A stretch of 64,000 nucleotides of DNA from Dolichospermum sp. DET69 (GTDB lineage: Bacteria; Cyanobacteriota; Cyanobacteriia; Cyanobacteriales; Nostocaceae): positions 3,327,501 to 3,391,500 of the forward strand of contig CP070233.1 in NCBI GenBank assembly GCA_017355425.1. Reading direction: 5' to 3'. The position numbers and the translations under genes are program-made. This document shows positions 1 through 64,000 of this stretch, piece by piece (the first letter of the stretch is position 1; each line of letters starts with the position of its first letter). The notes beneath the pieces were generated by a model. It had not been told where the DNA came from. It ran no database searches and worked only from the letters and a program-made list of their open reading frames with translations.

Positions 1-956
1 AAACGCACCGCAATAGCAGCACCTAATCTTGTATTTTCATCTGCGGGAGTTTCATCTATATAATTAGGTAAAGAACCATTTGTAGAAAAACTTTGCCAAA
101 CATCTTCACCATTACCCACAGGATTAAATCGGGAATGATGAAATATTTCCACTTGAGGATTTTTTGCAGTCGCAATACACCAAGTTCCGTCCCCTTCTTG
201 GACAGTTGGACTATCAGCAACTTGACCTAAAACGCAACCAAAATATTTATCATCTTCTGCTAAACAATTATAATTTCCTTGACTTTCTCCCCAGGGTGGT
301 AGATATTCATAAACGGGACTTCCATCATCTCTAACTCGCACTTCAGGAGATTTCAAAGTATTAGTAAACCAACCTGCCATATTCTCCCAAGTTAGCATGA
401 TACTAATAGTGATTGGTGCTGTTGTGGGGTTGTGTGCTGTCCACAAGAAAACCGCTACAGGATAACTTGTTTCTTGATAATTATCTGCCCAAATTGGGGA
501 AAATTGCTCACAGGTTAATTGAGTTTTTAAGACATTTTTATAAACAAACCAGCTACGCGGATAAAGTGCATGATATGTTCCTATATTTTGTGGGGTGGGC
601 ATCTTGCCCGCCTCTAATTCTGATACATTTGAAATAGACTGATACCATTGCCAAGATTGCAGTGTATTATCTTCTGGTGGTTGGGTAGATAATGCGTAAG
701 CAAATCCTGATTCAAAGATGCTAAATTGACAAGCAGGAACATTTTTAAAAGTATGTTCTCCTCCGTCAATGTGCCACAGGTTAAAATCTCCCCGTGAAGA
801 ACGGCCTATACACCCTGCACCAAAGCCACCAAGGGGCATTCCGTGCCAGGGACCATCATCTATATTATCAGGATAACGGACGGTGTAGGGTTTATCCCAG
901 CCTAAGCCAATGGGACGTTTCCAGGAGCAGGGGGGTATTTGTGGGTGGTTTGTCAT
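1..956 (-). CDS. GH116 glucosylceramidase/beta-glucosidase family protein, partial (N-terminal 318 residues)
   Basis: The gene starts at an ATG at 956 on the minus strand and runs off the left edge, so only the N-terminal part is visible. Near residues 35-60 it shows the block PLGGFGAGCIGRSSRGDFNL followed by WHIDGGEH. This is typical of the N-terminal beta-sandwich domain of the GBA2/GH116 family, which hydrolyses beta-glucosides including glucosylceramide. The catalytic (alpha/alpha)6 domain should lie outside the window, so activity cannot be judged. Oddly, residues around 110-120 (SELEAGKMPTPQN) are encoded by a dispersed palindromic repeat at 588-613 read in frame, suggesting a repeat was absorbed by the coding region. 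Family assignment is confident; substrate is not. Confidence 0.82.
   Translation of the reverse strand, partial: MTNHPQIPPCSWKRPIGLGWDKPYTVRYPDNIDDGPWHGMPLGGFGAGCIGRSSRGDFNLWHIDGGEHTFKNVPACQFSIFESGFAYALSTQPPEDNTLQSWQWYQSISNVSELEAGKMPTPQNIGTYHALYPRSWFVYKNVLKTQLTCEQFSPIWADNYQETSYPVAVFLWTAHNPTTAPITISIMLTWENMAGWFTNTLKSPEVRVRDDGSPVYEYLPPWGESQGNYNCLAEDDKYFGCVLGQVADSPTVQEGDGTWCIATAKNPQVEIFHHSRFNPVGNGEDVWQSFSTNGSLPNYIDETPADENTRLGAAIAVR
588..613. repeat. Small palindromic dispersed repeat inside a coding region
   Basis: The core GGTGGGCATCTTGCCCGCC resembles repeats at 2184-2236, 43538-43558 and 60393-60455, which share (G)GGCATCTTGCCC-type arms. This copy lies inside the GH116 reading frame without breaking it. 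Confidence 0.6.
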
Positions 957-1107
957 GGTTTGAGTTTCACGGTTGACGCTAATGAAGACTAGCGCGATGT
1001 GTGATTTTTCTCAAGTCGTGATGGAAAAATATTTTTATTTCGCTTCTATCCGCAATTCATTGATAGAGATTAAAAAACTCAATCTCAAAGAAAACAAGAA
1101 ATCATAC

Positions 1108-1212
1108 TATAGCGGTTATCGCTCTTGATGCAATACAATCAAGGGCGCAGACCCTGCGCCCCTACAGAGTTTGGGATTAGCTGACTGTATCTCACAAAGA
1201 GTGCATACCGCT
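1108..1212. mobile_element. MITE-like element, family A copy 1
   Basis: It starts TATAGCGGTTATCGCTC and ends GTGCATACCGCTGG. Read in reverse it shares GCGGTATGCAC and GTGAGATACAGTCA with the copies at 17549-17650 and 22422-22527. The centre carries a palindrome (GGGCGCAGACCCTGCGCCC). There is no coding capacity. This element fills most of the 957-1263 gap, in which I see no gene. Confidence 0.6.
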
Positions 1213-1263
1213 GGAGTAGTTATTAGGTTGAGAATAGCCCAACCTACAAATCCTATCATCACT

Positions 1264-2067
1264 TTAATCTAAATCAGGTTCAACACCTAAAGCACGCAAT
1301 TGGGCAATTAATTTTTCTGTTTTTCGTCGTTCTTGTTCAGCTTTTCGTCGTTCTTGTTCCGCACGTTGTCGTTCTTGTTCAGCTTTTTCTTTTTCTAATT
1401 CTGCGGGAGTTAACACCCAATTACCATTTTGATCATACCAACGTAACCAAGGCATTTGCACATTTTTATAACGACCTTCCCAAATTCCTAAACCTAATTC
1501 TAAGCCGGGAATCCAAAAGCGAGAATTAGCATCCAAAATCGTTGATCGTAAAGTTTCAATATAGCGATCGCCTGTCAATTCAAACATCCTAAACTCATAT
1601 TTATAACGATCAAATATGGCATAATAGGGTATTCTTAAAATCTTTTCGTAAACTTCCCATTTACCCGGAGGTTTTTCTACATCTCGCAATATTTGACCTA
1701 AATCTTCTTTTTCTGTTCCTGGTGACAATAACTCCACCACAATATAAGGATTAACAGATTCTTGCCAAACTACATAACTTAAACGCAAATCTTTCTGATC
1801 ATACAAATAAGGAACACCCACAACTGCAAACCAATCTGGGCGTTTATACCACAATGGATGACGGGAATCAAAATAAAGATTTAGATCACTAGCGGTAAAT
1901 ATTTCCTCATTTGCATAATTAGGAGGAAGAAATGTATCTGCTAATAATTGTGGTTGCAATAAATGAAATTGATCTGGCAAACCTCTTTCCTCCGGGTCTT
2001 CGCTAGGAAGATCATACATTGTTGGTAATGTTTCTTTTGCAGCCAGTGGCGGATCTGTTTGATACAT
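1264..2067 (-). CDS. Uma2-family (DUF820) PD-(D/E)XK endonuclease-like protein
   Basis: A 267-residue protein of the large cyanobacterial Uma2/DUF820 family, a restriction-endonuclease-like fold whose biological role is largely unknown. The middle shows the family core: PDWFAVVGVPYLYD, then SYVVWQESVNPYIVVELLSP with the acidic residue before LLSP, then GTEKEDLG. The C-terminus is a charged coiled coil of EQERRKAEQERRK-like heptads, common in this family, ending RALGVEPDLD. It stands alone, with the MITE at 1108-1212 downstream. Family call is firm; function is not. Confidence 0.85.
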   Translation of the reverse strand: MYQTDPPLAAKETLPTMYDLPSEDPEERGLPDQFHLLQPQLLADTFLPPNYANEEIFTASDLNLYFDSRHPLWYKRPDWFAVVGVPYLYDQKDLRLSYVVWQESVNPYIVVELLSPGTEKEDLGQILRDVEKPPGKWEVYEKILRIPYYAIFDRYKYEFRMFELTGDRYIETLRSTILDANSRFWIPGLELGLGIWEGRYKNVQMPWLRWYDQNGNWVLTPAELEKEKAEQERQRAEQERRKAEQERRKTEKLIAQLRALGVEPDLD

Positions 2068-2123
2068 TATTCACCATCCTTGAACATCCAACTTTTGCTC
2101 CTTAGTCATATTAACAGAAATAA

Positions 2124-2152
2124 ATCCCCGACTTCTTCAGAAAATCGGGGAT
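2124..2152. repeat. Palindromic ATCCCCGACTTC-type repeat, copy 1
   Basis: The arms ATCCCCGA and TCGGGGAT form a strong hairpin. Related copies lie at 5521-5553 and 49837-49869. It sits upstream of the Uma2 gene and could be an intergenic mobile repeat or a terminator. Confidence 0.6.
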
Positions 2153-2183
2153 ATAAACCTCATCCATTTTGAAACCTGAAGTA

Positions 2184-2236
2184 ATGCGAGCATCTTGCTC
2201 GCTACTTAGCGGCAGGGAGCAAGATGCTCCCACTAC
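2184..2236. repeat. Small palindromic dispersed repeat
   Basis: The arms GCGAGCATCTTGCTCGC and GGGAGCAAGATGCTCCC are two nested palindromes separated by about 14 bases. It lies just downstream of the HtrA gene stop. It is the same class as the copies at 588-613 and 60393-60455. Confidence 0.55.
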
Positions 2237-2277
2237 TTTCAATAACTATGGCTTTCATCTTAGACGGGGTTTAGATA

Positions 2278-3483
2278 TCAAGAAAGGTCTTTCAACTCAG
2301 CAGTACGAACTGAAAGCATCTGTGTTTGATTACCTCTTTGAATTTTTACCTGCAAAGCTTGACCAAGGGTACTTTCTTCTACCACACCTTGCAATTGTTC
2401 TGCACTGGTAATGGCTTTATTCTCAATTTGCAAAATTACATCTCCGCGACGGATACCCGCAGTTGCAGCAGGGGAATTAGGCACAACTCGCATGACTAAA
2501 ACACCTTTGACTTCAGGAATTGCAAACATGGAATTGGGATCATTGTTATTCTGTTTTGCTAATTCCGGTGTTAATGTCACCATTTGTACACCTAAATAGG
2601 GGTGAGCAACTTTACCATCCCGTTGCAATTGAGCAGCGATCGCTTTAGCCTTATCAATAGGAATTGCAAACCCAATCCCCATAGCATCAGCGCGAATTGC
2701 GGTATTAATCCCAATCACTTCTCCTAAACCATTTAACAATGGTCCACCGGAATTACCGGGGTTAATAGCTGCGTCAGTTTGAATGAAGTCTAACCGTTTA
2801 TCACTAATTCCTACTTGGGCGCTCGAACGTTTGAGGGTGCTGACAATCCCCAAAGTAACTGTATTATCAAATCCTAACGGATTCCCCACAGCGATCGCCC
2901 AATCTCCCACTTCAACATGATCAGAAGAACCTAAAGGGGCAACAGGTAAATCCTTACCAGCATCAATCTTAACTACAGCTAAATCTGTAACCTCATCAAT
3001 GCCTTTAACTTTACCTTCAAAAGTCCGACCATCTTTGAGACGGACTGTGACTTTATCAGCCTTATCAACTACGTGAGCATTGGTGAGAATTACGCCGCTT
3101 TTGTCAAGAATAAAACCAGAGCCTAAACCCCTTAACTGTTCAGTTGGTGATTGTTGGGGAAAACTATCACCAAAAAACCTCCGAAAAAAGGGATCTTCCA
3201 TCATTGGATCATTCCGGCGCGTAATTGTTCTTTCTGTATCAATTCTCACTACAGCCGAACCCACACGATTAACCGCTGCTGTCACAAAACTATGACTACC
3301 AATGACAGCGGAAGATGGCTTTTGAGCAAGTATTGTGGATGACTCAGTGACAGGATTTGGACCCGGCTCTGCTGCTGAAGGTAACACCCGTAAGGAGGTG
3401 AAAGTCAACATCACTCCCATGAAAATTGCTACAATATGGGTACTGAGTTGTCGGATAGACCGGGACATCTGGGAAAATCGCAT
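2278..3483 (-). CDS. HtrA/Deg-family periplasmic serine protease (HhoA/HhoB-like)
   Basis: About 401 residues from the ATG at 3483 (an in-frame GTG lies 6 bases upstream). An N-terminal hydrophobic segment (about residues 14-35) is a signal or membrane anchor. The trypsin-like domain has all three catalytic residues in context: His in LTNAHVVD, Asp in TDLAVVKID and Ser in NPGNSGGPL. One C-terminal PDZ domain follows (GVLVMRVVPNSPAATAGIRRGD). This is the usual architecture of cyanobacterial HhoA/HhoB/HtrA, which degrade misfolded periplasmic and thylakoid-lumen proteins. Which of the three paralogues it is cannot be settled by eye. It is monocistronic, divergent from the metal sensor gene. Confidence 0.9.
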   Translation of the reverse strand: MRFSQMSRSIRQLSTHIVAIFMGVMLTFTSLRVLPSAAEPGPNPVTESSTILAQKPSSAVIGSHSFVTAAVNRVGSAVVRIDTERTITRRNDPMMEDPFFRRFFGDSFPQQSPTEQLRGLGSGFILDKSGVILTNAHVVDKADKVTVRLKDGRTFEGKVKGIDEVTDLAVVKIDAGKDLPVAPLGSSDHVEVGDWAIAVGNPLGFDNTVTLGIVSTLKRSSAQVGISDKRLDFIQTDAAINPGNSGGPLLNGLGEVIGINTAIRADAMGIGFAIPIDKAKAIAAQLQRDGKVAHPYLGVQMVTLTPELAKQNNNDPNSMFAIPEVKGVLVMRVVPNSPAATAGIRRGDVILQIENKAITSAEQLQGVVEESTLGQALQVKIQRGNQTQMLSVRTAELKDLS

Positions 3484-3736
3484 AATCACAACCTAATCTA
3501 CAAGCCTAATTTTTTGCTGTTTCTTGATAAATCTATCTACACCTCATTCTAGTTTATTGACATTTTTACTCAACTTTAAGTTTCTTTGATTTTGCTGAAT
3601 CTTGGTTCAAACCTGAGTATTCCCTGTCTGTCAGTAACTCAGCAGCGTCAGTTAAACAACATTAAAAATTTCTATCTCTCTGGGCTAAAATATTAATTAA
3701 TGCCAAGATGCCAAAACAAATATTAATATAATACCC

Positions 3737-4117
3737 ATGAATGAAGCAAAACCACTAACTAACGAATCTCTGCTTATATCAGAGACAGAAGAACATCACC
3801 ACCATCCAGATCATACACATAATCAGGTTGATTCTGTTCATCCTCATGTCCACAGTGAAGAGTCATTGCGGCGGATTATTAACCGACTATCGCGCATAGA
3901 AGGACACGTTCGAGGAGTTAAAACAATGGTGCAGCAGAATACCCCTTGTCCTGATGTATTATTACAAATTGCTGCCGTCCGTGGGGCATTAGATAAAGTA
4001 GCACGAATTGTGTTAGATGAACATTTAACTGAGTGCATTGGTAGAGCCGCTCAAAAGGGTAATATAGAATCAGAGATTCAACAACTAAAAGCTGCTTTGG
4101 ATAGATTTTTGCCTTAA
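3737..4117 (+). CDS. CsoR/RcnR-family metal-sensing repressor, InrS-like
   Basis: A 126-residue DUF156 protein. The N-terminus (residues 20-39) is rich in histidine (EHHHHPDHTH, HPHVH). The four-helix core begins SLRRIINRLSRIEGHVRGV. Likely metal ligands are C71 (in NTPCPD), H96 and C100 (in LDEHLTEC), the x-Cys-His-Cys pattern of CsoR/RcnR sensors. With the His-rich N-terminus this resembles InrS, the Ni(II)-responsive repressor of a nickel exporter in Synechocystis. No exporter gene is next to it, so its target is unknown. Metal identity is an inference from the ligand set. Confidence 0.82.
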   Translation: MNEAKPLTNESLLISETEEHHHHPDHTHNQVDSVHPHVHSEESLRRIINRLSRIEGHVRGVKTMVQQNTPCPDVLLQIAAVRGALDKVARIVLDEHLTECIGRAAQKGNIESEIQQLKAALDRFLP

Positions 4118-4228
4118 CTTTAGTAGCCTCAAATATATCTGTTGCCATTATCCAACTGAGCAAATCAAAATCTCTGAGAATATTTTTCGATTTCTATATC
4201 TTAGAGCATCTATTTTAACTCTTAAATC

Positions 4229-4701
4229 ATGATCATAAAATTCAAGCAAATTGCATCTACACATTTATTTTCTGAAGGCAAATATCGGACTATTTTTCTT
4301 TCTGCGGCTCTCTTTCTCTGTTTTGATTTAGGTGTGCTTATCCCTAACTTTTTGATTTCTTCCCAATTAAAAGAAGATGCGATAGTTATTAACTATAATG
4401 GCATTGGTATTCCTATTCAAAATCAACAACGAATATTTGATCCCTTCTTCACTACAAAACCTGTAGGTAAGGGAACTGGTTTAGGATTACAGCGGTTTCC
4501 GCTCTTATGAGGTAGATCTTAGCCCCCTCCTCGCTTGCGGGTTGGGGGTGGGGTTCTTGTACCTCATAACACAAAGGAAGTGCTGTATCTATTAGTTACC
4601 AAATTGTTGTTGAAGAACATAAAGGTAAAATTCGCTGTTTTTCTAATCCTGAAAAAGGTACAGAATTTCAAATTGAGATTCCTATCCAGTTTATTTCTTA
4701 G
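4229..4701 (+). pseudogene. Broken sensor histidine kinase, interrupted by a MITE
   Basis: The first part (4229-4488) encodes a hydrophobic start joined directly to a HATPase_c piece: [20 protein letters not shown] then GKGTGLGL (N and G boxes). The frame breaks in an inserted element, and beyond it (4588-4701) the same domain resumes as SISYQIVVEEHKGKI ... EKGTEFQIEIPIQF and stops. Removing the insert restores GLGLSISYQIVVEEH, the expected kinase sequence. The sensor and HisKA parts are also missing, so the gene had decayed in two steps. Not functional as a kinase. Confidence 0.85.
4488..4587. mobile_element. MITE-like element, family B copy 1 (TA target duplication)
   Basis: A 100-bp element with imperfect terminal inverted repeats of about 28 bp (TACAGCGG...TTATGAGGTA against its partner ending ...GTGCTGTA). 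TA at each end fits a TA target duplication, as made by IS630/Tc1-mariner transposases, because the interrupted kinase sequence reads on if one TA is removed. A related copy lies at 17660-17745. It has no coding capacity. Confidence 0.75.
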
Positions 4702-4715
4702 TTCAGTATAAAAGA

Positions 4716-5522
4716 ATGAATCTAACCAACTATAAATTTAATTATTCCTTTAAAGTAAATAAAGATAAACCAATAATTCTGTTGCTACACGGCTTTATGG
4801 GTAATATTCATGAATTTGATGAAGCCATTAAATTACTATTTAATGATTTTTCTTATTTGACTATTGATTTACCCGGACATGGAAAAACTCAAGTTTTAGA
4901 TGATGAATGCTATACAATGGCATCTACAGCACAAGCTATTATTAGCTTATTAGATAAATTAAACATAAACCAATGTTATTTAATCGGTTATTCAATGGGA
5001 GGAAGATTAGCTTTATATCTGACTTTGCATTTTCCTCACAGGTTTATTAAAGTCATTTTAGAATCTAGTTCCCCTGGTTTAGCCACAGAAATAGAAAGAT
5101 TAGCCAGAATTAAAAGTGATGCTCAAATAGCCAGAAAATTAGCGAGAATGATGGATAAAGATGATTTTTATGATTTTCTAAATCATTGGTATCAACAACC
5201 TATTTTTGGGGATATCAAAAATTATCCTCACTACCAATCTATGGTAGAAAGTAGATTGGCAAATCATCCCCTAAATTTAGTAAAATCATTGCAGTTTATG
5301 GGAACAGGGTTTCAACCTTGTTTATGGGAATTGTTAATTAAAAATACTATTCCTCTATTATTATTAGTGGGTGAAAAAGATGAAAAATTTATTGATATTA
5401 ATATAGCCATAACTAGAAAATGTAACTTTACTAAATTACAAATAATTCATCAAGTTGGGCATAATATTCATCTAGAAAATACTTTAGCATTTGTGCAAAA
5501 TGTTCAAGATTTTTTTGTTTAG
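4716..5522 (+). CDS. menH: 2-succinyl-6-hydroxy-2,4-cyclohexadiene-1-carboxylate synthase
   Basis: A 268-residue alpha/beta hydrolase. ILLLHGFMGNIHEFD holds the oxyanion-hole HGFMG motif, GYSMGGRLAL the nucleophile serine, LLLVGEKDEKF the acid, and QVGHNIHLENT the catalytic histidine. This set and the length match MenH, which eliminates pyruvate from SEPHCHC in menaquinone/phylloquinone synthesis, needed for photosystem I quinone. It follows the dead kinase by 14 bases and faces ftsE. A palindromic repeat overlaps its stop codon. MenH versus a close alpha/beta hydrolase paralogue is the only doubt. Confidence 0.85.
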   Translation: MNLTNYKFNYSFKVNKDKPIILLLHGFMGNIHEFDEAIKLLFNDFSYLTIDLPGHGKTQVLDDECYTMASTAQAIISLLDKLNINQCYLIGYSMGGRLALYLTLHFPHRFIKVILESSSPGLATEIERLARIKSDAQIARKLARMMDKDDFYDFLNHWYQQPIFGDIKNYPHYQSMVESRLANHPLNLVKSLQFMGTGFQPCLWELLIKNTIPLLLLVGEKDEKFIDINIAITRKCNFTKLQIIHQVGHNIHLENTLAFVQNVQDFFV

Positions 5523-5553
5523 ATCCCCGACTTATTAAAGAAATCGGGGATCT
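5521..5553. terminator. Palindromic repeat between convergent genes, terminator-like
   Basis: The arms AGATCCCCGA and TCGGGGATCT are perfectly complementary and sit between the convergent menH and ftsE-like genes, overlapping the menH stop. It is copy 2 of the repeat at 2124-2152. It could act as a bidirectional terminator, although a clear U-tract is lacking. Confidence 0.5.
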
Positions 5554-5559
5554 GATTAT

Positions 5560-6294
5560 TTATTTACGATATAACTTACCATCTTTAACTTGCACTACTG
5601 GATAATTACAACGCCTGACTAATTGCTCATCATGGGTAGTGATAATCACTGTTGCCCCAAAGGAATTTAACTTTTGAAAAATTTGAATTACTTGCCAAGA
5701 ATTATCAGGGTCAAGGTTTCCAGTCGGTTCGTCTGCTAATAGTAAAGGTGGTGTCCCTACAATTGCTCGCGCAATACTTACCCGCTGCTGTTCTCCCCCA
5801 GAAAGTTGATCTGGAAATCGGTCAGCTTTAGATAATAAACCTACTAATTTTAAAGTTGGTTCTAAGCGCCGTTGAATTTCTTTGCGGGTATAACCTTGTG
5901 CTTGCAATACAAAGGTGACATTTTCCGCAACTGTGCGCTGGGGAATGAGTTTATAGTCTTGAAAAACAATTCCCATGCGACGACGTAATAATGATAAATG
6001 ATAGCTTCCTAAAGTACCCACATTAATATCATCAACTATTACTTTTCCTTGGGTAGGTAATTCCGCACCATAGAGCATTTTCAAAAGTGTGGATTTACCA
6101 GAACCACTAGCGCCTGTAATAAATAGAAATTCTCCTCTGTTGATTTTTAAGTTAACATCAAATAAAGCATGATGACTATTAATATAGGTTTTGGAAACAG
6201 AATGCAACTCTATCATTATCCCAGCTTGATTTTGAGTTTTTACCGCTTCGCTATGCACTGTTTCCGTATTTTCATTTGTACTTAATAGAGACAT
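5560..6294 (-). CDS. FtsE-like ABC transporter ATP-binding protein
   Basis: A 244-residue ABC ATPase with an N-terminal extension of about 26 residues before [10 protein letters not shown]. Walker A is GASGSGKST, the signature [16 protein letters not shown], Walker B LLLADEPT, with GNLDPDNSW following. [19 protein letters not shown] is characteristic of FtsE, the partner of FtsX in septal peptidoglycan hydrolase control. No ftsX lies beside it, so partnership must be assumed from family knowledge. Confidence 0.83.
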
Positions 6295-6362
6295 ATTGGT
6301 ATTTTTTTAGCCAATGGTAAATGATATATTAAATCTAAAATCAACCAATATTTCTATTTAGT

Positions 6363-7133
6363 TTAATATTCCAAACTATTTACATCCCTGCCAGTCCAAT
6401 GATAAATTAAGGATTTGAAAACGAACTTTGGTAACGCTAACATTCGTTGCCAACGCCAGGGTTCTTGATATAATCTATATAGCCATTCTAAGTTATTATT
6501 TGCTAACCAACCAGGAGCGCGAGTTTTTATTCCTGACCAAATATCAAAACTACCACCAACACCTACCCAAATTGAATGGGGACACAAATGGCGGTGTTGG
6601 GCAATCCATAATTCTTGACGTGGTACTCCCAAACCAACAAATATTATTTGTGGCTGTAGTTGCGTGAGCGTTTGCAATAATTGTTGTTCTTCTTCTGGGG
6701 AATGATAACCAGAATGTGTTCCTGCTATTTTCAGAGTGGGAAGTTTATATCGCCATAAATCTGCTGCTTTTGCGGCTATTCCTGATGCGCCTCCATAGAA
6801 AAATACTGAAGCAGATGTTTGTTCTTGAGCTACTGTTTGTAAAAGGTTTTCTGCTAATTCAATTCCTGGAAAACGTTGTACTTTTTGTCCTGATAAATAT
6901 TGTAAATATAGAACAACTCCTGACCCATCGGGAATCACTAATTCAGCATTTTTAATTATCTGCGCTAGGGGGAGATTACGCTCTGCTTGCATGGTCATTT
7001 CTGCATTGAGGGTGACTACATGAGTCCCTTGTCTTGCTTTTAAGCGATCTAACAACCAGTTAGGATAATTTTTCATTATATGAACTGGTAAACCCAATAC
7101 TGAACAGACTTTAGCTTCCGCGACTTTGAACAT
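6363..7133 (-). CDS. WecG/TagA/CpsF-family glycosyltransferase (GT26)
   Basis: A 256-residue protein with the GT26 signatures: TLNAEMTMQAERN, VIPDGSGVV (the conserved Asp region), FFYGGASGIAAKAADLW, IIFVGLGVPRQELWI and GVGGSFDIWSG. The family moves ManNAcA- or ManNAc-type sugars onto lipid-linked carriers for cell-surface polysaccharide. It ends GYLANNNLEWLYRLYQEPWRW-like, as is typical. It lies 68 bases downstream of the ftsE-like gene on the same strand. Donor and acceptor cannot be deduced. Confidence 0.88.
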   Translation of the reverse strand: MFKVAEAKVCSVLGLPVHIMKNYPNWLLDRLKARQGTHVVTLNAEMTMQAERNLPLAQIIKNAELVIPDGSGVVLYLQYLSGQKVQRFPGIELAENLLQTVAQEQTSASVFFYGGASGIAAKAADLWRYKLPTLKIAGTHSGYHSPEEEQQLLQTLTQLQPQIIFVGLGVPRQELWIAQHRHLCPHSIWVGVGGSFDIWSGIKTRAPGWLANNNLEWLYRLYQEPWRWQRMLALPKFVFKSLIYHWTGRDVNSLEY

Positions 7134-7233
7134 AGTTTCTTAACAATAAACTGGGAACAATTTTTTATGAGAGTATAGTTTATCAAATTTTTTCGTGAAT
7201 GGGTAATTATAATTTCCTCATAGTGATTGTGAT

Positions 7234-7335
7234 TAGACATCTAGTGGGAATGAATGTAGAGCCGAGAATCCCTACCCATAGAAAGTCTCTACAAGGGTTT
7301 CAGATCACGCATATTTAATTTTTACCAGATGTCTA
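7234..7335. mobile_element. MITE-like element, family C copy 1
   Basis: The termini TAGACATCTAGTGGGAA and TTTTTACCAGATGTCTA are inverted repeats. The interior has AGTCTCTACAAGGG followed by CACGCATATTTAATTTT. The copy at 14263-14355 shares the same termini and interior. Confidence 0.7.
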
Positions 7336-7370
7336 CTACTGTTTCTGATAAAATACATCAGGTTTTATCT

Positions 7371-7997
7371 TCAAGGAAAAAAAGTTTGGTTGTCAAGATC
7401 CTCTGGACGATCAATATCTGCTAAATATTGCAAATAACCAATTGATAAATTTAATTTCTGAGCAATTTCTCCTGTTTTTGCAAATACTTGAGCAGTACCC
7501 CAGGGAATATTCATAAATAATTCTCCTATTGGTTGTTGTAACCCAATTAAATAATAACCACCGTCAAGGGCTGGACCAAGGACAAGATTAAAATTCTTTA
7601 ATTGCTCAAAAGCGGTTGCTAAAATTTGCGAATTTAGATCAGGACAATCTGTACCAATAATTATGACTTGTTCTGCTTTTTGATTAAACGCATTGACAAG
7701 CGATCGCTCCATTCTTACACCTAAATCTCCCTCACCCTGAAATTGATATCCTAAATCATTTCCCAACCAATTTTGCATTTTTTCCAAATTACCACCTGTA
7801 AACCGCACTTCAAAGCTGACGTTGGTTATCTTTTGCAGTTCTTTAACCTGAAAAATAGTCTGTTCAGTCATCTGCTTTTGTAAATTAGCCGCACCAACAT
7901 CACCCAAAACTGGTATTAACCGGGTTTTTGTTTTCCCTGGTTCTGGGTAGCGGGTAAAAATAATTAGGTGTTGTGTTAATGGTTTCCAGGAAATCAT
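7371..7997 (-). CDS. TIGR04282-family (DUF2064) nucleotide-diphospho-sugar transferase-like protein
   Basis: A 208-residue GT-A-fold protein. It shows LIIFTRYPEPGKTKTRLIPV at the N-terminus, IIGTDCPDLNSQIL (DxD-like) in the middle and LGPALDGGYYLIGL, all typical of TIGR04282, a family linked in some organisms to arsenosugar biosynthesis and in cyanobacteria often found without ars genes. Its ATG overlaps the rsmE stop by four bases, so the two are probably translated together. Substrate unknown. Confidence 0.85.
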   Translation of the reverse strand: MISWKPLTQHLIIFTRYPEPGKTKTRLIPVLGDVGAANLQKQMTEQTIFQVKELQKITNVSFEVRFTGGNLEKMQNWLGNDLGYQFQGEGDLGVRMERSLVNAFNQKAEQVIIIGTDCPDLNSQILATAFEQLKNFNLVLGPALDGGYYLIGLQQPIGELFMNIPWGTAQVFAKTGEIAQKLNLSIGYLQYLADIDRPEDLDNQTFFP

Positions 7998-8698
7998 TCA
8001 AAATTTGCTGCTATCAAAGATACTGCAACTATAGGCGCTGTGACTGCGCGGAGAACTCGACGACCCAGGGAAATAGGTTGAAATCCTGATTCTACAGCTA
8101 TTTCTATTTCTTGATTTGTCCACCCTCCCTCTGGGCCAATAGCAATAATTATCTCATTTGCGGTTTTATTTACTAACTGCTGTAAATGAGGATAATCCCC
8201 ACGGGCTTCACAGATATAACGGTGAGTGGCGGTAGTCTCTTTTATCGCAGTGTTTAAAGGTACTACTTCTAAAATGGTGGGAACAACAGCCCGTTCTGAC
8301 TGTTCGGCGGCTTCTGAGGCTATGCGCCGCCAGCGTTCTAGCTTTTGGGGACTGGGATTTAATAGGGTGCGATCGCTTGTAACTGGTGCAATACAAGTTA
8401 CACCTAACTCCGTACAACACCGGACAACTTCATCAAATCCATTTCCTTTTGGTAATGCCATCATTAAGGTAATAGACACAGGTAATTCAGTTTTTACCTC
8501 AAGTAGTTCTAAAACTTTTCCTTGTTCCCCTTCTAACTGCGCTAACCACCATTTCCCCATACCATCCATGACAATGAATTTATCACCATCCCGCAACCGC
8601 AGTACCCGCAGTAAATAATGTTGTTGTTGAGGTGTTAATAAAAGTTGGCTTTCTTGAAGTTGCTGGGGATGAATAGTAATGCGTTGAAGTTGTGTCAT
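7994..8698 (-). CDS. rsmE: 16S rRNA (uracil(1498)-N(3))-methyltransferase
   Basis: A 234-residue SPOUT methyltransferase. The C-terminal knot carries IIIAIGPEGGWTNQEI and SLGRRVLRAVTAPIVAVSLI, the AdoMet-binding signature of RsmE; VTCIAPVTSDRTLLNPSP and ASEAAEQSERAVVP are also conserved. It methylates U1498 in the ribosomal decoding region. First gene of a two-gene unit with the TIGR04282 gene, which it overlaps by four bases. Confidence 0.92.
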   Translation of the reverse strand: MTQLQRITIHPQQLQESQLLLTPQQQHYLLRVLRLRDGDKFIVMDGMGKWWLAQLEGEQGKVLELLEVKTELPVSITLMMALPKGNGFDEVVRCCTELGVTCIAPVTSDRTLLNPSPQKLERWRRIASEAAEQSERAVVPTILEVVPLNTAIKETTATHRYICEARGDYPHLQQLVNKTANEIIIAIGPEGGWTNQEIEIAVESGFQPISLGRRVLRAVTAPIVAVSLIAANFE

Positions 8699-8705
8699 TT
8701 ATACT

Positions 8706-8731
8706 TGGTGGTATGCACTTACATGAGATAC
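8706..8731. repeat. Fragment of MITE family A
   Basis: GGTATGCACTTACATGAGAT matches the inner arm of the family A copies at 17549-17650 and 22422-22527; the rest of the element is missing. Confidence 0.4.
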
Positions 8732-8792
8732 AAAATTTACATAAAAGGCTATATATCAAGAGCATTTTACTTCTTTCTTCTCCTTCTTTCTT

Positions 8793-8824
8793 CTCCTGAC
8801 TCCTGACTCCTGACTCCTACCTCC
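8793..8824. repeat. Heptanucleotide tandem repeat (CTCCTGA)n
   Basis: About four units of CTCCTGA ending just before the TPR gene stop. It is one of several heptamer tracts in the window. Confidence 0.65.
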
Positions 8825-8826
8825 TG

Positions 8827-9570
8827 CTATTTTAATAGTTCTTGAAACCGCTGTTCACCACGTATTTTATCAAAATCTGGGTCGCTTTTCACTAAGTTTT
8901 GATATTTTTGGGGGACAAGCTGCATGGCTTTTTTGAGGTTTTCAATTGCTAGTTCTAGATTATTTTGCAAGGCATAATTACAAGCTTTGTTATAATATGC
9001 TTGATGTAAATTAGGCTGGATAGTGATTGCTTGATTATAGGATGCTAAAGCTTCTTTGTAGCGTTGTAATTTGGTTAAAGCAATTCCTCGATTAATCCAA
9101 GCTTCATGTTTATTTGATTGAATAGCGATCGCTTCATCATAAGATTTTACCGCTTCTTTGTAATTTCGCAAAGCTGTTAAAGCATTACCGCGATTATACC
9201 AAGCTTCATCTTGATTTGGGCGAATAGCGATTGCCTTATCATAAGATTCTACAGCTTCTGGATACTGTTGCAAAGCAATCAAAGCATTGCCGCGATTTAC
9301 CCAGGTTTCCGCACTATCAGTTTTAATAGCTATGACCTGATTATATATTCCTAAAGCTTCTTGATAACGATGGGTATCTAACAAACCATTACCTTGTAGT
9401 AATAAGTTTTCTGCTTTTTGACTATCTTGTACTTCTGAAATCAGTTGATTAACATTGCTTTCCTGAACAACTTGTTTGGTATTATCTGATGAAGAATTTA
9501 CCAAATCACTACAGCCAATTGCCAAAAAACTGATTAAACTAGAAGCAATTAATTGTCGCCAAACTACCAT
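8827..9570 (-). CDS. TPR-repeat lipoprotein
   Basis: I choose the ATG at 9570, since the next residues (VVWRQLIASSLISFLAIGCS) look like a lipoprotein signal ending in a Cys lipobox; an ORF start 24 bases upstream is possible. The mature protein holds five or more tetratricopeptide repeats with a 34-residue period (for example AETWVNRGNALIALQQYPEA, DEAWYNRGNALTALRNYKEA, HEAWINRGIALTKLQRYKEA). The repeats are protein-protein interaction modules; partner unknown. About 248 residues, monocistronic. Confidence 0.85.
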   Translation of the reverse strand: MVVWRQLIASSLISFLAIGCSDLVNSSSDNTKQVVQESNVNQLISEVQDSQKAENLLLQGNGLLDTHRYQEALGIYNQVIAIKTDSAETWVNRGNALIALQQYPEAVESYDKAIAIRPNQDEAWYNRGNALTALRNYKEAVKSYDEAIAIQSNKHEAWINRGIALTKLQRYKEALASYNQAITIQPNLHQAYYNKACNYALQNNLELAIENLKKAMQLVPQKYQNLVKSDPDFDKIRGEQRFQELLK

Positions 9571-9747
9571 ACTGCACCTACAAAAATCATACAATTATCC
9601 TAAAACTGATGGGAGCTTAAAAGTCGTATCTAAATCAACTAATTATTATTAATTGTTTTTTGATTATGTAAACTAAAGATGAAGATATGGATAAGGTTTT
9701 CATAAATTCTGAATATATGGGACTCATACTTGATTTTTCAACTAGAC

Positions 9748-9945
9748 CTAGTACCGCTTGCTCGGAATTGAGAATGAATACAGCATCAGCTTTTCACAGA
9801 TGCGGAATGGTTCATTAACTTACGCTGTACTGTACTAGTACAGCACGGCGTAAATAAAACAACCATTCTCAATCGCCAAAAAGCTTATGCCATATTATTT
9901 TTGACTTTTGACTTTTGACTTTTGACTTTCGCCTTGCGGTACTAG
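9748..9945. mobile_element. Inverted-repeat element without ORF
   Basis: The ends CTAGTACCGC and GCGGTACTAG are perfect inverted repeats 198 bp apart. A second inner pair (GAATTGAGAATG and CATTCTCAAT) and a central palindrome around 9826-9855 (TGTACTGTACTAGTACAGCA) make it highly foldable. A (TGACTTT)n heptamer tract lies at 9899-9930. It occupies much of the gene-free 9571-10396 gap; in the rest I see only AT-rich sequence. Confidence 0.6.
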
Positions 9946-10396
9946 TGTGGTAAATGTCCACCATAGAGTAGTTTTGCGGGATCATACCCACCCTAAACTA
10001 CTTACTATTGTTCAGGAATCATTTAGGATTTCTATAATACCATACTCGTAGTTAATAAATTAATTATTCGTAAGTACAAACTGATCTAGAGGAATCCGGT
10101 TTGATTATAGCTGGCATGGCTATACATACCTATGTGGACAAACTCTTTTTCCGGTTTTAGATGATTCTGACTTGCTGATAACTTCGCTTTTTGACTCAGT
10201 GACTGCTGCTATATAGAGCCGTCCTATCTAAAAATTTTAAATGATCTGTGATAAAATTACCTGTTTGTTGCTTGTGGAGACAGAAAATTTAATCACTAAC
10301 TTATTTGCCAAGACTTGAAAGTATATTATATTGTCAATATAAGTGTTTTTACAATGTTTAAGTTTATTGTTACCCAATGGGAGAAAAATAAAAACT

Positions 10397-11719
10397 ATGA
10401 CTATTGAATCTAACTCATCCAACTCATCTGACTCAGAAATAAATCAGGAAGATGAATTGGAAATTGATGATAGTGATCACTCATTACTAACAGAAGGATT
10501 AGGAAAAAAACAACTATCTGGACAATCTTCCCTGAAAACAAATATTATCACCGGAACTGCTTTTCTTCTCCAGCGCAATTCCAGTCTGCAAGCTGCTATT
10601 AATCCAAGAATTTTATTATTCACTAGTTTAGCGATCGCTATCACTGTCATTAGTATTATTATTAATAACTCGTTTCTGGGTATTTTGGGAACTTTGGCCA
10701 CATTAGTGTTATCAATGCTGATACTTTTCCCTTGGTTAAAAGATGTTATCCAAGAGTGGTTTTCACCCCAAGATAGAAATGTATTTGTGGGCTTAATAGG
10801 AGTATTAGTAGCAATAATTGGTTTATTCAGATTTACTAATTTGGGTAATGGCTTACTGCGTTGGGGAAAGAGAGTTAACTGGGATGCTTCTGGTACTTTA
10901 GCAGAATGGTTTGGCGCATTAGGACAAATTGCCATTGCCATTATCGCCGTTTATGTAGCTTGGCGACAATATGTAATTTCCAAAGACTTAACCATTCAAC
11001 AAAATCTGCTAACTGTACAGCAAAATATTATTACCCAACAACAAACCATAGATTCCTACTTTCAAGGAGTTTCCGACTTAGTATTAGATGAAGAAGGATT
11101 ATTAGAAGATTGGCCGCAAGAAAGAGCGATCGCTGAAGGACGCACAGCCGCTATATTTAGTAGTGTAGATGGCAGTGGTAAAGCCAAAATTTTGCGGTTT
11201 CTCTCCCGTTCTAAATTACTCTCTCCCCTCCAACGCGATCGCCGTCTCGGAAGAGCTATTCTAGATGGTAGTGGTGGTTATGCCGAAGATCGGTTAGAAG
11301 GAGTCCGCGTCATTGATTTAGGTGTGATGTTAGCAGGTGCAGATCTGGCTGATAACGATTTACGTTGGACAGATTTAAGTGAAGCTAATCTCATCCGTGC
11401 TAATCTTAGTAATTGCGATTTAGTAAAAGCTAATCTGTCCCGAACTATATTATATGATGCCAATCTTACTAATACGGACTTAAACGGAATTCGCCTATTT
11501 TATGGTTTACTAGAACAGGCATCTCCTCGCAGCCGCACCGAACCACCAAACTATGAAACAGGAGAACACACTGGTGCAGTCGTCGAAAATGCCAACTTCA
11601 CCAACGCGCAAAGAATGTCTGAATCTAGCCGTTACTATTGCTGTGCTTGGTGTGGAGAAAAAACCAGACAGACAATTCCTGGTGGTTGTCAAGGAATTCC
11701 TAATAAATTGGGTAGGTAA
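10397..11719 (+). CDS. Membrane-anchored pentapeptide-repeat protein
   Basis: 440 residues from the ATG at 10397, preceded by GGGAG; an in-frame GTG 54 bases upstream is less likely. The acidic N-terminus (about 1-45) is followed by two or three membrane segments around residues 70-115 (ILLFTSLAIAITVISIIINN, GILGTLATLVLSMLILFPWL), a further pair (FVGLIGVLVAIIGLF, GQIAIAIIAVYVAW), a coiled-coil-like linker, and pentapeptide repeats near 325-375 (ADLADNDLRWTDLSEANLI, RANLSNCDLVKANL). The C-terminus has a YYCCAWCGEKT segment resembling a single zinc-knuckle half. Function unknown. Confidence 0.8.
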   Translation: MTIESNSSNSSDSEINQEDELEIDDSDHSLLTEGLGKKQLSGQSSLKTNIITGTAFLLQRNSSLQAAINPRILLFTSLAIAITVISIIINNSFLGILGTLATLVLSMLILFPWLKDVIQEWFSPQDRNVFVGLIGVLVAIIGLFRFTNLGNGLLRWGKRVNWDASGTLAEWFGALGQIAIAIIAVYVAWRQYVISKDLTIQQNLLTVQQNIITQQQTIDSYFQGVSDLVLDEEGLLEDWPQERAIAEGRTAAIFSSVDGSGKAKILRFLSRSKLLSPLQRDRRLGRAILDGSGGYAEDRLEGVRVIDLGVMLAGADLADNDLRWTDLSEANLIRANLSNCDLVKANLSRTILYDANLTNTDLNGIRLFYGLLEQASPRSRTEPPNYETGEHTGAVVENANFTNAQRMSESSRYYCCAWCGEKTRQTIPGGCQGIPNKLGR

Positions 11720-11746
11720 TTGGTAATGAGAAAAATTCCTTTTTTC

Positions 11747-11798
11747 TTCTGACTAATAACTAATAACTAATCACTAATGACTAATGACTAATCACTAA
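11747..11798. repeat. Heptanucleotide tandem repeat (ACTAATA/G)n
   Basis: About seven units of CTAATRA/CTAATCA between the convergent pentapeptide and map genes; the last bases form the map stop region. Confidence 0.7.
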
Positions 11799-12562
11799 TT
11801 TTCCGGTAAGGTCAGAATTTCCACCCCATCTTCTGTTACTACAATAGTATGCTCAAATTGAGCAGAAAGTAGGCGATCGCTTGTTACCGCAGTCCAACCA
11901 TCATTCAGCATTTCCGCTTCATGAGTGCCTTCATTAATCATCGGTTCAATCGTGAACACCATCCCGGCTCTAAGTTTCTTACCTCTGCCCCTAATGCCAT
12001 AATGGGGAACATCCGGTGCTGTATGGAAAATATGACTAATGCCGTGGCCGACAAAATCCCGCACTACAGAAAAGCCGAAAGACTCAGCATACTCTTGAAT
12101 CGCTGCTCCAATATCCCCAATTTTTGCCCCTGGTTTTACCTCTGCAATTCCCAAACGCAGACACTCTTGAGTAACTTCTACTAACTTTTGGGCTGTGGGG
12201 GAAGGATTACCAACGAGAAATGTTTTTGATGTATCACCATGATAACCCTCAACAATGGGTGTAACATCTATATTAATGATGTCCCCATCCTTGAGAATTT
12301 GTTTTGCATTGGGAATACCGTGACAAATCACCTCATTCACACTGGTACAAATTGACTTAGGAAAACCCTTATAACCTAAAGGAGCGCTTTTAGCTCCGTG
12401 CTGTAGAGTCCATCTTTCCGCTTCATCATTCAATTGCAGGGTACTTACACCTGGTTTAACTAAAGGTTCTAGATGTTGTAATAACTTAGCAGCCAAGCTG
12501 CCAGCCTGACGCATTTTTTCGATTTCTCGCTGGGATAAAATGACAATGGTTTCTATTTTCAT
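11795..12562 (-). CDS. map: Type I methionine aminopeptidase
   Basis: 255 residues from the ATG at 12562. The five metal ligands are in recognisable contexts: IINIDVTPIVEGYHGDTSKT (two Asp), GHGISHIFHTAPDVPHYG (His), FTIEPMINEG (Glu) and SAQFEHTIVVTEDG (Glu). It removes the initiator methionine from nascent proteins. It lacks the N-terminal zinc-finger extension, as usual for bacterial MapA. It follows the Gfo/Idh gene by about 12 bases on the same strand, so they are probably cotranscribed. Cyanobacteria often hold several map paralogues. Confidence 0.93.
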   Translation of the reverse strand: MKIETIVILSQREIEKMRQAGSLAAKLLQHLEPLVKPGVSTLQLNDEAERWTLQHGAKSAPLGYKGFPKSICTSVNEVICHGIPNAKQILKDGDIINIDVTPIVEGYHGDTSKTFLVGNPSPTAQKLVEVTQECLRLGIAEVKPGAKIGDIGAAIQEYAESFGFSVVRDFVGHGISHIFHTAPDVPHYGIRGRGKKLRAGMVFTIEPMINEGTHEAEMLNDGWTAVTSDRLLSAQFEHTIVVTEDGVEILTLPEN

Positions 12563-12574
12563 CAATTTGTCTAT

Positions 12575-13573
12575 CTACTCTTTTAAAAATATAGTTAATC
12601 CAGTGATTGCCGCCCTATGTGCAGCATCCGCTACCTTCAGAGTATACAAGCTTTGTTCTGGGGTGATATATAAAGGACTACCATATAATAGATAATCTAA
12701 TACCATGGTTGTATCTTTGGCAAATAAACCCCGACGAGTACCAACTTCAATTAACTTTGTTTCTGCTACGGACACTAACATTCCGGTATCACCATCCAGA
12801 ATTATCTCCCCTTTTGTACCTTGAACTTCTAATTTGCGTTCTGACTGCCATAAAGTTTCACCCTTACCATAAATCACCTGTGCCAATAATCCACTGTTAA
12901 AGCACAACTGGGCTGAACATAAACAGGTTTGGTAATAATCAGGCTGGGTTTCCCAATATCGTTGGTGACAGTTGACAGTGAAGACTTCACCAAACAAATC
13001 AATCAGACGATGTAACCGAGACAATGCCCCAATCAGGGGAAAGCCAAACATCTCATGATTATAAGTCCACTTGCGCGGGGCTGGATGCTGGGGATTCAGG
13101 GTACTATAGCGGACATAAAACAAATCACCAATTTGGTCTAAGTGTTGTTTTAAAGTTTGATGCCAACCCCCCAATAATTCAATGTGTTCGACGTGCAACA
13201 TTTTGTTGACTGTTTTGGCTAAAGAAACCAGTTCTTCAGCTTCTTTCACATCTACAGAGAGGGGATATTCAACAATGACGTGCTTACCGCTAGATAGCGC
13301 AGCACGAGCAATCTTACCATGATCTCGATTGATGGTGCAAATGACCACCAGATCTAAATCTTCCCGTTCTACTAGCTGTTGCCAAGAATTTATAACTTCA
13401 ATAGCGTATTCTTGGGCTAAAGCCGCTGTCCTTTCAGGATTTCCAGCGATAGCGATTAAATTAGTTCGAGGATCTTGTCGTAATGCCTCAGCCCTGAGTT
13501 TAGCCGCATAGCCAGTACCTACTAAACCCACCCTGAGACTGTTTGTAGATAAAGGTGACTCGTTATTATACAT
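12575..13573 (-). CDS. Gfo/Idh/MocA-family NAD(P)-dependent oxidoreductase
   Basis: 332 residues from the ATG at 13573 (an in-frame TTG 21 bases upstream is less likely). The Rossmann start is RVGLVGTGYAAKLRAEAL, followed by DLVVICTINRDHGKIARAAL and GKHVIVEYPLSVDVKEAEEL, where the usual EKP motif is EYP. The C-terminal domain is the Gfo/Idh alpha/beta substrate domain. Substrate is probably a sugar or related polyol but cannot be stated. Apparent operon with map. Confidence 0.85.
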   Translation of the reverse strand: MYNNESPLSTNSLRVGLVGTGYAAKLRAEALRQDPRTNLIAIAGNPERTAALAQEYAIEVINSWQQLVEREDLDLVVICTINRDHGKIARAALSSGKHVIVEYPLSVDVKEAEELVSLAKTVNKMLHVEHIELLGGWHQTLKQHLDQIGDLFYVRYSTLNPQHPAPRKWTYNHEMFGFPLIGALSRLHRLIDLFGEVFTVNCHQRYWETQPDYYQTCLCSAQLCFNSGLLAQVIYGKGETLWQSERKLEVQGTKGEIILDGDTGMLVSVAETKLIEVGTRRGLFAKDTTMVLDYLLYGSPLYITPEQSLYTLKVADAAHRAAITGLTIFLKE

Positions 13574-13920
13574 GAATTTATCACCAGTTTTCAATGTTTT
13601 CTGTTAATGCTATGAAAAAGCCAGTATAAGGAAATCTTAGATACTGCCATCCTATAAGTACCACATATTTTCAATAGCCGTACTCCTCCAGATGCACTTT
13701 GACATCTATCCCAGAGAGTATGTCATATAACTAAAACTTATTAGTAATAAGTAACTAAATTTCATTACTAATCGGGGTCAATTTTCTGTTATAACTTTTA
13801 ACTTTTCCCTTAGTATCAGAATTGAAGCAAATTTAAACCAGCGGCTAATCCCATCAGAATAGCTGTAAAATATGTTTGAAAATAGCTTATACTGCCGATT
13901 TCACAAGAGAGGATAATTAA
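13574..13920. promoter_or_regulatory. Gene-free region upstream of petF
   Basis: This 347-bp AT-rich stretch lies between divergent genes and should hold the petF promoter. The visible ribosome binding site is GAGAGGA about 7 bases before the petF ATG. I could not pick a convincing -10/-35 pair. Confidence 0.4.
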
Positions 13921-14214
<294 letters not shown>

Positions 14215-14262
14215 GCTTTAGTCGCAGTAATTTCCTACAAAAAGGGATTGGGGATTGCTTGC

Positions 14263-14355
14263 TAGACATCTTGTAAGAAATAAAGTAGAGACGTTCCATG
14301 GAAAGTCTCTACAAGGGTTACAGATAACGCATATTTAATTTTCACTAGATGTCTA
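14263..14355. mobile_element. MITE-like element, family C copy 2
   Basis: The termini TAGACATCTTGTAAGAAA and TTTTCACTAGATGTCTA are inverted repeats. The interior GAAAGTCTCTACAAGGGTTA and CGCATATTTAATTTT match the copy at 7234-7335. A palindrome GTAGAGACGTTCCATGGAAA sits in the middle. Confidence 0.7.
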
Positions 14356-14383
14356 CTTAGTAGGAGTTTTCCCAATTCCCCAA

Positions 14384-15961
14384 TTACCTATTTCCTTTAA
14401 TTTTAGTGCCAGGATAATAAAACTCTAGAATTTTGGCACTAGACCAACCTAACTTAGCTAAGTTCTGAGCGCCCGTTTGACTCAAACCTACTCCATGTCC
14501 TAAGCCACCACCAATAAAAGCATATCCCCAAATATCTGTTTGACCTTTGTTCAACGGTTGAATATAAAACAGCGTGCTGACGGGTGCAGCAAAGGCACTT
14601 CGCACCTCATCTTTTTGTAAGGTGAAAACACCGATATCTGTTTTCACGGCCAGTTTTAAAATCCTGCCGCTGGAACTACGTTGGACTACAGACATAGACT
14701 GAATTTTCTGGAATTTGCCATAAGGGCTTTTTTTAGCCTGTAAGAATTTTTGCAAGTCTTTGGTAATTTTATTGATGTCCGTTTCTCTGTGCCAACGAAA
14801 TACATCCCATTTACTCTCATTAAATCCGGCTTTAAGATTGATAAATTTTTGGAAGTTCTGATCATTTGCAAGATTTTGACTCGATAAGTTCCAAAGGTTT
14901 TGATTAGGAGCATCTATGACTGATTTTAAATAGGGACGATCTTCACCATTCCAGATATCACTAAAGTTAGCAGTTACACCACCTGTAGTAGAAGAATACA
15001 AAGCATCCACTATCTCGTTATTATAAGTCAGTACCTGACCTCTAGTAAAGGCGATCGCCTGATCTGTGTTTTTGGCAACTCCGCTGAGTCCTTGATAAAC
15101 TTGACAGTGAGTGTCAGCACATAATTGATAATTATCTACCGCAAATCTGCGGACATTTCTTAAGGCATAGGTGCGAGCAATAATGGCTTGTGCTTCTAAA
15201 GCCGCCATTGGCGCATCTGTACCGATTTCATGGGGTAACACTCCCCGCACATAAGTTTCTAATGGTACTGTATTAACTAAGGTATAATGTCCATAGGCAT
15301 TGGGCTGCAAGGTAATTTTGCCTGGATAAATCCGCTTTGGTTCTAGCTTTTTATCTGTACTAACCTTAATTAAGTCTTTTCCAGTCCTGACTTCTAGAGA
15401 ATTTGGACTATAATTTTTACCATTTACCACCCAAGTAATTTTTGGGACTTTGGGCAAAATGTTGGTTGCTAAGTAAGCATTTTTGTCACTGGATGTTTCT
15501 ATACTTTTTAATAGTAAGCGGCGAATTAAAGGCGTGCTGTAAACATCCCGTTTTGCCCATACTTGCCAGCGTTCTGGTTGGGATATTTCCACTTCTATGC
15601 CTTGGGAACGCCAGTAGTTAGCTTGATCTTCTGCTGTTTCAAAGGTGCGAAAGTCACCCAGCACTAATACTTCCTGAACCACTGGTTGGGTTAATGGTTC
15701 CATGACTGTTGTGAACTGGATAGGTTTGTCTGTGACTAGGGTTTGCTGCTGAGTACCCACTGCAAATTTCAATGTTAAGCGATCGCCTTTTGTGGCAGCT
15801 AATTCTAACCTGTCCGTGGGTTTAGCCCCAAATCGTTGGACAATGCCAATTTGCAATTCCACATCCTGGTATTTACTCACAGGTTCTGAAGCGGCAGCCA
15901 ATCCTAACAGGCAAAAGGTGGTGATTAATCTGTAGGCAGAACGCCAAATAAATATTTTCAT
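14384..15961 (-). CDS. SpoIID/LytB-domain exported protein
   Basis: A 525-residue protein with an N-terminal signal (about residues 8-24). The C-terminal two thirds is a SpoIID/LytB domain: ETYVRGVLPHEIGTDAPMAA, LEAQAIIARTYALRN, YSSTTGGVTANFSDIWNG and GYAFIGGGLGHGVGLSQTGA. SpoIID of Bacillus is a lytic transglycosylase; cyanobacterial members probably act on cell-wall peptidoglycan or its modification. The N-terminal part (about 25-190) holds an SPOR-like segment around VLGDFRTFETAEDQANYWRS. Monocistronic. Confidence 0.85.
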   Translation of the reverse strand: MKIFIWRSAYRLITTFCLLGLAAASEPVSKYQDVELQIGIVQRFGAKPTDRLELAATKGDRLTLKFAVGTQQQTLVTDKPIQFTTVMEPLTQPVVQEVLVLGDFRTFETAEDQANYWRSQGIEVEISQPERWQVWAKRDVYSTPLIRRLLLKSIETSSDKNAYLATNILPKVPKITWVVNGKNYSPNSLEVRTGKDLIKVSTDKKLEPKRIYPGKITLQPNAYGHYTLVNTVPLETYVRGVLPHEIGTDAPMAALEAQAIIARTYALRNVRRFAVDNYQLCADTHCQVYQGLSGVAKNTDQAIAFTRGQVLTYNNEIVDALYSSTTGGVTANFSDIWNGEDRPYLKSVIDAPNQNLWNLSSQNLANDQNFQKFINLKAGFNESKWDVFRWHRETDINKITKDLQKFLQAKKSPYGKFQKIQSMSVVQRSSSGRILKLAVKTDIGVFTLQKDEVRSAFAAPVSTLFYIQPLNKGQTDIWGYAFIGGGLGHGVGLSQTGAQNLAKLGWSSAKILEFYYPGTKIKGNR

Positions 15962-16100
15962 GAAGACTTATCTGCCGTTGGAAAGATTGGGAATTTGTTA
16001 TACTTTTTCGCTTATACGCCTTCTATATTATCATTACGTCTTTTTTTTAGCACAGTTGCAAATTGAAGTCATTATGAGTGTGGTTTATTTTCCAACTTTT

Positions 16101-16409
16101 TAGATCCCCCCTAACCCCTGACAGGTGTAGGTTTTTTACATTGTCTTGAGGGCAAGACTTGGAGGACAAGGCAGACAAGGTGACAAGGGAGGAAAACCGG
16201 ACAAGAAATGGATGATTGGTCATAAAACAAACCATAAATTGGGTATTTTATGGATAAAATCCTCCTTGTCTACTATCCCTCCTTGTCTTCCTGGTCTTGC
16301 TTTTACAGAGAATATTAAAAACCTACACCTGTCAGCCCCCTAACCCCCCTTAAAAAAGGGGAAAGCGGCATCAAAGTCTCCCTTTTTAAGGGAGATTTAG
16401 AGGGATCTA
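16101..16409. repeat. Palindromic repeat split by an inserted element
   Basis: The outer arms TAGATCCCCC (16101) and GGGATCTA (ending 16409), with inner CCTTAAAAAAGGGG and CCCTTTTTAAGGGAGA, form the common cyanobacterial GATCCCCCTAA...GGGGATC hairpin repeat. It is interrupted by the element at 16119-16334, and CCCCCTAACCCC is found on both sides of the insert. This accounts for most of the gene-free 15962-16477 gap; a small repeat at 16438-16463 (GGCTAACGCCACGC) fills the rest. Confidence 0.6.
16119..16334. mobile_element. MITE-like element with TGACAGGTGTAGG termini
   Basis: The ends TGACAGGTGTAGGTTTTT and AAAAACCTACACCTGTCA are near-perfect 18-bp inverted repeats. The interior is itself a long imperfect hairpin (GACAAGGCAGACAAGG against CCTCCTTGTCTAC...CCTTGTCTTCC). 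There is no plausible protein. It is inserted in another palindromic repeat. Confidence 0.75.
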
Positions 16410-16477
16410 AAACTTTTGATACCTACAAAATAACTTTATGGCTAACGCCACGCAAGCTATCAAACATCCTTTCATAA

Positions 16478-17506
16478 TTATAATTTAAACAGAGATTGGA
16501 TCTGATGTAAAAACAGAAAATCAGCAATTACCAGAATAACAACTATGAATAAAAGTTTAAAGCCTATATTTAATGTAAATCCCATAGCTAGTAAAGTGAG
16601 TAAAACAAGATTCAGAACAAAACTTAAATAAACAATATATGGTGAAAAAGAAGTTGCAGGAGCATCAATTGAGTTAATTCTCTTCAAAATTTCTTTTGTA
16701 CTTTTTGGTCTGTCTCTTGGTTCATATTCCATTAAATCATCAATTAGGTCTTTGAATTTTTCGGAAATTCCTGGTGCTTTATCTCGCCATAATAATTTTA
16801 AAGTTCGTGAATCTATATTCAGTTCTCCATTACCAGGATAAATTTCCGTTAATAAATGAACAAAAGTTCTACCTAATGAAAAAAAATCAGATCTATAATC
16901 AAATTGAAAATTTTCCAGATTTGGCAAATTTCTTTCTCCCTGTTCTGGTGAAGCATAACCAGGTGTGCCAATTTTTGTACTCGGTATAGTTTGCCTTTGA
17001 TCCTGTTGAGTTAATTCTTTGACAATGCCAAAATCAATTAATACTAATTGACCATCTGGTTTTAACATGATGTTACTCGGCTTAATATCCCGATGGCAAT
17101 AATTATGCTGATGAACATGACCTAAAATATCAATTAGTTGTTCTAACCATACAATAGCTTGTTTTGGATTGGTAATTTTGTTATTTTCCAGCCATCTCTT
17201 TAAATCCTGCCCCTCAATTTTCTCCATCACTATCCCATGTAAAATCTCCTGGGTGTGAAAACAGCGAAATTCAACGTAACCATCCATTGCGACTTTAGGA
17301 ATTCCTGGATGATTTAATCGGTTTAGTACATCATATTCTTGTTTAAAAAGTTCCAATGCTTTAGGAATATTTAAGTTCAGAATTTTAATAACTTTCTGAT
17401 CATTCCTTAATCTATCTTCTACTGCAAAAGTCCTACCAAATGCTCCATCTCCTAGTTCTTGAAGGACATGATAACGATTATTGATCATATCTCCTGGTTT
17501 AATCAT
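16478..17506 (-). CDS. Membrane-anchored Ser/Thr protein kinase
   Basis: A 342-residue eukaryotic-type (Hanks) kinase with glycine loop LGDGAFGRTF (residues 19-26), lysine K41, HRDIKPSN (138-145), DFG (158-160) and GTPGYASPEQ. After the kinase domain the last about 55 residues form two membrane segments (YIVYLSFVLNLVLLTLLAMG; FKLLFIVVILVIADFLFL). It is the last gene of an apparent operon STAND NTPase - binding protein - kinase. Elsewhere in cyanobacteria a kinase is found fused to an ABC-type substrate-binding domain in one polypeptide, so this adjacent pair probably forms one transmembrane sensor. Phosphorylation targets unknown. Confidence 0.85.
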   Translation of the reverse strand: MIKPGDMINNRYHVLQELGDGAFGRTFAVEDRLRNDQKVIKILNLNIPKALELFKQEYDVLNRLNHPGIPKVAMDGYVEFRCFHTQEILHGIVMEKIEGQDLKRWLENNKITNPKQAIVWLEQLIDILGHVHQHNYCHRDIKPSNIMLKPDGQLVLIDFGIVKELTQQDQRQTIPSTKIGTPGYASPEQGERNLPNLENFQFDYRSDFFSLGRTFVHLLTEIYPGNGELNIDSRTLKLLWRDKAPGISEKFKDLIDDLMEYEPRDRPKSTKEILKRINSIDAPATSFSPYIVYLSFVLNLVLLTLLAMGFTLNIGFKLLFIVVILVIADFLFLHQIQSLFKL

Positions 17507-17548
17507 GGCTTTATCTTTTTTGTGTTAATAAACTGTTTATTTATTTTA

Positions 17549-17650
17549 TATAGCGGTATGCACTTGGATGAGATACAGTCATCAAATTACAAACCCTGTA
17601 GGGGTTTCCCCGCCCTCAATTGTATTGTCATCCGACCGAAAACCGCTATA
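17549..17650. mobile_element. MITE-like element, family A copy 2
   Basis: It begins TATAGCGGTATGCACTTGG and ends GAAAACCGCTATA, giving terminal inverted repeats TATAGCGGT/ACCGCTATA over 102 bp. It sits between the kinase gene and the binding-protein gene of the operon. Confidence 0.7.
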
Positions 17651-17659
17651 ATCATATCT

Positions 17660-17745
17660 TACAGCGATTTCCAATCATATAAGGTACATCTTAGCCCCCT
17701 CATCGCTTGCGGGGAGGGGGTTGGGGGTGGGGTTCTTGTACCTCA
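17660..17745. mobile_element. MITE-like element, family B copy 2, truncated, forming a gene end
   Basis: TACAGCGATTTCC and AAGGTACATCTTAGCCCCCT, then GTTGGGGGTGGGGTTCTTGT and ACCTCA, match the copy at 4488-4587; the right terminus is missing. The downstream 3' end of the binding-protein gene lies inside it. Confidence 0.65.
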
Positions 17746-19196
17746 GAGCAAGGCAAAGCTTGCTTCTTAATTGGTACAAACATAGCCCCAAAGCTATTAC
17801 ATTCAGTAAGGACAACATGAACTGGTTGGGAAGTATCTTCTTTCCTATCTCCAACCTTATCAAAAGAAATAGTTCCTGAAGCTCCTTCCTTTACTTCTAA
17901 ACTGTTTAATTGTTTCTGTATATTCAATCTTTGTTTTTCCCAGGAATCAATTGGAGACAATTTTTCTAGAACTTTTGTTAAAACCAAAGTACCATCATAG
18001 GACATAGCAGTTTGAATATTTATATAACCTGTTCCCCACAGTTGTTTAGCTCTGTCAATAACTTTTTGATTAGGACTAGTTAAAGGATGCCAATAAATAA
18101 CTAACAAAAGTTTTTTGACGATATTTTTTCTATTGAGTATTTCAGTCCTATACAGAACCGAAAGTCCTCCCATTGGCAGTTGATCTTGATTTACATCAAT
18201 CAAGCTTAAAGTATTCTTGATACTGTTGGGATTAACTCGACCATCAGGAATAAAGATAAGTGCCTTAGCTCCTTGCTGTTTAACTTCATTCAAAGTACTA
18301 AAAGCAGTAAAATCAGGAACAGATACATCTTTGTCAATTATCCTATTTACACCCAATTGGTTACGTATCTCTTCAAAAGCAGACTTACTATAAGTGCTGC
18401 TTGGAGTGTAAAAAATAGCTACTTTTTCTCCATTAGTTAATTTTGCTAATTTTAATTGCTTAATTAACTCAGGGATCTCAACCTTAACACTAGGGGTAAT
18501 CCGAAATAAGAAATTTTCTGGATATTTCTGACCATTTAAAATACTTTCTCGGCTAGCGGTAGCAGGAGCAATAACAACAACTTTTTTTCGTTGATAAATA
18601 GGTAAAGCTTCTTTAGTAAGTTCAGATGTATAATGTCCAAATACTGCTACTATATCATCTTTAGAGAGGAGATTTTCAGCTAATTTAGGCACTGTATCGG
18701 GGTTATTATCATCGTTAACAATGATAACTTTTAACCCTGGATGTGCAGTATTTTTGTTAAAATCTTCTTGAATTTGTGCTGCACCTCTTAACAAAGCTTT
18801 TGCTGTGCCTTGATCATCCTGCTTGATAGGAACAATAACAGCAATAGTGTAACTTTTTCGGTGTTCTTGCATTAATTTGGCATTATTCAGATAAATCAAA
18901 ATTTCCGGGTTATTTTGATTTTTCTTTCTCTTTTGAGTGAAAAAATTAACAGATTGTACAAATTGACCTGGTTGAAAATATGAATCTTTATCTTTTGGAA
19001 AAAGACTTTCTTCTCCACAGGATATATTGTCATTTAACTCAGGTTTTTCACACCAATTGTTAGAAATATTTACTAAGGTCAATAACCACTTGATAAATTT
19101 TATTTCTGGATCAATAAACCAATATCCCCAAGCGACAAAACCGATGATAAAAATAAACATTGACATTTTGTGGATTTTTTTGCGAAACCTTTTCAT
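17700..19196 (-). CDS. Membrane-anchored ABC-type periplasmic substrate-binding protein
   Basis: A 498-residue protein with one N-terminal membrane segment (about residues 12-30, MSMFIFIIGFVAWGYWFI) and a type-1 periplasmic-binding (Leu/Ile/Val-binding-like, Peripla_BP_6) domain at about 110-470: IAVIVPIKQDDQGTAKALLR, KVIIVNDDNNPDTVPKLAEN, VAVFGHYTSELTKEALPIYQ and VAIFYTPSSTYSKSAFEEIR. There are no permease or ATPase genes nearby, so it is more likely a sensor than a transporter part. The last about 18 codons (from around ALPCSEV to the stop) are supplied by the MITE fragment at 17660-17745, so the original C-terminus has been replaced. It starts 31 bases after the STAND gene stop. Confidence 0.82.
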   Translation of the reverse strand: MKRFRKKIHKMSMFIFIIGFVAWGYWFIDPEIKFIKWLLTLVNISNNWCEKPELNDNISCGEESLFPKDKDSYFQPGQFVQSVNFFTQKRKKNQNNPEILIYLNNAKLMQEHRKSYTIAVIVPIKQDDQGTAKALLRGAAQIQEDFNKNTAHPGLKVIIVNDDNNPDTVPKLAENLLSKDDIVAVFGHYTSELTKEALPIYQRKKVVVIAPATASRESILNGQKYPENFLFRITPSVKVEIPELIKQLKLAKLTNGEKVAIFYTPSSTYSKSAFEEIRNQLGVNRIIDKDVSVPDFTAFSTLNEVKQQGAKALIFIPDGRVNPNSIKNTLSLIDVNQDQLPMGGLSVLYRTEILNRKNIVKKLLLVIYWHPLTSPNQKVIDRAKQLWGTGYINIQTAMSYDGTLVLTKVLEKLSPIDSWEKQRLNIQKQLNSLEVKEGASGTISFDKVGDRKEDTSQPVHVVLTECNSFGAMFVPIKKQALPCSEVQEPHPQPPPRKR

Positions 19197-19227
19197 GTAA
19201 ATAAACCTAAAAAATAAGTAAATGTAT

Positions 19228-20526
19228 TTATTGATAACGATTTCTAATATACTTGTAAATTAAAGGATAGGAAATCCAGAAAGTTACGAATTTTTCTTGA
19301 TTATTTTGGGAAATTAAACCAATTTTCCATAGTTTTTCTAGAGCTTTCCTAATGTTTAATTTGGAAATAGACAGAAAAAATTCATAAATTTCAAGTAGTG
19401 ATATTGGCTCTTGTTCATGGGATAATTTTTGCATAATATTGATGTCTAAGTTTGATAAATAAGAAAATTGTTTATCCAATAAATCATTCATTGCATCACC
19501 TATAAATAATGTTCCTTCGAGAAAATCAGCAATATTACCGTTATGCCAATTTTGAATAGTTGTAGCAGCAGATTGTAAAGCTAATGGATGTCCTTTGTAT
19601 TGTTTAATTAGTGTTTTTATGCTGCTATTTGTAAAATCTTTAAATTGAAAATTCTTCAATAGCTCTCCACAATCTTGATTATTTAAACCTTCTAATAGAA
19701 ATTCTTTAACTCTAGAATTATTAACAAATGAATTCATTTGTTCAGGTATTATTGAACTATTAAATATTAAGCAACTTTGATGTTGTTGTTCGACAATGGC
19801 TTTTAAAAGTCTTTCATACTTAGTATACTGCTCTACGGATATTTCATTAGTGTCCGTCAATTTTTGCCATTGATCAAATATTAGTAAGCAACGATGGTTT
19901 TGTAAAAAATTAATTAATCTCATTATTCTTGGAGAGATATTCCTATTTTCTGTATTGTCAGCTAAAAAATAGGATTCCATATCAGTGAAAAAGTCTTCGA
20001 CAAAAGGTGCATATTCCAGATTCTTCCAGAACACATATTCAAACTTATCTTTAACCTTTTCAACAAACTTTATTGATAGTTGAGTTTTACCAATCCCCCC
20101 TAATCCAAAAACTCCTATCAAAGCAGATTTGTCTTCAATTATCCATTTTTCTAATTGAGATAATTCTTGTTCACGTCCATAAAAATCTTTAGGAACTGGT
20201 TGTTCTCGCAAATCTATATGTAATAAATGGTTATTTGTTAGCTGGTCAATTTTTTGACTATTTTGTTCTAAAAGTCGTGTAATAACTATTTTGCAATTAG
20301 GTTTTGTAACTTTTCTATCTGTGACTTCAGAGAGGTATTTGAATAAATCAGGTCCCGTATTATTTTTAATGGTGTCAACAGCGTAACCTAGATTCATATT
20401 GGCATAGCTGATATTTTGCAATGAATATTCTAAAATCGCTTCTTGACAATCATTTAAAGTCCAATCTATTCCTTTCTCACGCTTTATCCAATCTTTTAAT
20501 CTTCTGATTATCTCTTTCGCATCCAT
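19228..20526 (-). CDS. STAND (NB-ARC-type) NTPase with N-terminal helical effector/adaptor domain
   Basis: A 432-residue protein. Residues 1-90 are a helical domain of the kind fused to cyanobacterial NB-ARC proteins (DWTLNDCQEAILEYSLQNIS). FYGREQELSQLEKWI leads into the NTPase, with Walker A GLGGIGKT (141-148) and a Walker B-like CLLIFDQW, followed by GHPLALQSAATTIQNW (the NB-ARC GLPLA-type motif) and a winged-helix region. There are no C-terminal WD40 or TPR sensor repeats, so the sensor may be the separately encoded binding protein downstream. STAND proteins act as stress, phage or cell-death switches; the role here is inferred only. Confidence 0.8.
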   Translation of the reverse strand: MDAKEIIRRLKDWIKREKGIDWTLNDCQEAILEYSLQNISYANMNLGYAVDTIKNNTGPDLFKYLSEVTDRKVTKPNCKIVITRLLEQNSQKIDQLTNNHLLHIDLREQPVPKDFYGREQELSQLEKWIIEDKSALIGVFGLGGIGKTQLSIKFVEKVKDKFEYVFWKNLEYAPFVEDFFTDMESYFLADNTENRNISPRIMRLINFLQNHRCLLIFDQWQKLTDTNEISVEQYTKYERLLKAIVEQQHQSCLIFNSSIIPEQMNSFVNNSRVKEFLLEGLNNQDCGELLKNFQFKDFTNSSIKTLIKQYKGHPLALQSAATTIQNWHNGNIADFLEGTLFIGDAMNDLLDKQFSYLSNLDINIMQKLSHEQEPISLLEIYEFFLSISKLNIRKALEKLWKIGLISQNNQEKFVTFWISYPLIYKYIRNRYQ

Positions 20527-20694
20527 AGTCTAGTTCTCTTCTAATATCGTTTTTTGGATTGTATCTTAATTTGTTACAACTTTCTGAACTTTATTAGTTT
20601 TTATTACTTAAAATACTGATTAACAATTAGTATTTACAATTACATTAGCTTCAAAGATACTTAGTTGTAGAAAGAGAAAAACGAGGTTGACAAC

Positions 20695-20889
20695 ATGACT
20701 AACCAAAATTTATCCGCAACTAAAATTCATACTTCAGTAATTTCTCTAGCAGAAGTTACAAGTATTTCTAAACACCACAATACCATCTATGATTTTATGC
20801 CCCTACAATCACTGTCCGTAAAAAATATATTATTTACATATAGTTATCAGGGAGGGGATAACGAAGATCCCATTGTTCCTCCTAATTAA
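20695..20889 (+). CDS. 64-residue peptide of unknown function, divergent from the STAND operon
   Basis: This small gene has an RBS-like GAGG about 9 bases before its ATG and is transcribed away from the STAND gene. The peptide has a polar N-terminal half and ends with YSYQGGDNEDPIVPPN. The GG followed by a short proline-containing tail recalls double-glycine peptide precursors, but there is no peptidase transporter or modifying enzyme nearby, so this is only a resemblance. It could be a ligand or regulator of the adjacent system, or chance. I do not recognise a family. Confidence 0.45.
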   Translation: MTNQNLSATKIHTSVISLAEVTSISKHHNTIYDFMPLQSLSVKNILFTYSYQGGDNEDPIVPPN

Positions 20890-20920
20890 TGCTAATTCTC
20901 TATGAGGTTGCCCCAAATAA

Positions 20921-20962
20921 ATGTAGAGCCGAGAATCCCTACTAATAAAACGTCTCTACAAC
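20921..20962. repeat. Partial copy of MITE family C core
   Basis: ATGTAGAGCCGAGAATCCCT is shared exactly with the copy at 7234-7335 and CGTCTCTACAA resembles both family C copies. It stops where the IS element begins. Confidence 0.45.
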
Positions 20963-22415
20963 CAATACCTTAGCCAAATTACGAGGGTTCAACGGCTGTA
21001 GAAGCATTGTGAATACGACCAAGAGAGGTAAGCTTGGCAAAAATCTGGGCTAATAAAATAGGCTCTGGTTGTTCGGGAAGCATTTTTAACATTTCACGAA
21101 CATATCGAAAACCACGATAGTAAGCCTTCAAATCAACAATGCCAGAACCAGGATTATCTTGACGGAACTGAGCTAAAAGATAATGGGATAAGTTGACCAT
21201 GAAAAAAGAAAGATTAGCCGCATTAGTCACCGTAATTTGACTCCGATTCATAAAATCTTCTAACCCCCAAAATTGCTTGGCATCACGAAAATTAAACTCG
21301 ATTTGAAAGCGCAGTTTGTAGTAGTCGATTATCTTCTCATAAGACAAATCTAGGTCACTAGAAAATAGAATTACATGACTACGAGCATTGGTATTGATAT
21401 TGGTTTTCACCAAGATAACTACATTTAGAGGTTGAGCGAATTCTTTATGAAGTAGAGTAGATTGATAAATATCAGTTTTGATATCTTCTTCAAGACTACT
21501 TTGACGCAAATATGCCCCAGGAATATTACGCCAGTCCAACTTCTCTCCGTATTTACGACGTGAACGATGATTAGGGTCAGGATTGTGGTAAGGTATATAT
21601 AACGCTGAATCGTGGCGTAACTTGGAAATTATGTGCAAGTTAACCTGGTTTGCCATCTGTAAGGCATTTTTGTTACCAAAATGACCATCTAACGCTAAGT
21701 AAGTGAGGGGAATAAAGTTAGCTATTAACTTGAATAGCTCATTAATCATCTTCTTAATTCGTAGTAATTCAGATGTGAAAATCACCTCTTTTTTGTTTTT
21801 ATTCTTACTCCCTTTTGGTCGTCCTCTTCCTCGTTTCTCTTGCGGTTTTATTTCTGGGCTTGGTGATACACTAATTTTTTCTAAATCGCTCTTGATTACC
21901 TGTTCTATCTGAATTGGAAATGAGTGTCTTTGTTGAACACTTACTAATGATAAAGTAAAAAAAGATAGTCCAGATATTGGTTTGCTTATTAGACTGGAAA
22001 AGAACCTATCTAATCCATATGTTTTTTTCCCGGCTTTGCTTATTACTACCTCATCTCCTGCCAACAGATAAACATCATTTGGACAAAACAAATGCCGCCG
22101 AAAAAATACCCAAAACACTGTCGTCCAGGGTATGACTGTCTGAAAAAATCTCATCACTGTCCGATAGCTACCACCCACACCTGCCCAACGCGAGATTCCC
22201 AACATTGTGACTCGTCCGCTCATTGCTAACATCGCCATGATGATCCGGCTCAACTGCCGTATTGTCGTCACTTAAATTTGCTGGTAGCAGGCACTGCAAT
22301 AATGTTAGGATGTCGAACATGGGCTGTGTGTGGCTTTTGAGTTGTTGTTTTGGAAGACTATAACTCTACTACATCAGCCCTCTCTCTTCATACTCTTTTT
22401 TTGGCTAAGGTATTG
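20963..22415 (-). mobile_element. Complete DDE insertion sequence (IS4/IS701 group)
   Basis: The 16-bp perfect terminal inverted repeats CAATACCTTAGCCAAA (20963-20978) and TTTGGCTAAGGTATTG (22400-22415) bound a single transposase gene; the element is 1453 bp. No clear target duplication is visible. It lies at the trailer end of the CRISPR array. Confidence 0.8.
20979..22271 (-). CDS. DDE transposase, IS4/IS701-like
   Basis: 430 residues with a GTG start. The DDE triad is readable in context: LLAGDEVVISKAGKKTYGLD (first Asp), LTYLALDGHFGNKNAL (second Asp) and YYKLRFQIEFNFRDAKQFWG (Glu in the YREK-like motif). A basic linker RGRGRPKGSKNKNKK is inserted mid-protein. The frame is intact and the element's ends match, so it may be active. 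Exact IS family (IS4 versus IS701) needs a database search. Confidence 0.85.
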   Translation of the reverse strand: MTTIRQLSRIIMAMLAMSGRVTMLGISRWAGVGGSYRTVMRFFQTVIPWTTVFWVFFRRHLFCPNDVYLLAGDEVVISKAGKKTYGLDRFFSSLISKPISGLSFFTLSLVSVQQRHSFPIQIEQVIKSDLEKISVSPSPEIKPQEKRGRGRPKGSKNKNKKEVIFTSELLRIKKMINELFKLIANFIPLTYLALDGHFGNKNALQMANQVNLHIISKLRHDSALYIPYHNPDPNHRSRRKYGEKLDWRNIPGAYLRQSSLEEDIKTDIYQSTLLHKEFAQPLNVVILVKTNINTNARSHVILFSSDLDLSYEKIIDYYKLRFQIEFNFRDAKQFWGLEDFMNRSQITVTNAANLSFFMVNLSHYLLAQFRQDNPGSGIVDLKAYYRGFRYVREMLKMLPEQPEPILLAQIFAKLTSLGRIHNASTAVEPS

Positions 22416-22421
22416 AAGTAA

Positions 22422-22527
22422 TATAGCGATTATCATTCGGATGTAATAAAATCAATGCCCTGAAAATCTTTATCCTAAAGGTTTTGCAATTTAATGACTG
22501 TATCTCATCTAAGTACATACCACTATA
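22422..22527. mobile_element. MITE-like element, family A copy 3
   Basis: It begins TATAGCGATTATCATTCGG and ends GTACATACCACTATA. In reverse it shares GAGATACAGTCATTAAATT with the copy at 17549-17650. It lies between the IS element and the CRISPR array; no gene is visible in 22272-22558. Confidence 0.65.
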
Positions 22528-22558
22528 ACTTATAGTAACGTGAATCAGATTATTTGTC

Positions 22559-23605
22559 GTTTCAATCCCTAATAGGAAGTAAGTGAAATTGCAATTTGTT
22601 CTACAGTGATTTCCGAGAGTTCAGAAATGTTTCAATCCCTAATAGGGAGTAAGTAAAATTGCAATGTGGTTTTTGTAAATACATGAAACCTACTGAACCG
22701 TTTCAATCCCTAATAGGGAGTAAGTAAAATTGCAATTTTCCGGGACATCTAAAATCACCGCTGAAATTGTGCAGTTTCAATCCCTAATAGGGAGTAAGTA
22801 AAATTGCAATTGTACAATTCCTGGTTTTATCAGATATGGAACTTGTTTCAATCCCTAATAGGGAGTAAGTAAAATTGCAATGTTCCGTTGATTTTTACCC
22901 ATGTTTCAGGGGGACTCTTTGTTTCAATCCCTAATAGGGAGTAAGTAAAATTGCAATTAGTTTCATCGCTCAAGTGATTATCATAGTTACGAGAAGTTTC
23001 AATCCCTAATAGGGAGTAAGTAAAATTGCAATCTGGAATATCGCCCTGAGAAATATGCCCAAATCGAGTTTCAATCCCTAATAGGGAGTAAGTAAAATTG
23101 CAATTTTTTAAAAATTCCTAAATTAATTTAAACAAAAGTTTCAATCCCTAATAGGGAGTAAGTAAAATTGCAATTTTATTAGCTGCGCCTGTGTTCCAAT
23201 TTGTTTTAGTTTCAATCCCTAATAGGGAGTAAGTAAAATTGCAATGAGCTTGTAGCCTTTGGATTTGCAATGGTATTCAGCGTTTCAATCCCTAATAGGG
23301 AGTAAGTAAAATTGCAATTTCAGCAGGTGCAGAACAACGGAAGTGGGAAGAATCTGTTTCAATCCCTAATAGGGAGTAAGTAAAATTGCAATATTTTGAT
23401 AACTATATGCAGCAGTTGACTATTGAGCGTTTCAATCCCTAATAGGGAGTAAGTAAAATTGCAATCTGATTTCTTCGGGTTCTTCAGTGAATACAGGTGT
23501 TTCAATCCCTAATAGGGAGTAAGTAAAATTGCAATGGAGAGGGGCTGCTTTCCTTGTTTCTACAATATGTTTCAATCCCTAATAGGGAGTAAGTAAAATT
23601 GCAAT
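22559..23605 (-). CRISPR. Type I-D CRISPR array, 15 repeats and 14 spacers
   Basis: Repeats are 37 bp, on the plus strand GTTTCAATCCCTAATAGGGA then GTAAGTAAAATTGCAAT; spacers are 33-39 bp. Starts: 22559, 22629, 22700, 22774, 22845, 22921, 22996, 23068, 23138, 23209, 23282, 23356, 23429, 23499, 23569. Read on the minus strand each repeat ends GGGATTGAAAC, the usual 8-nt crRNA handle, and contains a CCCTA-T-TAGGG hairpin for Cas6. The degenerate repeat is at 22559 (AGGAAG, GTGAAATT changes), the leader-distal end, so transcription runs right to left from a leader next to cas2. No spacer obviously matches the rest of the window. Confidence 0.97.
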
Positions 23606-23835
23606 CACGGAGTTCTGAAGGACTATCTTTATCGGGTTTTCAAGGTTCAGTTGCGCGGATAATCTTATGATAATCCATTTCAGAAAACGTGTCAAGGATT
23701 AAAATAGCTGAAACCCTTGTTGTGCAAGGTGCGCGAATGGGTGAACTCCATGAACTCCATGAAAAGCTTGTGTAGAGTTGATTGCAGTCATTTTTTTCTC
23801 ATCTGAATTTTTTACACCCACCCATCCGCGCATTA
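23606..23835 (-). promoter_or_regulatory. CRISPR leader region
   Basis: This gene-free 230 bp lies between the first-transcribed repeat and cas2. It contains an inverted pair TGCGCGGAT (near 23652) and ATCCGCGCA (near 23824), and a direct repeat GAACTCCATGAACTCCATGA. The array promoter should lie here, reading leftward. Confidence 0.55.
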
Positions 23836-24108
23836 TTAAGCGAAGAAAATCGTCTGATCACGGGGTTCTTTACCACCAATTCTTTCTATTTTACCAAAAC
23901 AGCAAGCACAAAGGAAGTAAAAGCGAATGCTGTCGGTTTCAGGTTTAATGAGTTTATTAAGACGCGATCGCAATTTAGCATATTGAGTATTAGTTAACTC
24001 ACATTCAAAAATACTATACTGCACCCATTGACCATAGGACTTGAGAATACTATGGATTTTAGTCCGCCGTTTATCCTCAGAAATATCGTAAGAAATAACA
24101 ACATTCAT
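23836..24108 (-). CDS. cas2: CRISPR-associated endoribonuclease Cas2
   Basis: A 90-residue protein starting MNVVISYDISEDKRRTKIHS, the Cas2 ferredoxin-like fold with the conserved Asp after the first strand, then YGQWVQYSIFEC and DSIRFYFLCACC. It forms the Cas1-Cas2 spacer integrase. It was originally about 46 bases downstream of cas1; an ISH3-type element now separates them, so its expression may depend on the element or a local promoter. Confidence 0.93.
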   Translation of the reverse strand: MNVVISYDISEDKRRTKIHSILKSYGQWVQYSIFECELTNTQYAKLRSRLNKLIKPETDSIRFYFLCACCFGKIERIGGKEPRDQTIFFA

Positions 24109-24141
24109 AAATTCTGTGCGAAGTTATACCTTGTTGATGTA

Positions 24142-25686
24142 CAGTAAACCAAAAAGTTTTTCCCAAAAAGCGATTCCTATAAAACACTGATGCTATCATC
24201 AAAAATTCAGTAACATAAGATATTTCATGATTCCCAGTGTTCTAACCAGTAGATATCATATAGATAACAATTACTTATTACTAGCTGGGTAATATTTTCT
24301 TGACGCTAACCGGATGGAATATAAATGCTTTCAACGACTTGATATTTCCTCTGTAGGGCTTGAGATAAAAAGGCTAACATCTGTTTGAGTGTGAAAAGTG
24401 TGCGATAAATTAATCGACTACCTTTCCTTTTACGGCTGATTTTGAGCCATAGTAGATTCACCCAGATATTAACTAGAAGAAAGGATATTCCAATGAATAG
24501 TAATCTCAAAACTGGATTTTTGTTATTCGTCTTAATTCGACAAATATTTTTCAGACGATAACTAGTTTCAATGCCAAATCTTTTTCGATAATCTTGATAG
24601 ATATAATTTAAATTTGTTTTGACCTTATAAGCAACATAAACAAAGTATTGAACTCCATGCTTTTTACGCTTTCCCTTTCTATATTTACAGACAATCCATA
24701 AATCAAATGTGACGAAATCATCTTTATCTCTTGTAATGGTATAGGTAGTTTTATAACTTTTTTTACCCTTAAGAAATTGTTTGATTCCTCCTTTTTTTCC
24801 GGTCTTGATAGCAGGCATAAGAAAGGGAATATCTAATGCCTGTAACCATCTAATGACTGGAGTATTAAAAAATCCCCTATCCAAATAGAGTTTTTTTACA
24901 TTTATTTTGAGGGATTCAAGTTCTGCTAATAAATAAGTAATCAAAGCCACGCTAGTATCTAATTGGCGAACACCCCTTATTGCCAAGGTTACACGCTTGT
25001 TATTACTAATAACATATAAACTGGCATAGGCGTAAAATGAATTAGTACCAGATTTAGCTTCACTTCGATATATGTAGGGTAATTCTGACGGTGTTGGTTT
25101 ACCATAATAACAAATTAAATTTAAATCAATCGCTATTTTCAAACACCCCTTTTTTAAACAATCAAGGAATTCGACTTTTTAATGCTTGATTTATTTGCGC
25201 TTCTAATTCCTCAAAATTATTAATTTTATTGAGATGATATCTAATATCATTAGCTGTCGGAATATTTTTTAACAATTTAGCGGTGTTTTCAATACTATCT
25301 CCACTGCTGGCTGCTTTGACCAGAATCTCGAATAAAGTTTGTTGGTCACAGACTCCTTGCGTTTCAATGGAGAAATTTTCTATTAAACACTGAATAACTT
25401 CATCAAGGGTTTCTGAGTCGGTTAAAACGAGTTCTTCTGTAGACTCGCCCCGCGTGGCTTTTGTTAGAGATGAAACAGTCAATTTTTTCAACCAATATGC
25501 TACACACTACGTTCATCATTTCATATTTTGATCCAGTGCAAATTATTATAACTATTTCTTATGTATTTAGTATTGTATATCACATAAATATCTATGGTAT
25601 TTTGTTGTTGATGCCTGCTTCGTCTGTAGCAATAGCGTTAGCATTCCGTAAAAATCGCTCTTTGGGAAAAACTTTTTGGTTTACTG
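24142..25686 (-). mobile_element. ISH3-family insertion sequence between cas1 and cas2
   Basis: Terminal inverted repeats of about 33 bp (CAGTAAACCAAAAAGTTTTT...GCGATT at 24142-24174 against AATCGCTCTTTGGG...TTTACTG at 25653-25686). A perfect 5-bp target duplication ATGTA flanks it (24137-24141 and 25687-25691). Length is 1545 bp. It landed 8 bp after the cas1 stop. The transposase is frameshifted. Confidence 0.88.
24306..25491 (-). pseudogene. ISH3-family transposase, frameshifted
   Basis: The N-terminal part (25162-25491, 109 residues) ends at a TGA after QALKSRIP. The remainder (24306-25142, about 278 residues) continues in another frame, reading KIAIDLNLICYYG. The sum is close to a full-length enzyme of the family. 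The acidic residues sit in the second part: AIDLNL, LYLDRGFFNTPVI and YRKRFGIETSYRLKN. A one-base insertion near the CCTTGATTG at about 25158-25166 would explain the break. A slippery run of A lies after the stop, so programmed frameshifting looks unlikely. Confidence 0.8.
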
Positions 25687-25699
25687 ATGTAGAGAATTT

Positions 25700-26704
25700 T
25701 TATTTCAGTACCAAAGGGGGATATTTATCAGTTGTTCCCATTAAATACTTGGACAGTAATCTTGCTTGCAATTCAAAAGCTTCTCGATAAGTACATTTAC
25801 GTCCCATTACCGGGTGTTTAAACTCCGATAGTTTTTTCTTTTCATACAAAGTCAAAAAAGTTTTGCGTCCTTCTGGAGTGAGAGAAACAGCACCGCTTAA
25901 CGGTTCAGTTACAAAATCTGCTGGGGTTAATAATTGTTTATTCAAAATAGATAAAACCACGGCATCTACCACTAAAGGGCGAAATTCTTCCATTAAGTCT
26001 AAAGCTAAAGAAGGGCGATTATAGCGATCAAAATGTAGATATCCTAAATATGGATCAAAACCGACAATATTCACAGCACTTTGCACATCATGACGCAATA
26101 AAGAATAACCAAAACTTAACAATGAATTTACCGGATCTGTAGGTGGACGACGGACACGCTTAGTAAAAGAAAATTTAGAATTACGAATCAGACTATCAAA
26201 ACAACCAAAATAAGCAGCACTACCAGAACCTTCTAAACCACGCAAAGAATTGATATTTTCAGTTGAACTAATTGCAGCAATTACCTGTTCAGTGCGAGCA
26301 ATATTTTTAGATAGATCAATATCATTAAATTCACGCTGATAACGCATCAAAGTTTGACGGTAATTTTTTAACTTTCCCCTAACAAAACCTTGAACAGCAT
26401 GAATAGATTGGGGTGTTTCTCCTGCTGCTTGCCATTGTGCTTTGCGAATGAAAATATTACCAGTCATTTCCGGCTCTAAACGTCCTAAATAGTGACCAAT
26501 TTTATTGATAAAAGATAGAGGAATATGACGAGTCATTAACTCATCTACAACAGCCGGCGAAATAGTTGCTCGTCCTAAAACAACTACACCTTCAAGATGA
26601 ATAAATGGAATATCTTGAAGAATTTTCTTTTCAAATTTCACATTAATCCGTTCATCAACCTTACCAATAAAAGCATCATCTTGTGTGATGTAAAGAGTAC
26701 CCAT
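25700..26704 (-). CDS. cas1: CRISPR-associated endonuclease Cas1 (I-D type)
   Basis: A 334-residue Cas1. The metal-binding residues are in LRGLEGSGSAAYFGCF (Glu), LGYLHFDRYNRPSLALDLME (His, Asp) and the following EEFRPLVVDAVVLS (Glu). LLSFGYSLLRHDVQSAV is also family-typical. With Cas2 it integrates new spacers. Its start is 37 bases from the cas4 stop, in a cas6-cas4-cas1-(cas2) group. Confidence 0.96.
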   Translation of the reverse strand: MGTLYITQDDAFIGKVDERINVKFEKKILQDIPFIHLEGVVVLGRATISPAVVDELMTRHIPLSFINKIGHYLGRLEPEMTGNIFIRKAQWQAAGETPQSIHAVQGFVRGKLKNYRQTLMRYQREFNDIDLSKNIARTEQVIAAISSTENINSLRGLEGSGSAAYFGCFDSLIRNSKFSFTKRVRRPPTDPVNSLLSFGYSLLRHDVQSAVNIVGFDPYLGYLHFDRYNRPSLALDLMEEFRPLVVDAVVLSILNKQLLTPADFVTEPLSGAVSLTPEGRKTFLTLYEKKKLSEFKHPVMGRKCTYREAFELQARLLSKYLMGTTDKYPPLVLK

Positions 26705-26740
26705 AATTAATCCTCAAGATAGGTGAGAGTAAAATTTAAT

Positions 26741-27349
26741 TCAATTTGCTTCTTGATAACGCCCAACTTTATCAGCAAGTTGTGGCAAACATCGAGAATA
26801 AAGACTACAACCATCACAGCGTTTTGTTTTAACAGCTTTTGGCATAGCACCTGTAAACAGTAACGTTTGGATAGCTTCAATAGTAGCAATGGTACTACCT
26901 CGTAATTCTGAGGTAATTTCTACTAACTTCCGTTGATGAGTTTGAGCATAATAGATATAGCCAGTATTGATATTTTTTCCTGTCATTTCCTCCAAACACA
27001 AAGCTTGAGCGCAAACTTGTAATTCATCATTATCCCATTCTCCCCTGCGTCCTCTTTTATATTCAATTGGGTAAAATTCGCCATTTTCAAACTCAATCAA
27101 ATCAGATTTGCCGATAAGTTGATATTTATCTGATTTCAAATAAATAGCGCGTATCTGCCAAATTTCCTCACGATTTTGTTCTCCAACTGTGTGGACTCGT
27201 TCATGTAAACTTGTACCTTCAATAGTATATTGATTATCAATGAATTCACCAGCACAATGAATCAACCAGCAACGATGATGACAATAGGAATATTGATTTA
27301 AAGAGGCAATATTAACGTAATCATCAGAATTGATATTTTCAACTAACAT
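26741..27349 (-). CDS. cas4: CRISPR-associated exonuclease Cas4
   Basis: A 202-residue PD-(D/E)XK/RecB-like nuclease. Cys residues for the iron-sulfur cluster occur early (SYCHHRCWLIHC) and late (KRCDGCSLYSRCLP). The catalytic core has LIGKSDLIEF and FYPIEYKRGRRG followed by NDELQVCAQALCLEE. Cas4 trims prespacers and helps select PAM during adaptation in type I-D. It lies between cas6 and cas1. Confidence 0.93.
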   Translation of the reverse strand: MLVENINSDDYVNIASLNQYSYCHHRCWLIHCAGEFIDNQYTIEGTSLHERVHTVGEQNREEIWQIRAIYLKSDKYQLIGKSDLIEFENGEFYPIEYKRGRRGEWDNDELQVCAQALCLEEMTGKNINTGYIYYAQTHQRKLVEITSELRGSTIATIEAIQTLLFTGAMPKAVKTKRCDGCSLYSRCLPQLADKVGRYQEAN

Positions 27350-27396
27350 AAATTACAAAAGATTTGATAGACAATCAAGACATCGGTGACAAATAA

Positions 27397-28215
27397 CTAT
27401 TTTCTCCTAACCATTCCCATTCCCATAGTTGTTTTTCTACCAATACCAGCATATAAAGCAAAATCAACTAAGGCGTTAATTTGTTTAATTGCCGTTGTTT
27501 CTACATTGCCAAGAATGCGATAACTAATTTCACCTAAACAACCAATAAATTTATTCTCATAGTTGCTAATGACTTCAGTTTTGATATTAAATGCACTAGC
27601 ATAAATTGATTCAAAAGAAATATTAGTTAATTCAATACCGCTATATTTATGCCACCGATTTAGTAGACTATTGAATACAGATTCCCGTGTTGGTAAAACA
27701 TTATCAAATGCACCTTGACGAAAAGCTACAGGTGTAGAAAAGATGAAATTAAGATTGCGTTCTTTCTCACTTGCTTGTTGATAAAGTTGATGATAATTAC
27801 AAGCATTTGCCCAAGGTTGATTAGATTGGGGTGTACCTTGAATGCTGGTAATATATAAGTTGGCTGAACCTAAGTGCCAAGGTTGTTTGGGGTTTATATT
27901 TAACCATAAAGGTGTAAGCTGATTAAATAAATTGTCATTTAATAAAGAAATACGCCACCAACAAGAAGTACCAGCAGGAATAGGATTTTGATGGGTATAT
28001 TGCAAAGTATAAGATTGGATTTTATGTTTGTTTTCTACTTGCAATGGTGAGAGAGTAAAGGCTTTATCAGCGTTTGATTCATGTAAGTAGTCTCCTAATT
28101 TTCTATCAACAGAACTCACTAAGTTAAGAAATAAGGCGTGGTAATGTCTACCTGTGAGGAAATTGGGGTAAATTGGAGATTGGGGGATGATGTTGAGAAT
28201 GAGACTATGAGGCAT
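27397..28215 (-). CDS. cas6: CRISPR RNA endonuclease Cas6
   Basis: 272 residues from the ATG at 28215 (an in-frame start 21 bases upstream is possible). The RAMP fold ends with the glycine-rich loop GIGRKTTMGMGMVR, diagnostic for Cas6. Family members cleave the repeat 5' of the ATTGAAAC handle. GAFDNVLPTRESVFNSLLNR-like and FIGCLGEISYRI segments are typical of cyanobacterial Cas6. It heads the cas6-cas4-cas1-cas2 group and is divergent from the 139-residue gene, so a promoter should lie at 28216-28319. Confidence 0.92.
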   Translation of the reverse strand: MPHSLILNIIPQSPIYPNFLTGRHYHALFLNLVSSVDRKLGDYLHESNADKAFTLSPLQVENKHKIQSYTLQYTHQNPIPAGTSCWWRISLLNDNLFNQLTPLWLNINPKQPWHLGSANLYITSIQGTPQSNQPWANACNYHQLYQQASEKERNLNFIFSTPVAFRQGAFDNVLPTRESVFNSLLNRWHKYSGIELTNISFESIYASAFNIKTEVISNYENKFIGCLGEISYRILGNVETTAIKQINALVDFALYAGIGRKTTMGMGMVRRK

Positions 28216-28319
28216 AATTTTTGCAGTGTGGCACAACTTGTAAGTAGATGATGAAAACTAAGAAAGATTCAGACTATAGAACGTATAAAGTAATAAAAGT
28301 TGAATAAAGAGTAAGACAA

Positions 28320-28739
28320 ATGACAGTTGATAATTCTCGTGAAGCAGTAGCACTCACTAAAAAGTTAGAAGCCAGTTTACCAATTAAAGTCAAGGCAGCA
28401 AAAGAATTATTGAAAATGCTGAAGACAAGAGGAGACATAATAAATCCAGCTAAAGAATTTGAAGTTGATTGGGTAGCTTATTCTGGAGATGAAGGCGGGA
28501 TTATGTGCAGATTGGTCAGCAAAAACGATAATCCCGAAGATGAAGATAAAGCACTATATATAGTGTCTATTACCCATCTCAAAATAGATCCAAATCATCC
28601 CCATGCAGAAGAAATAGCAACTTATCAACGTGAGAGAAATCGCAAGTTAATGTTACAAAATCGTGGTAGTTTGATGACTGAATTAATGCCTTCACGCTCT
28701 CCTAAAACAAATAAGAGCGGTAAAGGTTTTGGAAAATAA
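28320..28739 (+). CDS. Unknown 139-residue protein encoded on the opposite strand within the cas locus
   Basis: This gene runs against the cas genes, sits between cas6 and csc1, and its stop directly abuts the csc1 stop. The protein is charged, with a helical N-terminus (REAVALTKKLEASLPIKVKA), a central segment VDWVAYSGDEGGIMCRLVS, and a basic low-complexity C-terminus (SRSPKTNKSGKGFGK). Composition and phase look like a real gene. I do not recognise the family. Position suggests regulation or modulation of the I-D system, but that is inference. Confidence 0.7.
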   Translation: MTVDNSREAVALTKKLEASLPIKVKAAKELLKMLKTRGDIINPAKEFEVDWVAYSGDEGGIMCRLVSKNDNPEDEDKALYIVSITHLKIDPNHPHAEEIATYQRERNRKLMLQNRGSLMTELMPSRSPKTNKSGKGFGK

Positions 28740-29447
28740 TTAACTCCGAAAACGGTATTGCATTTGTTTAGGAAGGTTTACATTTTTGATATCATCAAAA
28801 TAGTAATATTCCCCTTGCATTTGCACATTTTGAATGAGACTTACTGGAGGCATATTTACCACATCATAGCTAATAACTTGATTAGTAAACATGACATCTA
28901 AAGGGTTTAAAGGATGAGTGCAGGTAAATAAATCAGTTTTGATTTTTGGTTGTGGTAATTTCTCAACCGTAATTTCTGCTTTACTCATCCATTTACCTAA
29001 ACGAATCCATTTAGGTAATTTGATCTCTTTTTGAGAAATTAGAAAGAACTCAAATTGACTTTCTGGTGCAATTTCCTTTGCTCTACCAAAACTGGGAATA
29101 TTCTTTTGGGTTTTCTCCATTTCTACATGGTAGTTATTATTTGCATATTTCCATGTATTGAGAATAGATGAATGCCTCAGAGAACGAGCCGGAGTTATAT
29201 AAATTCCTTGTTCATTTAAAGGGGTTAAATGTGCTTCATATTTTGGCACTTGTTCGGGGCAAAAATAGCGATAGGAATCTTCTTCAGCAACGGTAGTTGA
29301 GTAGATTTGACTATCAACTAAACCAAGGGCATAACAGAGGGCGTAATTATGAACTATTGCTTCTGTTTCGTAAAGTCTGCCGATTTCACGGGTGGCAAAA
29401 TAGAGGCTATCATGTAGTTCTAATTGACAACGGTAGATAAACACCAT
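28740..29447 (-). CDS. csc1: Type I-D CRISPR-associated protein Csc1 (Cas5d)
   Basis: A 235-residue Cas5-type subunit. It starts VFIYRCQLELHDSLYFATRE and contains YETEAIVHNYALCYALGL and SLRHSSILNTWKYANNNYHV, characteristic of Csc1. It forms the foot of the I-D Cascade complex that binds the crRNA 5' handle. It follows csc2 by 5 bases, so the two are coupled. Confidence 0.94.
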   Translation of the reverse strand: MVFIYRCQLELHDSLYFATREIGRLYETEAIVHNYALCYALGLVDSQIYSTTVAEEDSYRYFCPEQVPKYEAHLTPLNEQGIYITPARSLRHSSILNTWKYANNNYHVEMEKTQKNIPSFGRAKEIAPESQFEFFLISQKEIKLPKWIRLGKWMSKAEITVEKLPQPKIKTDLFTCTHPLNPLDVMFTNQVISYDVVNMPPVSLIQNVQMQGEYYYFDDIKNVNLPKQMQYRFRS

Positions 29448-29452
29448 TTTTG

Positions 29453-30496
29453 TTACTCCGCTTTAGCATTTTTACCTGCTTTTGGTTTTGCGGTTTTTGC
29501 TTCTTCAGACTTACCTTTAATATGCTTTTTAGCATAAGCCTTAGCTTCATCATTAGCTTGTTGTAAAAGTGATTTAATTCCTGCTTCGTTATTTGTGAGG
29601 TTTTTAACTTCATTGACTAGAGGTATAAAAGCATCACCAATTAAATCTGTATGCACAATAAATTCATCATTCATTAAATTCTCAATTGCACTTTTAGCAG
29701 CAGTAATTACATCATCTTCATCTAAAGGATCGGGTGATTTGAGAGTATTATTTGCTTTCATTTGATCGTATATGGCTTGAGTCCAACGCAGATTACTGGT
29801 AATTTCTCCATCAGCAAAAATCACACCGACTAATTCATTCCTAACGCGACCTGTGCGGGTTGTTTGTGCGCCATAATGACGAGTTCTGAGAATGTTATTA
29901 AAAACATAAAGAAAACTAGCTTCTGTGGGGTCTTTCAGTGTTACAATACTAGGAAAGAAAACTTGTGGTCTAATGTGATCTTGTTGATTAATTCTGCTAG
30001 TAACTTCACCAGCTTTAGAACCACTTTCTCCTTTAGAAGCCATTGTACCATTTTCAAAAGGAGCATTCAGAGTAAAGGTTTCATGAGATTCATCAAAAGC
30101 TGTAATTGAAAATGCCGTATCTACCACTACTTTTGATTTTTCTGAACCAGAATCACCAATAGCAAAACCGTAAATTATACAATCAGGATTATCCATTGCA
30201 AAAGATACGTTATATTCACATTCTTCTGCTGTCATGAATTCATATTTACGGAGTAATTCTCTACCTACTAATCTTTCTGGTGTTGACTGTTTACGTTTGA
30301 ACATTGAAAGACGGCTAATGGTATTTTTATCTTTGACTCCAGCCCTTACCCGTGCTTTATTAAGTTCGCTATCTGTTTGAAATAAAGGATAAGATTCAGT
30401 AATGCGAACGGTGAGAAAGTGGGCATATTTTCCCATTGGTTTATAGGGAATTTCTGATTGAAATAATTTAGCGTCAACGGTTTTTAAGAGTGTCAT
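29453..30496 (-). CDS. csc2: Type I-D CRISPR-associated protein Csc2 (Cas7d)
   Basis: A 347-residue Cas7-type backbone subunit. DSELNKARVRAGVKDKNTIS, RLVGRELLRKYEFMTAEECE, RINQQDHIRPQVFFPSIVTL and RHYGAQTTRTGRVRNELVGV match Csc2. Several copies coat the crRNA. The C-terminus is Lys/Ala-rich (KTAKPKAGKNAKAE). It lies between cas10d and csc1. Confidence 0.95.
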   Translation of the reverse strand: MTLLKTVDAKLFQSEIPYKPMGKYAHFLTVRITESYPLFQTDSELNKARVRAGVKDKNTISRLSMFKRKQSTPERLVGRELLRKYEFMTAEECEYNVSFAMDNPDCIIYGFAIGDSGSEKSKVVVDTAFSITAFDESHETFTLNAPFENGTMASKGESGSKAGEVTSRINQQDHIRPQVFFPSIVTLKDPTEASFLYVFNNILRTRHYGAQTTRTGRVRNELVGVIFADGEITSNLRWTQAIYDQMKANNTLKSPDPLDEDDVITAAKSAIENLMNDEFIVHTDLIGDAFIPLVNEVKNLTNNEAGIKSLLQQANDEAKAYAKKHIKGKSEEAKTAKPKAGKNAKAE

Positions 30497-30588
30497 GATG
30501 TTTTTCCAAAATGAGGTTAATTAGGTTTTAAGTTTCTTAATTTGGGTAGAGTATGGGAGTTTAGAACTCCTGAACCCCTATTTTAAAT

Positions 30589-33500
30589 TTACGGTTGATT
30601 ATCGTCATCTTCAGATTTAGATTTTTCATCTTTTCCAGCATTTTCCTTATCATCTTCTAAACGGTAAAGAAATTCACAGGTATCTCGAATTAGATTCAAT
30701 TGACGGCCTGCTAACCGGGCGCGATCGCTCTTAAAACAACCGTCAAAAACATCCTCTACAAAATACCTTGCAAACTCTAAAACAGCTTGTCTTTCATCTT
30801 CTCTCTGATTACGCTTAAATACCCAACGTCCTTCAGCAGTGGAAGAATTTACCCGCTCCATTAGTTTAAAAATCTTTCCTGCTACAGCCATAATTAAAGT
30901 TTCACCATTAAATACACTTAAATCAGCATTAAGAATTGTTTCCGCAGCAATATCAATGGGTTTTAAAACAGCATTAGCTTTAGGGTTAAATTTTTTATTT
31001 GCCAGATAAAAACGGCGATAAAGTTCTGTCAATTTCTTTGGATGATTCAAAGTTGATTTTTCTTCCACAATTAATTTCTCCTCAGTTGAATCAAATTTTG
31101 CATAAGGGTCAAAACAAGGGTAAAAATGATAGGTGTAAAGTTTGATTTTTTCAATCCTTGCTGTTTCAACTTTTTGATTACGCACCCATTTATTAAGATA
31201 AGCAAAGACATGAAGAGGACTGGTTTCAAAATCCTTTGCTAATTCAGTAAATTTACCCCAATTAGCATCATAACCAGTCTTTCCTTGTCTAGCATTCACA
31301 TCTAAATGAATAGCATAAGCAGCAGTTAAAACATTTAAAGGTGCAGGATATTGGATACCGTACTCTTTCCAGCCTTCCAAGATATAATCAAGACGAAATC
31401 TATCTCTTTTCACCAAAGTACGGAAAGCATGAGGCGCACTATCAAGAAATACCGTTTCTTCAAATTCTGTACCATCATTAAATGGGGGAATAGGAGACTC
31501 AGAAACTACAGTTTTCACATCTAAAATCATCGGAAAAGCAAATGCTAACCAACTCGGCATTATCCAAGATTCTGTATCAGTGCTATCTCTTCCTGGTGGT
31601 AAAGCCATGAAGTAAAATGTTAAAGGCTGATCTTCAGGATAAGAAAGTTTAAATGTGCGGTCTTTTTCACTATCTAAATTTTCATCAATTAAGAAACTAT
31701 CGACACTTTGATAATTTTCTTTACCTAAATCTACCTGTAAATCTTTACTAATGAAATGATTACGGATGCTAGTATCAAAACGAGTTTGAGCAATGTTCAT
31801 GTAAGCTTTTTGTAAAAACTTATTAGTTTCTGGGGTAAAGTAATAAGTTGGATAAAAATAGAGATAGCGATATTTCCCATCTTCAAATCTTTTTCCTACA
31901 GCTTGAGTTTGATTCATGAGAATTTGTCTCAGCATCATCTCTACACCCGCAATACTAGAAATATTGCGTTTAGCGTTAGAACCTCCTAACATTTGTTTAT
32001 TTGTATAAACTTGAGGTGTAAATAAAACTGCTGATTCCATCTGTTCAGTGACAGTATAAGCTGAATGAGAAATTGAGCAAATTAATTGTTTACCTCTCCC
32101 TGATTTTTTTGCAGCATTATAATTAGTCAACTCATTGATAAAATTATCAATTTCCGTGGTGACAGATGTTAGTTTATTGGTATGAGGTAACATGACAACT
32201 CTTGATACCCACAACCTTAAATCATCCCAACCATCAGGTAATTGATACTGTGCCAGAATTGGGGAAATTAAATCTGTTAAGTAATAAATTACCTGTTGAC
32301 AATTTTCGCGGACATCTTCAATACCTGGGTGTTTTTCTAAATATTTAGCCGCTAGATAATACCATTCATAAGGTACACCTCCTGTATTACCTTTCAGTTT
32401 TTGTTCTTTCAAACTTTCATTAATGCGTTGAATTTCTCGAACCTGCGGTAAATATTCTGTTAAATTCCAAAATTCCGCGACTTTGTGAGTTAAATCAAAA
32501 TTTGGAACTTCTGGTAATTTTTTATCTTTCTTCCTTTCAGCTTCAATTTTATTAACTATTTCATCCCAAATTTTGCGAGTAATTAAATCTCCAAATTCGG
32601 CAATTTGATCAATACGGATACTATCATCAAACTTAAAATCATAATCAGGAGATAAAACATTCTGTTTTTGGAACTTCACTAAATTCTCACTACGACTTTT
32701 AGCAACAGAAGGTTTATTAGTATTGAGAATGCGTAAAGTCGCATCTAAAGCCACTTGCATTAAAGCAGGAGATTCAAAAAATAGGTTGTAATATTCGGCA
32801 TATTTCATCCCTTTACCATCTCTACCAAATCCCGTTTGTCTGAGTTTTAATTGACCTGCACAAAGGGATTTAATTTTATTAACTACCAAATCTGGTAAAG
32901 TTTCAGGTGAAATAGGAGGAGCATCCCGTAACGCTAGATAAATTACCCCTGTTGGTAGATATAATAACGGTTGATAATATGTATTTTCAGCAGTATTTAA
33001 GTTAGTGTGAGCTTGAATTACAGCATTATTAACAACGTTGGTTAAAACGCCTCTATTTTCTGCAATGTGATGATAGGTGAATTTCAATTTACCATCACTG
33101 AGACTGTGAAGAATTCCATTTAATGTCTGATTTTCCGCATCTTGAGGATGTTTGATAATTGAAGAAAGTAAATCAGCTAAACAAGTTAAATCAGCAAGAC
33201 ATATCAGGATATTATCATCAATTAATGGGTGTAACCCATACTCAGAAAGATTGAGATTTGTATCATTCCGACGCTGGGCATTATAGGCAATGAATAACAA
33301 ATCATCTCGATATTCTAGCCATGCGTCTGGTTCATCAGGACTGACAAATTTATCAATTCCTAATTCGCAAACCATCACATCTATAATTTCCCTATGTTCA
33401 TCTACAGATAATTTACGAATGTCTTGTTCTCTATCTTGACAAATTGCTTTATATTTATCTGGCATTTTTAGAAATAGCCGATAATCAAATTTTTCAAAAT

Positions 33501-34065
33501 CATGGAGAATAAACCCAGCAATTAATAGTCGCCTTTCTTGTTCTTGAATAACTCTTCTTGCAGTTGTATCAAGTTTCTTTAGACGACGTTCTATTAAATT
33601 AGCTGGTAGTAACCCATTGAGTAAATGAGTATTTAGGGATTGATCACCTGCATTTCTACGATCAATTTTTTTCGGTTCTTTTAATTTTTGATTTCCTCCT
33701 AAATTATTTTGATGGTAATTTTCTATTTCTTCTTGTTTCTTTTTATCGAGGTAATCAAAAAATTTACCACCTTTAGCTGTGACTCCAATTGCTACCCGTA
33801 AAAGATTAGGTAAAATGTAATCACTAAATTCTTGCATTATTAAATCATGATTATTTTCTGATTTAATTGCATTTTGCAGTAACTTGAGTGTGAGTATTGC
33901 TCCTGATTTTGTTTCAACTTTTAGATTAGATGTATATTCAAAATCAGAATCATCCCCAGACATCCAATCATCATCTGATAATTCAGGGTTTGAATCATCA
34001 GTTATTTCCACTTCTAAAAGTGATAATTGTTGATGATCATTTGATTCTTTACTTTTTTTAGCCAT
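30589..34065 (-). CDS. cas10d: Type I-D large subunit Cas10d (Csc3) with HD nuclease domain
   Basis: 1158 residues from the ATG at 34065. An acidic N-terminus (about 20-48) is followed by an HD nuclease domain with His in NTHLLNG (about residue 150) and the HD pair in ILHDFEKFDYRLF (about 191-192). In type I-D the nuclease is on Cas10d and the helicase Cas3' is separate, as here. No intact GGDD cyclase motif was seen, as expected for Cas10d. The C-terminus is highly charged. It starts only 16 bases after the DUF1016 nuclease stop, so it shares its transcript. Confidence 0.95.
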   Translation of the reverse strand: MAKKSKESNDHQQLSLLEVEITDDSNPELSDDDWMSGDDSDFEYTSNLKVETKSGAILTLKLLQNAIKSENNHDLIMQEFSDYILPNLLRVAIGVTAKGGKFFDYLDKKKQEEIENYHQNNLGGNQKLKEPKKIDRRNAGDQSLNTHLLNGLLPANLIERRLKKLDTTARRVIQEQERRLLIAGFILHDFEKFDYRLFLKMPDKYKAICQDREQDIRKLSVDEHREIIDVMVCELGIDKFVSPDEPDAWLEYRDDLLFIAYNAQRRNDTNLNLSEYGLHPLIDDNILICLADLTCLADLLSSIIKHPQDAENQTLNGILHSLSDGKLKFTYHHIAENRGVLTNVVNNAVIQAHTNLNTAENTYYQPLLYLPTGVIYLALRDAPPISPETLPDLVVNKIKSLCAGQLKLRQTGFGRDGKGMKYAEYYNLFFESPALMQVALDATLRILNTNKPSVAKSRSENLVKFQKQNVLSPDYDFKFDDSIRIDQIAEFGDLITRKIWDEIVNKIEAERKKDKKLPEVPNFDLTHKVAEFWNLTEYLPQVREIQRINESLKEQKLKGNTGGVPYEWYYLAAKYLEKHPGIEDVRENCQQVIYYLTDLISPILAQYQLPDGWDDLRLWVSRVVMLPHTNKLTSVTTEIDNFINELTNYNAAKKSGRGKQLICSISHSAYTVTEQMESAVLFTPQVYTNKQMLGGSNAKRNISSIAGVEMMLRQILMNQTQAVGKRFEDGKYRYLYFYPTYYFTPETNKFLQKAYMNIAQTRFDTSIRNHFISKDLQVDLGKENYQSVDSFLIDENLDSEKDRTFKLSYPEDQPLTFYFMALPPGRDSTDTESWIMPSWLAFAFPMILDVKTVVSESPIPPFNDGTEFEETVFLDSAPHAFRTLVKRDRFRLDYILEGWKEYGIQYPAPLNVLTAAYAIHLDVNARQGKTGYDANWGKFTELAKDFETSPLHVFAYLNKWVRNQKVETARIEKIKLYTYHFYPCFDPYAKFDSTEEKLIVEEKSTLNHPKKLTELYRRFYLANKKFNPKANAVLKPIDIAAETILNADLSVFNGETLIMAVAGKIFKLMERVNSSTAEGRWVFKRNQREDERQAVLEFARYFVEDVFDGCFKSDRARLAGRQLNLIRDTCEFLYRLEDDKENAGKDEKSKSEDDDNQP

Positions 34066-34081
34066 TTTCTGCACCTAATAT

Positions 34082-35101
34082 TTATTCAAATCCTTCTAAT
34101 AATTTAGCAACTTGTTCTGGATCTGGAAGTTGATTTTTTAGTTCTTGTGGTAATTTAGAAACTATTTGGTAAGTTGCCACACCAATTGGTTTATTAGATT
34201 CCTTCAGTGCATATTCAACAATAGTTCTCTGTTTGGATTTACAAAGAATAATACCAATAGAAGGATTTTCCTCTGGTAGTTTTACCGTGTTATCTAAAAC
34301 GGCTAAATAAAACTGCATTTTGCCCACATATTCAGGTAAAAATTTACCAATTTTTAATTCTATTGCTACCAAACACTTTAAACGCCGATGATACAATAGG
34401 ATATCTATAAAATATTCTTCATCATCAACTTCTAAGCGATATTGACTACCAATAAAGGCAAATATACCACCCATTTCTTGTAAGAATGGTTGAATTTTTG
34501 CTAAAATTGACTCTTCTAGCTGTCGTTCGCTGTGTTCATCTGCTAATTCTAAAAAATCAAAGGTATATTCATCCTTAACTGCAAGTTTTAACTGGTTACG
34601 TATCTCTACTGAAATATTTTGATCAAAATTAGTTTGATTAAGCAGAGTTTTTTCATAAGTTTGATTTTCAATTTGGTGAATTAAAACATTTTTTGTCCAT
34701 CCGAATTTTCGAGTCATTCTAATATAAAACTCTCGTTCTAAGTCATCTTTACACTTTTCTAAAATGACTATATTATGAGTCCATCCAATTTCTGCAACCA
34801 ATGGTTGCAGTTTTTCATTTTGGCTATATGTGACGTAAAAATTCCGCATATTCCAGATATTGCGAGCAGAAAAACCACTAATACCAGGAAACTCTGTTTG
34901 TAAGTCTTTTGCTAATTTTTCTACTACTGATTTACCCCAAATAGCGTCCTCTTGTTTAATGACAATTATCTGCCCAATATCCCAATACAAGTTAATCATT
35001 TCCCGATTAACTGCCTTTAATGCTTCATACTGGGCTGACCGAATCCGTTGTTGTACTTCCATAAGTAGATGTGTGTATTCGTCAGAAATGGAATTACTCA
35101 T
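34082..35101 (-). CDS. DUF1016-family PD-(D/E)XK nuclease embedded in the cas operon
   Basis: A 339-residue protein. The N-terminal half is the DUF1016 (YhcG-type) helical domain: LYWDIGQIIVIKQ, GWGKS-like IWGKSVVEKLAKDLQTEFPG and FSARNIWNMRNFYVTY. The C-terminal half is a PD-(D/E)XK nuclease with FIDILLYHRRLKCLVAIELK (Asp then ExK). This family is usually found beside restriction-modification or as orphan nucleases, and is not a recognised I-D component. Here it lies between the 81-residue gene (12-base gap) and cas10d (7 bases to the ORF limit), in the same direction. It may add DNA cleavage to the system or be an independent defence gene captured by the operon. Confidence 0.88.
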   Translation of the reverse strand: MSNSISDEYTHLLMEVQQRIRSAQYEALKAVNREMINLYWDIGQIIVIKQEDAIWGKSVVEKLAKDLQTEFPGISGFSARNIWNMRNFYVTYSQNEKLQPLVAEIGWTHNIVILEKCKDDLEREFYIRMTRKFGWTKNVLIHQIENQTYEKTLLNQTNFDQNISVEIRNQLKLAVKDEYTFDFLELADEHSERQLEESILAKIQPFLQEMGGIFAFIGSQYRLEVDDEEYFIDILLYHRRLKCLVAIELKIGKFLPEYVGKMQFYLAVLDNTVKLPEENPSIGIILCKSKQRTIVEYALKESNKPIGVATYQIVSKLPQELKNQLPDPEQVAKLLEGFE

Positions 35102-35113
35102 AATGACAATATT

Positions 35114-35359
35114 TCAATCTTTCCAGTCAAAATTATTTTTTTCTTCTAGTTCCTGATTTCTACCAATTAGATAATCAAATTGACCAATTTTTCTGAAGAA
35201 TAAGTTCATTGATTCCTCCATTTCTTCAATCCGACTGTCATGCTCTGAGATTCGATTGTCTTGAATGAGGTTATGCTGTTGCTGCGCTTTAATTCGATCA
35301 ATTAGATTATTGATGACATAACGCAATTGGTCTAAGGGGTCAGTGTTATGGCTTTGCAT
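35114..35359 (-). CDS. Small coiled-coil protein upstream of the DUF1016 nuclease
   Basis: 81 residues. The middle is a heptad-rich helix (LIDRIKAQQQHNLIQDNRIS, EHDSRIEEMEESMNLFFRK). There is no signal peptide or known motif. Its stop is 12 bases before the nuclease start, so the two genes are probably coupled and may interact. Family not recognised. Confidence 0.6.
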   Translation of the reverse strand: MQSHNTDPLDQLRYVINNLIDRIKAQQQHNLIQDNRISEHDSRIEEMEESMNLFFRKIGQFDYLIGRNQELEEKNNFDWKD

Positions 35360-35516
35360 CTAAGTTTGTCCTGCTTTAAAGGATTACTTAGAGCCTAGCA
35401 TATTCTTTTTATTTAGACCAGTAAATTTTAGTCAAAAAATTTTTTTAACAAAATATCTGTGAATAATGATTCTGTGACCATAAATAAAATAAATCAAATT
35501 TTCATGCTATCCTTAG

Positions 35517-35625
35517 TTCGTAGGGTCAAAATAAACCCATTAGGGATTGAAACACAGACTCATCATTCACTGATGCTGACTCTACCCTGCTCACAAAGCA
35601 GCGAACCCCTATTAGGGATATCAAC
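35517..35625 (+). other. Degenerate two-repeat CRISPR-like unit inside the cas operon
   Basis: On the plus strand (opposite to cas), 35517-35553 ends CCCATTAGGGATTGAAAC, nearly identical to the last 19 bases of the array repeat in its crRNA orientation. The second half-repeat, 35589-35625, ends CCCCTATTAGGGATATCAAC. The two GGGAT positions are 72 bp apart, the period of the array (37-bp repeat plus 35-bp spacer), leaving a 35-base spacer (35554-35588). The 5' parts of both repeats have diverged. The second repeat overlaps the cas3' stop codon. It may be an array relic or a CreA/CreR-like guide RNA gene. Confidence 0.6.
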
Positions 35626-37837
35626 ACTGCGCTATCCATATCTCATCCCCTTTACTCTTAAACCAATGTGTCAGGGTGTCTAGCAATAGTGCAGACTGCC
35701 CAAAGGCGATACAGTATGGAGGTGTATTATCTAAAACACTATACTGGTCACTAATAGGGTAAATCTGAAAGTGCATGGGTAATTTTCCTTGCTGACGTAC
35801 TCTTTCCACAGGAAAAGGCAATACATAACTAACTAATGCCTGTTTTTTCAATTGTTTGTTAATTTCACTAATCCAATAATTTGCAGGTTGCCAAACTTGA
35901 ATATCTAATAATACTTGTACATCCCAAGTATCAGCAAAAGGTTTTAAATCCCCAGGATAAGTAAATTTCCAATCTAGTCTTTCTTCACGATAGCGAATTA
36001 ATTTCATAAACCCTAGACATTCTTTAAATCTACTTTTGGGAATGGCTGTATCTGTGCGTTCTGAAATTTCTTTGCGACGACGTTCAAATTCTGTAGCTGT
36101 GATTGGTTCAATTTCTAAGTTGCTGAGAATCCCTGGTAAATCGTAGGTTTTGAATTTATCAGTTTCATTTGGTTCTGTAGTGTCATAAATTCCGCACAAT
36201 AAAGAACTTTTACCGCGAAAACTCACAGCTTCTTCTAAAATAGGATTTCCTTTATCTTTTCCTGAAAGTTCGTGCCATTTTTCTTCCCATTCTTTACTAC
36301 GGACAAACGCGGCTTTAAGATTGGCTTTTCTTTTGTCAGTACCAAAAACTATCTCGCAATCTTTCTTAAGTGCTTCCTGACTACCTGCTGCATATTGTTG
36401 TTTAATATTAGGATGTCCCAACTGTCGAACCAGTCGCATAGATTGAACAACTCCCCACTTAAAGTAATAACCTGTAAAATCATTGATTTTGCGGTATTTA
36501 TATCTAATTTGTTCATGAAAAAATGGACGTTCATAAACTTCACCTAATTTCAAAGGTGGTGCTTCATGATTTTCATCTTTTTCAAAAAGCCTTTTCACTA
36601 AAAAATCTGGAACAAGTGCATAAGCAGTAAATTCATTAAAATTAATCTGCTTTCCATCCCTTTCATAACTATCATGTCTTCCCAGTCTACCTAAACGCTG
36701 GATAAAATTACCCGCATCTGCTGATTCAAAAAACAAAAAGTTGATTTTGAAATCTACACCAACATCAATAGTGCTAGTTCCTAAAACTAAATCAGCATCA
36801 AAAGATTTTTCTTTTGTTTTCTTACCAGATAACCCAGTATTTTCTTCAACTGTAAAATTATACGTTTTCAGAAAAGTTGTGAAAAACTCTGTTAACCGTT
36901 TTACAGCAGCAATGGAATTAAGAATAATTGCACCTTTGCTACCTGGATGCTGTCGTAAATGATTTAATATCAATTCTGCATTATCTTTTAACCAAGTTTC
37001 AGAAGTTTTAGGTGTAGATTCTAAACTAACAAACTGTAATAATATTTCCCCGACTACTTTTCGCAAATCTTGTTTTTTTAGCTGCTGAAATTCATCAATG
37101 CTATTGGGAAAGTAATATTTTTTCTCTTCTAGTGGGTTAATTTCATGACAGCGAAAATCAGCCGCTTTAAGTTTCTCAATTAACTGGGAATTGGGTGTAG
37201 CAGAAAGAAATAAAAACTTTTTACGCCTATTGGTACGACGAATTAACAACATTGTGTTAATTACGCTGGCAATTTGTGGAGATTGAAATACATGAAATTC
37301 ATCAAATATGATAACATTAAAACGTTTATCTATTCTATTCCAGAGTTTATCAGGATTATCTTTGTACAGTAAATATGCACCATAATGAAGATAGTGAAAA
37401 ATATCAGGGTTGGTAAGTAAAATTTCAGATTGTGCAGCGCGAGTTTCTAAAGCTACTCCTTTTTTTAAGTTTTCTTCTTCAGCATAAATTTCTAATTCTT
37501 GTCCACTTAAACGATTAACACGGGGTTCATGTTCAGGTTTAAACTTCTCAATATATCCCCTAATTTGTTTCTCTTGATCTCTAGCAAGTTCATTTGTAGG
37601 ATATAACCCCAAAACAGGAGAATGTCTTTGTAAAATGTCTAGATATCCAGCTAAACTTTTACCATCACCTGTTATTGCAGTGTTGAAAACTACGTCAATA
37701 TTTGGATCGCGCAAGGCTTTTAAAGTCTCTACTTGATGCCAAGATAAAGACCAATTATCTGGTAACTTAACCCCATCAGGTGTGGGGACTGTTTGAGAAT
37801 AAACAGCTTTGAGTTTAATACTGTAATTTTCTGACAT
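35621..37837 (-). CDS. cas3': Type I-D CRISPR-associated helicase Cas3'
   Basis: A 738-residue superfamily 2 helicase without an HD domain. Motif I is TGDGKS (about 57-61), motif II DEFH (179-182), motif III LSATPNS (about 211-217), motif VI QRLGRLGRHD (about 395). The arrangement matches I-D Cas3', which unwinds target DNA for the Cas10d HD nuclease. It is the first gene of the operon cas3'-81aa-nuclease-cas10d-csc2-csc1. About 260 bases with the repeat-like unit separate it from the 81-residue gene. Confidence 0.93.
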   Translation of the reverse strand: MSENYSIKLKAVYSQTVPTPDGVKLPDNWSLSWHQVETLKALRDPNIDVVFNTAITGDGKSLAGYLDILQRHSPVLGLYPTNELARDQEKQIRGYIEKFKPEHEPRVNRLSGQELEIYAEEENLKKGVALETRAAQSEILLTNPDIFHYLHYGAYLLYKDNPDKLWNRIDKRFNVIIFDEFHVFQSPQIASVINTMLLIRRTNRRKKFLFLSATPNSQLIEKLKAADFRCHEINPLEEKKYYFPNSIDEFQQLKKQDLRKVVGEILLQFVSLESTPKTSETWLKDNAELILNHLRQHPGSKGAIILNSIAAVKRLTEFFTTFLKTYNFTVEENTGLSGKKTKEKSFDADLVLGTSTIDVGVDFKINFLFFESADAGNFIQRLGRLGRHDSYERDGKQINFNEFTAYALVPDFLVKRLFEKDENHEAPPLKLGEVYERPFFHEQIRYKYRKINDFTGYYFKWGVVQSMRLVRQLGHPNIKQQYAAGSQEALKKDCEIVFGTDKRKANLKAAFVRSKEWEEKWHELSGKDKGNPILEEAVSFRGKSSLLCGIYDTTEPNETDKFKTYDLPGILSNLEIEPITATEFERRRKEISERTDTAIPKSRFKECLGFMKLIRYREERLDWKFTYPGDLKPFADTWDVQVLLDIQVWQPANYWISEINKQLKKQALVSYVLPFPVERVRQQGKLPMHFQIYPISDQYSVLDNTPPYCIAFGQSALLLDTLTHWFKSKGDEIWIAQC

Positions 37838-38110
37838 ACCCTCAATAACTGATTTTAATTTCTCGCACTATCAATACTGTTGCCAAAATAAGAGCCTTGA
37901 TAATTTTTGGCAAAAACGGCAAAAGTAAGCATACATAAGCGTTTCGAGGAAAAGGTAATTTAGAATCTAAAACCCTTATCTACCCCGTCAATACATTTAA
38001 AAAATCCTTGTCGGAAACCTTTAAGCAATTTTTAAGGCTGATTGTTTTTGCCAAGCAAGAGTGAGAAACGGGAGTTCATGGTTAAAGCATTATCATCTCA
38101 CCCTCGTAAT
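37838..38110. promoter_or_regulatory. Gene-free region upstream of the cas operon
   Basis: This 273-bp AT-rich stretch should hold the promoter for cas3'. It contains short direct repeats of GGCAAAAACGGCAAAA type near 37910. No clear -10/-35 pair was chosen. Confidence 0.35.
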
Positions 38111-39163
38111 TTAGCAATAGTATTGCTTAACAATTCTCATTGCTTCCATTTTCCAAACTTCCAATTCTGGTAACTTCCAACTGACTTTTTTAAGTTGTTG
38201 ATCCTGAGAATAAAATTTGAGAAAATTTTGCCATGATACTATAGAATCTTGTTGTTTTCCCTCTGCTGCTTGCACTTGTGCTAATAAACAATAAGCCGGA
38301 GCGTAATTATCTTCCAATTTCAGACAGACGAGTAAATGGTGTTTTGCTTGTTCATAATCATTTTGCTGAAAATATGCCCAAGCAAGATTTTTGTGTAATG
38401 TTAGTTTAACTATTGGATCTTTCACCTTTGGTAAAATTTGTTCAATCATTGTCACAGCCTCTGCACTGTTTCCCTGGAGAATTTGCAATCGAGCTAAGTT
38501 ATTAATAGCAGCATCAGCAGCCCGATTTTGATATTTAATAGCAATTTGATAATGATGACAAGCTCTTTCTAAATCGTCTAATTTTTCATAAGCTGATCCT
38601 AAATTATAGTGAGTAGGTCCATGATTTGGGTTAAATTCAATTGCTAATTCCAGATGCGATATAGCATTTGCAAAATCATGATTTAGATAGTGTCTATGTC
38701 CTATAAAATTAAGAGATTTAGCAATTTCTTTCCTTTCTTGAGGAATTAAATTAATCCTACTTAGCAACTGTTTGAAATTTTCTAATTTGGACTCATTAAT
38801 GGATAGCAGATTTAAGATATATTCGATAACATTTACATTGTATCTATCTGGTTCTGCTTCTATTTTTTTTGTAAATGGAGCTTGCTTTCCCGTCAGTAAT
38901 TCAGGTTTATATTTAGCAAATAGTGCCACTAGTTCTGAGCGTTTGTAACGACGGTTATCACTAGGTTCATTATTTAGTCCAAATTCATAACATATTCTTT
39001 CAATATATTTTCTCACAGATGCTTCTCCAATGCCCATGGATTCAGCTATATCTCCATCTGTTACACCTGCTAGTATCTTTTGCAATACTTCTTTGCGTCT
39101 ATCTGTCAGGTTATTGAATACGCGCTCAAACTCTTTTTGATTCATTTCGCTTCTTAATAGCAT
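38111..39163 (-). CDS. HTH-TPR protein upstream of the cas operon
   Basis: A 350-residue protein. The N-terminus (about 8-75) is a LuxR/sigma-70-region-4-like HTH: LTDRRKEVLQKILAGVTDGD then IAESMGIGEASVRKYIERIC. The rest holds tetratricopeptide repeats (GHRHYLNHDFANAISHLELA, THYNLGSAYEKLDDLERACH, AWAYFQQNDYEQAKHHLLVC). The same HTH type starts many cyanobacterial STAND proteins. It runs in the same direction as cas3', 273 bases upstream, so it may regulate or be cotranscribed with cas. Its target is unknown. Confidence 0.78.
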   Translation of the reverse strand: MLLRSEMNQKEFERVFNNLTDRRKEVLQKILAGVTDGDIAESMGIGEASVRKYIERICYEFGLNNEPSDNRRYKRSELVALFAKYKPELLTGKQAPFTKKIEAEPDRYNVNVIEYILNLLSINESKLENFKQLLSRINLIPQERKEIAKSLNFIGHRHYLNHDFANAISHLELAIEFNPNHGPTHYNLGSAYEKLDDLERACHHYQIAIKYQNRAADAAINNLARLQILQGNSAEAVTMIEQILPKVKDPIVKLTLHKNLAWAYFQQNDYEQAKHHLLVCLKLEDNYAPAYCLLAQVQAAEGKQQDSIVSWQNFLKFYSQDQQLKKVSWKLPELEVWKMEAMRIVKQYYC

Positions 39164-39210
39164 AGTTATTCAATTCACATCCGTGACTATTTTACAGAAT
39201 TTTAACACTA

Positions 39211-39401
39211 TAGGACTTACGAATAAACAAGAAATATCAAATATGTATGGCTGTAAAGACCACGTTTATTGTAGGGGTTTAGCACTGCTAAATCCCTACC
39301 TAACGGTTGATATATCGGTAAAAATAGAATTAGTAGCAGCCGGAAATAAGATATTTTGCTGAACCCATATCATGATTCATTTGTACAGTGCGTAAGTCCT
39401 A
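39211..39401. mobile_element. MITE-like element with TAGGACTTACG termini
   Basis: Perfect 11-bp inverted ends TAGGACTTACG and CGTAAGTCCTA are 191 bp apart. The interior has a palindrome GTAGGGGTTTAGCACTGCTA. It occupies part of the gene-free 39164-39636 gap; the remainder presumably carries the promoter of the next gene. Confidence 0.65.
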
Positions 39402-39636
39402 CATTAATGATTTTTGTTAGATACTGGTGATCGATGTATAGGTGCTACCGCAAGATGAATTAGTCTAATGGACTTGACACCTGTAAGTAAATGTGTCACA
39501 CTCGTAGTTGAAGTTGCTATGATAAAATCAGTCGTTTTTGTGACACAAGACTATATACCATCTCTGTAAATTACATCTGTGTTGTCTTATTTTAATCAAA
39601 ACTTGGATTGTTTCATACAAATGAGAAGCAAAAGAT

Positions 39637-40149
39637 ATGAATTACCAATCAATTTTTTCAGTTTTGGTATTAATTTTCGGGTTGGGATTATTTAGCGTTA
39701 AATCAGTAGATGCTAAAAATGCTTCAATTAAAGCACCTAACATTAATAATTCTCAACTGATTACTCCATCTTCATCAATGAAAATTGCCCAATTAACAGA
39801 AGCAACTTATCCTCTTTATGGATCATGGAAATTAACATTCAGTGTCAATGGAATTGTTTATAAAGGTTATCTGATTATGGAAGGGTATTACGGAGCTTTA
39901 AGAGTTAGTTACTTTGATCCTAATGTGAGAAAGAAAGCGACTATAGATGAAGTAATGAAACTAATGTCTTCATCACGAGGATTAATTTTATTAGGATCTA
40001 ACCCTGTTTATGTTGGAACTTCTATTCCTCATCCTACTTATGTTGCTGATAATTTTTTGTTTTCAGTTCAGCCTGATGGTTTATTAGCAGCTTTTACTTG
40101 TGATTATGCAGAACAGTGTTCATCTGTTGATGTAGAGGCTGTTAAATAA
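39637..40149 (+). CDS. Secreted protein of unknown function
   Basis: 170 residues with a clear Sec signal (residues 5-26, IFSVLVLIFGLGLFSVKSVDA). The mature part shows TYPLYGSWKLTFSVNGIVYKG and ends CDYAEQCSSVDVEAVK with two cysteines. I do not recognise a family. It is followed by a similar-sized secreted gene. Confidence 0.65.
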   Translation: MNYQSIFSVLVLIFGLGLFSVKSVDAKNASIKAPNINNSQLITPSSSMKIAQLTEATYPLYGSWKLTFSVNGIVYKGYLIMEGYYGALRVSYFDPNVRKKATIDEVMKLMSSSRGLILLGSNPVYVGTSIPHPTYVADNFLFSVQPDGLLAAFTCDYAEQCSSVDVEAVK

Positions 40150-40186
40150 AATTTAGAAAAAAAATCATTCCACATTAAAGGAAATT

Positions 40187-40249
40187 ATGAACAATAAACG
40201 TGAATGGAAATATGCAGCTTTTAGAGTCCCAGCAGGACAATATTGGTAG
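40187..40249 (+). other. Possible 20-residue mini-ORF or gene remnant
   Basis: ATG to TAG encodes MNNKREWKYAAFRVPAGQYW, preceded by an AAAGGAAA stretch that could be an RBS. It is too short to judge. It may be the start of a decayed gene, as the following 150 bases have no open frame. Confidence 0.25.
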
Positions 40250-40401
40250 TCTTGTCTAACCAAATTGTTCAACTTCTTGCATCGTCGAGTAATTTATTTA
40301 CAAGACATAAAAAGAAAGTGGGATATCTTAAAATTACTGCATTATTAGCAATTGGCAAATTTTTCTAAGCGATAATATGTAACTATCAGGAGCAATGAAC
40401 T

Positions 40402-41010
40402 ATGAAATTTCATTCTAGCTTAAAGGCAATTATAGTTTCTCTAATTACACTAACATCTTTGTCAGTACAAAACCCAGTATTTGCATTAGTAAACTCAGGA
40501 AAATATGAGACTAAATCAGAATGGAATACAATCAATAAAATTCCTGTAAAACCTCCTATTCAAATTGCCAGAGATGACGAATATTGGGGACCAAAACGGG
40601 ATTTTAAAATTCAAATGCCTGGAGAGGTTTTGGAGAATAAAAATGACAGATTGATGACGATAAATACAACAACTAAAACAGTTTATATGATCGTTCATAA
40701 AGACGTACCTCTAGATATTGATTCTTTGAGTTCAGAAGACATTAGAGAAGTCTTACAAACTGCTTTGCGACAAAATATTGATATGAAAGGTAAGGTTGTA
40801 AAAAGCACGAATATGGTAATTGAAGGATATCCAGGAATTGAATTACTGATACAACATTCTGATGGTAGTCAAGGACAATATCAAGGATATGTAGTTAGAC
40901 GACGAATCTATCTGATTGTAGCGAGAACTTCGGATGAATTAACCACAGAAGCAGCTAATTTTTTCAATTCTTTTAGGGTTTATCCCAGTCGCATTTTTAA
41001 TTACCAGTAG
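40402..41010 (+). CDS. Secreted protein of unknown function
   Basis: 202 residues with a signal peptide (residues 6-28, SLKAIIVSLITLTSLSVQNP...FA). The mature domain (about 60-200) has FKIQMPGEVLENKND, VIEGYPGIELLIQHSDGSQG and YVVRRRIYLIVARTSDEL, a pattern found in uncharacterised exported cyanobacterial proteins that resemble PsbP/LpqN-type folds. An RBS AGGAG precedes the ATG. Function unknown. Confidence 0.65.
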   Translation: MKFHSSLKAIIVSLITLTSLSVQNPVFALVNSGKYETKSEWNTINKIPVKPPIQIARDDEYWGPKRDFKIQMPGEVLENKNDRLMTINTTTKTVYMIVHKDVPLDIDSLSSEDIREVLQTALRQNIDMKGKVVKSTNMVIEGYPGIELLIQHSDGSQGQYQGYVVRRRIYLIVARTSDELTTEAANFFNSFRVYPSRIFNYQ

Positions 41011-41119
41011 ATTGATTGCCAAAAAGGTATTTTTTTTAACATCACCAAATCAAATACTTATTTATAGATTGATGCTCAAAGGGGTATAATGGCTAACAGT
41101 GCTTTATACCTCTTATTTT

Positions 41120-41797
41120 ATGGAGCAACCCGACTTTACCAAAAATTTGCAAGAGCTAATGCAAAGAGTAGGTTGTGCTAGTTTTAAATCTTTAAGTCAT
41201 GCTGCTGGTGTTTCCCAGTGGCAAATTTTACAGTTGCGAAGGGGAAAAATTGGCAAAATGCGGCTTGAGGTATTAGTAAAACTAGCAGAGGTTTTACAGA
41301 TATCTTGTCCGGATTTGGTAGAAACTTTCAGCTTTGGCGGTTTATCTTCAGGCTTAAACAAAACTCAACTTTTTAACCAAAATATAGACTTATTAAAGCA
41401 AATCAAAGATTTACAAGTTGAGTATGAGCGAATAACGTTGTCCATGGGACAACAACGGGAAGTATTAAAACAGGAGTTTCAGCGGTCAAGTTTACAAATA
41501 TTGGAATCTTTGCTACTACAATGGCCAACGGCAGCACATAGAGCCAGGGAAGATCACCAGTTAGCAGCAGTAAAAATATTACCTTTGGTAGATAAACCTC
41601 TAGAGATATTATTAGAGACTTGGGATGTGCAAGCGATCGCTTCTGTAGGTGCAGAAATTCCCTATAATCCCCAATTTCATCAATTATTGGAGGGAACAGC
41701 ACAACAAGGAGAGATGGTTAAAGTCCGTTATACAGGCTATATGCAATATGATCAGCTTTTATATCGAGCTAGGGTAAGTCCCATAGAAAGGCACTAA
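41120..41797 (+). CDS. HTH-GrpE-like fusion protein
   Basis: 225 residues from the ATG at 41120 (an ORF start 21 bases upstream is possible). Residues 1-62 form an HTH of the Cro/XRE kind (SFKSLSHAAGVSQWQILQLR, RGKIGKMRLEVLVKLAEVLQ). A long coiled coil (about 75-115) leads to a C-terminal beta domain (EIPYNPQFHQLLEGTAQQGE and VKVRYTGYMQYDQLLYRARV) that resembles the GrpE beta-wing, which contacts DnaK. It could be a transcription factor responsive to Hsp70 or a specialised nucleotide-exchange factor. No dnaK is nearby. Confidence 0.7.
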   Translation: MEQPDFTKNLQELMQRVGCASFKSLSHAAGVSQWQILQLRRGKIGKMRLEVLVKLAEVLQISCPDLVETFSFGGLSSGLNKTQLFNQNIDLLKQIKDLQVEYERITLSMGQQREVLKQEFQRSSLQILESLLLQWPTAAHRAREDHQLAAVKILPLVDKPLEILLETWDVQAIASVGAEIPYNPQFHQLLEGTAQQGEMVKVRYTGYMQYDQLLYRARVSPIERH

Positions 41798-41971
41798 ATG
41801 TACCAGAAACTATTAAAGTTTGCAATTTTGTTTCTGAGCAACTTTAGTGAATTTTTCATGAAAGATGACTCAATATTTTTGTGTACCAAATATCTTTATA
41901 TAATTCAATGTTAGGATATACTAATAAAATCAAAATTAGAACATTCTTAAATAAGTCAGGATTAGCATATT

Positions 41972-42298
41972 ATGAATAATCAGGTGAAAGTGATTGCACT
42001 TAGTGAAAGCTTTAATGCCATTACGTCCCAGGGTTTTCAAGAAACTATTAAAGAAGCGATTACAAGTGGAATCAAAATTGTGTTGCTTGATTGCCAAGGT
42101 GTTACATTTATGGATAGTTCTGGATTGGGTACATTAGTTTTAGCATTTAAAACTTTACAAGAAGCTGATACAAAGATGTTTATTTGTTCGATTAATGAGC
42201 AGGTTAGGATGTTATTTGAATTAACTGGTATGGATAGTATATTTACAATCATTCCTAGTCAAGAAGCATTTGAAAATCTTTTGCTTTCTGCTGTTTGA
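41972..42298 (+). CDS. STAS-domain anti-sigma factor antagonist
   Basis: A 108-residue STAS protein with the phosphorylation-site motif CQGVTFMDSSGLGTLVLAFK. Such proteins are (de)phosphorylated by anti-sigma kinases and PP2C phosphatases. Its stop adjoins the stop of the convergent REC-PP2C phosphatase gene, suggesting they work together. No kinase gene is adjacent. Confidence 0.9.
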   Translation: MNNQVKVIALSESFNAITSQGFQETIKEAITSGIKIVLLDCQGVTFMDSSGLGTLVLAFKTLQEADTKMFICSINEQVRMLFELTGMDSIFTIIPSQEAFENLLLSAV

Positions 42299-43435
42299 TT
42301 AATCAAACTTGACTTGAAGGATAGATAAATCATCCTCAAATGTCTCTTTGGAGTTTAAGTTAATTAGGTAATCCAGTATATAATCAAGTTGGTTATCAAC
42401 AGAATACTGTAAGCTAATTAGAATTTGAATTAAACCTTCTAAACTCCAAAGAGTACCATTTGATTGAGTAATTTCATAAGCACCATCACTAAAAATATAA
42501 AGGGTGCTAGATTTTTCAACTTGACAATAGGCATCAACATATTTAGCTTCAGGAAACATCCCTACAGGCATTCCTGGAGTTTTTAATCTTTTTACTTCTG
42601 TATTAGTCGGAGAGGTGCCAGAGAGGATAATTGCTGGTGGATGTCCAGCACTAGAGTATTTTAATTGACGGCTAACTCGATTATAAACTCCATACCAAAT
42701 CGTAAAATATTTATCATTTTCATAATTCATTTGAAAGGTAGTGTTTAAAGCTGCTAATACCTCACTCGGTTGATAGTAATTTAAATCTTTGAGAGCGCGA
42801 GAACGTAAGAGGTTTAATACAGAAATAGAGGGTAGGGTGGCTTTGAGTCCATGTCCAGCAGCGTCTAGTAAGTAAATAGCTAAAGAATCAGGATCAAGCC
42901 AATTATAGTCAAAACAATCTCCACCAAGTTGTCGTGATGGCAAAAACTGAAACTTGATACTCAGAGGTTTATTCAAAGGTAGGGGTAAAAGGGATTTTAC
43001 ATATTCTGTGGCTTCGGTTAATTCTGTTTCTAAAAGCTGCTTTTGAGTATGTAAATCCTGACTTAATTGATGAAGACGTAAACCGGCTCTGACTCTTGCT
43101 TGGAGTTCATTTTGTTCAATAGGTTTGATGATAAAATCATCAGCACCGGCATCTAATCCCTTAACTCGATTATCAACTGAATCTAGAGACGTTAATAAAA
43201 TAAAAAATGTGGTAGATAATCTGGGATCTTTTTTAATGAGACTACATACTTCTATCCCACTTAAACCAGGCATAATCCAATCACATATAATTAGGGCTGG
43301 AGGTGAATCTAGGGTTCTTAAAATTCCTTCCTCTCCCGTACTTGCAGTAATAACTTCATAACCTTGTTTTTCTAAGATTCTTTTGAGAAATATTTGGACG
43401 GAGCGGTCATCATCTATAATTAGTATTTCAAACAT
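42299..43435 (-). CDS. Response regulator with SpoIIE/RsbU-type PP2C phosphatase domain
   Basis: 378 residues from the ATG at 43435. Residues 1-120 are a receiver domain (MFEILIIDDDRSVQIFL; phospho-acceptor Asp in LIICDWIMPGLSG; FIIKPIEQNEL). A helical linker follows, then a PP2C SpoIIE domain with QLGGDCFDYNWLDPD and LLDAAGHGLKA (metal-binding Asp). It would dephosphorylate STAS antagonists in response to a sensor kinase, a partner-switching pathway. The convergent STAS gene is a likely substrate. Confidence 0.88.
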   Translation of the reverse strand: MFEILIIDDDRSVQIFLKRILEKQGYEVITASTGEEGILRTLDSPPALIICDWIMPGLSGIEVCSLIKKDPRLSTTFFILLTSLDSVDNRVKGLDAGADDFIIKPIEQNELQARVRAGLRLHQLSQDLHTQKQLLETELTEATEYVKSLLPLPLNKPLSIKFQFLPSRQLGGDCFDYNWLDPDSLAIYLLDAAGHGLKATLPSISVLNLLRSRALKDLNYYQPSEVLAALNTTFQMNYENDKYFTIWYGVYNRVSRQLKYSSAGHPPAIILSGTSPTNTEVKRLKTPGMPVGMFPEAKYVDAYCQVEKSSTLYIFSDGAYEITQSNGTLWSLEGLIQILISLQYSVDNQLDYILDYLINLNSKETFEDDLSILQVKFD

Positions 43436-43772
43436 GGGATCAATTAATCTATGATTTAGTGAGTGTCTTTTCACCCAAAGAAGCAATTTTTTTCTTGATA
43501 GAAATCATTAATGATATTTAAAAAAATCTCAGTAATGTAGGGTGGGCATTGCCCACCAGAAATAGAATATAATCACAGTTTAAATACATAAGGATTCAGG
43601 AGCAAAGGAGTCACTGAGTCAGAATAAATACAATAGAAGAGAAGAAATCAGGAGCGAAGGAAACACGAAATTAGAATAAATTGCCATAATTCTACATCAA
43701 ATCTTCTTTTTTTCTCCTGACTCGGTGACTCGGTGACTCCTGAATTTTTACCTAAATACATATAAATTTTCT
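43436..43772. repeat. Gene-free region with palindromic and heptamer repeats
   Basis: Contains the palindrome GTAGGGTGGGCATTGCCCACC (43538-43558) and heptamer-like tracts (CTCCTGACTCGGTGACTCGG near 43713-43743). No gene is seen. Confidence 0.5.
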
Positions 43773-44540
43773 TTAAGAAAGGGGATTTAACCAAAACAGC
43801 ATAACTTGTTTTAATTGATTTAAATCTCGATAGACTTCTTGTTTTAACCATTGTCCTAAAGCATCAAAAGGACTAAAAGAACTTCCTGGTTGCCATTTTA
43901 CATCTTGTCCTAAAGGTGTGGTATGATTTCCTGATAAAGTTTTTGTTGTCACCATATCAGGAAAGAGTTCTTGTAAAATTATCCTGAGGTTTGCTGATTG
44001 ATCTAGATTATCTTTCTTAAATCTTATTAATAAATTCCGCCGAATCTGATAGCTTTCCTCTACTATTTGATTAGTTTCTGTGGGTGTGGGTGTAAATTCA
44101 AATTCAATGTCTAATTGAGAGTTTAACTGTTCTACTAAAGGTATGGCTTCATTAGCAGCAAAGTTATTAAAGGATATTAAAATATTACCAGCCCGTTGCA
44201 CAGAAAAAAGACTACCAATGAGTAAATGTAGTTTACAACCCATACTATGCCCTACTCCATAGATAGGAAGGTAAAGTTTACGGAGTTCTCCAGAGTCTTG
44301 TAAACTTAAGAGAGTATATTCAAATTTCAGTAGTACAGATTTAGCGATCGCTGTATGATCTAATGTATTCACAAAAGGTGTCGCAATAATCAAATATCCT
44401 TGTTCAGCTAGATTTTCCAGCAACCACCGATAAGTTAAATGTGGTAAAGTAGCGACAAAAGCACCACCCAAAAAATGGATAATACCGATAGGATTGCGGG
44501 GAATAAGTACCCAGTTACCTCTAATTTCTTTCCAGTTCAT
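43773..44540 (-). CDS. DUF1350 protein (alpha/beta hydrolase-like)
   Basis: 255 residues from the ATG at 44540, because MNWKEIRGNWVLIPRNPIGI is the usual start of the family. IIHFLGGAFVATLPHLTYRWL and YGVGHSMGCKLHLLIGSLF (nucleophile-elbow-like GHSMG) point to an alpha/beta hydrolase fold. DUF1350 is conserved in cyanobacteria and plastids and uncharacterised. The IsrB gene lies 63 bases upstream on the same strand. Confidence 0.85.
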   Translation of the reverse strand: MNWKEIRGNWVLIPRNPIGIIHFLGGAFVATLPHLTYRWLLENLAEQGYLIIATPFVNTLDHTAIAKSVLLKFEYTLLSLQDSGELRKLYLPIYGVGHSMGCKLHLLIGSLFSVQRAGNILISFNNFAANEAIPLVEQLNSQLDIEFEFTPTPTETNQIVEESYQIRRNLLIRFKKDNLDQSANLRIILQELFPDMVTTKTLSGNHTTPLGQDVKWQPGSSFSPFDALGQWLKQEVYRDLNQLKQVMLFWLNPLS

Positions 44541-44561
44541 CTTGTTTTCCGCGAGATACCC

Positions 44562-44590
44562 CATCCTCAGCGAAGCAGGGTGGGGAGGGA
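44562..44590. repeat. Hairpin CCCCATCC...GGTGGGG at one side of the IsrB gene
   Basis: The arms CCCCATCCT and AGGGTGGGG pair. A similar hairpin at 45901-45924 lies on the other side of the IsrB region. They may mark element ends, like the subterminal hairpins of IS200/IS605 elements, or may be terminators. Confidence 0.4.
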
Positions 44591-44603
44591 TAGTGCGTTT
44601 AAT

Positions 44604-45716
44604 TTAATGGCTCGATGCCGTTAGATTAAACATTCTCCGAGTTGACAACACGATTAAACCCGTGTTTCGCTTAATCAATCGGACTTTTTTAGCTGTACAT
44701 TGTCCTAATCGTTTCCAGTTGGAATCACTAACTGAAACTTGTTTTTCCGTGTCTCCACTAACCCAACCAAAAAATGTTTTTTGTCCTTGGGTAGCTTCCA
44801 CAAAATCACCTTTTCTAAATCCATGCCTCGTAGTAGTTCCACCATATTTACGTCTATTCCCAGATGAAGAGAAAACCATTAAATGTAGTTGCCTACGACT
44901 AATTGGAGGACGACGCAAAATAGTAAATTGCGACCCAGTAATAGTGACGTTACCTATCCAAGACGCACCATGAGTTTTTGTTCCTTCCCATATTTTGTAT
45001 TCAACAAACTGTGAACAAGCTAAAGTAACTGCATCAACCGCATGAGTTTCTGGAATTTGTAGAGACTTATCGGATTTTTCTTTGTATAAACCTAAGTATT
45101 TACGAAGATTCGATGTTTCCCATCCTTTCCTTAATTCTACTTTTGCTAGTTCAGATAATCGATCAATTTGATATCTTTGACCTACCATTACTGGACTAAA
45201 ACTCTTGTTTCCTCTTGCCTCAACCTCTTCAATGACAATTGTTTTTACTGGGTAGATTTCACACAATAAAATTATTACTCTATATTCTAGGTCTTTGTTA
45301 GCTCGAATGCTTGGAGGAAGTTTAGAACCCCGACGATTATCAAATCTAACTTGACGATGGCTACGTTTACTGAATGATAATTTCCGATTAATTCGTCTTC
45401 CACGTCTTCCACGTCTCATCATAGCTCTTTGCTCCATTCTGTCTTTGACTGTTTTGAATGGAAGAACTAGGTGCAACATTTGTAGTGTGTATTTTTCAGA
45501 TTGAACTGCTATGCCAGAAAATATTTTTCCTGGGTCTAATCCAATGACGATTTCTTGAGCTTTTGTGTGAGATGGTTCAGCTATTAACTGGACATAAAAA
45601 ATACCTAACTTATTAAATTTACCAATTGCAATACCAGTTTTAATCCAACGTCTAGCGCGACTAGGTTTTGTTGGCATTAATGGAACATTGTCTACTGAAA
45701 TTACTGGTACTCGCAT
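44604..45716 (-). CDS. IsrB-type RNA-guided nuclease-family protein (IscB relative lacking HNH)
   Basis: 370 residues if started at the ATG at 45716. The open frame extends upstream to a TTG at 45863, but that part is shared with RNA-like sequence. The N-terminus has the PLMP motif (VPLMPTKPSRARRWI, residues 11-25). RuvC-I is VIGLDPG (D61), the arginine-rich bridge helix MMRRGRRGRRINR (99-111), RuvC-II TIVIEEVEA (E163/E164), RuvC-III ETHAVDAV (D228). No HNH domain lies between RuvC-II and III, so it is IsrB rather than IscB. IsrB proteins are small omega-RNA-guided nickases. The C-terminal 130 residues resemble the family's TAM/PI-like region. Confidence 0.8.
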   Translation of the reverse strand: MRVPVISVDNVPLMPTKPSRARRWIKTGIAIGKFNKLGIFYVQLIAEPSHTKAQEIVIGLDPGKIFSGIAVQSEKYTLQMLHLVLPFKTVKDRMEQRAMMRRGRRGRRINRKLSFSKRSHRQVRFDNRRGSKLPPSIRANKDLEYRVIILLCEIYPVKTIVIEEVEARGNKSFSPVMVGQRYQIDRLSELAKVELRKGWETSNLRKYLGLYKEKSDKSLQIPETHAVDAVTLACSQFVEYKIWEGTKTHGASWIGNVTITGSQFTILRRPPISRRQLHLMVFSSSGNRRKYGGTTTRHGFRKGDFVEATQGQKTFFGWVSGDTEKQVSVSDSNWKRLGQCTAKKVRLIKRNTGLIVLSTRRMFNLTASSH

Positions 45717-45900
45717 AAAGAGATAATCCTTGGAGTCAAAGTACAAGTCCCCTCGCCCAACTAATCCAAAATGTCTTGGCTCAACCCAACGACTAAACAA
45801 ATAGTCTTGCAGATAATCCAAACTGGGGAAGTATTTGGAAGTGCGTGTCAGGATTAGTCTCAAATGGGCTAGTCAAACACGTAATTTTTGTTAATTACAA
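45717..45900 (-). ncRNA. Candidate omega-RNA leader of IsrB (5' portion)
   Basis: The 150 bases directly upstream of the IsrB ATG are nearly identical to a stretch at 48104-48270 on the plus strand that is not linked to an ORF (shared segments GACTAGCCCATT, TACTTCCCCAG, GGATTATCTGCAAGACT, CATTTTGGATTAGTTGGGCG and AGGGGACTTG). Conservation outside a gene, plus a hairpin GACTATTTGTTTAGTC, suggests an RNA. For IscB/IsrB the guide-carrying omega-RNA is encoded just upstream of the gene. The exact ends are unknown. Confidence 0.55.
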
Positions 45901-45964
45901 GCCCCATCCTTCTTCAAGGTGGGGTTATTGACCTCAAAAGTTTTATAGATATTACGTATTAATT

Positions 45965-46651
45965 TTAACTCTGACTTTGCAAATTTTTCATTTCCCGTTG
46001 CACATCTAGGGAAATTTGCAAGGCTTCATTTAATAATCTACCATGTTCCGTGGCTTTTTCAGTCACTTGCATTGATGCCAAAGCGGCTAAATTATTGGTA
46101 AATAAATCAGAATTTGTGATAATAAAACTTTTATTTTCTCGTAAAATTTTCTCTGTTTTTAAAGCCCGGATTAAATCATTTCTAGTTAGTTCCAGTGCTA
46201 TCAATACTTTTTCTCTTTCTTGTATACCTACCCCTAAGTTACCAACATCCTCAATTTGGTCATTAATATCTATAGCTTTAATCACGGAATTATATCTTTC
46301 CACATCATTGAGTAAAATCCGCAAAGAATTTGTCATATTTTGCTTGAGAAACTTACTTTTTCCCTGCCATAGTAAATATAATCCCATTTGGATGATTCCA
46401 CTTACCCACAAAACAAAGATAATCAATGATGTCCAAGATGATAGTTTTAATAACAGGTATGTACAAACAGAAATAGCAAGTCCAGCAAAAACCACAGTTG
46501 GAGTTTCTGTTTGTTGGGTTTTTTTTAGCAACTTTCTGCCAAATTCCTGAATGATATCCGTAATAATTATTAATTTATTATGAACAGGTAAGTTAGTCGA
46601 GTCTTGAAGTTGATCATGACTAATATCCAATCCCTGTAAATCATCTCGCAC
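45965..46651 (-). CDS. Membrane protein of unknown function
   Basis: 228 residues with a GTG start. Two adjacent membrane segments at about residues 50-100 (TVVFAGLAISVCTYLLLKLS; LIIFVLWVSGIIQMGLYLLW) are flanked by cytosolic helical regions. The open frame continues upstream for about 25 codons without an ATG until the STRR2 repeat tract, so the original 5' end may have been lost. No known domain was recognised. Confidence 0.6.
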   Translation of the reverse strand: MRDDLQGLDISHDQLQDSTNLPVHNKLIIITDIIQEFGRKLLKKTQQTETPTVVFAGLAISVCTYLLLKLSSWTSLIIFVLWVSGIIQMGLYLLWQGKSKFLKQNMTNSLRILLNDVERYNSVIKAIDINDQIEDVGNLGVGIQEREKVLIALELTRNDLIRALKTEKILRENKSFIITNSDLFTNNLAALASMQVTEKATEHGRLLNEALQISLDVQREMKNLQSQS

Positions 46652-46702
46652 AGTTGCTAAATCCTTAACATACTCTTGATTTAGTCTAATATAACAAGTC
46701 AG

Positions 46703-46846
46703 TTGTCAATTGTCAGTTGTCAGTTGTCAATTGTCAGTGGTCAGTTGTCAGTTGTTAGTTGTCAGTTGTTAGTTGTCAGTTGTTAGTTGTCAGTTGTCAG
46801 TTGTTAGTTGTTAGTTGTCAGTTGTTAGTTGTCAGTTGTCAGTTGT
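46703..46846. repeat. STRR2-type heptanucleotide tandem repeat (TTGTCAG)n
   Basis: About 20 imperfect units of TTGTCAG/TTGTTAG/TTGTCAA. TTGTCAG is the STRR2 unit described in heterocystous cyanobacteria. A short (ACCTATT)n tract follows at 46874-46898. No gene in this gap. Confidence 0.85.
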
Positions 46847-46900
46847 AAGGGGAAAGAAGGAATTAAAAATATTACCTATTACCTATTACCTCTATTCATA

Positions 46901-47092
46901 CTAAGACATTTTTATTAAATAACTTATACAGTGTCCCATCAAAAAGTAAACTACTAGCATTGCGGCTGCGGCTAATGCTACTAGTATACCAGCCAGCATA
47001 AAAGAAAATTCTTTATGCTCATACGCTTTTTCCATTAGGTGTAGCGACCATGCTACAAGTGCTACATCAAAGATTAAAATAGGAATTAACAT
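46901..47092 (-). CDS. Small two-helix membrane protein
   Basis: 63 residues, with two membrane segments (residues 2-18 LIPILIFDVALVAWSLHLM; 32-52 FMLAGILVALAAAAMLVVYF). It has a good coding pattern and an ATG start. Family not recognised; lies between the unknown membrane protein and hisF on the same strand. Confidence 0.55.
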   Translation of the reverse strand: MLIPILIFDVALVAWSLHLMEKAYEHKEFSFMLAGILVALAAAAMLVVYFLMGHCISYLIKMS

Positions 47093-47195
47093 ATTTCTTA
47101 ATATTTCTTCATAGAAGTACCCTTATCTTAACACCGTTTGGGATAACTGTGTTTTATCTTCATTCAATAGATGTAGTTGGCCGCTGGATTAAATA

Positions 47196-47969
47196 TCAAC
47201 TAGGAAGACGGACAGGAACATTGCGCTCTTGCAAATAATTTTTAATTTGTGCTACACTTAGTTTCCCAAAATGTAACAAAGACGCTAAAAGTGCAGCTTC
47301 GGCTTTACCTTCCGTTAAAGCAGTGTGAATATGTTCACAATTTCCTGCACCCCCAGAAGCAATTACGGGAATTTCCACAGCATTAGCGATCGCTTTTGTC
47401 AACTCCAAATCATAACCAGCTTGAGTTCCATCAGCGTCCATACTTGTAACTAACAATTCTCCAGCCCCTCTTCTTGTCACTTCTTCAGCCCACCATAGAG
47501 CATCAATACCAGTATTTTCTCTACCACCGCGAACATACACATCCCAGCCAGGATTTTCAGGATCAAGTCTACGTCTAGCATCAATAGCCACAACAATACA
47601 CTGGTTCCCAAAGCGATCGCTTGCTTGATTGATTAAATCTGGATTTCTCACTGCTGCCGAATTAATACTAACCTTATCAGCCCCGGCGCGTAATAAATCT
47701 TTAACATTTTCTAAGGATTGAATCCCACCACCCACAGTGAGTGGAATGAAGACCTGTTCAGCAGTCCGGTAAACTACATCAATAATCGTCCCTCTGTCTT
47801 CATGAGTAGCCGTAATATCCAGAAACACTAACTCATCTGCACCGGCTTCATTGTAAACCTTGGCCAGTTCTACAGGATCACCTGCATCCTTGAGATCAAT
47901 AAAATTAATTCCTTTCACAACTCTACCAGCCTTGACATCTAGACAAGGTAAGATTCTTTTAGACAACAT
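47196..47969 (-). CDS. hisF: Imidazole glycerol phosphate synthase subunit HisF
   Basis: A 257-residue TIM barrel. [20 protein letters not shown] contains the catalytic Asp (D11), [17 protein letters not shown] and [10 protein letters not shown] are signatures, and the second catalytic Asp is in [16 protein letters not shown]. It makes IGP and AICAR from PRFAR with ammonia from HisH in histidine synthesis. hisH is not nearby, as usual for scattered cyanobacterial his genes. Confidence 0.96.
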
Positions 47970-48029
47970 AACGACTTTTTCGCTCCCGGTAATTGCTAGG
48001 AAATTAAATTGTAAGGGTAATTGGGAAAT

Positions 48030-48390
48030 AGGTCACTGACTCAACCCTAAAGGGATTGAGCTTGTAAAGAACAAACTTTACAACACAAGCAGCGACTAGC
48101 CCATTGAGACTAATCCTGATCCGCACTTCCGAATACTTCCCCAGTATGGCTTACGCCACGCTACGCTATCGGATTATCTGCAAGACTGTTTGTTAAGTCG
48201 TTGGTTAAAGACAAGACATTTTGGATTAGTTGGGCGAGGGGACTTGAACGGGTTTGCTGGTTCCCGGGATTATATCCATTCAAAAATCAGCATTTAAATA
48301 CCACAGTGAATAAATTCACTCGTGTCGCTTCCCTCTCACCGGCTAAAGCCACTGAGTTTCCCGCATACCGCGAGGTTTTATGACAAGAAA
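48030..48390 (+). ncRNA. Candidate free-standing omega-RNA/HEARO-like RNA, copy 1
   Basis: The gene-free 47970-48721 gap contains a stretch sharing its middle (48104-48270) with the IsrB leader. Hairpins are readable: CTCAACCCTAAAGGGATTGAG at 48039, TTGTAAAG...CTTTACAA at about 48064, then a 3' block at 48305-48360 with GTGAATAAATTCAC, the motif CTCGTGTCGCTT and a CTCACCGGC...CACTGAG hairpin. The 3' block is shared with 50213-50300. A 25-bp repeat is inserted at 48151-48176. No ORF encodes an IsrB nearby on this strand. An RNA is inferred, not proven. Confidence 0.5.
48151..48176. repeat. Small dispersed repeat (GGCTTACGCCACGCTACGCTAT)
   Basis: A 25-bp repeat similar to those at 16438-16463 and 48574-48599 (GGCTAACGCCACGCTTCGCT). 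Here it interrupts sequence that is continuous in the IsrB leader. Confidence 0.6.
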
Positions 48391-48721
48391 GGACAAATAG
48401 ATGAAGGGTTTTGTCAAGACGAACATTATATTAAGATAATAGAATTTTAAGCGAAAATATATTAACAATATTTATGACTAATCAGTATTGTTAGTTTCCT
48501 AAGTTAAAATCCGCAAAATTACCAGATTTATGGAAAAAATTTTAAATTGCCTATATCGAAGATTGATACCAACCCGGCTAACGCCACGCTTCGCTATCAG
48601 ACAAAATATCTGTATTTAATTAACTCAGGTCAAATATCCTATAATGGTTTAACATCCTGACTGCTGTAACGGTGTATCGGTGCGAAACCACTACTTTTGA
48701 ACTTGTGAATTTCTGAAAATT

Positions 48722-49819
48722 ATGGCGATTATCTCCTCTAAAAAACAGCCTCCAGAACCCAACGGAGAACCCAAACAGCAACGGGAATTAGCCAAAGCAC
48801 CCCCCGAAAATCTGTTACAATCAGAAGCTGCTATTCATGAACAAGGTAAACCAGAAGAGAGTATTCGTCCGCAAAAATTTGCTGATTACATTGGACAAAA
48901 GGATTTAAAAGACGTTTTAGATATAGCCATTAAAGCAGCCAAGTCTAGAAATGAAGTCATGGATCATTTGCTGTTGTATGGACCACCAGGTTTAGGTAAA
49001 ACCACAATGGCCATGATTTTAGCCTCAGAAATGGGGGTAAGTTGCAAAATTACCAGCGCTCCAGCATTAGAACGGCCACGGGATATCCTGGGGTTATTGG
49101 TAAACCTGAAACCAGGGGATGTGTTATTTATAGATGAAATCCATCGGTTATCACGAATGACTGAGGAAATTCTCTATCCAGCAATGGAAGATTATCGCTT
49201 AGATATTACAGTGGGTAAAGGTTCCAGCGCCAAAATTAGAAGTATACCTTTATCTAAATTTACCTTAGTCGGGGCAACAACCCGCGTCGGGGCTTTAACT
49301 TCTCCATTGCGCGATCGCTTTGGCTTAATTCAGAAGTTGCGCTTTTATGAAGTGGAAGAACTCACCCAAATTGTACTTCGCACCGCTGACTTTTTACAAA
49401 CCACAGTTAACCCCGATGGGGCTATAGAAATAGCTAAACGGTCGCGGGGAACACCCAGAATTGCAAATAGATTACTAAAAAGAGTCCGTGATTATGCGGA
49501 AGTAAAATCTTTTACAGAAATCAATAAAATTGTTGCAGCAGAAGCATTAGAACTATATCAAGTTGATCCTTGTGGTTTAGATTGGACAGATAGAAAAATG
49601 CTCACTGTGATTATTGAAAACTTTAATGGTGGTCCTGTAGGTTTAGAAACTATCGCTGCTACCACGGGAGAAGACACCCAAACTATTGAAGAAGTTTATG
49701 AACCATATTTAATGCAAATAGGTTATTTAAGTCGCACACCTAGGGGAAGAATAGCCACTAAAGCAGCCTATCAACACATGGGTTTTAAACCACCTAATGA
49801 GCAGCTATCATTATTATAA
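48722..49819 (+). CDS. ruvB: Holliday junction branch migration helicase RuvB
   Basis: A 365-residue AAA+ ATPase. After an about 50-residue variable N-terminus, [20 protein letters not shown] precedes Walker [14 protein letters not shown], Walker [12 protein letters not shown], sensor 1 [11 protein letters not shown] and the arginine finger SPLRDRFG. The C-terminal winged helix is present ([17 protein letters not shown]). It drives branch migration with RuvA in recombination repair. Confidence 0.97.
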
Positions 49820-49836
49820 GCAAACAGATATATATC

Positions 49837-49869
49837 AGATCCCTGACTTCTTGAAGAAGTCCGGGATCT
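49837..49869. terminator. Palindromic repeat after ruvB, terminator-like
   Basis: The arms AGATCCCTGACTTCTT and AAGAAGTCCGGGATCT form a long hairpin 18 bases after the ruvB stop; copy 3 of the repeat at 2124-2152. Confidence 0.5.
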
Positions 49870-49874
49870 AAAAT

Positions 49875-50300
49875 AAATTGACACTCTCAGGGAAGACAGC
49901 CACTGAGATTCTACTGACAGAATTAGATTAAGAGTTCAGTTTAATCTAATCTCGCTGCGACCGCCAAACGCCGCCTAGACGCTCAAAACAACTGCCAATC
50001 AAGGTGTTGAAATTGCGCTTACTTTTATTGTTTTTGTGAATCCATCACTAAGCCAAGACTTGGTACGCTCCACACTCTGCCATTACTCGCTCTTTTAAGT
50101 CATACTGCCGTTAGGGCTTGAACCTAACCGTTGTTTCTTATGAGCCGGGGTTTCTCCAGACTAGGATGCTTCAACACATAGATGTTTTTTGTTCTTACTC
50201 ACAATTTAATTGTAACATACCACAGGGATTAAAATCCCTCGTGTCGCTTATATCTCAGGGAGCCAAGCCACTGAGTTTTACGCTTACCGGATGCTCTTAT
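49875..50300 (+). ncRNA. Candidate free-standing omega-RNA/HEARO-like RNA, copy 2
   Basis: The gene-free 49820-50320 gap is unusually structured. Its 3' block (50213-50300) matches that at 48296-48383: ATACCACAG, a stem GGGATT-aa-AATCCC where the other copy has GTGAAT-aa-ATTCAC (compensatory changes), CTCGTGTCGCTT, TCTCAGGG...GCCACTGAG and CGC(T/A)TACCG. Other hairpins include AGATTAAGAGTTCAGTTTAATCT-like sequence at about 49925. A second CTCAGGGAAGACAGCCACTG block lies at 49885. The covariation supports an RNA; the omega-RNA identity rests on the link through copy 1 to IsrB. Confidence 0.5.
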
Positions 50301-50320
50301 AAATAATTATTCTAGCTTCT

Positions 50321-50680
50321 CTACATTCCAGTTGCTAATAATAGCTGTTGTTCTGGAACAGGAGCGAAAATATCTTCATAACTTGGAAAAATTTCAAATA
50401 CTGAATCAAGTTGGGTAAGTTCCAAAATCAATTTTACTGGAGCTTTGACATTGCAAAGAACTAACCGACAACCACTTTGACGCGCCGATGTCAGGGCTTT
50501 GACGAGGGGGACTAATCCCGAACTATCCATGAAATCCACTGCTGCTAAATCTATAACCCAGAGTTGGTGATGCTGAGGTTCTATTTCAGCCATCTGCTCG
50601 CTCAAGACTGTACCACTATCCAGGTCTATGCTACCTTGGGGTTTGAACAAAATTACTTGGCGTTCTTGTGTAAGAGTCAT
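50321..50680 (-). CDS. STAS-domain anti-sigma factor antagonist
   Basis: 119 residues with the STAS phosphorylation motif VDFMDSSGLVPLVKALTSAR. IDLDSGTVLSEQMAEIEPQ and CRLVLCNVKAPVKLILELTQ are typical. It is a second STAS protein 8 kb from the first and could share the REC-PP2C phosphatase. Monocistronic. Confidence 0.9.
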   Translation of the reverse strand: MTLTQERQVILFKPQGSIDLDSGTVLSEQMAEIEPQHHQLWVIDLAAVDFMDSSGLVPLVKALTSARQSGCRLVLCNVKAPVKLILELTQLDSVFEIFPSYEDIFAPVPEQQLLLATGM

Positions 50681-51025
50681 AAATTTAACCGATTATTTAA
50701 AACACAAAAGAAAGAGGACATTGACATCAATACTGTACTGTTTATAATTCAACCGCATAAAGACTATTTTCGCAAAGTTATGGAAATTAATAGCAGTGCA
50801 GTTGAGCAAAGTTTTTTCAGTATTTATGTCGTATAATTTGTTGATATGTCTTTCTAGTATAAGCATAGTTTACCGCTAATTTCGGTAACAAACTTATCAT
50901 TATGTCAACTATTGTCTATCTTAAACTCAAAACTCATAAGTTGTGGTTGCGGTTTAATTGACAGCCTAGCCAAAAGCAAGCAAAGATATGGTAAAGGTAA
51001 AAATTTGTAAACTCGGTGGTGCTGG
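50681..51025. promoter_or_regulatory. Gene-free divergent promoter region
   Basis: 345 AT-rich bases between the divergent STAS and dedA genes. I see no repeats or gene; both promoters should lie here. Confidence 0.35.
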
Positions 51026-51655
51026 ATGTCTTTTGAGCTACTTTCACTAGAAAACATCCAAGAAATTGCTCATAATTATGGTTATTTAGCAATTTTCTTG
51101 GGAATCTTGCTAGAAAATTTGGGTATTCCTCTTCCTGGTGAAACCGTAACTATTGTTGGTGGTTTCCTGGCTGGTAGCAATGAATTAAATTACTGGCTGG
51201 TTCTTGCTAATGCTGTTGGAGGTGCTGTAATTGGTGGTAATTGCGGCTATTGGATTGGGAGAGTGGGTGGTTGGCCTTTTCTGCTAAAAGCTGGAAAGAT
51301 TTTCCGCATTTCAGAAGTACGATTATTGAGTATTAAAGAGCAATTTACTGAAAACGCTGCTAAAGCTGTATTTTTTGGTCGCTTTTTTGCATTATTGCGA
51401 ATTTTTGCTTCACCACTTGCGGGTATAGCGGAAATGCCTTTTGGCAAGTTCCTGATTTACAACGTAGCTGGAGCGACTGTTTGGGGTAGTGTCATGGTGA
51501 CTTTAGCTTTCTTTGCAGGGAGAATAATTTCCCTTGAACAATTGGTGGCTTGGGTAAGTAAATTTGCAATTTTGGCGTTACTTATTTTGGTTGCTGTGAT
51601 TGCTGTACCAATTTGGTTGGAGTCCCGCGAAGTTAAGGAACAAACTGAAGAATAG
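51026..51655 (+). CDS. DedA-family membrane protein
   Basis: A 209-residue inner-membrane protein. LLENLGIPLPGETVTIVGGF is the N-terminal conserved acidic/proline motif, GCNGYW-like GGNCGYWIGRVGG is present, and FGRFFALLRIFASPLAGIAEM carries the conserved arginines of DedA/SNARE-associated family transporters (undecaprenyl-phosphate or phospholipid flippases). About four membrane segments. The specific lipid is not known. Confidence 0.9.
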   Translation: MSFELLSLENIQEIAHNYGYLAIFLGILLENLGIPLPGETVTIVGGFLAGSNELNYWLVLANAVGGAVIGGNCGYWIGRVGGWPFLLKAGKIFRISEVRLLSIKEQFTENAAKAVFFGRFFALLRIFASPLAGIAEMPFGKFLIYNVAGATVWGSVMVTLAFFAGRIISLEQLVAWVSKFAILALLILVAVIAVPIWLESREVKEQTEE

Positions 51656-51718
51656 GTAATGGGTAATGGGTAATGGGTAATCACCTATTACCTATTACCA
51701 ATCACCAATCACCTAATT
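51656..51718. repeat. Heptanucleotide tandem repeats (GGTAATG)n and (ACCTATT)n
   Basis: GGTAATGGGTAATGGGTAAT is followed by an inverse tract CACCTATTACCTATTACC, forming an inverted pair between the convergent dedA and argG genes. Confidence 0.7.
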
Positions 51719-52916
51719 ACTTGTTGCCTTGCGCCCAAATGCGTGTAGGTAATCCCCAAACGTAAATAAAGCCTTCCGCAGCTTTGTGATCAAATTGATC
51801 TTCTGCGCCGTAGGTGGCTAAATCAGGGGTGTATAGGGAATTATCACTCCAACGACCAACGATGATGGCGTTACCTTTGAAAAGTTTTAAGCGGACTACA
51901 CCAGAAACTCTCTCTTGTGTTTGTTGAATAAAAGCATCTAAAGCAGTTTTGAGGGGACTGTACCAAAGTCCGTTATAGACTAATTTGGTATAAGTTTCTT
52001 CTATGCCTCGTTTGTATTGACTGACATCCGCTGTTAAAGTCAAGCTTTCTAAGTCACGGTGAGCATTAATTAGAACTACCATTGCTGGTGATTCGTAGAT
52101 TTCCCGTGATTTAATACCTACTAAGCGGTTTTCAATCATGTCAATCCGCCCAATCCCATGATTACCAACGATTTTATTGAGTTGTTCAATTAACTCAACT
52201 GGATTTTTTGATGTACCGTTGATGGTTGTAGGCAGCCCTTTTTGAAAGCCAATTTCTAGATATTCCGGCTCGTTGGGAGTATCAGCTATGGCTTTGGTCA
52301 TTTCATAGATTTCTTCTGGTGGCTCATTTGCTGGATCTTCTAAGGAACCAGCTTCAATACTGCGACCAAGTAAGTTTTTATCTATACTGAAGGGAGAGGA
52401 TTTTTTTACTGGTGCAGGAATACCAAATTGCTCACCATAAGCAATGGTTTGTTCCCGACTCATTCCCCATTCTCTGGCTGGGGCAAGGATTTTCAGGTTG
52501 GGATTGAGTGCCGTACAGGATACATCAAAACGTACTTGGTCGTTACCTTTGCCTGTACAACCGTGAGCGATCGCATCTGCACCATATTTTGCAGCGGCTT
52601 CTACTAAAATCTTAGCAATCAAAGGCCGAGCCAGGGCTGTTCCTAAAGGATAGCGATTTTCATAGAGGGCGTTAGCTTGAATTGCGGGAAATGCGTAGTC
52701 TTTAACAAAGATATCCTTAACATCCACTACCAAGGATTCACTTGCACCCGATTTCAGGGCTTTTTCTCGAACTGGTTCTAATTCATCTCCCTGACCTAAA
52801 TCTGCGGCTAGGGTAATTATCTCTTCTACTCCCCACTCTTTCTTTAAGTAGGGAATACAAACAGAAGTATCAACTCCACCAGAATATGCTAAAACAACCT
52901 TTTTGGCGCGACCCAT
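51717..52916 (-). CDS. argG: Argininosuccinate synthase
   Basis: 399 residues from the ATG at 52916 (the ORF's upstream GTG is not needed). The ATP PP-loop is [46 protein letters not shown] and [19 protein letters not shown] are ArgG signatures. It condenses citrulline and aspartate in arginine synthesis. Confidence 0.97.
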
Positions 52917-53026
52917 TAGTTTCTCCACTTAGGAAAACAAAGAATGAGTCATTATTATATCTGACTTGTCTAGCGGATGTTTTTTTTATGCAACAGTGAC
53001 TTTGACATATTTGTTTTATCCTAAAT

Positions 53027-53992
53027 ATGGGTAATAGTTTTTTGGGTGAAACTGTGTTTTTTAGTATTGTAATTCCAACTTATAACCGCTTACCAATTTT
53101 AGAAAAGTGTCTCCGCGCTTTAGAGTCACAGGAGTTAAGCAACAAAAACTATATAGAAGATTATGAAGTTGTATTAGTAGATGATGGTTCTACTGATGGC
53201 ACTTTAAATTGGTTAACAGCAAATAAAGATGAGTTTCCTCATGTCCGCTGTTTTGAACAGAATCATGCAGGACCGGCTGCGGCGCGAAATTTAGGGGTAG
53301 AAAAAGCGCAAGGTGACATAATTATTTTTATTGATAGTGATTTAGTGGTTTTATCTAATTTCCTGCAAGCTCATACAAATGCTTTGCTACAGGGAAGAGA
53401 GACGTTAGGAAGCGATCGCTTTTTTACTTACGGTGCGGTAATTAATACTTGTAATTTTGCCAATCCCACTGCTGAACCTTATAAAATCACAGATTTTTCT
53501 GCGGCTTTCTTTGCTACTGGTAATGTAGCTATTCCTAAACATTGGTTAGAAGAAGCTGGATTATTTGATAATGGTTTTCAACTTTATGGTTGGGAAGATT
53601 TAGAGTTAGGTGTCAGGTTAAAAAAATTAGGTTTGCAATTAATTAAATGTCCTGAAGCTGTTGGTTATCATTGGCATCCACCTTTTAGTTTACAGCAAAT
53701 TCCTAAGTTAATTGATCAGGAAATTCAACGCGGACGCATGGGAGTTTTGTTTTATCAAAAACATCCTACTTGGGAAGTGAAAATGATGATTCAAATGACT
53801 TGGTTTCATCGTTTGCTGTGGGGGATTCTTTCTTTAAATGGGTTGTTGAATGAAAGAACTATGTCGCCGTTTTTGCAATGGTTGATTGATTTAGGTAAGC
53901 CACAATTGGCTTTGGAAATTGCGCGGATTTTTTTGAATTGGTACAATGTCAAGGGTGTTTATGCAGCTTATGCTGAAATGCAGGATAAATAA
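53027..53992 (+). CDS. Family 2 glycosyltransferase
   Basis: A 321-residue GT-A glycosyltransferase. FSIVIPTYNRLPILEKCL, VVLVDDGSTDGTLNWL and DIIIFIDSDLVVLSNF (DxD) define GT2, with YGWEDLELGVRLKKLG as the ED acceptor motif. It probably works in surface polysaccharide synthesis; sugar donor unknown. It lies 33 bases before the DUF29 gene. Confidence 0.88.
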   Translation: MGNSFLGETVFFSIVIPTYNRLPILEKCLRALESQELSNKNYIEDYEVVLVDDGSTDGTLNWLTANKDEFPHVRCFEQNHAGPAAARNLGVEKAQGDIIIFIDSDLVVLSNFLQAHTNALLQGRETLGSDRFFTYGAVINTCNFANPTAEPYKITDFSAAFFATGNVAIPKHWLEEAGLFDNGFQLYGWEDLELGVRLKKLGLQLIKCPEAVGYHWHPPFSLQQIPKLIDQEIQRGRMGVLFYQKHPTWEVKMMIQMTWFHRLLWGILSLNGLLNERTMSPFLQWLIDLGKPQLALEIARIFLNWYNVKGVYAAYAEMQDK

Positions 53993-54031
53993 ATACTTTC
54001 ACTCCTGATTCCTCTATAGGATGGTTTGATT

Positions 54032-54529
54032 ATGCAAACGCCGCAAGTAAAAAAAACGCAGTTACAAGAGAGTGACAATCTTTATGAAAGTGATTTTTAC
54101 GCTTGGACTCAACAACAGATTAATGTATTGCTTCATAAACAATGGAGTCAGATTGATGTTGTCAATTTGGTTGAGGAGATTGAATCTTTGGGAAGAAGAG
54201 AACGTCAAGAATTAAGAAATCGTCTTAGTATTTTACTTGGTCATTTATTGAAGTGGGAATATCAACCAAATAAACGTAGTCGAAGTTGGTTAGCAACTAT
54301 GAGAATTCAAAGACGGGATATTTTAAAGTTACTTAATGATAATCCTAGTCTAGGTTCTTATGTTGTAGAAGCAATTACAGAAGCATATCAAAATGGTAGA
54401 GATTTAGCAGTGAGTGAAACTAATTTACCTTTTGCAAGTTTTCCAGAACAGTGTTTATATTCATGGGAAGATGTGATGAATGAAAGTTTTTATCCTGGTT
54501 TACCGACAAGTGATGATTTAATCGGATAA
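54032..54529 (+). CDS. DUF29-family protein
   Basis: 165 residues from the ATG at 54032. YESDFYAWTQQQINVLLHKQ, QIDVVNLVEEIESLGRRERQ and LLGHLLKWEYQPNKRSRSW are the conserved DUF29 segments. The family is abundant in cyanobacteria and has no established function. Same strand as the GT2 gene. Confidence 0.9.
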   Translation: MQTPQVKKTQLQESDNLYESDFYAWTQQQINVLLHKQWSQIDVVNLVEEIESLGRRERQELRNRLSILLGHLLKWEYQPNKRSRSWLATMRIQRRDILKLLNDNPSLGSYVVEAITEAYQNGRDLAVSETNLPFASFPEQCLYSWEDVMNESFYPGLPTSDDLIG

Positions 54530-54550
54530 TAACGATTTCAGGAAGTATGA

Positions 54551-55921
54551 TTATTGATGATATATTATTAGATAATCTCTAAAAACGGATGAGAGATTAA
54601 ATAATTTTTCATCATTTTCTAATTTAGTTAATAAGAATCTTCTCGTTAATGATTGTAACCCGTTTATTATATCTATTGATGAGAGGGATAATAATTTTTT
54701 TATGTCATCTCTGGATATAGGTTTATCTTGTTGACTGATTTTTAATAATATCTCTTTTTCAATTTTAGATAATCTCATCCATATTGAATCAAACAAAGAT
54801 TTGAAGTCTGCTGTTAATATCAAACTATTTTCTTTAAGAAGTTCTGATACTTCTCCCTGAAATACATCTTTAATTAAAATACTAATATACTGTAAATATC
54901 GAGGATGACTTTCATATAATTTAATTAAGTCTAACCAAGCTTCTTCATTTTTTAATCCTTGATTTTTTAATATCTCTGTAGCTGCATTATTTAATCCTGA
55001 TAGTTCTAAAGAATGAATTGGGTAAAGTTCACTATCTAAAGAAATCATTTCTTGGCATTTTTCTTGACTAATTAAAATCACATTACTTTGATGTTGAGTT
55101 TCTATAATCATTGTGAAAAAGTTTTGATAATCTTGATATTCACTTTGATATTTTCCAGCAAATTGACCACTAACAAAGATATTATGAACATCATCAAGGA
55201 TGATTAAACATTTTTTCTCATTAAGAATATTGAACAACTGCTTTAATTTATTATTCATATTTTCTTGAGCTTCTTGTTTACAAATATTCAATAAATCATC
55301 AATTAATAAATTTAAGGATTTAGGATATTTTAGACTTCTCCAAATCATTACTTCAAATTTATCTAAGTGTAAATCAACAAATTTTTTCACAAGCGTAGTT
55401 TTACCAATTCCAGATAATCCTAAAATTGAGATTAAATGAATATTTTGATTAAATATCCAGTTAGAAATGGTTTTAAGTTCAGTTTCTCTATTATAAAATT
55501 TGATTATTTGAGGTGCTAAAGTTAAATCATATTCAGATTTGTTAGAGTTATCAATATTATTATTTTGTTGTTTTTCTTTTTGATGTTTGGGACACCAATT
55601 AATATTATTATTTTTAATATTATTTTCAAAATTAAGAATTTTAGAAATTTGAGAAATTTTAGAGTTTGTAACTCTTTCTATAGTCCAACAAAAATTAGAT
55701 TTATTAATATCTTCTCCTAACTGTTCAGATAAAATTTTAAATAATTGCCTACTTTCATCACCAATATAACCTTCATCATAATCATAAATATCTGCAATTT
55801 GCCTATACGTTTTACCTCTAAATATCTCTTCAATAATCTTTTTTTGTAAATCATCTAAATGTTTCTCTGTCTGAGTAAATACTAAACCATCTACAAATTG
55901 TAAAATTTCTGTAACATTCAT
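54551..55921 (-). CDS. STAND (NB-ARC) NTPase with N-terminal HTH-like domain
   Basis: 456 residues. Residues 1-90 are the cyanobacterial vMAP-N-like HTH module (EKHLDDLQKKIIEEIFRGKT, YRQIADIYDYDEGYIGDESR). After a linker of Asn-rich sequence, FYNRETELKTISNWI precedes Walker A GLSGIGKTT (168-176) and Walker B KKCLIILDDVHNI. SHPRYLQYISILIKDVFQGE corresponds to the NB-ARC GxP region, and a winged helix ends the protein. No sensor repeats follow, as in the STAND gene at 19228-20526. It is divergent from the methyltransferase gene; a defence role is plausible but unproven. Confidence 0.8.
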   Translation of the reverse strand: MNVTEILQFVDGLVFTQTEKHLDDLQKKIIEEIFRGKTYRQIADIYDYDEGYIGDESRQLFKILSEQLGEDINKSNFCWTIERVTNSKISQISKILNFENNIKNNNINWCPKHQKEKQQNNNIDNSNKSEYDLTLAPQIIKFYNRETELKTISNWIFNQNIHLISILGLSGIGKTTLVKKFVDLHLDKFEVMIWRSLKYPKSLNLLIDDLLNICKQEAQENMNNKLKQLFNILNEKKCLIILDDVHNIFVSGQFAGKYQSEYQDYQNFFTMIIETQHQSNVILISQEKCQEMISLDSELYPIHSLELSGLNNAATEILKNQGLKNEEAWLDLIKLYESHPRYLQYISILIKDVFQGEVSELLKENSLILTADFKSLFDSIWMRLSKIEKEILLKISQQDKPISRDDIKKLLSLSSIDIINGLQSLTRRFLLTKLENDEKLFNLSSVFRDYLIIYHQ

Positions 55922-56118
55922 AAAAGCTAGATGAGTTAATAGTTTTAGCCATTATAACTCATTGTGTTTCCAGATAATCAGGTGTTTTCAGGTATTTTAT
56001 TAATATTTCTTAATTAAGCATCAGGTAATATCACAGATTTTCTGGTATTACAAAAAAGCAATTTAGTATAAAAATAATTAATCAAGGTGCATTAAAACAA
56101 AATTATTTGACAGAAACA

Positions 56119-57633
56119 ATGGTTAATCAACTTTATTATGGAGACAATTTAGAAGTTTTAAGACGTTATATTAGAGATGAGTCCGTTGACTTATGTTATA
56201 TTGATCCTCCTTTTAATTCTAAACGCAATTATAATCAAATTTATAATAATGTTGGTTCAGAAGATAAAGCGCAAGCGCAAGCATTTATTGATACTTGGGA
56301 ATGGGATGATCACGCTATTCATGGACTAGATGAAATTCTGACTAATTATCATGGTTTATTTACTCAACAATGTATTGCTTTGATTGCAGGTTTAAGCAAT
56401 GTTTTAGGAAAAGGAAGTTTACTTGCTTATTTAGTAAGTATGACTTTAAGAATAACAGAAATTCATCGAGTTTTAAAACCTACTGGTAGTTTTTATCTAC
56501 ATTGTGATCCTACTGCAAGTCATTATTTAAAGTTAATCTTAGATGCTGTTTTTTCTTCTCAGGGTGGAGAGTTTCAAAATGAAATAATTTGGTGTTACTC
56601 CATTGGTGGTAAAAGTAAAAAAAGATTTGCTAGAAAACATGATGTAATTTTGTTTTATACTAAAAGCAGTAAAGATATACATACCTTTAATCATAAAGGA
56701 GCCTCCATTGCTAGAAAACCTAATTCTCATATGAAAGTAGGAACAGATGAAGACGGCCGTCAATATCAAGAAAAAAAAGATAAAAAAACAGGAAAAATTT
56801 ATAGATATTATTTAGATCAGGGTAAAATAGCAGAAGATTATTGGACAGATATTGAAACTCTTAATAGAGAAGAAAAAGAACGTTTAGGTTATCCCACACA
56901 GAAACCAGAGGCATTATTAGAAAGAATAATTAAAGCAAGTTCTAATGAAAATGATATAGTATTAGATGCCTATTGTGGATGTGGTACAACCGTTGTAGTT
57001 TGCCAAAAATTAGAGCGACAATGGATAGGAATTGATATTACTTATCAAAGTATTAGTTTAGTCTTAAAAAGATTAGAAGATAGCTTTGGTAAAGAGGTTT
57101 TAGAAACTATTAAACTTCATGGTATTCCTAAAGATATAGAAAGTGCAACAGCATTAGCAAATAAAGCAGATGATCGCACTCGTAAAGAATTTGAAAAATG
57201 GGCAATTTTGACTTATACTAATAACAGAGCCGTAATTAATGCTAAAAAAGGTGCAGATAAAGGTGTAGATGGAATTGTTTATTTTCAAGGTGATAAAAAT
57301 GAACCAGAAAAAGTAATCTTTCAAGTAAAATCTGGTAAAGTCAAATCGGGAGATATTCGGGATTTATTAGGAACAATGACCATAGAAAACGCTAGTATAG
57401 CCATATTTATAACTTTAGAAAATCCTACTAAAGAGATGTTAAAAACTGCTAAATCTGCTGGTTTTTATCAGAGTAAATATATGAGTCATAGTTGTGATAA
57501 AATTCAGATTGTTACAGTTGAAGATATCATTGAAAATAAACAAAAATTAAATATTCGTTTAAGTTATGAAGTTGTTAAAAGTGCTGAAAAACAAAAAGAA
57601 GTGAAAGTTAATCAAATAGAGTTAGATATTTAA
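56119..57633 (+). CDS. Adenine DNA methyltransferase fused to an Mrr-like nuclease domain
   Basis: 504 residues from the ATG at 56119 (a TTG lies 12 bases upstream). The first two thirds are an N6-adenine/N4-cytosine methyltransferase of the beta class: catalytic DPPFNSKRNY near residue 30 precedes the AdoMet motif region LDAYCGCGTT (about 283-292). The C-terminal about 130 residues resemble an Mrr-type restriction domain: KGADKGVDGIVYF then VIFQVKSGKVKSGDIRDL (Asp ... QxK active-site pattern). This would be a single-chain restriction-modification enzyme. Recognition sequence unknown. The 3' end is part of a tandem duplication. Confidence 0.83.
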   Translation: MVNQLYYGDNLEVLRRYIRDESVDLCYIDPPFNSKRNYNQIYNNVGSEDKAQAQAFIDTWEWDDHAIHGLDEILTNYHGLFTQQCIALIAGLSNVLGKGSLLAYLVSMTLRITEIHRVLKPTGSFYLHCDPTASHYLKLILDAVFSSQGGEFQNEIIWCYSIGGKSKKRFARKHDVILFYTKSSKDIHTFNHKGASIARKPNSHMKVGTDEDGRQYQEKKDKKTGKIYRYYLDQGKIAEDYWTDIETLNREEKERLGYPTQKPEALLERIIKASSNENDIVLDAYCGCGTTVVVCQKLERQWIGIDITYQSISLVLKRLEDSFGKEVLETIKLHGIPKDIESATALANKADDRTRKEFEKWAILTYTNNRAVINAKKGADKGVDGIVYFQGDKNEPEKVIFQVKSGKVKSGDIRDLLGTMTIENASIAIFITLENPTKEMLKTAKSAGFYQSKYMSHSCDKIQIVTVEDIIENKQKLNIRLSYEVVKSAEKQKEVKVNQIELDI

Positions 57634-57993
57634 TCACTACTAAGCAGGTTAGCTTGACGGAATGAAACCCAGCATTTAACTTAATTTGCTTCTTAACCCA
57701 CGAAGGTGGGTTTTGTCTGTGTAGCCGGTTTTTATCAGAGTAAATATATGAGTCATAGTTGTGATAAAATTCAGATTGTTACAGTTGAAGATATCATTGA
57801 AAATAAATAAAAATTAAATATTCGTTTAAGTTATGAAGTTGTTAAAAGTGCTGAAAAACAAAAAGAAGTGAGAGTTAATCAAATAGAGTTAGATATTTAA
57901 TCACTACTAAGCAGGTTAGCTTGACGGAATGAAACCCAGCATTTAACTTAATTTGCTTCTTAACCCACGAAGGTGGGTTTTGTCTGTGTAGCC
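57460..57993. repeat. 267-bp tandem duplication of the methyltransferase gene end
   Basis: Copy 1 is 57460-57726 and copy 2 is 57727-57993. They start GGTTTTTATCAGAGTAAATA and end TTTTGTCTGTGTAGCC, and differ at only two readable positions; one creates a stop (CAA to TAA) in copy 2. Each copy holds the last 58 codons of the gene plus the downstream AACCCACGAAGGTGGGTT hairpin. Confidence 0.9.
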
Positions 57994-58215
57994 GCGACTT
58001 CCAGTCGCCAGGGGAGGTAACTGGGAAGATATGCCTTGATCTTTTCCTGCAACATAATCTTGCCATGCAGTAGAACTTAAATCTAATAATTCACTTTCGA
58101 TATCATCATCATTGATAACATCACCAAGCAATTGCTTCAAATCATCCAATAAACGTAGTTTTTCATGCAAACTAAAACTTTGTATTTCTGCCAGTACATC
58201 ATTATAGGTCTTCAT
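57943..58215 (-). pseudogene. Antitoxin-like gene with replaced C-terminus
   Basis: 90 residues. The N-terminus YNDVLAEIQSFSLHEKLRLL and the acidic middle through AWQDYVAGKDQGISSQ match a cyanobacterial family of small antitoxin-like proteins. After GISSQ the sequence is supplied by the repeat copy (ATGSRGYTDKTHLRGLRSKL), replacing the expected ELK...LL tail. No toxin gene is adjacent. Probably non-functional. Confidence 0.55.
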
Positions 58216-58321
58216 TATTTTAAATAAAAATAAATACTTACTTTATATTTTATCATATTTTTTAAATAGTGATTTCCTAGCCTCAACCACAGATTTATTC
58301 ATACAGCACTTCCCGGTATTA

Positions 58322-58390
58322 TGAAGTGCAATTATCTTTCAACAGTTTACACTTTAATTCCTGAGAAGATATGCCTTGATCTTTTTATAC
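58322..58390 (-). pseudogene. 3' fragment of an antitoxin-like gene
   Basis: On the minus strand it reads KDQGISSQELKCKLLKDNCT then stop, the tail missing from the gene at 57943-58215. It is not attached to any 5' part. Confidence 0.5.
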
Positions 58391-58515
58391 TTCAAATTGA
58401 AGTGCAGAATGTGGGCTATAAATATTCCCGATTCCTCATTCCTTATTCAGAATTATCTAAATTATTATTAATCATAGATTCACTCATAAATTGTTCAATA
58501 CTTTCAGGAAAATTT

Positions 58516-58839
58516 CTATTCCTCAATTTCTACATCTGCTACTAAATCATCTATTTCTTCGCTCATTTCCTGAGTGTACATCACCAATTTATCAGGATTT
58601 TTAATAGCATCTTTCATTAAAAAATCTAAAAATAAACTTAACATCAGATATTCATCTTCATCATGATTATCAATATTATCTGCTTCTAATTTTACTAATA
58701 GTGTGTTATCTGATAACATTTGTACATAACCTGAAGCATTGGCTAAATGAGGATAATCTTTAAAAAAAGAACGCGGAAAACGAAAACCGTCTTGATTTCC
58801 AATTTTTGCAGGATTAATAGGATAGATTTTATCAGCCAT
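58516..58839 (-). CDS. Small acidic protein, possible AbrB/PrlF-like antitoxin
   Basis: 107 residues. The N-terminus KIYPINPAKIGNQDGFRFPR resembles the swapped-hairpin DNA-binding fold of AbrB-type antitoxins, and the C-terminal half is acidic (EEIDDLVADVEIEE). No toxin gene lies next to it. It is between fragments of the other antitoxin-like gene. The family call is tentative. Confidence 0.55.
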   Translation of the reverse strand: MADKIYPINPAKIGNQDGFRFPRSFFKDYPHLANASGYVQMLSDNTLLVKLEADNIDNHDEDEYLMLSLFLDFLMKDAIKNPDKLVMYTQEMSEEIDDLVADVEIEE

Positions 58840-58984
58840 AATGTTTGTATGTTACTGGTTTTTCCCAAGTTCTTCCCAGATATATAGTTTTATTATAACA
58901 TAAGTTATAACTTATGTTATTGTTTTTAACAATTACATTCTGTAAATCCTGTAATTCGACACTTCGATGAGTGTGACATAAACG

Positions 58985-59053
58985 TAGTTTTCCATTCAAA
59001 CTAAAACTTTGTATTTCTGCCAGTACATCGTTATAGGTCTGCATTGTTCTCAA
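58985..59053 (-). pseudogene. 5' fragment of a second antitoxin-like gene
   Basis: The frame reads MQTYNDVLAEIQSFSLNGKL and then diverges. The 5' end and about 75 bases upstream nearly repeat those of the gene at 57943-58215 (shared TTTCCTAGCC and CAGATTTATTCATA), an about 140-bp direct repeat spaced 0.83 kb. The gene is truncated. Confidence 0.5.
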
Positions 59054-59474
59054 TAAAAATACTCATTTTACGTATTATCACATTTTCTAAATAGTGATTT
59101 CCTAGCCTAAAAATACAGATTTATTCATATTTCTAATTTTTTAATGATAATTAACTTAAGTTAAGAAAAATTAACATAGATTACAAATGATAACTAACAT
59201 CATATTTTATTAATTTTATCCGGCAAAATTAGCAGTATGCTTGATCATAGGCAACCTGGTGTAAATTTATTTAATTAGGCGTAAAGAAACTTAATATGCA
59301 TCACTTTTTTTGCTCGTTAGTATTAGTTTAACTGCTAATTAGTTGATTTATGCCTAAATACTTAACTTAGTTGTTCACCACTCCAGAAACAACATTCTGA
59401 TAGCTTGCGTGGTGCAGCCATGGCTCAATACTAGCAGCAAAAACTACAAAAACCTTCACGACAAAGACCTAAAA
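59054..59474. promoter_or_regulatory. Gene-free region upstream of the universal stress protein gene
   Basis: 420 AT-rich bases. It holds the rest of the 140-bp direct repeat (to about 59132) and a palindrome TTAACTTAAGTTAA near 59151. No gene is seen; the promoter of the stress protein gene is expected here. Confidence 0.35.
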
Positions 59475-60326
59475 ATGATCCAAAAAATTTTGCTGGCTGT
59501 CTCTGGTTTGGGACACGCAGAAGAAATGCTCAAGAACTTGAAAGAACTGCCTTCATTTAGCGGTGCAAAAGTCACTGTTCTCCACGTTGTCACTCCACAA
59601 AGCACTTCTGCTGTGATGACGGATAAATGGGAAGAAGGTGGCAAGATTCTCGCTAATGCTATTCAGAATTTAGACTTAGATCCTAGCCAAGTTTCTTCGA
59701 TTTTGCGTCAAGGTGATCCCAAAGATGTAGTTTGTCAAGTAGCTGACGAAATGGGAGCTGACTTGATTATCATGGGTTCACGCGGATTGAAGCGCCTACA
59801 ATCAATTTTATCCAATTCTGTCAGTCAGTACGTTTTCCAATTGTCTTCCCGTCCCATGTTGCTAGTGAAAGATGACATTTATGTCAAAAACATTAAGCGC
59901 ATTATGGTAGCAATGGATAATTCTGAGTCTGCTAAAAACTGCTTAAATTTAGCTTTGTTCTTACTCCGGGGTCTTAACGGTGGACAATTAGTTTTAGCTA
60001 ATGTCAACACGGATTTAGGTGGTAAATTATCGGGGGTTACTGATCTTAAACCAGAAAGAACTTCTGTGTTGGGAATGGCTATAGCAGAAGCCCAAAGGCA
60101 ATCTGTAGCGGTGCGTTGTGTTGCCAGCAGTGGTAAACCTGGTGAAGAAATCTGTCGTTTGGCAAGTGAGTTGAATATAGACTTATTATTGATTGGTTCT
60201 CCGGACCGTCGCCCATCTATTGCGAAGAATTTTGTTGATTTAGATCGGCTAATAGGTTCGTCTCTATCTGACTATGTTCGGGTTAATGCTACTTGTCCAG
60301 TTCTTTTGTCACGAACGATTGCTTAA
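59475..60326 (+). CDS. Tandem-domain universal stress protein
   Basis: 283 residues from the ATG at 59475 (the ORF extends 66 bases upstream, but IQKILLAVSGLGHAEEMLKN is the natural start). Two UspA domains: residues 1-135 with ADLIIMGSRGLKRLQSILSN then SVSQYVFQLSSRPMLLVK, and 140-283 with IKRIMVAMDNSESAKNCLNL and IDLLLIGSPDRRPS. The first has the G-x-x-G ATP-binding pattern. Role in stress survival is by family. Confidence 0.9.
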   Translation: MIQKILLAVSGLGHAEEMLKNLKELPSFSGAKVTVLHVVTPQSTSAVMTDKWEEGGKILANAIQNLDLDPSQVSSILRQGDPKDVVCQVADEMGADLIIMGSRGLKRLQSILSNSVSQYVFQLSSRPMLLVKDDIYVKNIKRIMVAMDNSESAKNCLNLALFLLRGLNGGQLVLANVNTDLGGKLSGVTDLKPERTSVLGMAIAEAQRQSVAVRCVASSGKPGEEICRLASELNIDLLLIGSPDRRPSIAKNFVDLDRLIGSSLSDYVRVNATCPVLLSRTIA

Positions 60327-60392
60327 TTTAATCAGAGGACTCCACAAAAAAGATGAACTGCTTGCAGCAGCGCTAGTTCTACGTTATCCAAT

Positions 60393-60455
60393 CTTGTGGG
60401 ATGGGCATCCTGCCCGTCCTGATATTATTAGCAGGCAAGATGCCTGCACCACAAG
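60393..60455. repeat. Small palindromic dispersed repeat with CTTGTGG/CCACAAG ends
   Basis: The outer arms CTTGTGG and CCACAAG pair, and GGGCATCCTGCCCG and CAGGCAAGATGCCTG are inner palindromes. Same class as those at 588-613 and 2184-2236. Confidence 0.6.
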
Positions 60456-60492
60456 AAATTTTGGGATATTTTTTATTTGGAAGTCTCTAAAC

Positions 60493-60528
60493 AAAAACCC
60501 CCTAAACTAATATAGTGCGGGGGTTTTT
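60493..60528. terminator. Bidirectional rho-independent terminator
   Basis: AAAAACCCCC and GGGGGTTTTT form a 10-bp stem with U-tracts on both strands. It sits between the convergent universal stress protein and psbM genes. Confidence 0.75.
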
Positions 60529-60545
60529 ATTTTATAGTCCAATTA

Positions 60546-60662
60546 TTAACTATCTTTTCCACCTTCACGGCTGGCAGTTTGGATGTAAAGCATGATTAAA
60601 AATACGGCAGGTACTAGTACGAACAAAATGCTCGCTACGAAACCCAGTTCATTAACTTGCAT
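60546..60662 (-). CDS. psbM: Photosystem II reaction centre protein M
   Basis: A 38-residue single-span thylakoid membrane protein: [20 protein letters not shown] then [18 protein letters not shown]. It matches PsbM, at the dimer interface of photosystem II. It is too short for many gene callers. It lies 118 bases downstream of the ferredoxin gene on the same strand. Confidence 0.95.
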
Positions 60663-60779
60663 AGCAAGATAGCCTTTTGTGTAATTTGCAGTCAACTATT
60701 CTAGAATAGCATCATAGGTGACAGAATGAAGCCAAATATTTTTGGCTGGTAAATGCTAATTTTGAGTTGACAGCAAAAT

Positions 60780-61076
60780 TTAAGGTTTGGTGATAACCGT
60801 AACGGGTCCATTAACTAAGGTTTGACAAGCTAGACGCAAGTTATCAGGCTTGTTTTTGAATTTGCGGTTTTCTAAATCTGTCCGCGGAGAAAGGTTTTCT
60901 AGTCCCTCGGTAATTTGGACAACGCAAGTAGTACATTGTCCTGAACCACCGCAATTGGTCACTTTGGCGAGAAATTTATAGATATCAATCCCATTTTCTA
61001 CAGCTTTGAGTCGAAGATTAGCGCCGTCTGCGGCAACTATTTCTTTATTCTCTTTCACAAATTTGATATTTCCCAT
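60780..61076 (-). CDS. [2Fe-2S] ferredoxin, adrenodoxin/bacterial-type-like
   Basis: 98 residues. The cluster ligands occur in [12 protein letters not shown] (the Cx5Cx2C pattern) and in [10 protein letters not shown]. It differs from petF in having no acidic C-terminus and a basic segment ([12 protein letters not shown]). This ferredoxin is usually found beside psbM/psbK in cyanobacteria. Its electron partners are not established here. Confidence 0.87.
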
Positions 61077-61162
61077 CGGAGATTCCTGGTAATTGAGGAT
61101 GTGATTGGATTAATTATATGGATTTATTGCAAAATATTAAGAAATATTAATTTTACAAAAAA

Positions 61163-61188
61163 ATGGGACAGGTTACATAAACCTGTCC
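61163..61188 (-). terminator. Rho-independent terminator after psbK
   Basis: Read on the minus strand, GGACAGGT and ACCTGTCC form a stem followed by ATTTTTTTG. It is 22 bases beyond the psbK stop. Confidence 0.7.
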
Positions 61189-61209
61189 AAAGAATTGGAA
61201 ATTGGTAAT

Positions 61210-61347
61210 TTATCTGAAACCCACTGCTGCTTGCCAAACAAATGCAAGTAACAAAAAGAAGACGGGAATAACAGGTAATACATCTACCAAGGGGTTGAAG
61301 ATTTGGTAAGCTTCAGGCAGTTTCGCTAGTAATAGTGCTGCTTCCAT
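61210..61347 (-). CDS. psbK: Photosystem II reaction centre protein K
   Basis: A 45-residue membrane protein: [20 protein letters not shown] then [25 protein letters not shown]. It matches PsbK, with the short propeptide before KLPEAY. It is a photosystem II subunit near CP43. It lies between tgt and the ferredoxin gene on the same strand, a common cyanobacterial arrangement. Confidence 0.96.
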
Positions 61348-61484
61348 GTTTGTTTAAATCCACCTAATAATCAAATACAGCTTTTATATGCGATATCTAT
61401 TTTAACATGATTAGGTCACTCAATTTTAGATTTTAGATTTTGGATTGATTACAAAGATTAATGCGGGGTTTGTCCCCTGAATGA

Positions 61485-62639
<1,155 letters not shown>

Positions 62640-62760
62640 CTAAATTTATCCACCAACTTAACATTTTCTTGGCTACTTAGGGCAGTTCGTGGGGGTTTTT
62701 GTCTTGTGAGGGTGTCACCCTGCAATCCACTATTGCCCCAGAGAAGATATGATTTTGTTG

Positions 62761-63213
62761 TTAGAAGGAATCACAGGGGTCGTCATCAATTTCCGCATCC
62801 CATCTAGCTGCTAGGACTTGATCCATCATCGCTTCGATAACCGTGACGTTAAATTGGCGATTGCGTCGTTCTTGCAAAGGTGTGGTCAGGGGAATTAAAC
62901 GTAAACACATTTGCTCTTGGATCAAGTCGAAGTAGGTTTCTTGCTGTGGAGATTGTTTTAATTCCAGATAATCAAAACTATCCACGTTGAGATATAGTGC
63001 ATTGTTGGTGACTAAGGTAGACCGTTGGGAATTGGCAAATATTTCCATTATATCTCCGTCCCCCTCGCTCAGTAGCTTGTGGTCTTGGGTGTAGATATAG
63101 TGGACTCTACCTAAATCATGCAGCAATCGGTGAATATCAAGTTTGTTAACAACTATGCCCATGTTGACTATACACGGGGCTGGTATTTTTGTGTGGGGTA
63201 GATGATGACTCAT
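62761..63213 (-). CDS. Conserved hypothetical protein
   Basis: About 150 residues from the ATG at 63213; another ATG at 63162 (GIVVNKLDIHRLLHDLGRVH) is equally plausible. Conserved-looking stretches are LLSEGDGDIMEIFANSQRST and NALYLNVDSFDYLELKQSPQ. The pattern resembles a small cyanobacteria-specific protein family, but I do not know its function. Read away from cobS. Confidence 0.6.
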   Translation of the reverse strand: MSHHLPHTKIPAPCIVNMGIVVNKLDIHRLLHDLGRVHYIYTQDHKLLSEGDGDIMEIFANSQRSTLVTNNALYLNVDSFDYLELKQSPQQETYFDLIQEQMCLRLIPLTTPLQERRNRQFNVTVIEAMMDQVLAARWDAEIDDDPCDSF

Positions 63214-63424
63214 AGAGAAATAGCGGTTTATGGAGGGTGAGTGACAACGCAGCCAGACTATCAATGAGATGGATTCTTAATTTCCTATAGTTCCAAAATA
63301 TCAAGTTTGGGAGGCAATCGGCTCATCTTTGGAGGTAGATTGTCAGTCTGAGAGTAATTTATGATGAGAACATTTATATTCATGAATACTGGAAGTATTT
63401 GGTTAATTGAACTCTTTATCAAGT

Positions 63425-64000
63425 ATGGCTAATGTTTTACGCTGGTGGCAACAGCAATTCTTAAATTTAGTTGCGGCTGTGATTTTCTATACTGCTATTC
63501 CCTTGCCATATTTGCAAAATTTAGACTTCCAAAAGGTGGCTTGTTTTGCGCCAGTGATTGGGTTGATGATTGGTGGGATTTTAGGTGGGTTAGATACGGG
63601 AATGAATTATCTTGGTGTGCCAGTGCTAACCCGTAATGCTTTGGTAGTGGGTGCGTGGATAGCAATTACGGGGGGATTACATTTAGATGGAGCGATGGAT
63701 ACGGCTGATGGTTTAGCGGTGGGTGATCCTGAACGCAGGTTGCAGGTAATGATGGATAGTGCAACTGGTGCGTTTGGAGCAATGTCCGCTATTTTGATTA
63801 TTATTTTGAAAGTTACTGCTTTAACAGATATAGCTGAAAACCACTGTTTAGTATTAATGGCTGCTTGTAGCTGGGGACGTTGGGGACAACAATTTGCGAT
63901 CGCTTGTTATCCTTATCTTAAACCTACTGGTAAAGGTGCGTTTCATAAACAAGCTATTCGTTCTTATTTAGATTTATTACCAAGCTTCTTTTTGCTGTTG
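63425..64000 (+). CDS. cobS: Adenosylcobinamide-GDP ribazoletransferase (cobalamin synthase), partial
   Basis: The ATG at 63425 starts a frame that is open to the right edge (192 codons visible). The N-terminal [20 protein letters not shown] and the motif [20 protein letters not shown] then [19 protein letters not shown] are the hallmarks of CobS, a membrane enzyme joining adenosylcobinamide-GDP and alpha-ribazole. Several membrane helices are visible. The C-terminus is outside the window. Confidence 0.94.

Follow-up and report, generated by a model that had tools for sequence, protein, structure and literature searches.

Short crRNA-like guides of the kind considered here are already known as CreA, CreR, CrePA and mini-arrays, and a survey by Shmakov et al. 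(2023) is said to describe crRNA-like elements or mini-arrays that consist of standalone repeats or pairs of repeats, with a spacer partly complementary to the promoters of cas or cargo genes. In Halobacterium hubeiense, according to the portion of the source relied on here, positions 1–5 and 7–11 of the CreA guide pair with the target and positions 6 and 12 are uninvolved (PMC8501985), and the CreA repeats are described, again in part of the source, as a psiR1 that keeps its handle and a psiR2 that has the stem without the handle (PMC9458426). Type I-D is reported, in the excerpt cited, to be the most prevalent type I system in cyanobacteria (PMC11903412). The comparison set out below indicates that a cyanobacterial type I-D locus very probably carries a unit of this kind, namely a CreA/CreR-type guide through which the I-D Cascade would repress a small gene that is exchangeable, and possibly also the cas10d operon behind it. 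A sequence-only reading of the DNA had proposed a CreA/CreR-like guide unit, and this proposal gains support from conservation, from PAM-flanked partial complementarity and from the way in which guide, target and gene are exchanged together.

The window (the whole 64,000-nucleotide stretch of Dolichospermum sp. DET69 that was analysed) belongs to a 6.04-Mb genome in two contigs, whose nearest named relatives by cas3' comparison are Dolichospermum circinale and Anabaena catenula. Its minus strand carries a type I-D operon comprising cas3' (the I-D helicase, 35621..37837, from the ORF list and family models), an 81-aa ORF (35114..35359), a YhcG/DUF1016 PDDEXK nuclease (34082..35101), cas10d (Csc3, 30589..34074), cas7 (Csc2, 29453..30496) and cas5 (Csc1, 28740..29447), the last four assigned by family models; the genes by which a type I-D locus was recognised (cas10d, cas3', cas7 and cas5) were all detected. 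The main CRISPR array, found by repeat analysis at about 22559–23605 on the same strand and running in the direction of the cas operon, has a 37-nt repeat that reads ATTGCAATTTTACTTACTCCCTATTAGGGATTGAAAC on the minus strand. Four further features of the window were recorded in passing. A 139-aa ORF lies on the opposite strand within the cas operon, behind cas5 (28320–28739, plus strand), and locus L180 has a 138-aa ORF, also on the opposite strand, in the matching place (8891–9307). A segment of ~255 bp upstream of cas3' (about 37870–38126) is 92.6 % identical to the Anabaena sp. 90 plasmid NC_019428 and also resembles parts of many Nostoc plasmids, as a dispersed element. A 14-bp unit resembling GTCAGTTGTTAGTT is repeated in tandem at about 46684–46850, and two 267-bp copies, 99 % identical, lie head-to-tail at 57457–57990.

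Against the operon, on the plus strand, lie two degenerate CRISPR repeats recognised by comparison with the array repeat, psiR1 (35517..35553, TTCGTAGGGTCAAAATAAACCCATTAGGGATTGAAAC) and psiR2 (35589..35625, GCTCACAAAGCAGCGAACCCCTATTAGGGATATCAAC), and between them a 35-nt spacer-like guide, psiS (35554..35588, ACAGACTCATCATTCACTGATGCTGACTCTACCCT). The 8-nt handle of psiR1 (ATTGAAAC) is intact; psiR2 keeps the stem and has an altered handle (ATATCAAC). The ends of the two repeats are spaced by 72 bp, and the final bases of psiR2 overlap the cas3' stop codon. Each of these points (the lone spacer, the two degenerate repeats 72 bp apart, the intact first handle and the overlap with the cas3' stop on the opposite strand) had been read from the letters beforehand, and all are confirmed. 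This is the arrangement of CreA-type units, in which a spacer-like guide close to cas genes is bordered by one or two degenerate repeats. When the window without its array was scanned for sites that agree with the last 20 nt of the repeat at 15 or more positions, psiR1 (17/20) and psiR2 (16/20) were the only ones, compared with a mean of 0.84 sites at this threshold, and of 0.08 at 16/20 or better, in 100 dinucleotide shuffles. Rfam gave a sub-threshold match to CRISPR-DR60 over 35517–35553, reported on the minus strand (E 0.0039, 27.6 bits against a gathering score of 45). By eye, a possible extended −10 element of the guide gene can be placed at 35505..35513 on the plus strand (TGCTATCCT), and similar bases are seen by eye in loci L002 and L003. 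When 291 genomes of the order were searched at the DNA level with the unit as query, at least three full-length-like matches emerged (its own genome, G229 and G111), the other matches listed being short and repeat-like; in a plasmid search with a query that included the unit, none of the places listed, from 20 of 23 records, covers it.

Comparison with related I-D loci, which the sequence-only reading had proposed as a check, showed the unit to be conserved. The set comprised 96 loci, namely the window, 18 of 19 named loci (L020 was left out) and 77 of 100 listed places, the window being one more of the 100 and those left out being G565, G394, G303, G322, G040 and G484:C140 (partial, or at about 40 %) and 16 weaker ones (at most 39 %); all loci were oriented by cas3', and all 96 cas3' sequences are distinct. 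A repeat-like element antisense to cas3' and close behind it is present in 78 loci, and in 60 of the 96 such an element ends no more than 10 bp from the cas3' stop. Seven of the 78 are mere stubs near the stop, which leaves psiR1 units directly behind cas3' in 71 loci (L105 and L143 having been added, and one weak L110 repeat candidate removed, by hand), and a displaced repeat at about 750–785 bp in L095, L132 and L147 brings the total to 74 of the 96 cyanobacterial loci. The unit is absent from the other 22, and the same 22 also have no small gene. Two repeats are present in 58 of the 71 units, 65–117 bp apart and most often at 72 bp (15/58), and a single repeat in 13. Compared with the 37-nt repeat of its own locus (35 loci), psiR1 is 38 % identical over nucleotides 1–17, 83 % over the stem and 94 % over the handle; for psiR2 (30 loci) the values are 43, 93 and 84 %. 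In all 35 loci psiR1 is fitted better by its own repeat than by the mean of the other repeats, and in the 7 loci whose array handle reads ACTGAAAC the same C occurs in psiR2 in 7/7 and in psiR1 in 4/7. The parts of the repeat predicted to be required for processing and loading are, by this comparison, retained, and they track the Cas system of their own locus.

The spacer of the unit matches DNA only a short way off. With GTN-flanked sites scored against the spacer and positions 6, 12, 18 and 24 disregarded, an intergenic site 116 bp upstream of the 81-aa gene ranks first of the 6262 sites scored in the window; it consists of the PAM GTC (35478–35476) and protospacer positions 1–17 (35475–35459) on the minus strand (35459..35478, ACAGAATCATTATTCAC), of which 15/17 match the guide, with mismatches at 6 and 11. 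The search for spacer complementarity that had been suggested earlier accordingly leads to this PAM-flanked intergenic DNA (score 22.5) and away from the region 37838–38110 that had been named as one place to look, where a target upstream of cas3' was rejected at a best score of 14.5 (37838–38130). Within the 6-Mb genome, the intergenic site is the only place that fits a target pattern derived from the window's own guide–target pair with one mismatch at most; 13 places fit that same pattern with two mismatches, the guide itself among them. The motif GTCACAGAGTCAGAATTCAG was also seen at ten places in this genome.

The pairing recurs across the loci. For 63 of the 78 loci with any psiR, the top GTN site of the whole fetched locus falls in the 600 bp upstream of psiR1, and in the 130-bp zone beside psiR1 the best site reaches P<0.01 against 1000 spacer shuffles in 60 of the 71 units (25 of 30 spacer-cluster representatives). 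By comparison, array spacers attained the unit's own score in the same zone in 30 of 1016 cases, and spacers from foreign units in 113 of 2059. The 60 matched targets are intergenic and 34–101 bp distant, with an adjoining GTH PAM (GTT 32, GTC 26, GTA 2 and GTG 0); given that 20 % of the zone sites are GTG, its absence has P about 1.6e-6 over the 60 loci and 0.004 over the 25 representatives. GTH is the PAM of the Microcystis I-D system, as stated in the part of the source drawn on (PMC10212523). Each of the three displaced units, which fall outside the set of 71, likewise has an adjacent target (P 0.002 in one and 0/500 shuffles in the other two). Over the 60 loci, positions 1–5 match in 95–100 %, position 6 in 32 %, 7–9 in 95–98 %, 10–11 in 73–75 %, 12 in 33 %, 13–16 in 77–83 %, 17 in 48 % and 18–28 in 12–47 %. 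The CreA-type seed is therefore seen across the loci, and in the window itself positions 1–5 and 7–10 match and 11 is mismatched. Positions 6 and 12 and those past about 17 are close to chance, the profile that a type I Cascade would be expected to show if it bound its target but did not cut it. Many family B loci (see below) have two sites, in tandem or inverted, at a lenient threshold.

Eleven of the 71 units do not reach P<0.01, and they are of several sorts: in L002 and L003, both closely related to the window, the target is shortened by a 1-nt deletion; the target region has gone from L008; a credible target is absent from L014, L092 and L105; L018, L124, L128 and L157 are borderline (zone P 0.01–0.034); and L093 has a strong site further off than the zone. 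A sigma-70 scan did not show a sense promoter at the target, with 5 of 57 loci at P<0.05 against shuffles and a median P of 0.55; in L130, L137 and L141 promoter hexamers overlap the seed, as single anecdotal cases. The 3' half of psiS had seemed by eye to hold a hairpin or terminator, but this was rejected as no better than shuffles (P≤0.05 in 6/71 units and 3/30 representatives, and in 17/205 array spacers). At the flipped positions an A was noted in the target, not in the guide, in 21/25 representatives at position 6 and 20/25 at position 12; at position 18, likewise non-pairing, the target has A in 15/25, the zone background being 32 % A.

The first gene past the target is one of four small-protein families. 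Family A gives 25 HMM hits and is the first gene in 23 loci, including the window, where the 81-aa ORF (assigned from the ORF, the family HMM and dN/dS) is presumably the first gene under the target; family B, with a helix–turn–helix (HTH), gives 28 hits, family C 11 and family D 6. Since the first family B HMM also caught DUF433- and nucleotidyltransferase-like proteins, as judged by eye, a stricter one was used. Families A–D were found in 68 of the 96 loci, and the unit is present in all 68; the displaced units stay beside the small gene, away from cas3'. Profile comparison of A, B and C revealed no mutual similarity, and no Pfam family was found above cut-off for the representatives (two of A, one each of B, C and D). 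The family B representative matches a PADLOC HTH model (2.9e-34) and that of family D the candidate-defence model PDC-S14 (5e-9). Median dN/dS is 0.43 for A, 0.32 for B, 0.41 for C and, from one pair, 0.17 for D, values consistent with protein-coding genes under purifying selection, next to which a separate RNA toxin may conceivably lie.

Six units have no family HMM hit (L140, L141, L127, L085, L092 and L139). Assigned by eye, and outside the HMM counts, L140 and L141 have a family A-like gene and L127 a family B gene past an insertion sequence, on another contig; the small gene of L085 is another HTH, and in L139 the target precedes cas10d with no small gene seen between. In the genome of L127 and L180 (G444), the insertion sequence splits the guide target from the HTH gene, the two halves being on different contigs. 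Family C occurs in 4 of 194 genomes, every time at an I-D unit locus of the 96-locus set, and family B in 24 of 194, six of which have no I-D cas3' hit. In five of six non-I-D family B loci fetched, no repeat-like handle was found in the 500 bp upstream of the gene. In L174 an antisense repeat-like GGAATTGAAAC was noticed upstream of the HTH match, at a distance of about 220 bp.

Guide and small gene also change together. Families A–D are never mixed within one spacer cluster, six of the seven multi-member clusters being pure and the seventh consisting of 24 family B loci and L127, and on the cas3' tree the A–D labels require a minimum of 26 changes (all six labels 47, compared with a shuffled mean of 56), this being a FastTree tree in which 28 of 93 inner branches are weak. 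Because clusters keep to one family and the labels change so often on the tree, guide, target/operator and small gene are, by these comparisons, swapped jointly and frequently, the site and the repeats staying constant. L014 combines a C-like start of the spacer with a family A gene and lacks a target; it is perhaps a recent mismatched exchange.

Considering these observations, we suggest the following mechanism. The psiR1–psiS–psiR2 unit would be a crRNA-like guide gene lying against the cas operon, whose transcript may be processed by Cas6 and loaded into the I-D Cascade by means of the kept handle. The guide can pair over ~16 nt at the GTH-flanked intergenic site, with the flipped bases at positions 6 and 12 left out, the match itself being visible in the sequences. 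Since pairing stops at about position 16, Cascade would occupy the site without cleaving it and would keep the small gene from being transcribed, and the block may extend to co-transcribed genes, that is, the nuclease and perhaps cas10d. As the target lies between two divergent genes, the guide may also repress itself. Loss or inhibition of Cascade would release the small gene, and guide, operator and small gene form a cassette that is swapped whole at this site, as the comparison of loci shows. Since the unit follows the small gene even when displaced, repression of the small gene is the favoured selected function, effects on cas10d being possible. The sequence-only reading had suggested the 81-residue gene or the nuclease as a possible guarded partner; that the 81-residue gene is likely the controlled partner stands, in view of conservation, the upstream target and joint exchange, and guarding proper is one of two readings of what that control is for.

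These two readings, guarding and autoregulation, share the guide mechanism. In the first, of the CreTA/CrePA type, the small protein is harmful or an alarm, the guide is its antitoxin and the cell depends on an intact I-D Cascade; we give this an almost even chance. It would account well for the close linkage of guide and gene and for the exchange of small-gene families, and many of the gaps hold toxin–antitoxin-like neighbours, among them a nucleotidyltransferase fragment that matches Pfam NTP_transf_2 and, by eye, HEPN-, DUF433- and DUF5615-like genes. The anatomy is also CreA-like, as far as the cited parts of the sources describe it (PMC8501985, PMC9458426). However, no toxin family was matched by the A–D representatives in Pfam (two of A, one each of B, C and D), or in NCBIfam or PADLOC (one of each), and family B resembles a DNA-binding HTH. 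We tentatively extend this reading to a proposal whose prospects we put a little below that of guarding itself: the site behind cas3' may be an I-D exchange slot for at least four small-protein families, each with a matched guide and operator, silenced by Cascade and derepressed on its loss or blockage, and hence a diverse, unnamed set of CRISPR-guarded alarms or toxins.

In the second reading, of the CreR type, the guide limits the effector operon (cas10d–cas7–cas5 and so on), the small gene being either a passenger or itself a regulator of cas genes. This we regard as a serious possibility, if rather a doubtful one. It is in keeping with the position of the small gene at the head of a same-direction stretch that runs into cas10d, with the L139 target before cas10d, and with the five non-I-D loci (L174–L177 and L179) in which the family B HTH gene comes first, before a roughly 900-aa gene named cas8-like by eye; CreR is, moreover, on record for types I-B, I-E and V-A in the part of the source cited (PMC13131331). 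The target is upstream of the small gene that precedes cas10d, and directly before cas10d only in L139. Within the 96 loci, however, the unit tracks the small gene (68/68, and the displaced units too) and not cas10d, which also lies behind cas3' in 20 of the 22 loci that have no unit (the contigs of the other two end earlier), and the small-gene families swap along with their guides.

Degenerate repeats with one spacer left might otherwise be read as an ordinary CRISPR array that decayed, the alternative allowed by the sequence-only reading, but this is highly improbable and to us untenable, because the unit is conserved in place and strand across relatives (71/96 loci, with repeats 65–117 bp apart), stem and handle are selectively retained, the spacer matches local DNA with a PAM and a 6-nt periodicity, and a search for 20-mers present in three or more copies detected no ordinary array at the unit site in the 96 loci. 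CRISPR-associated Tn7-like transposons (CASTs) use atypical guides. I-D CASTs are known from cyanobacteria, going by partial accounts, but that the unit is the homing guide of one is scarcely credible, since the window holds I-D effector genes with an array close by, inspection by eye of the ORFs of 18–52 kb turned up no Tn7-like gene, and the target is a few dozen base pairs off, unlike an attachment site.

Returning to the guide-directed repression of the small gene, we see several consequences. If the I-D effector routinely represses by means of a built-in guide, deletion or inhibition of cas genes should switch on a specific small gene, which would be a direct test between the guard and autoregulation models. 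If the mechanism is right, it would also provide a list of unannotated candidate proteins and, for I-D-based repression without cutting, a source of natural operators.

In the literature searched, a set distinct from the Shmakov survey, no I-D unit of this kind was recognised, and no description was found of four features: a I-D setting in which the PAM is GTH, a guide gene always antisense at the end of cas3', pairing that reaches nucleotide 16, and the exchange of four families with their guides. With CreR (Liu, 2023, via PMC12737573 and PMC13131331, as excerpted) it shares a crRNA-like RNA with a partial match before cas-operon genes; CreR is named there for I-B, I-E and V-A, whereas the present guide goes with a small gene between cas3' and cas10d and not with cas genes. 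With CrePA, in which the protein toxin CreP is repressed by CreA (PMC12737573, in part), it shares a crRNA-like guide that adjoins its protein-coding target gene; CreP is typically KilA-N, a family that Pfam did not find in the representatives tested here. The likeness to CreA, in haloarchaeal I-B and other systems, extends furthest in the sections cited (PMC8501985, PMC9458426): the psiR1–psiS–psiR2 or single-repeat anatomy, a 5' handle kept in psiR1 and, in the window, not in psiR2, PAM-adjacent pairing at 1–5 and 7–11 with 6 and 12 free, and a target beside the neighbouring gene. In contrast to CreA as described there, the system is I-D with a GTH PAM and pairing to nucleotide 16, the guide gene is divergent from the target gene and overlaps cas3', and the adjacent gene, rather than a known small RNA toxin such as creT, is a conserved protein ORF drawn from four exchangeable families.
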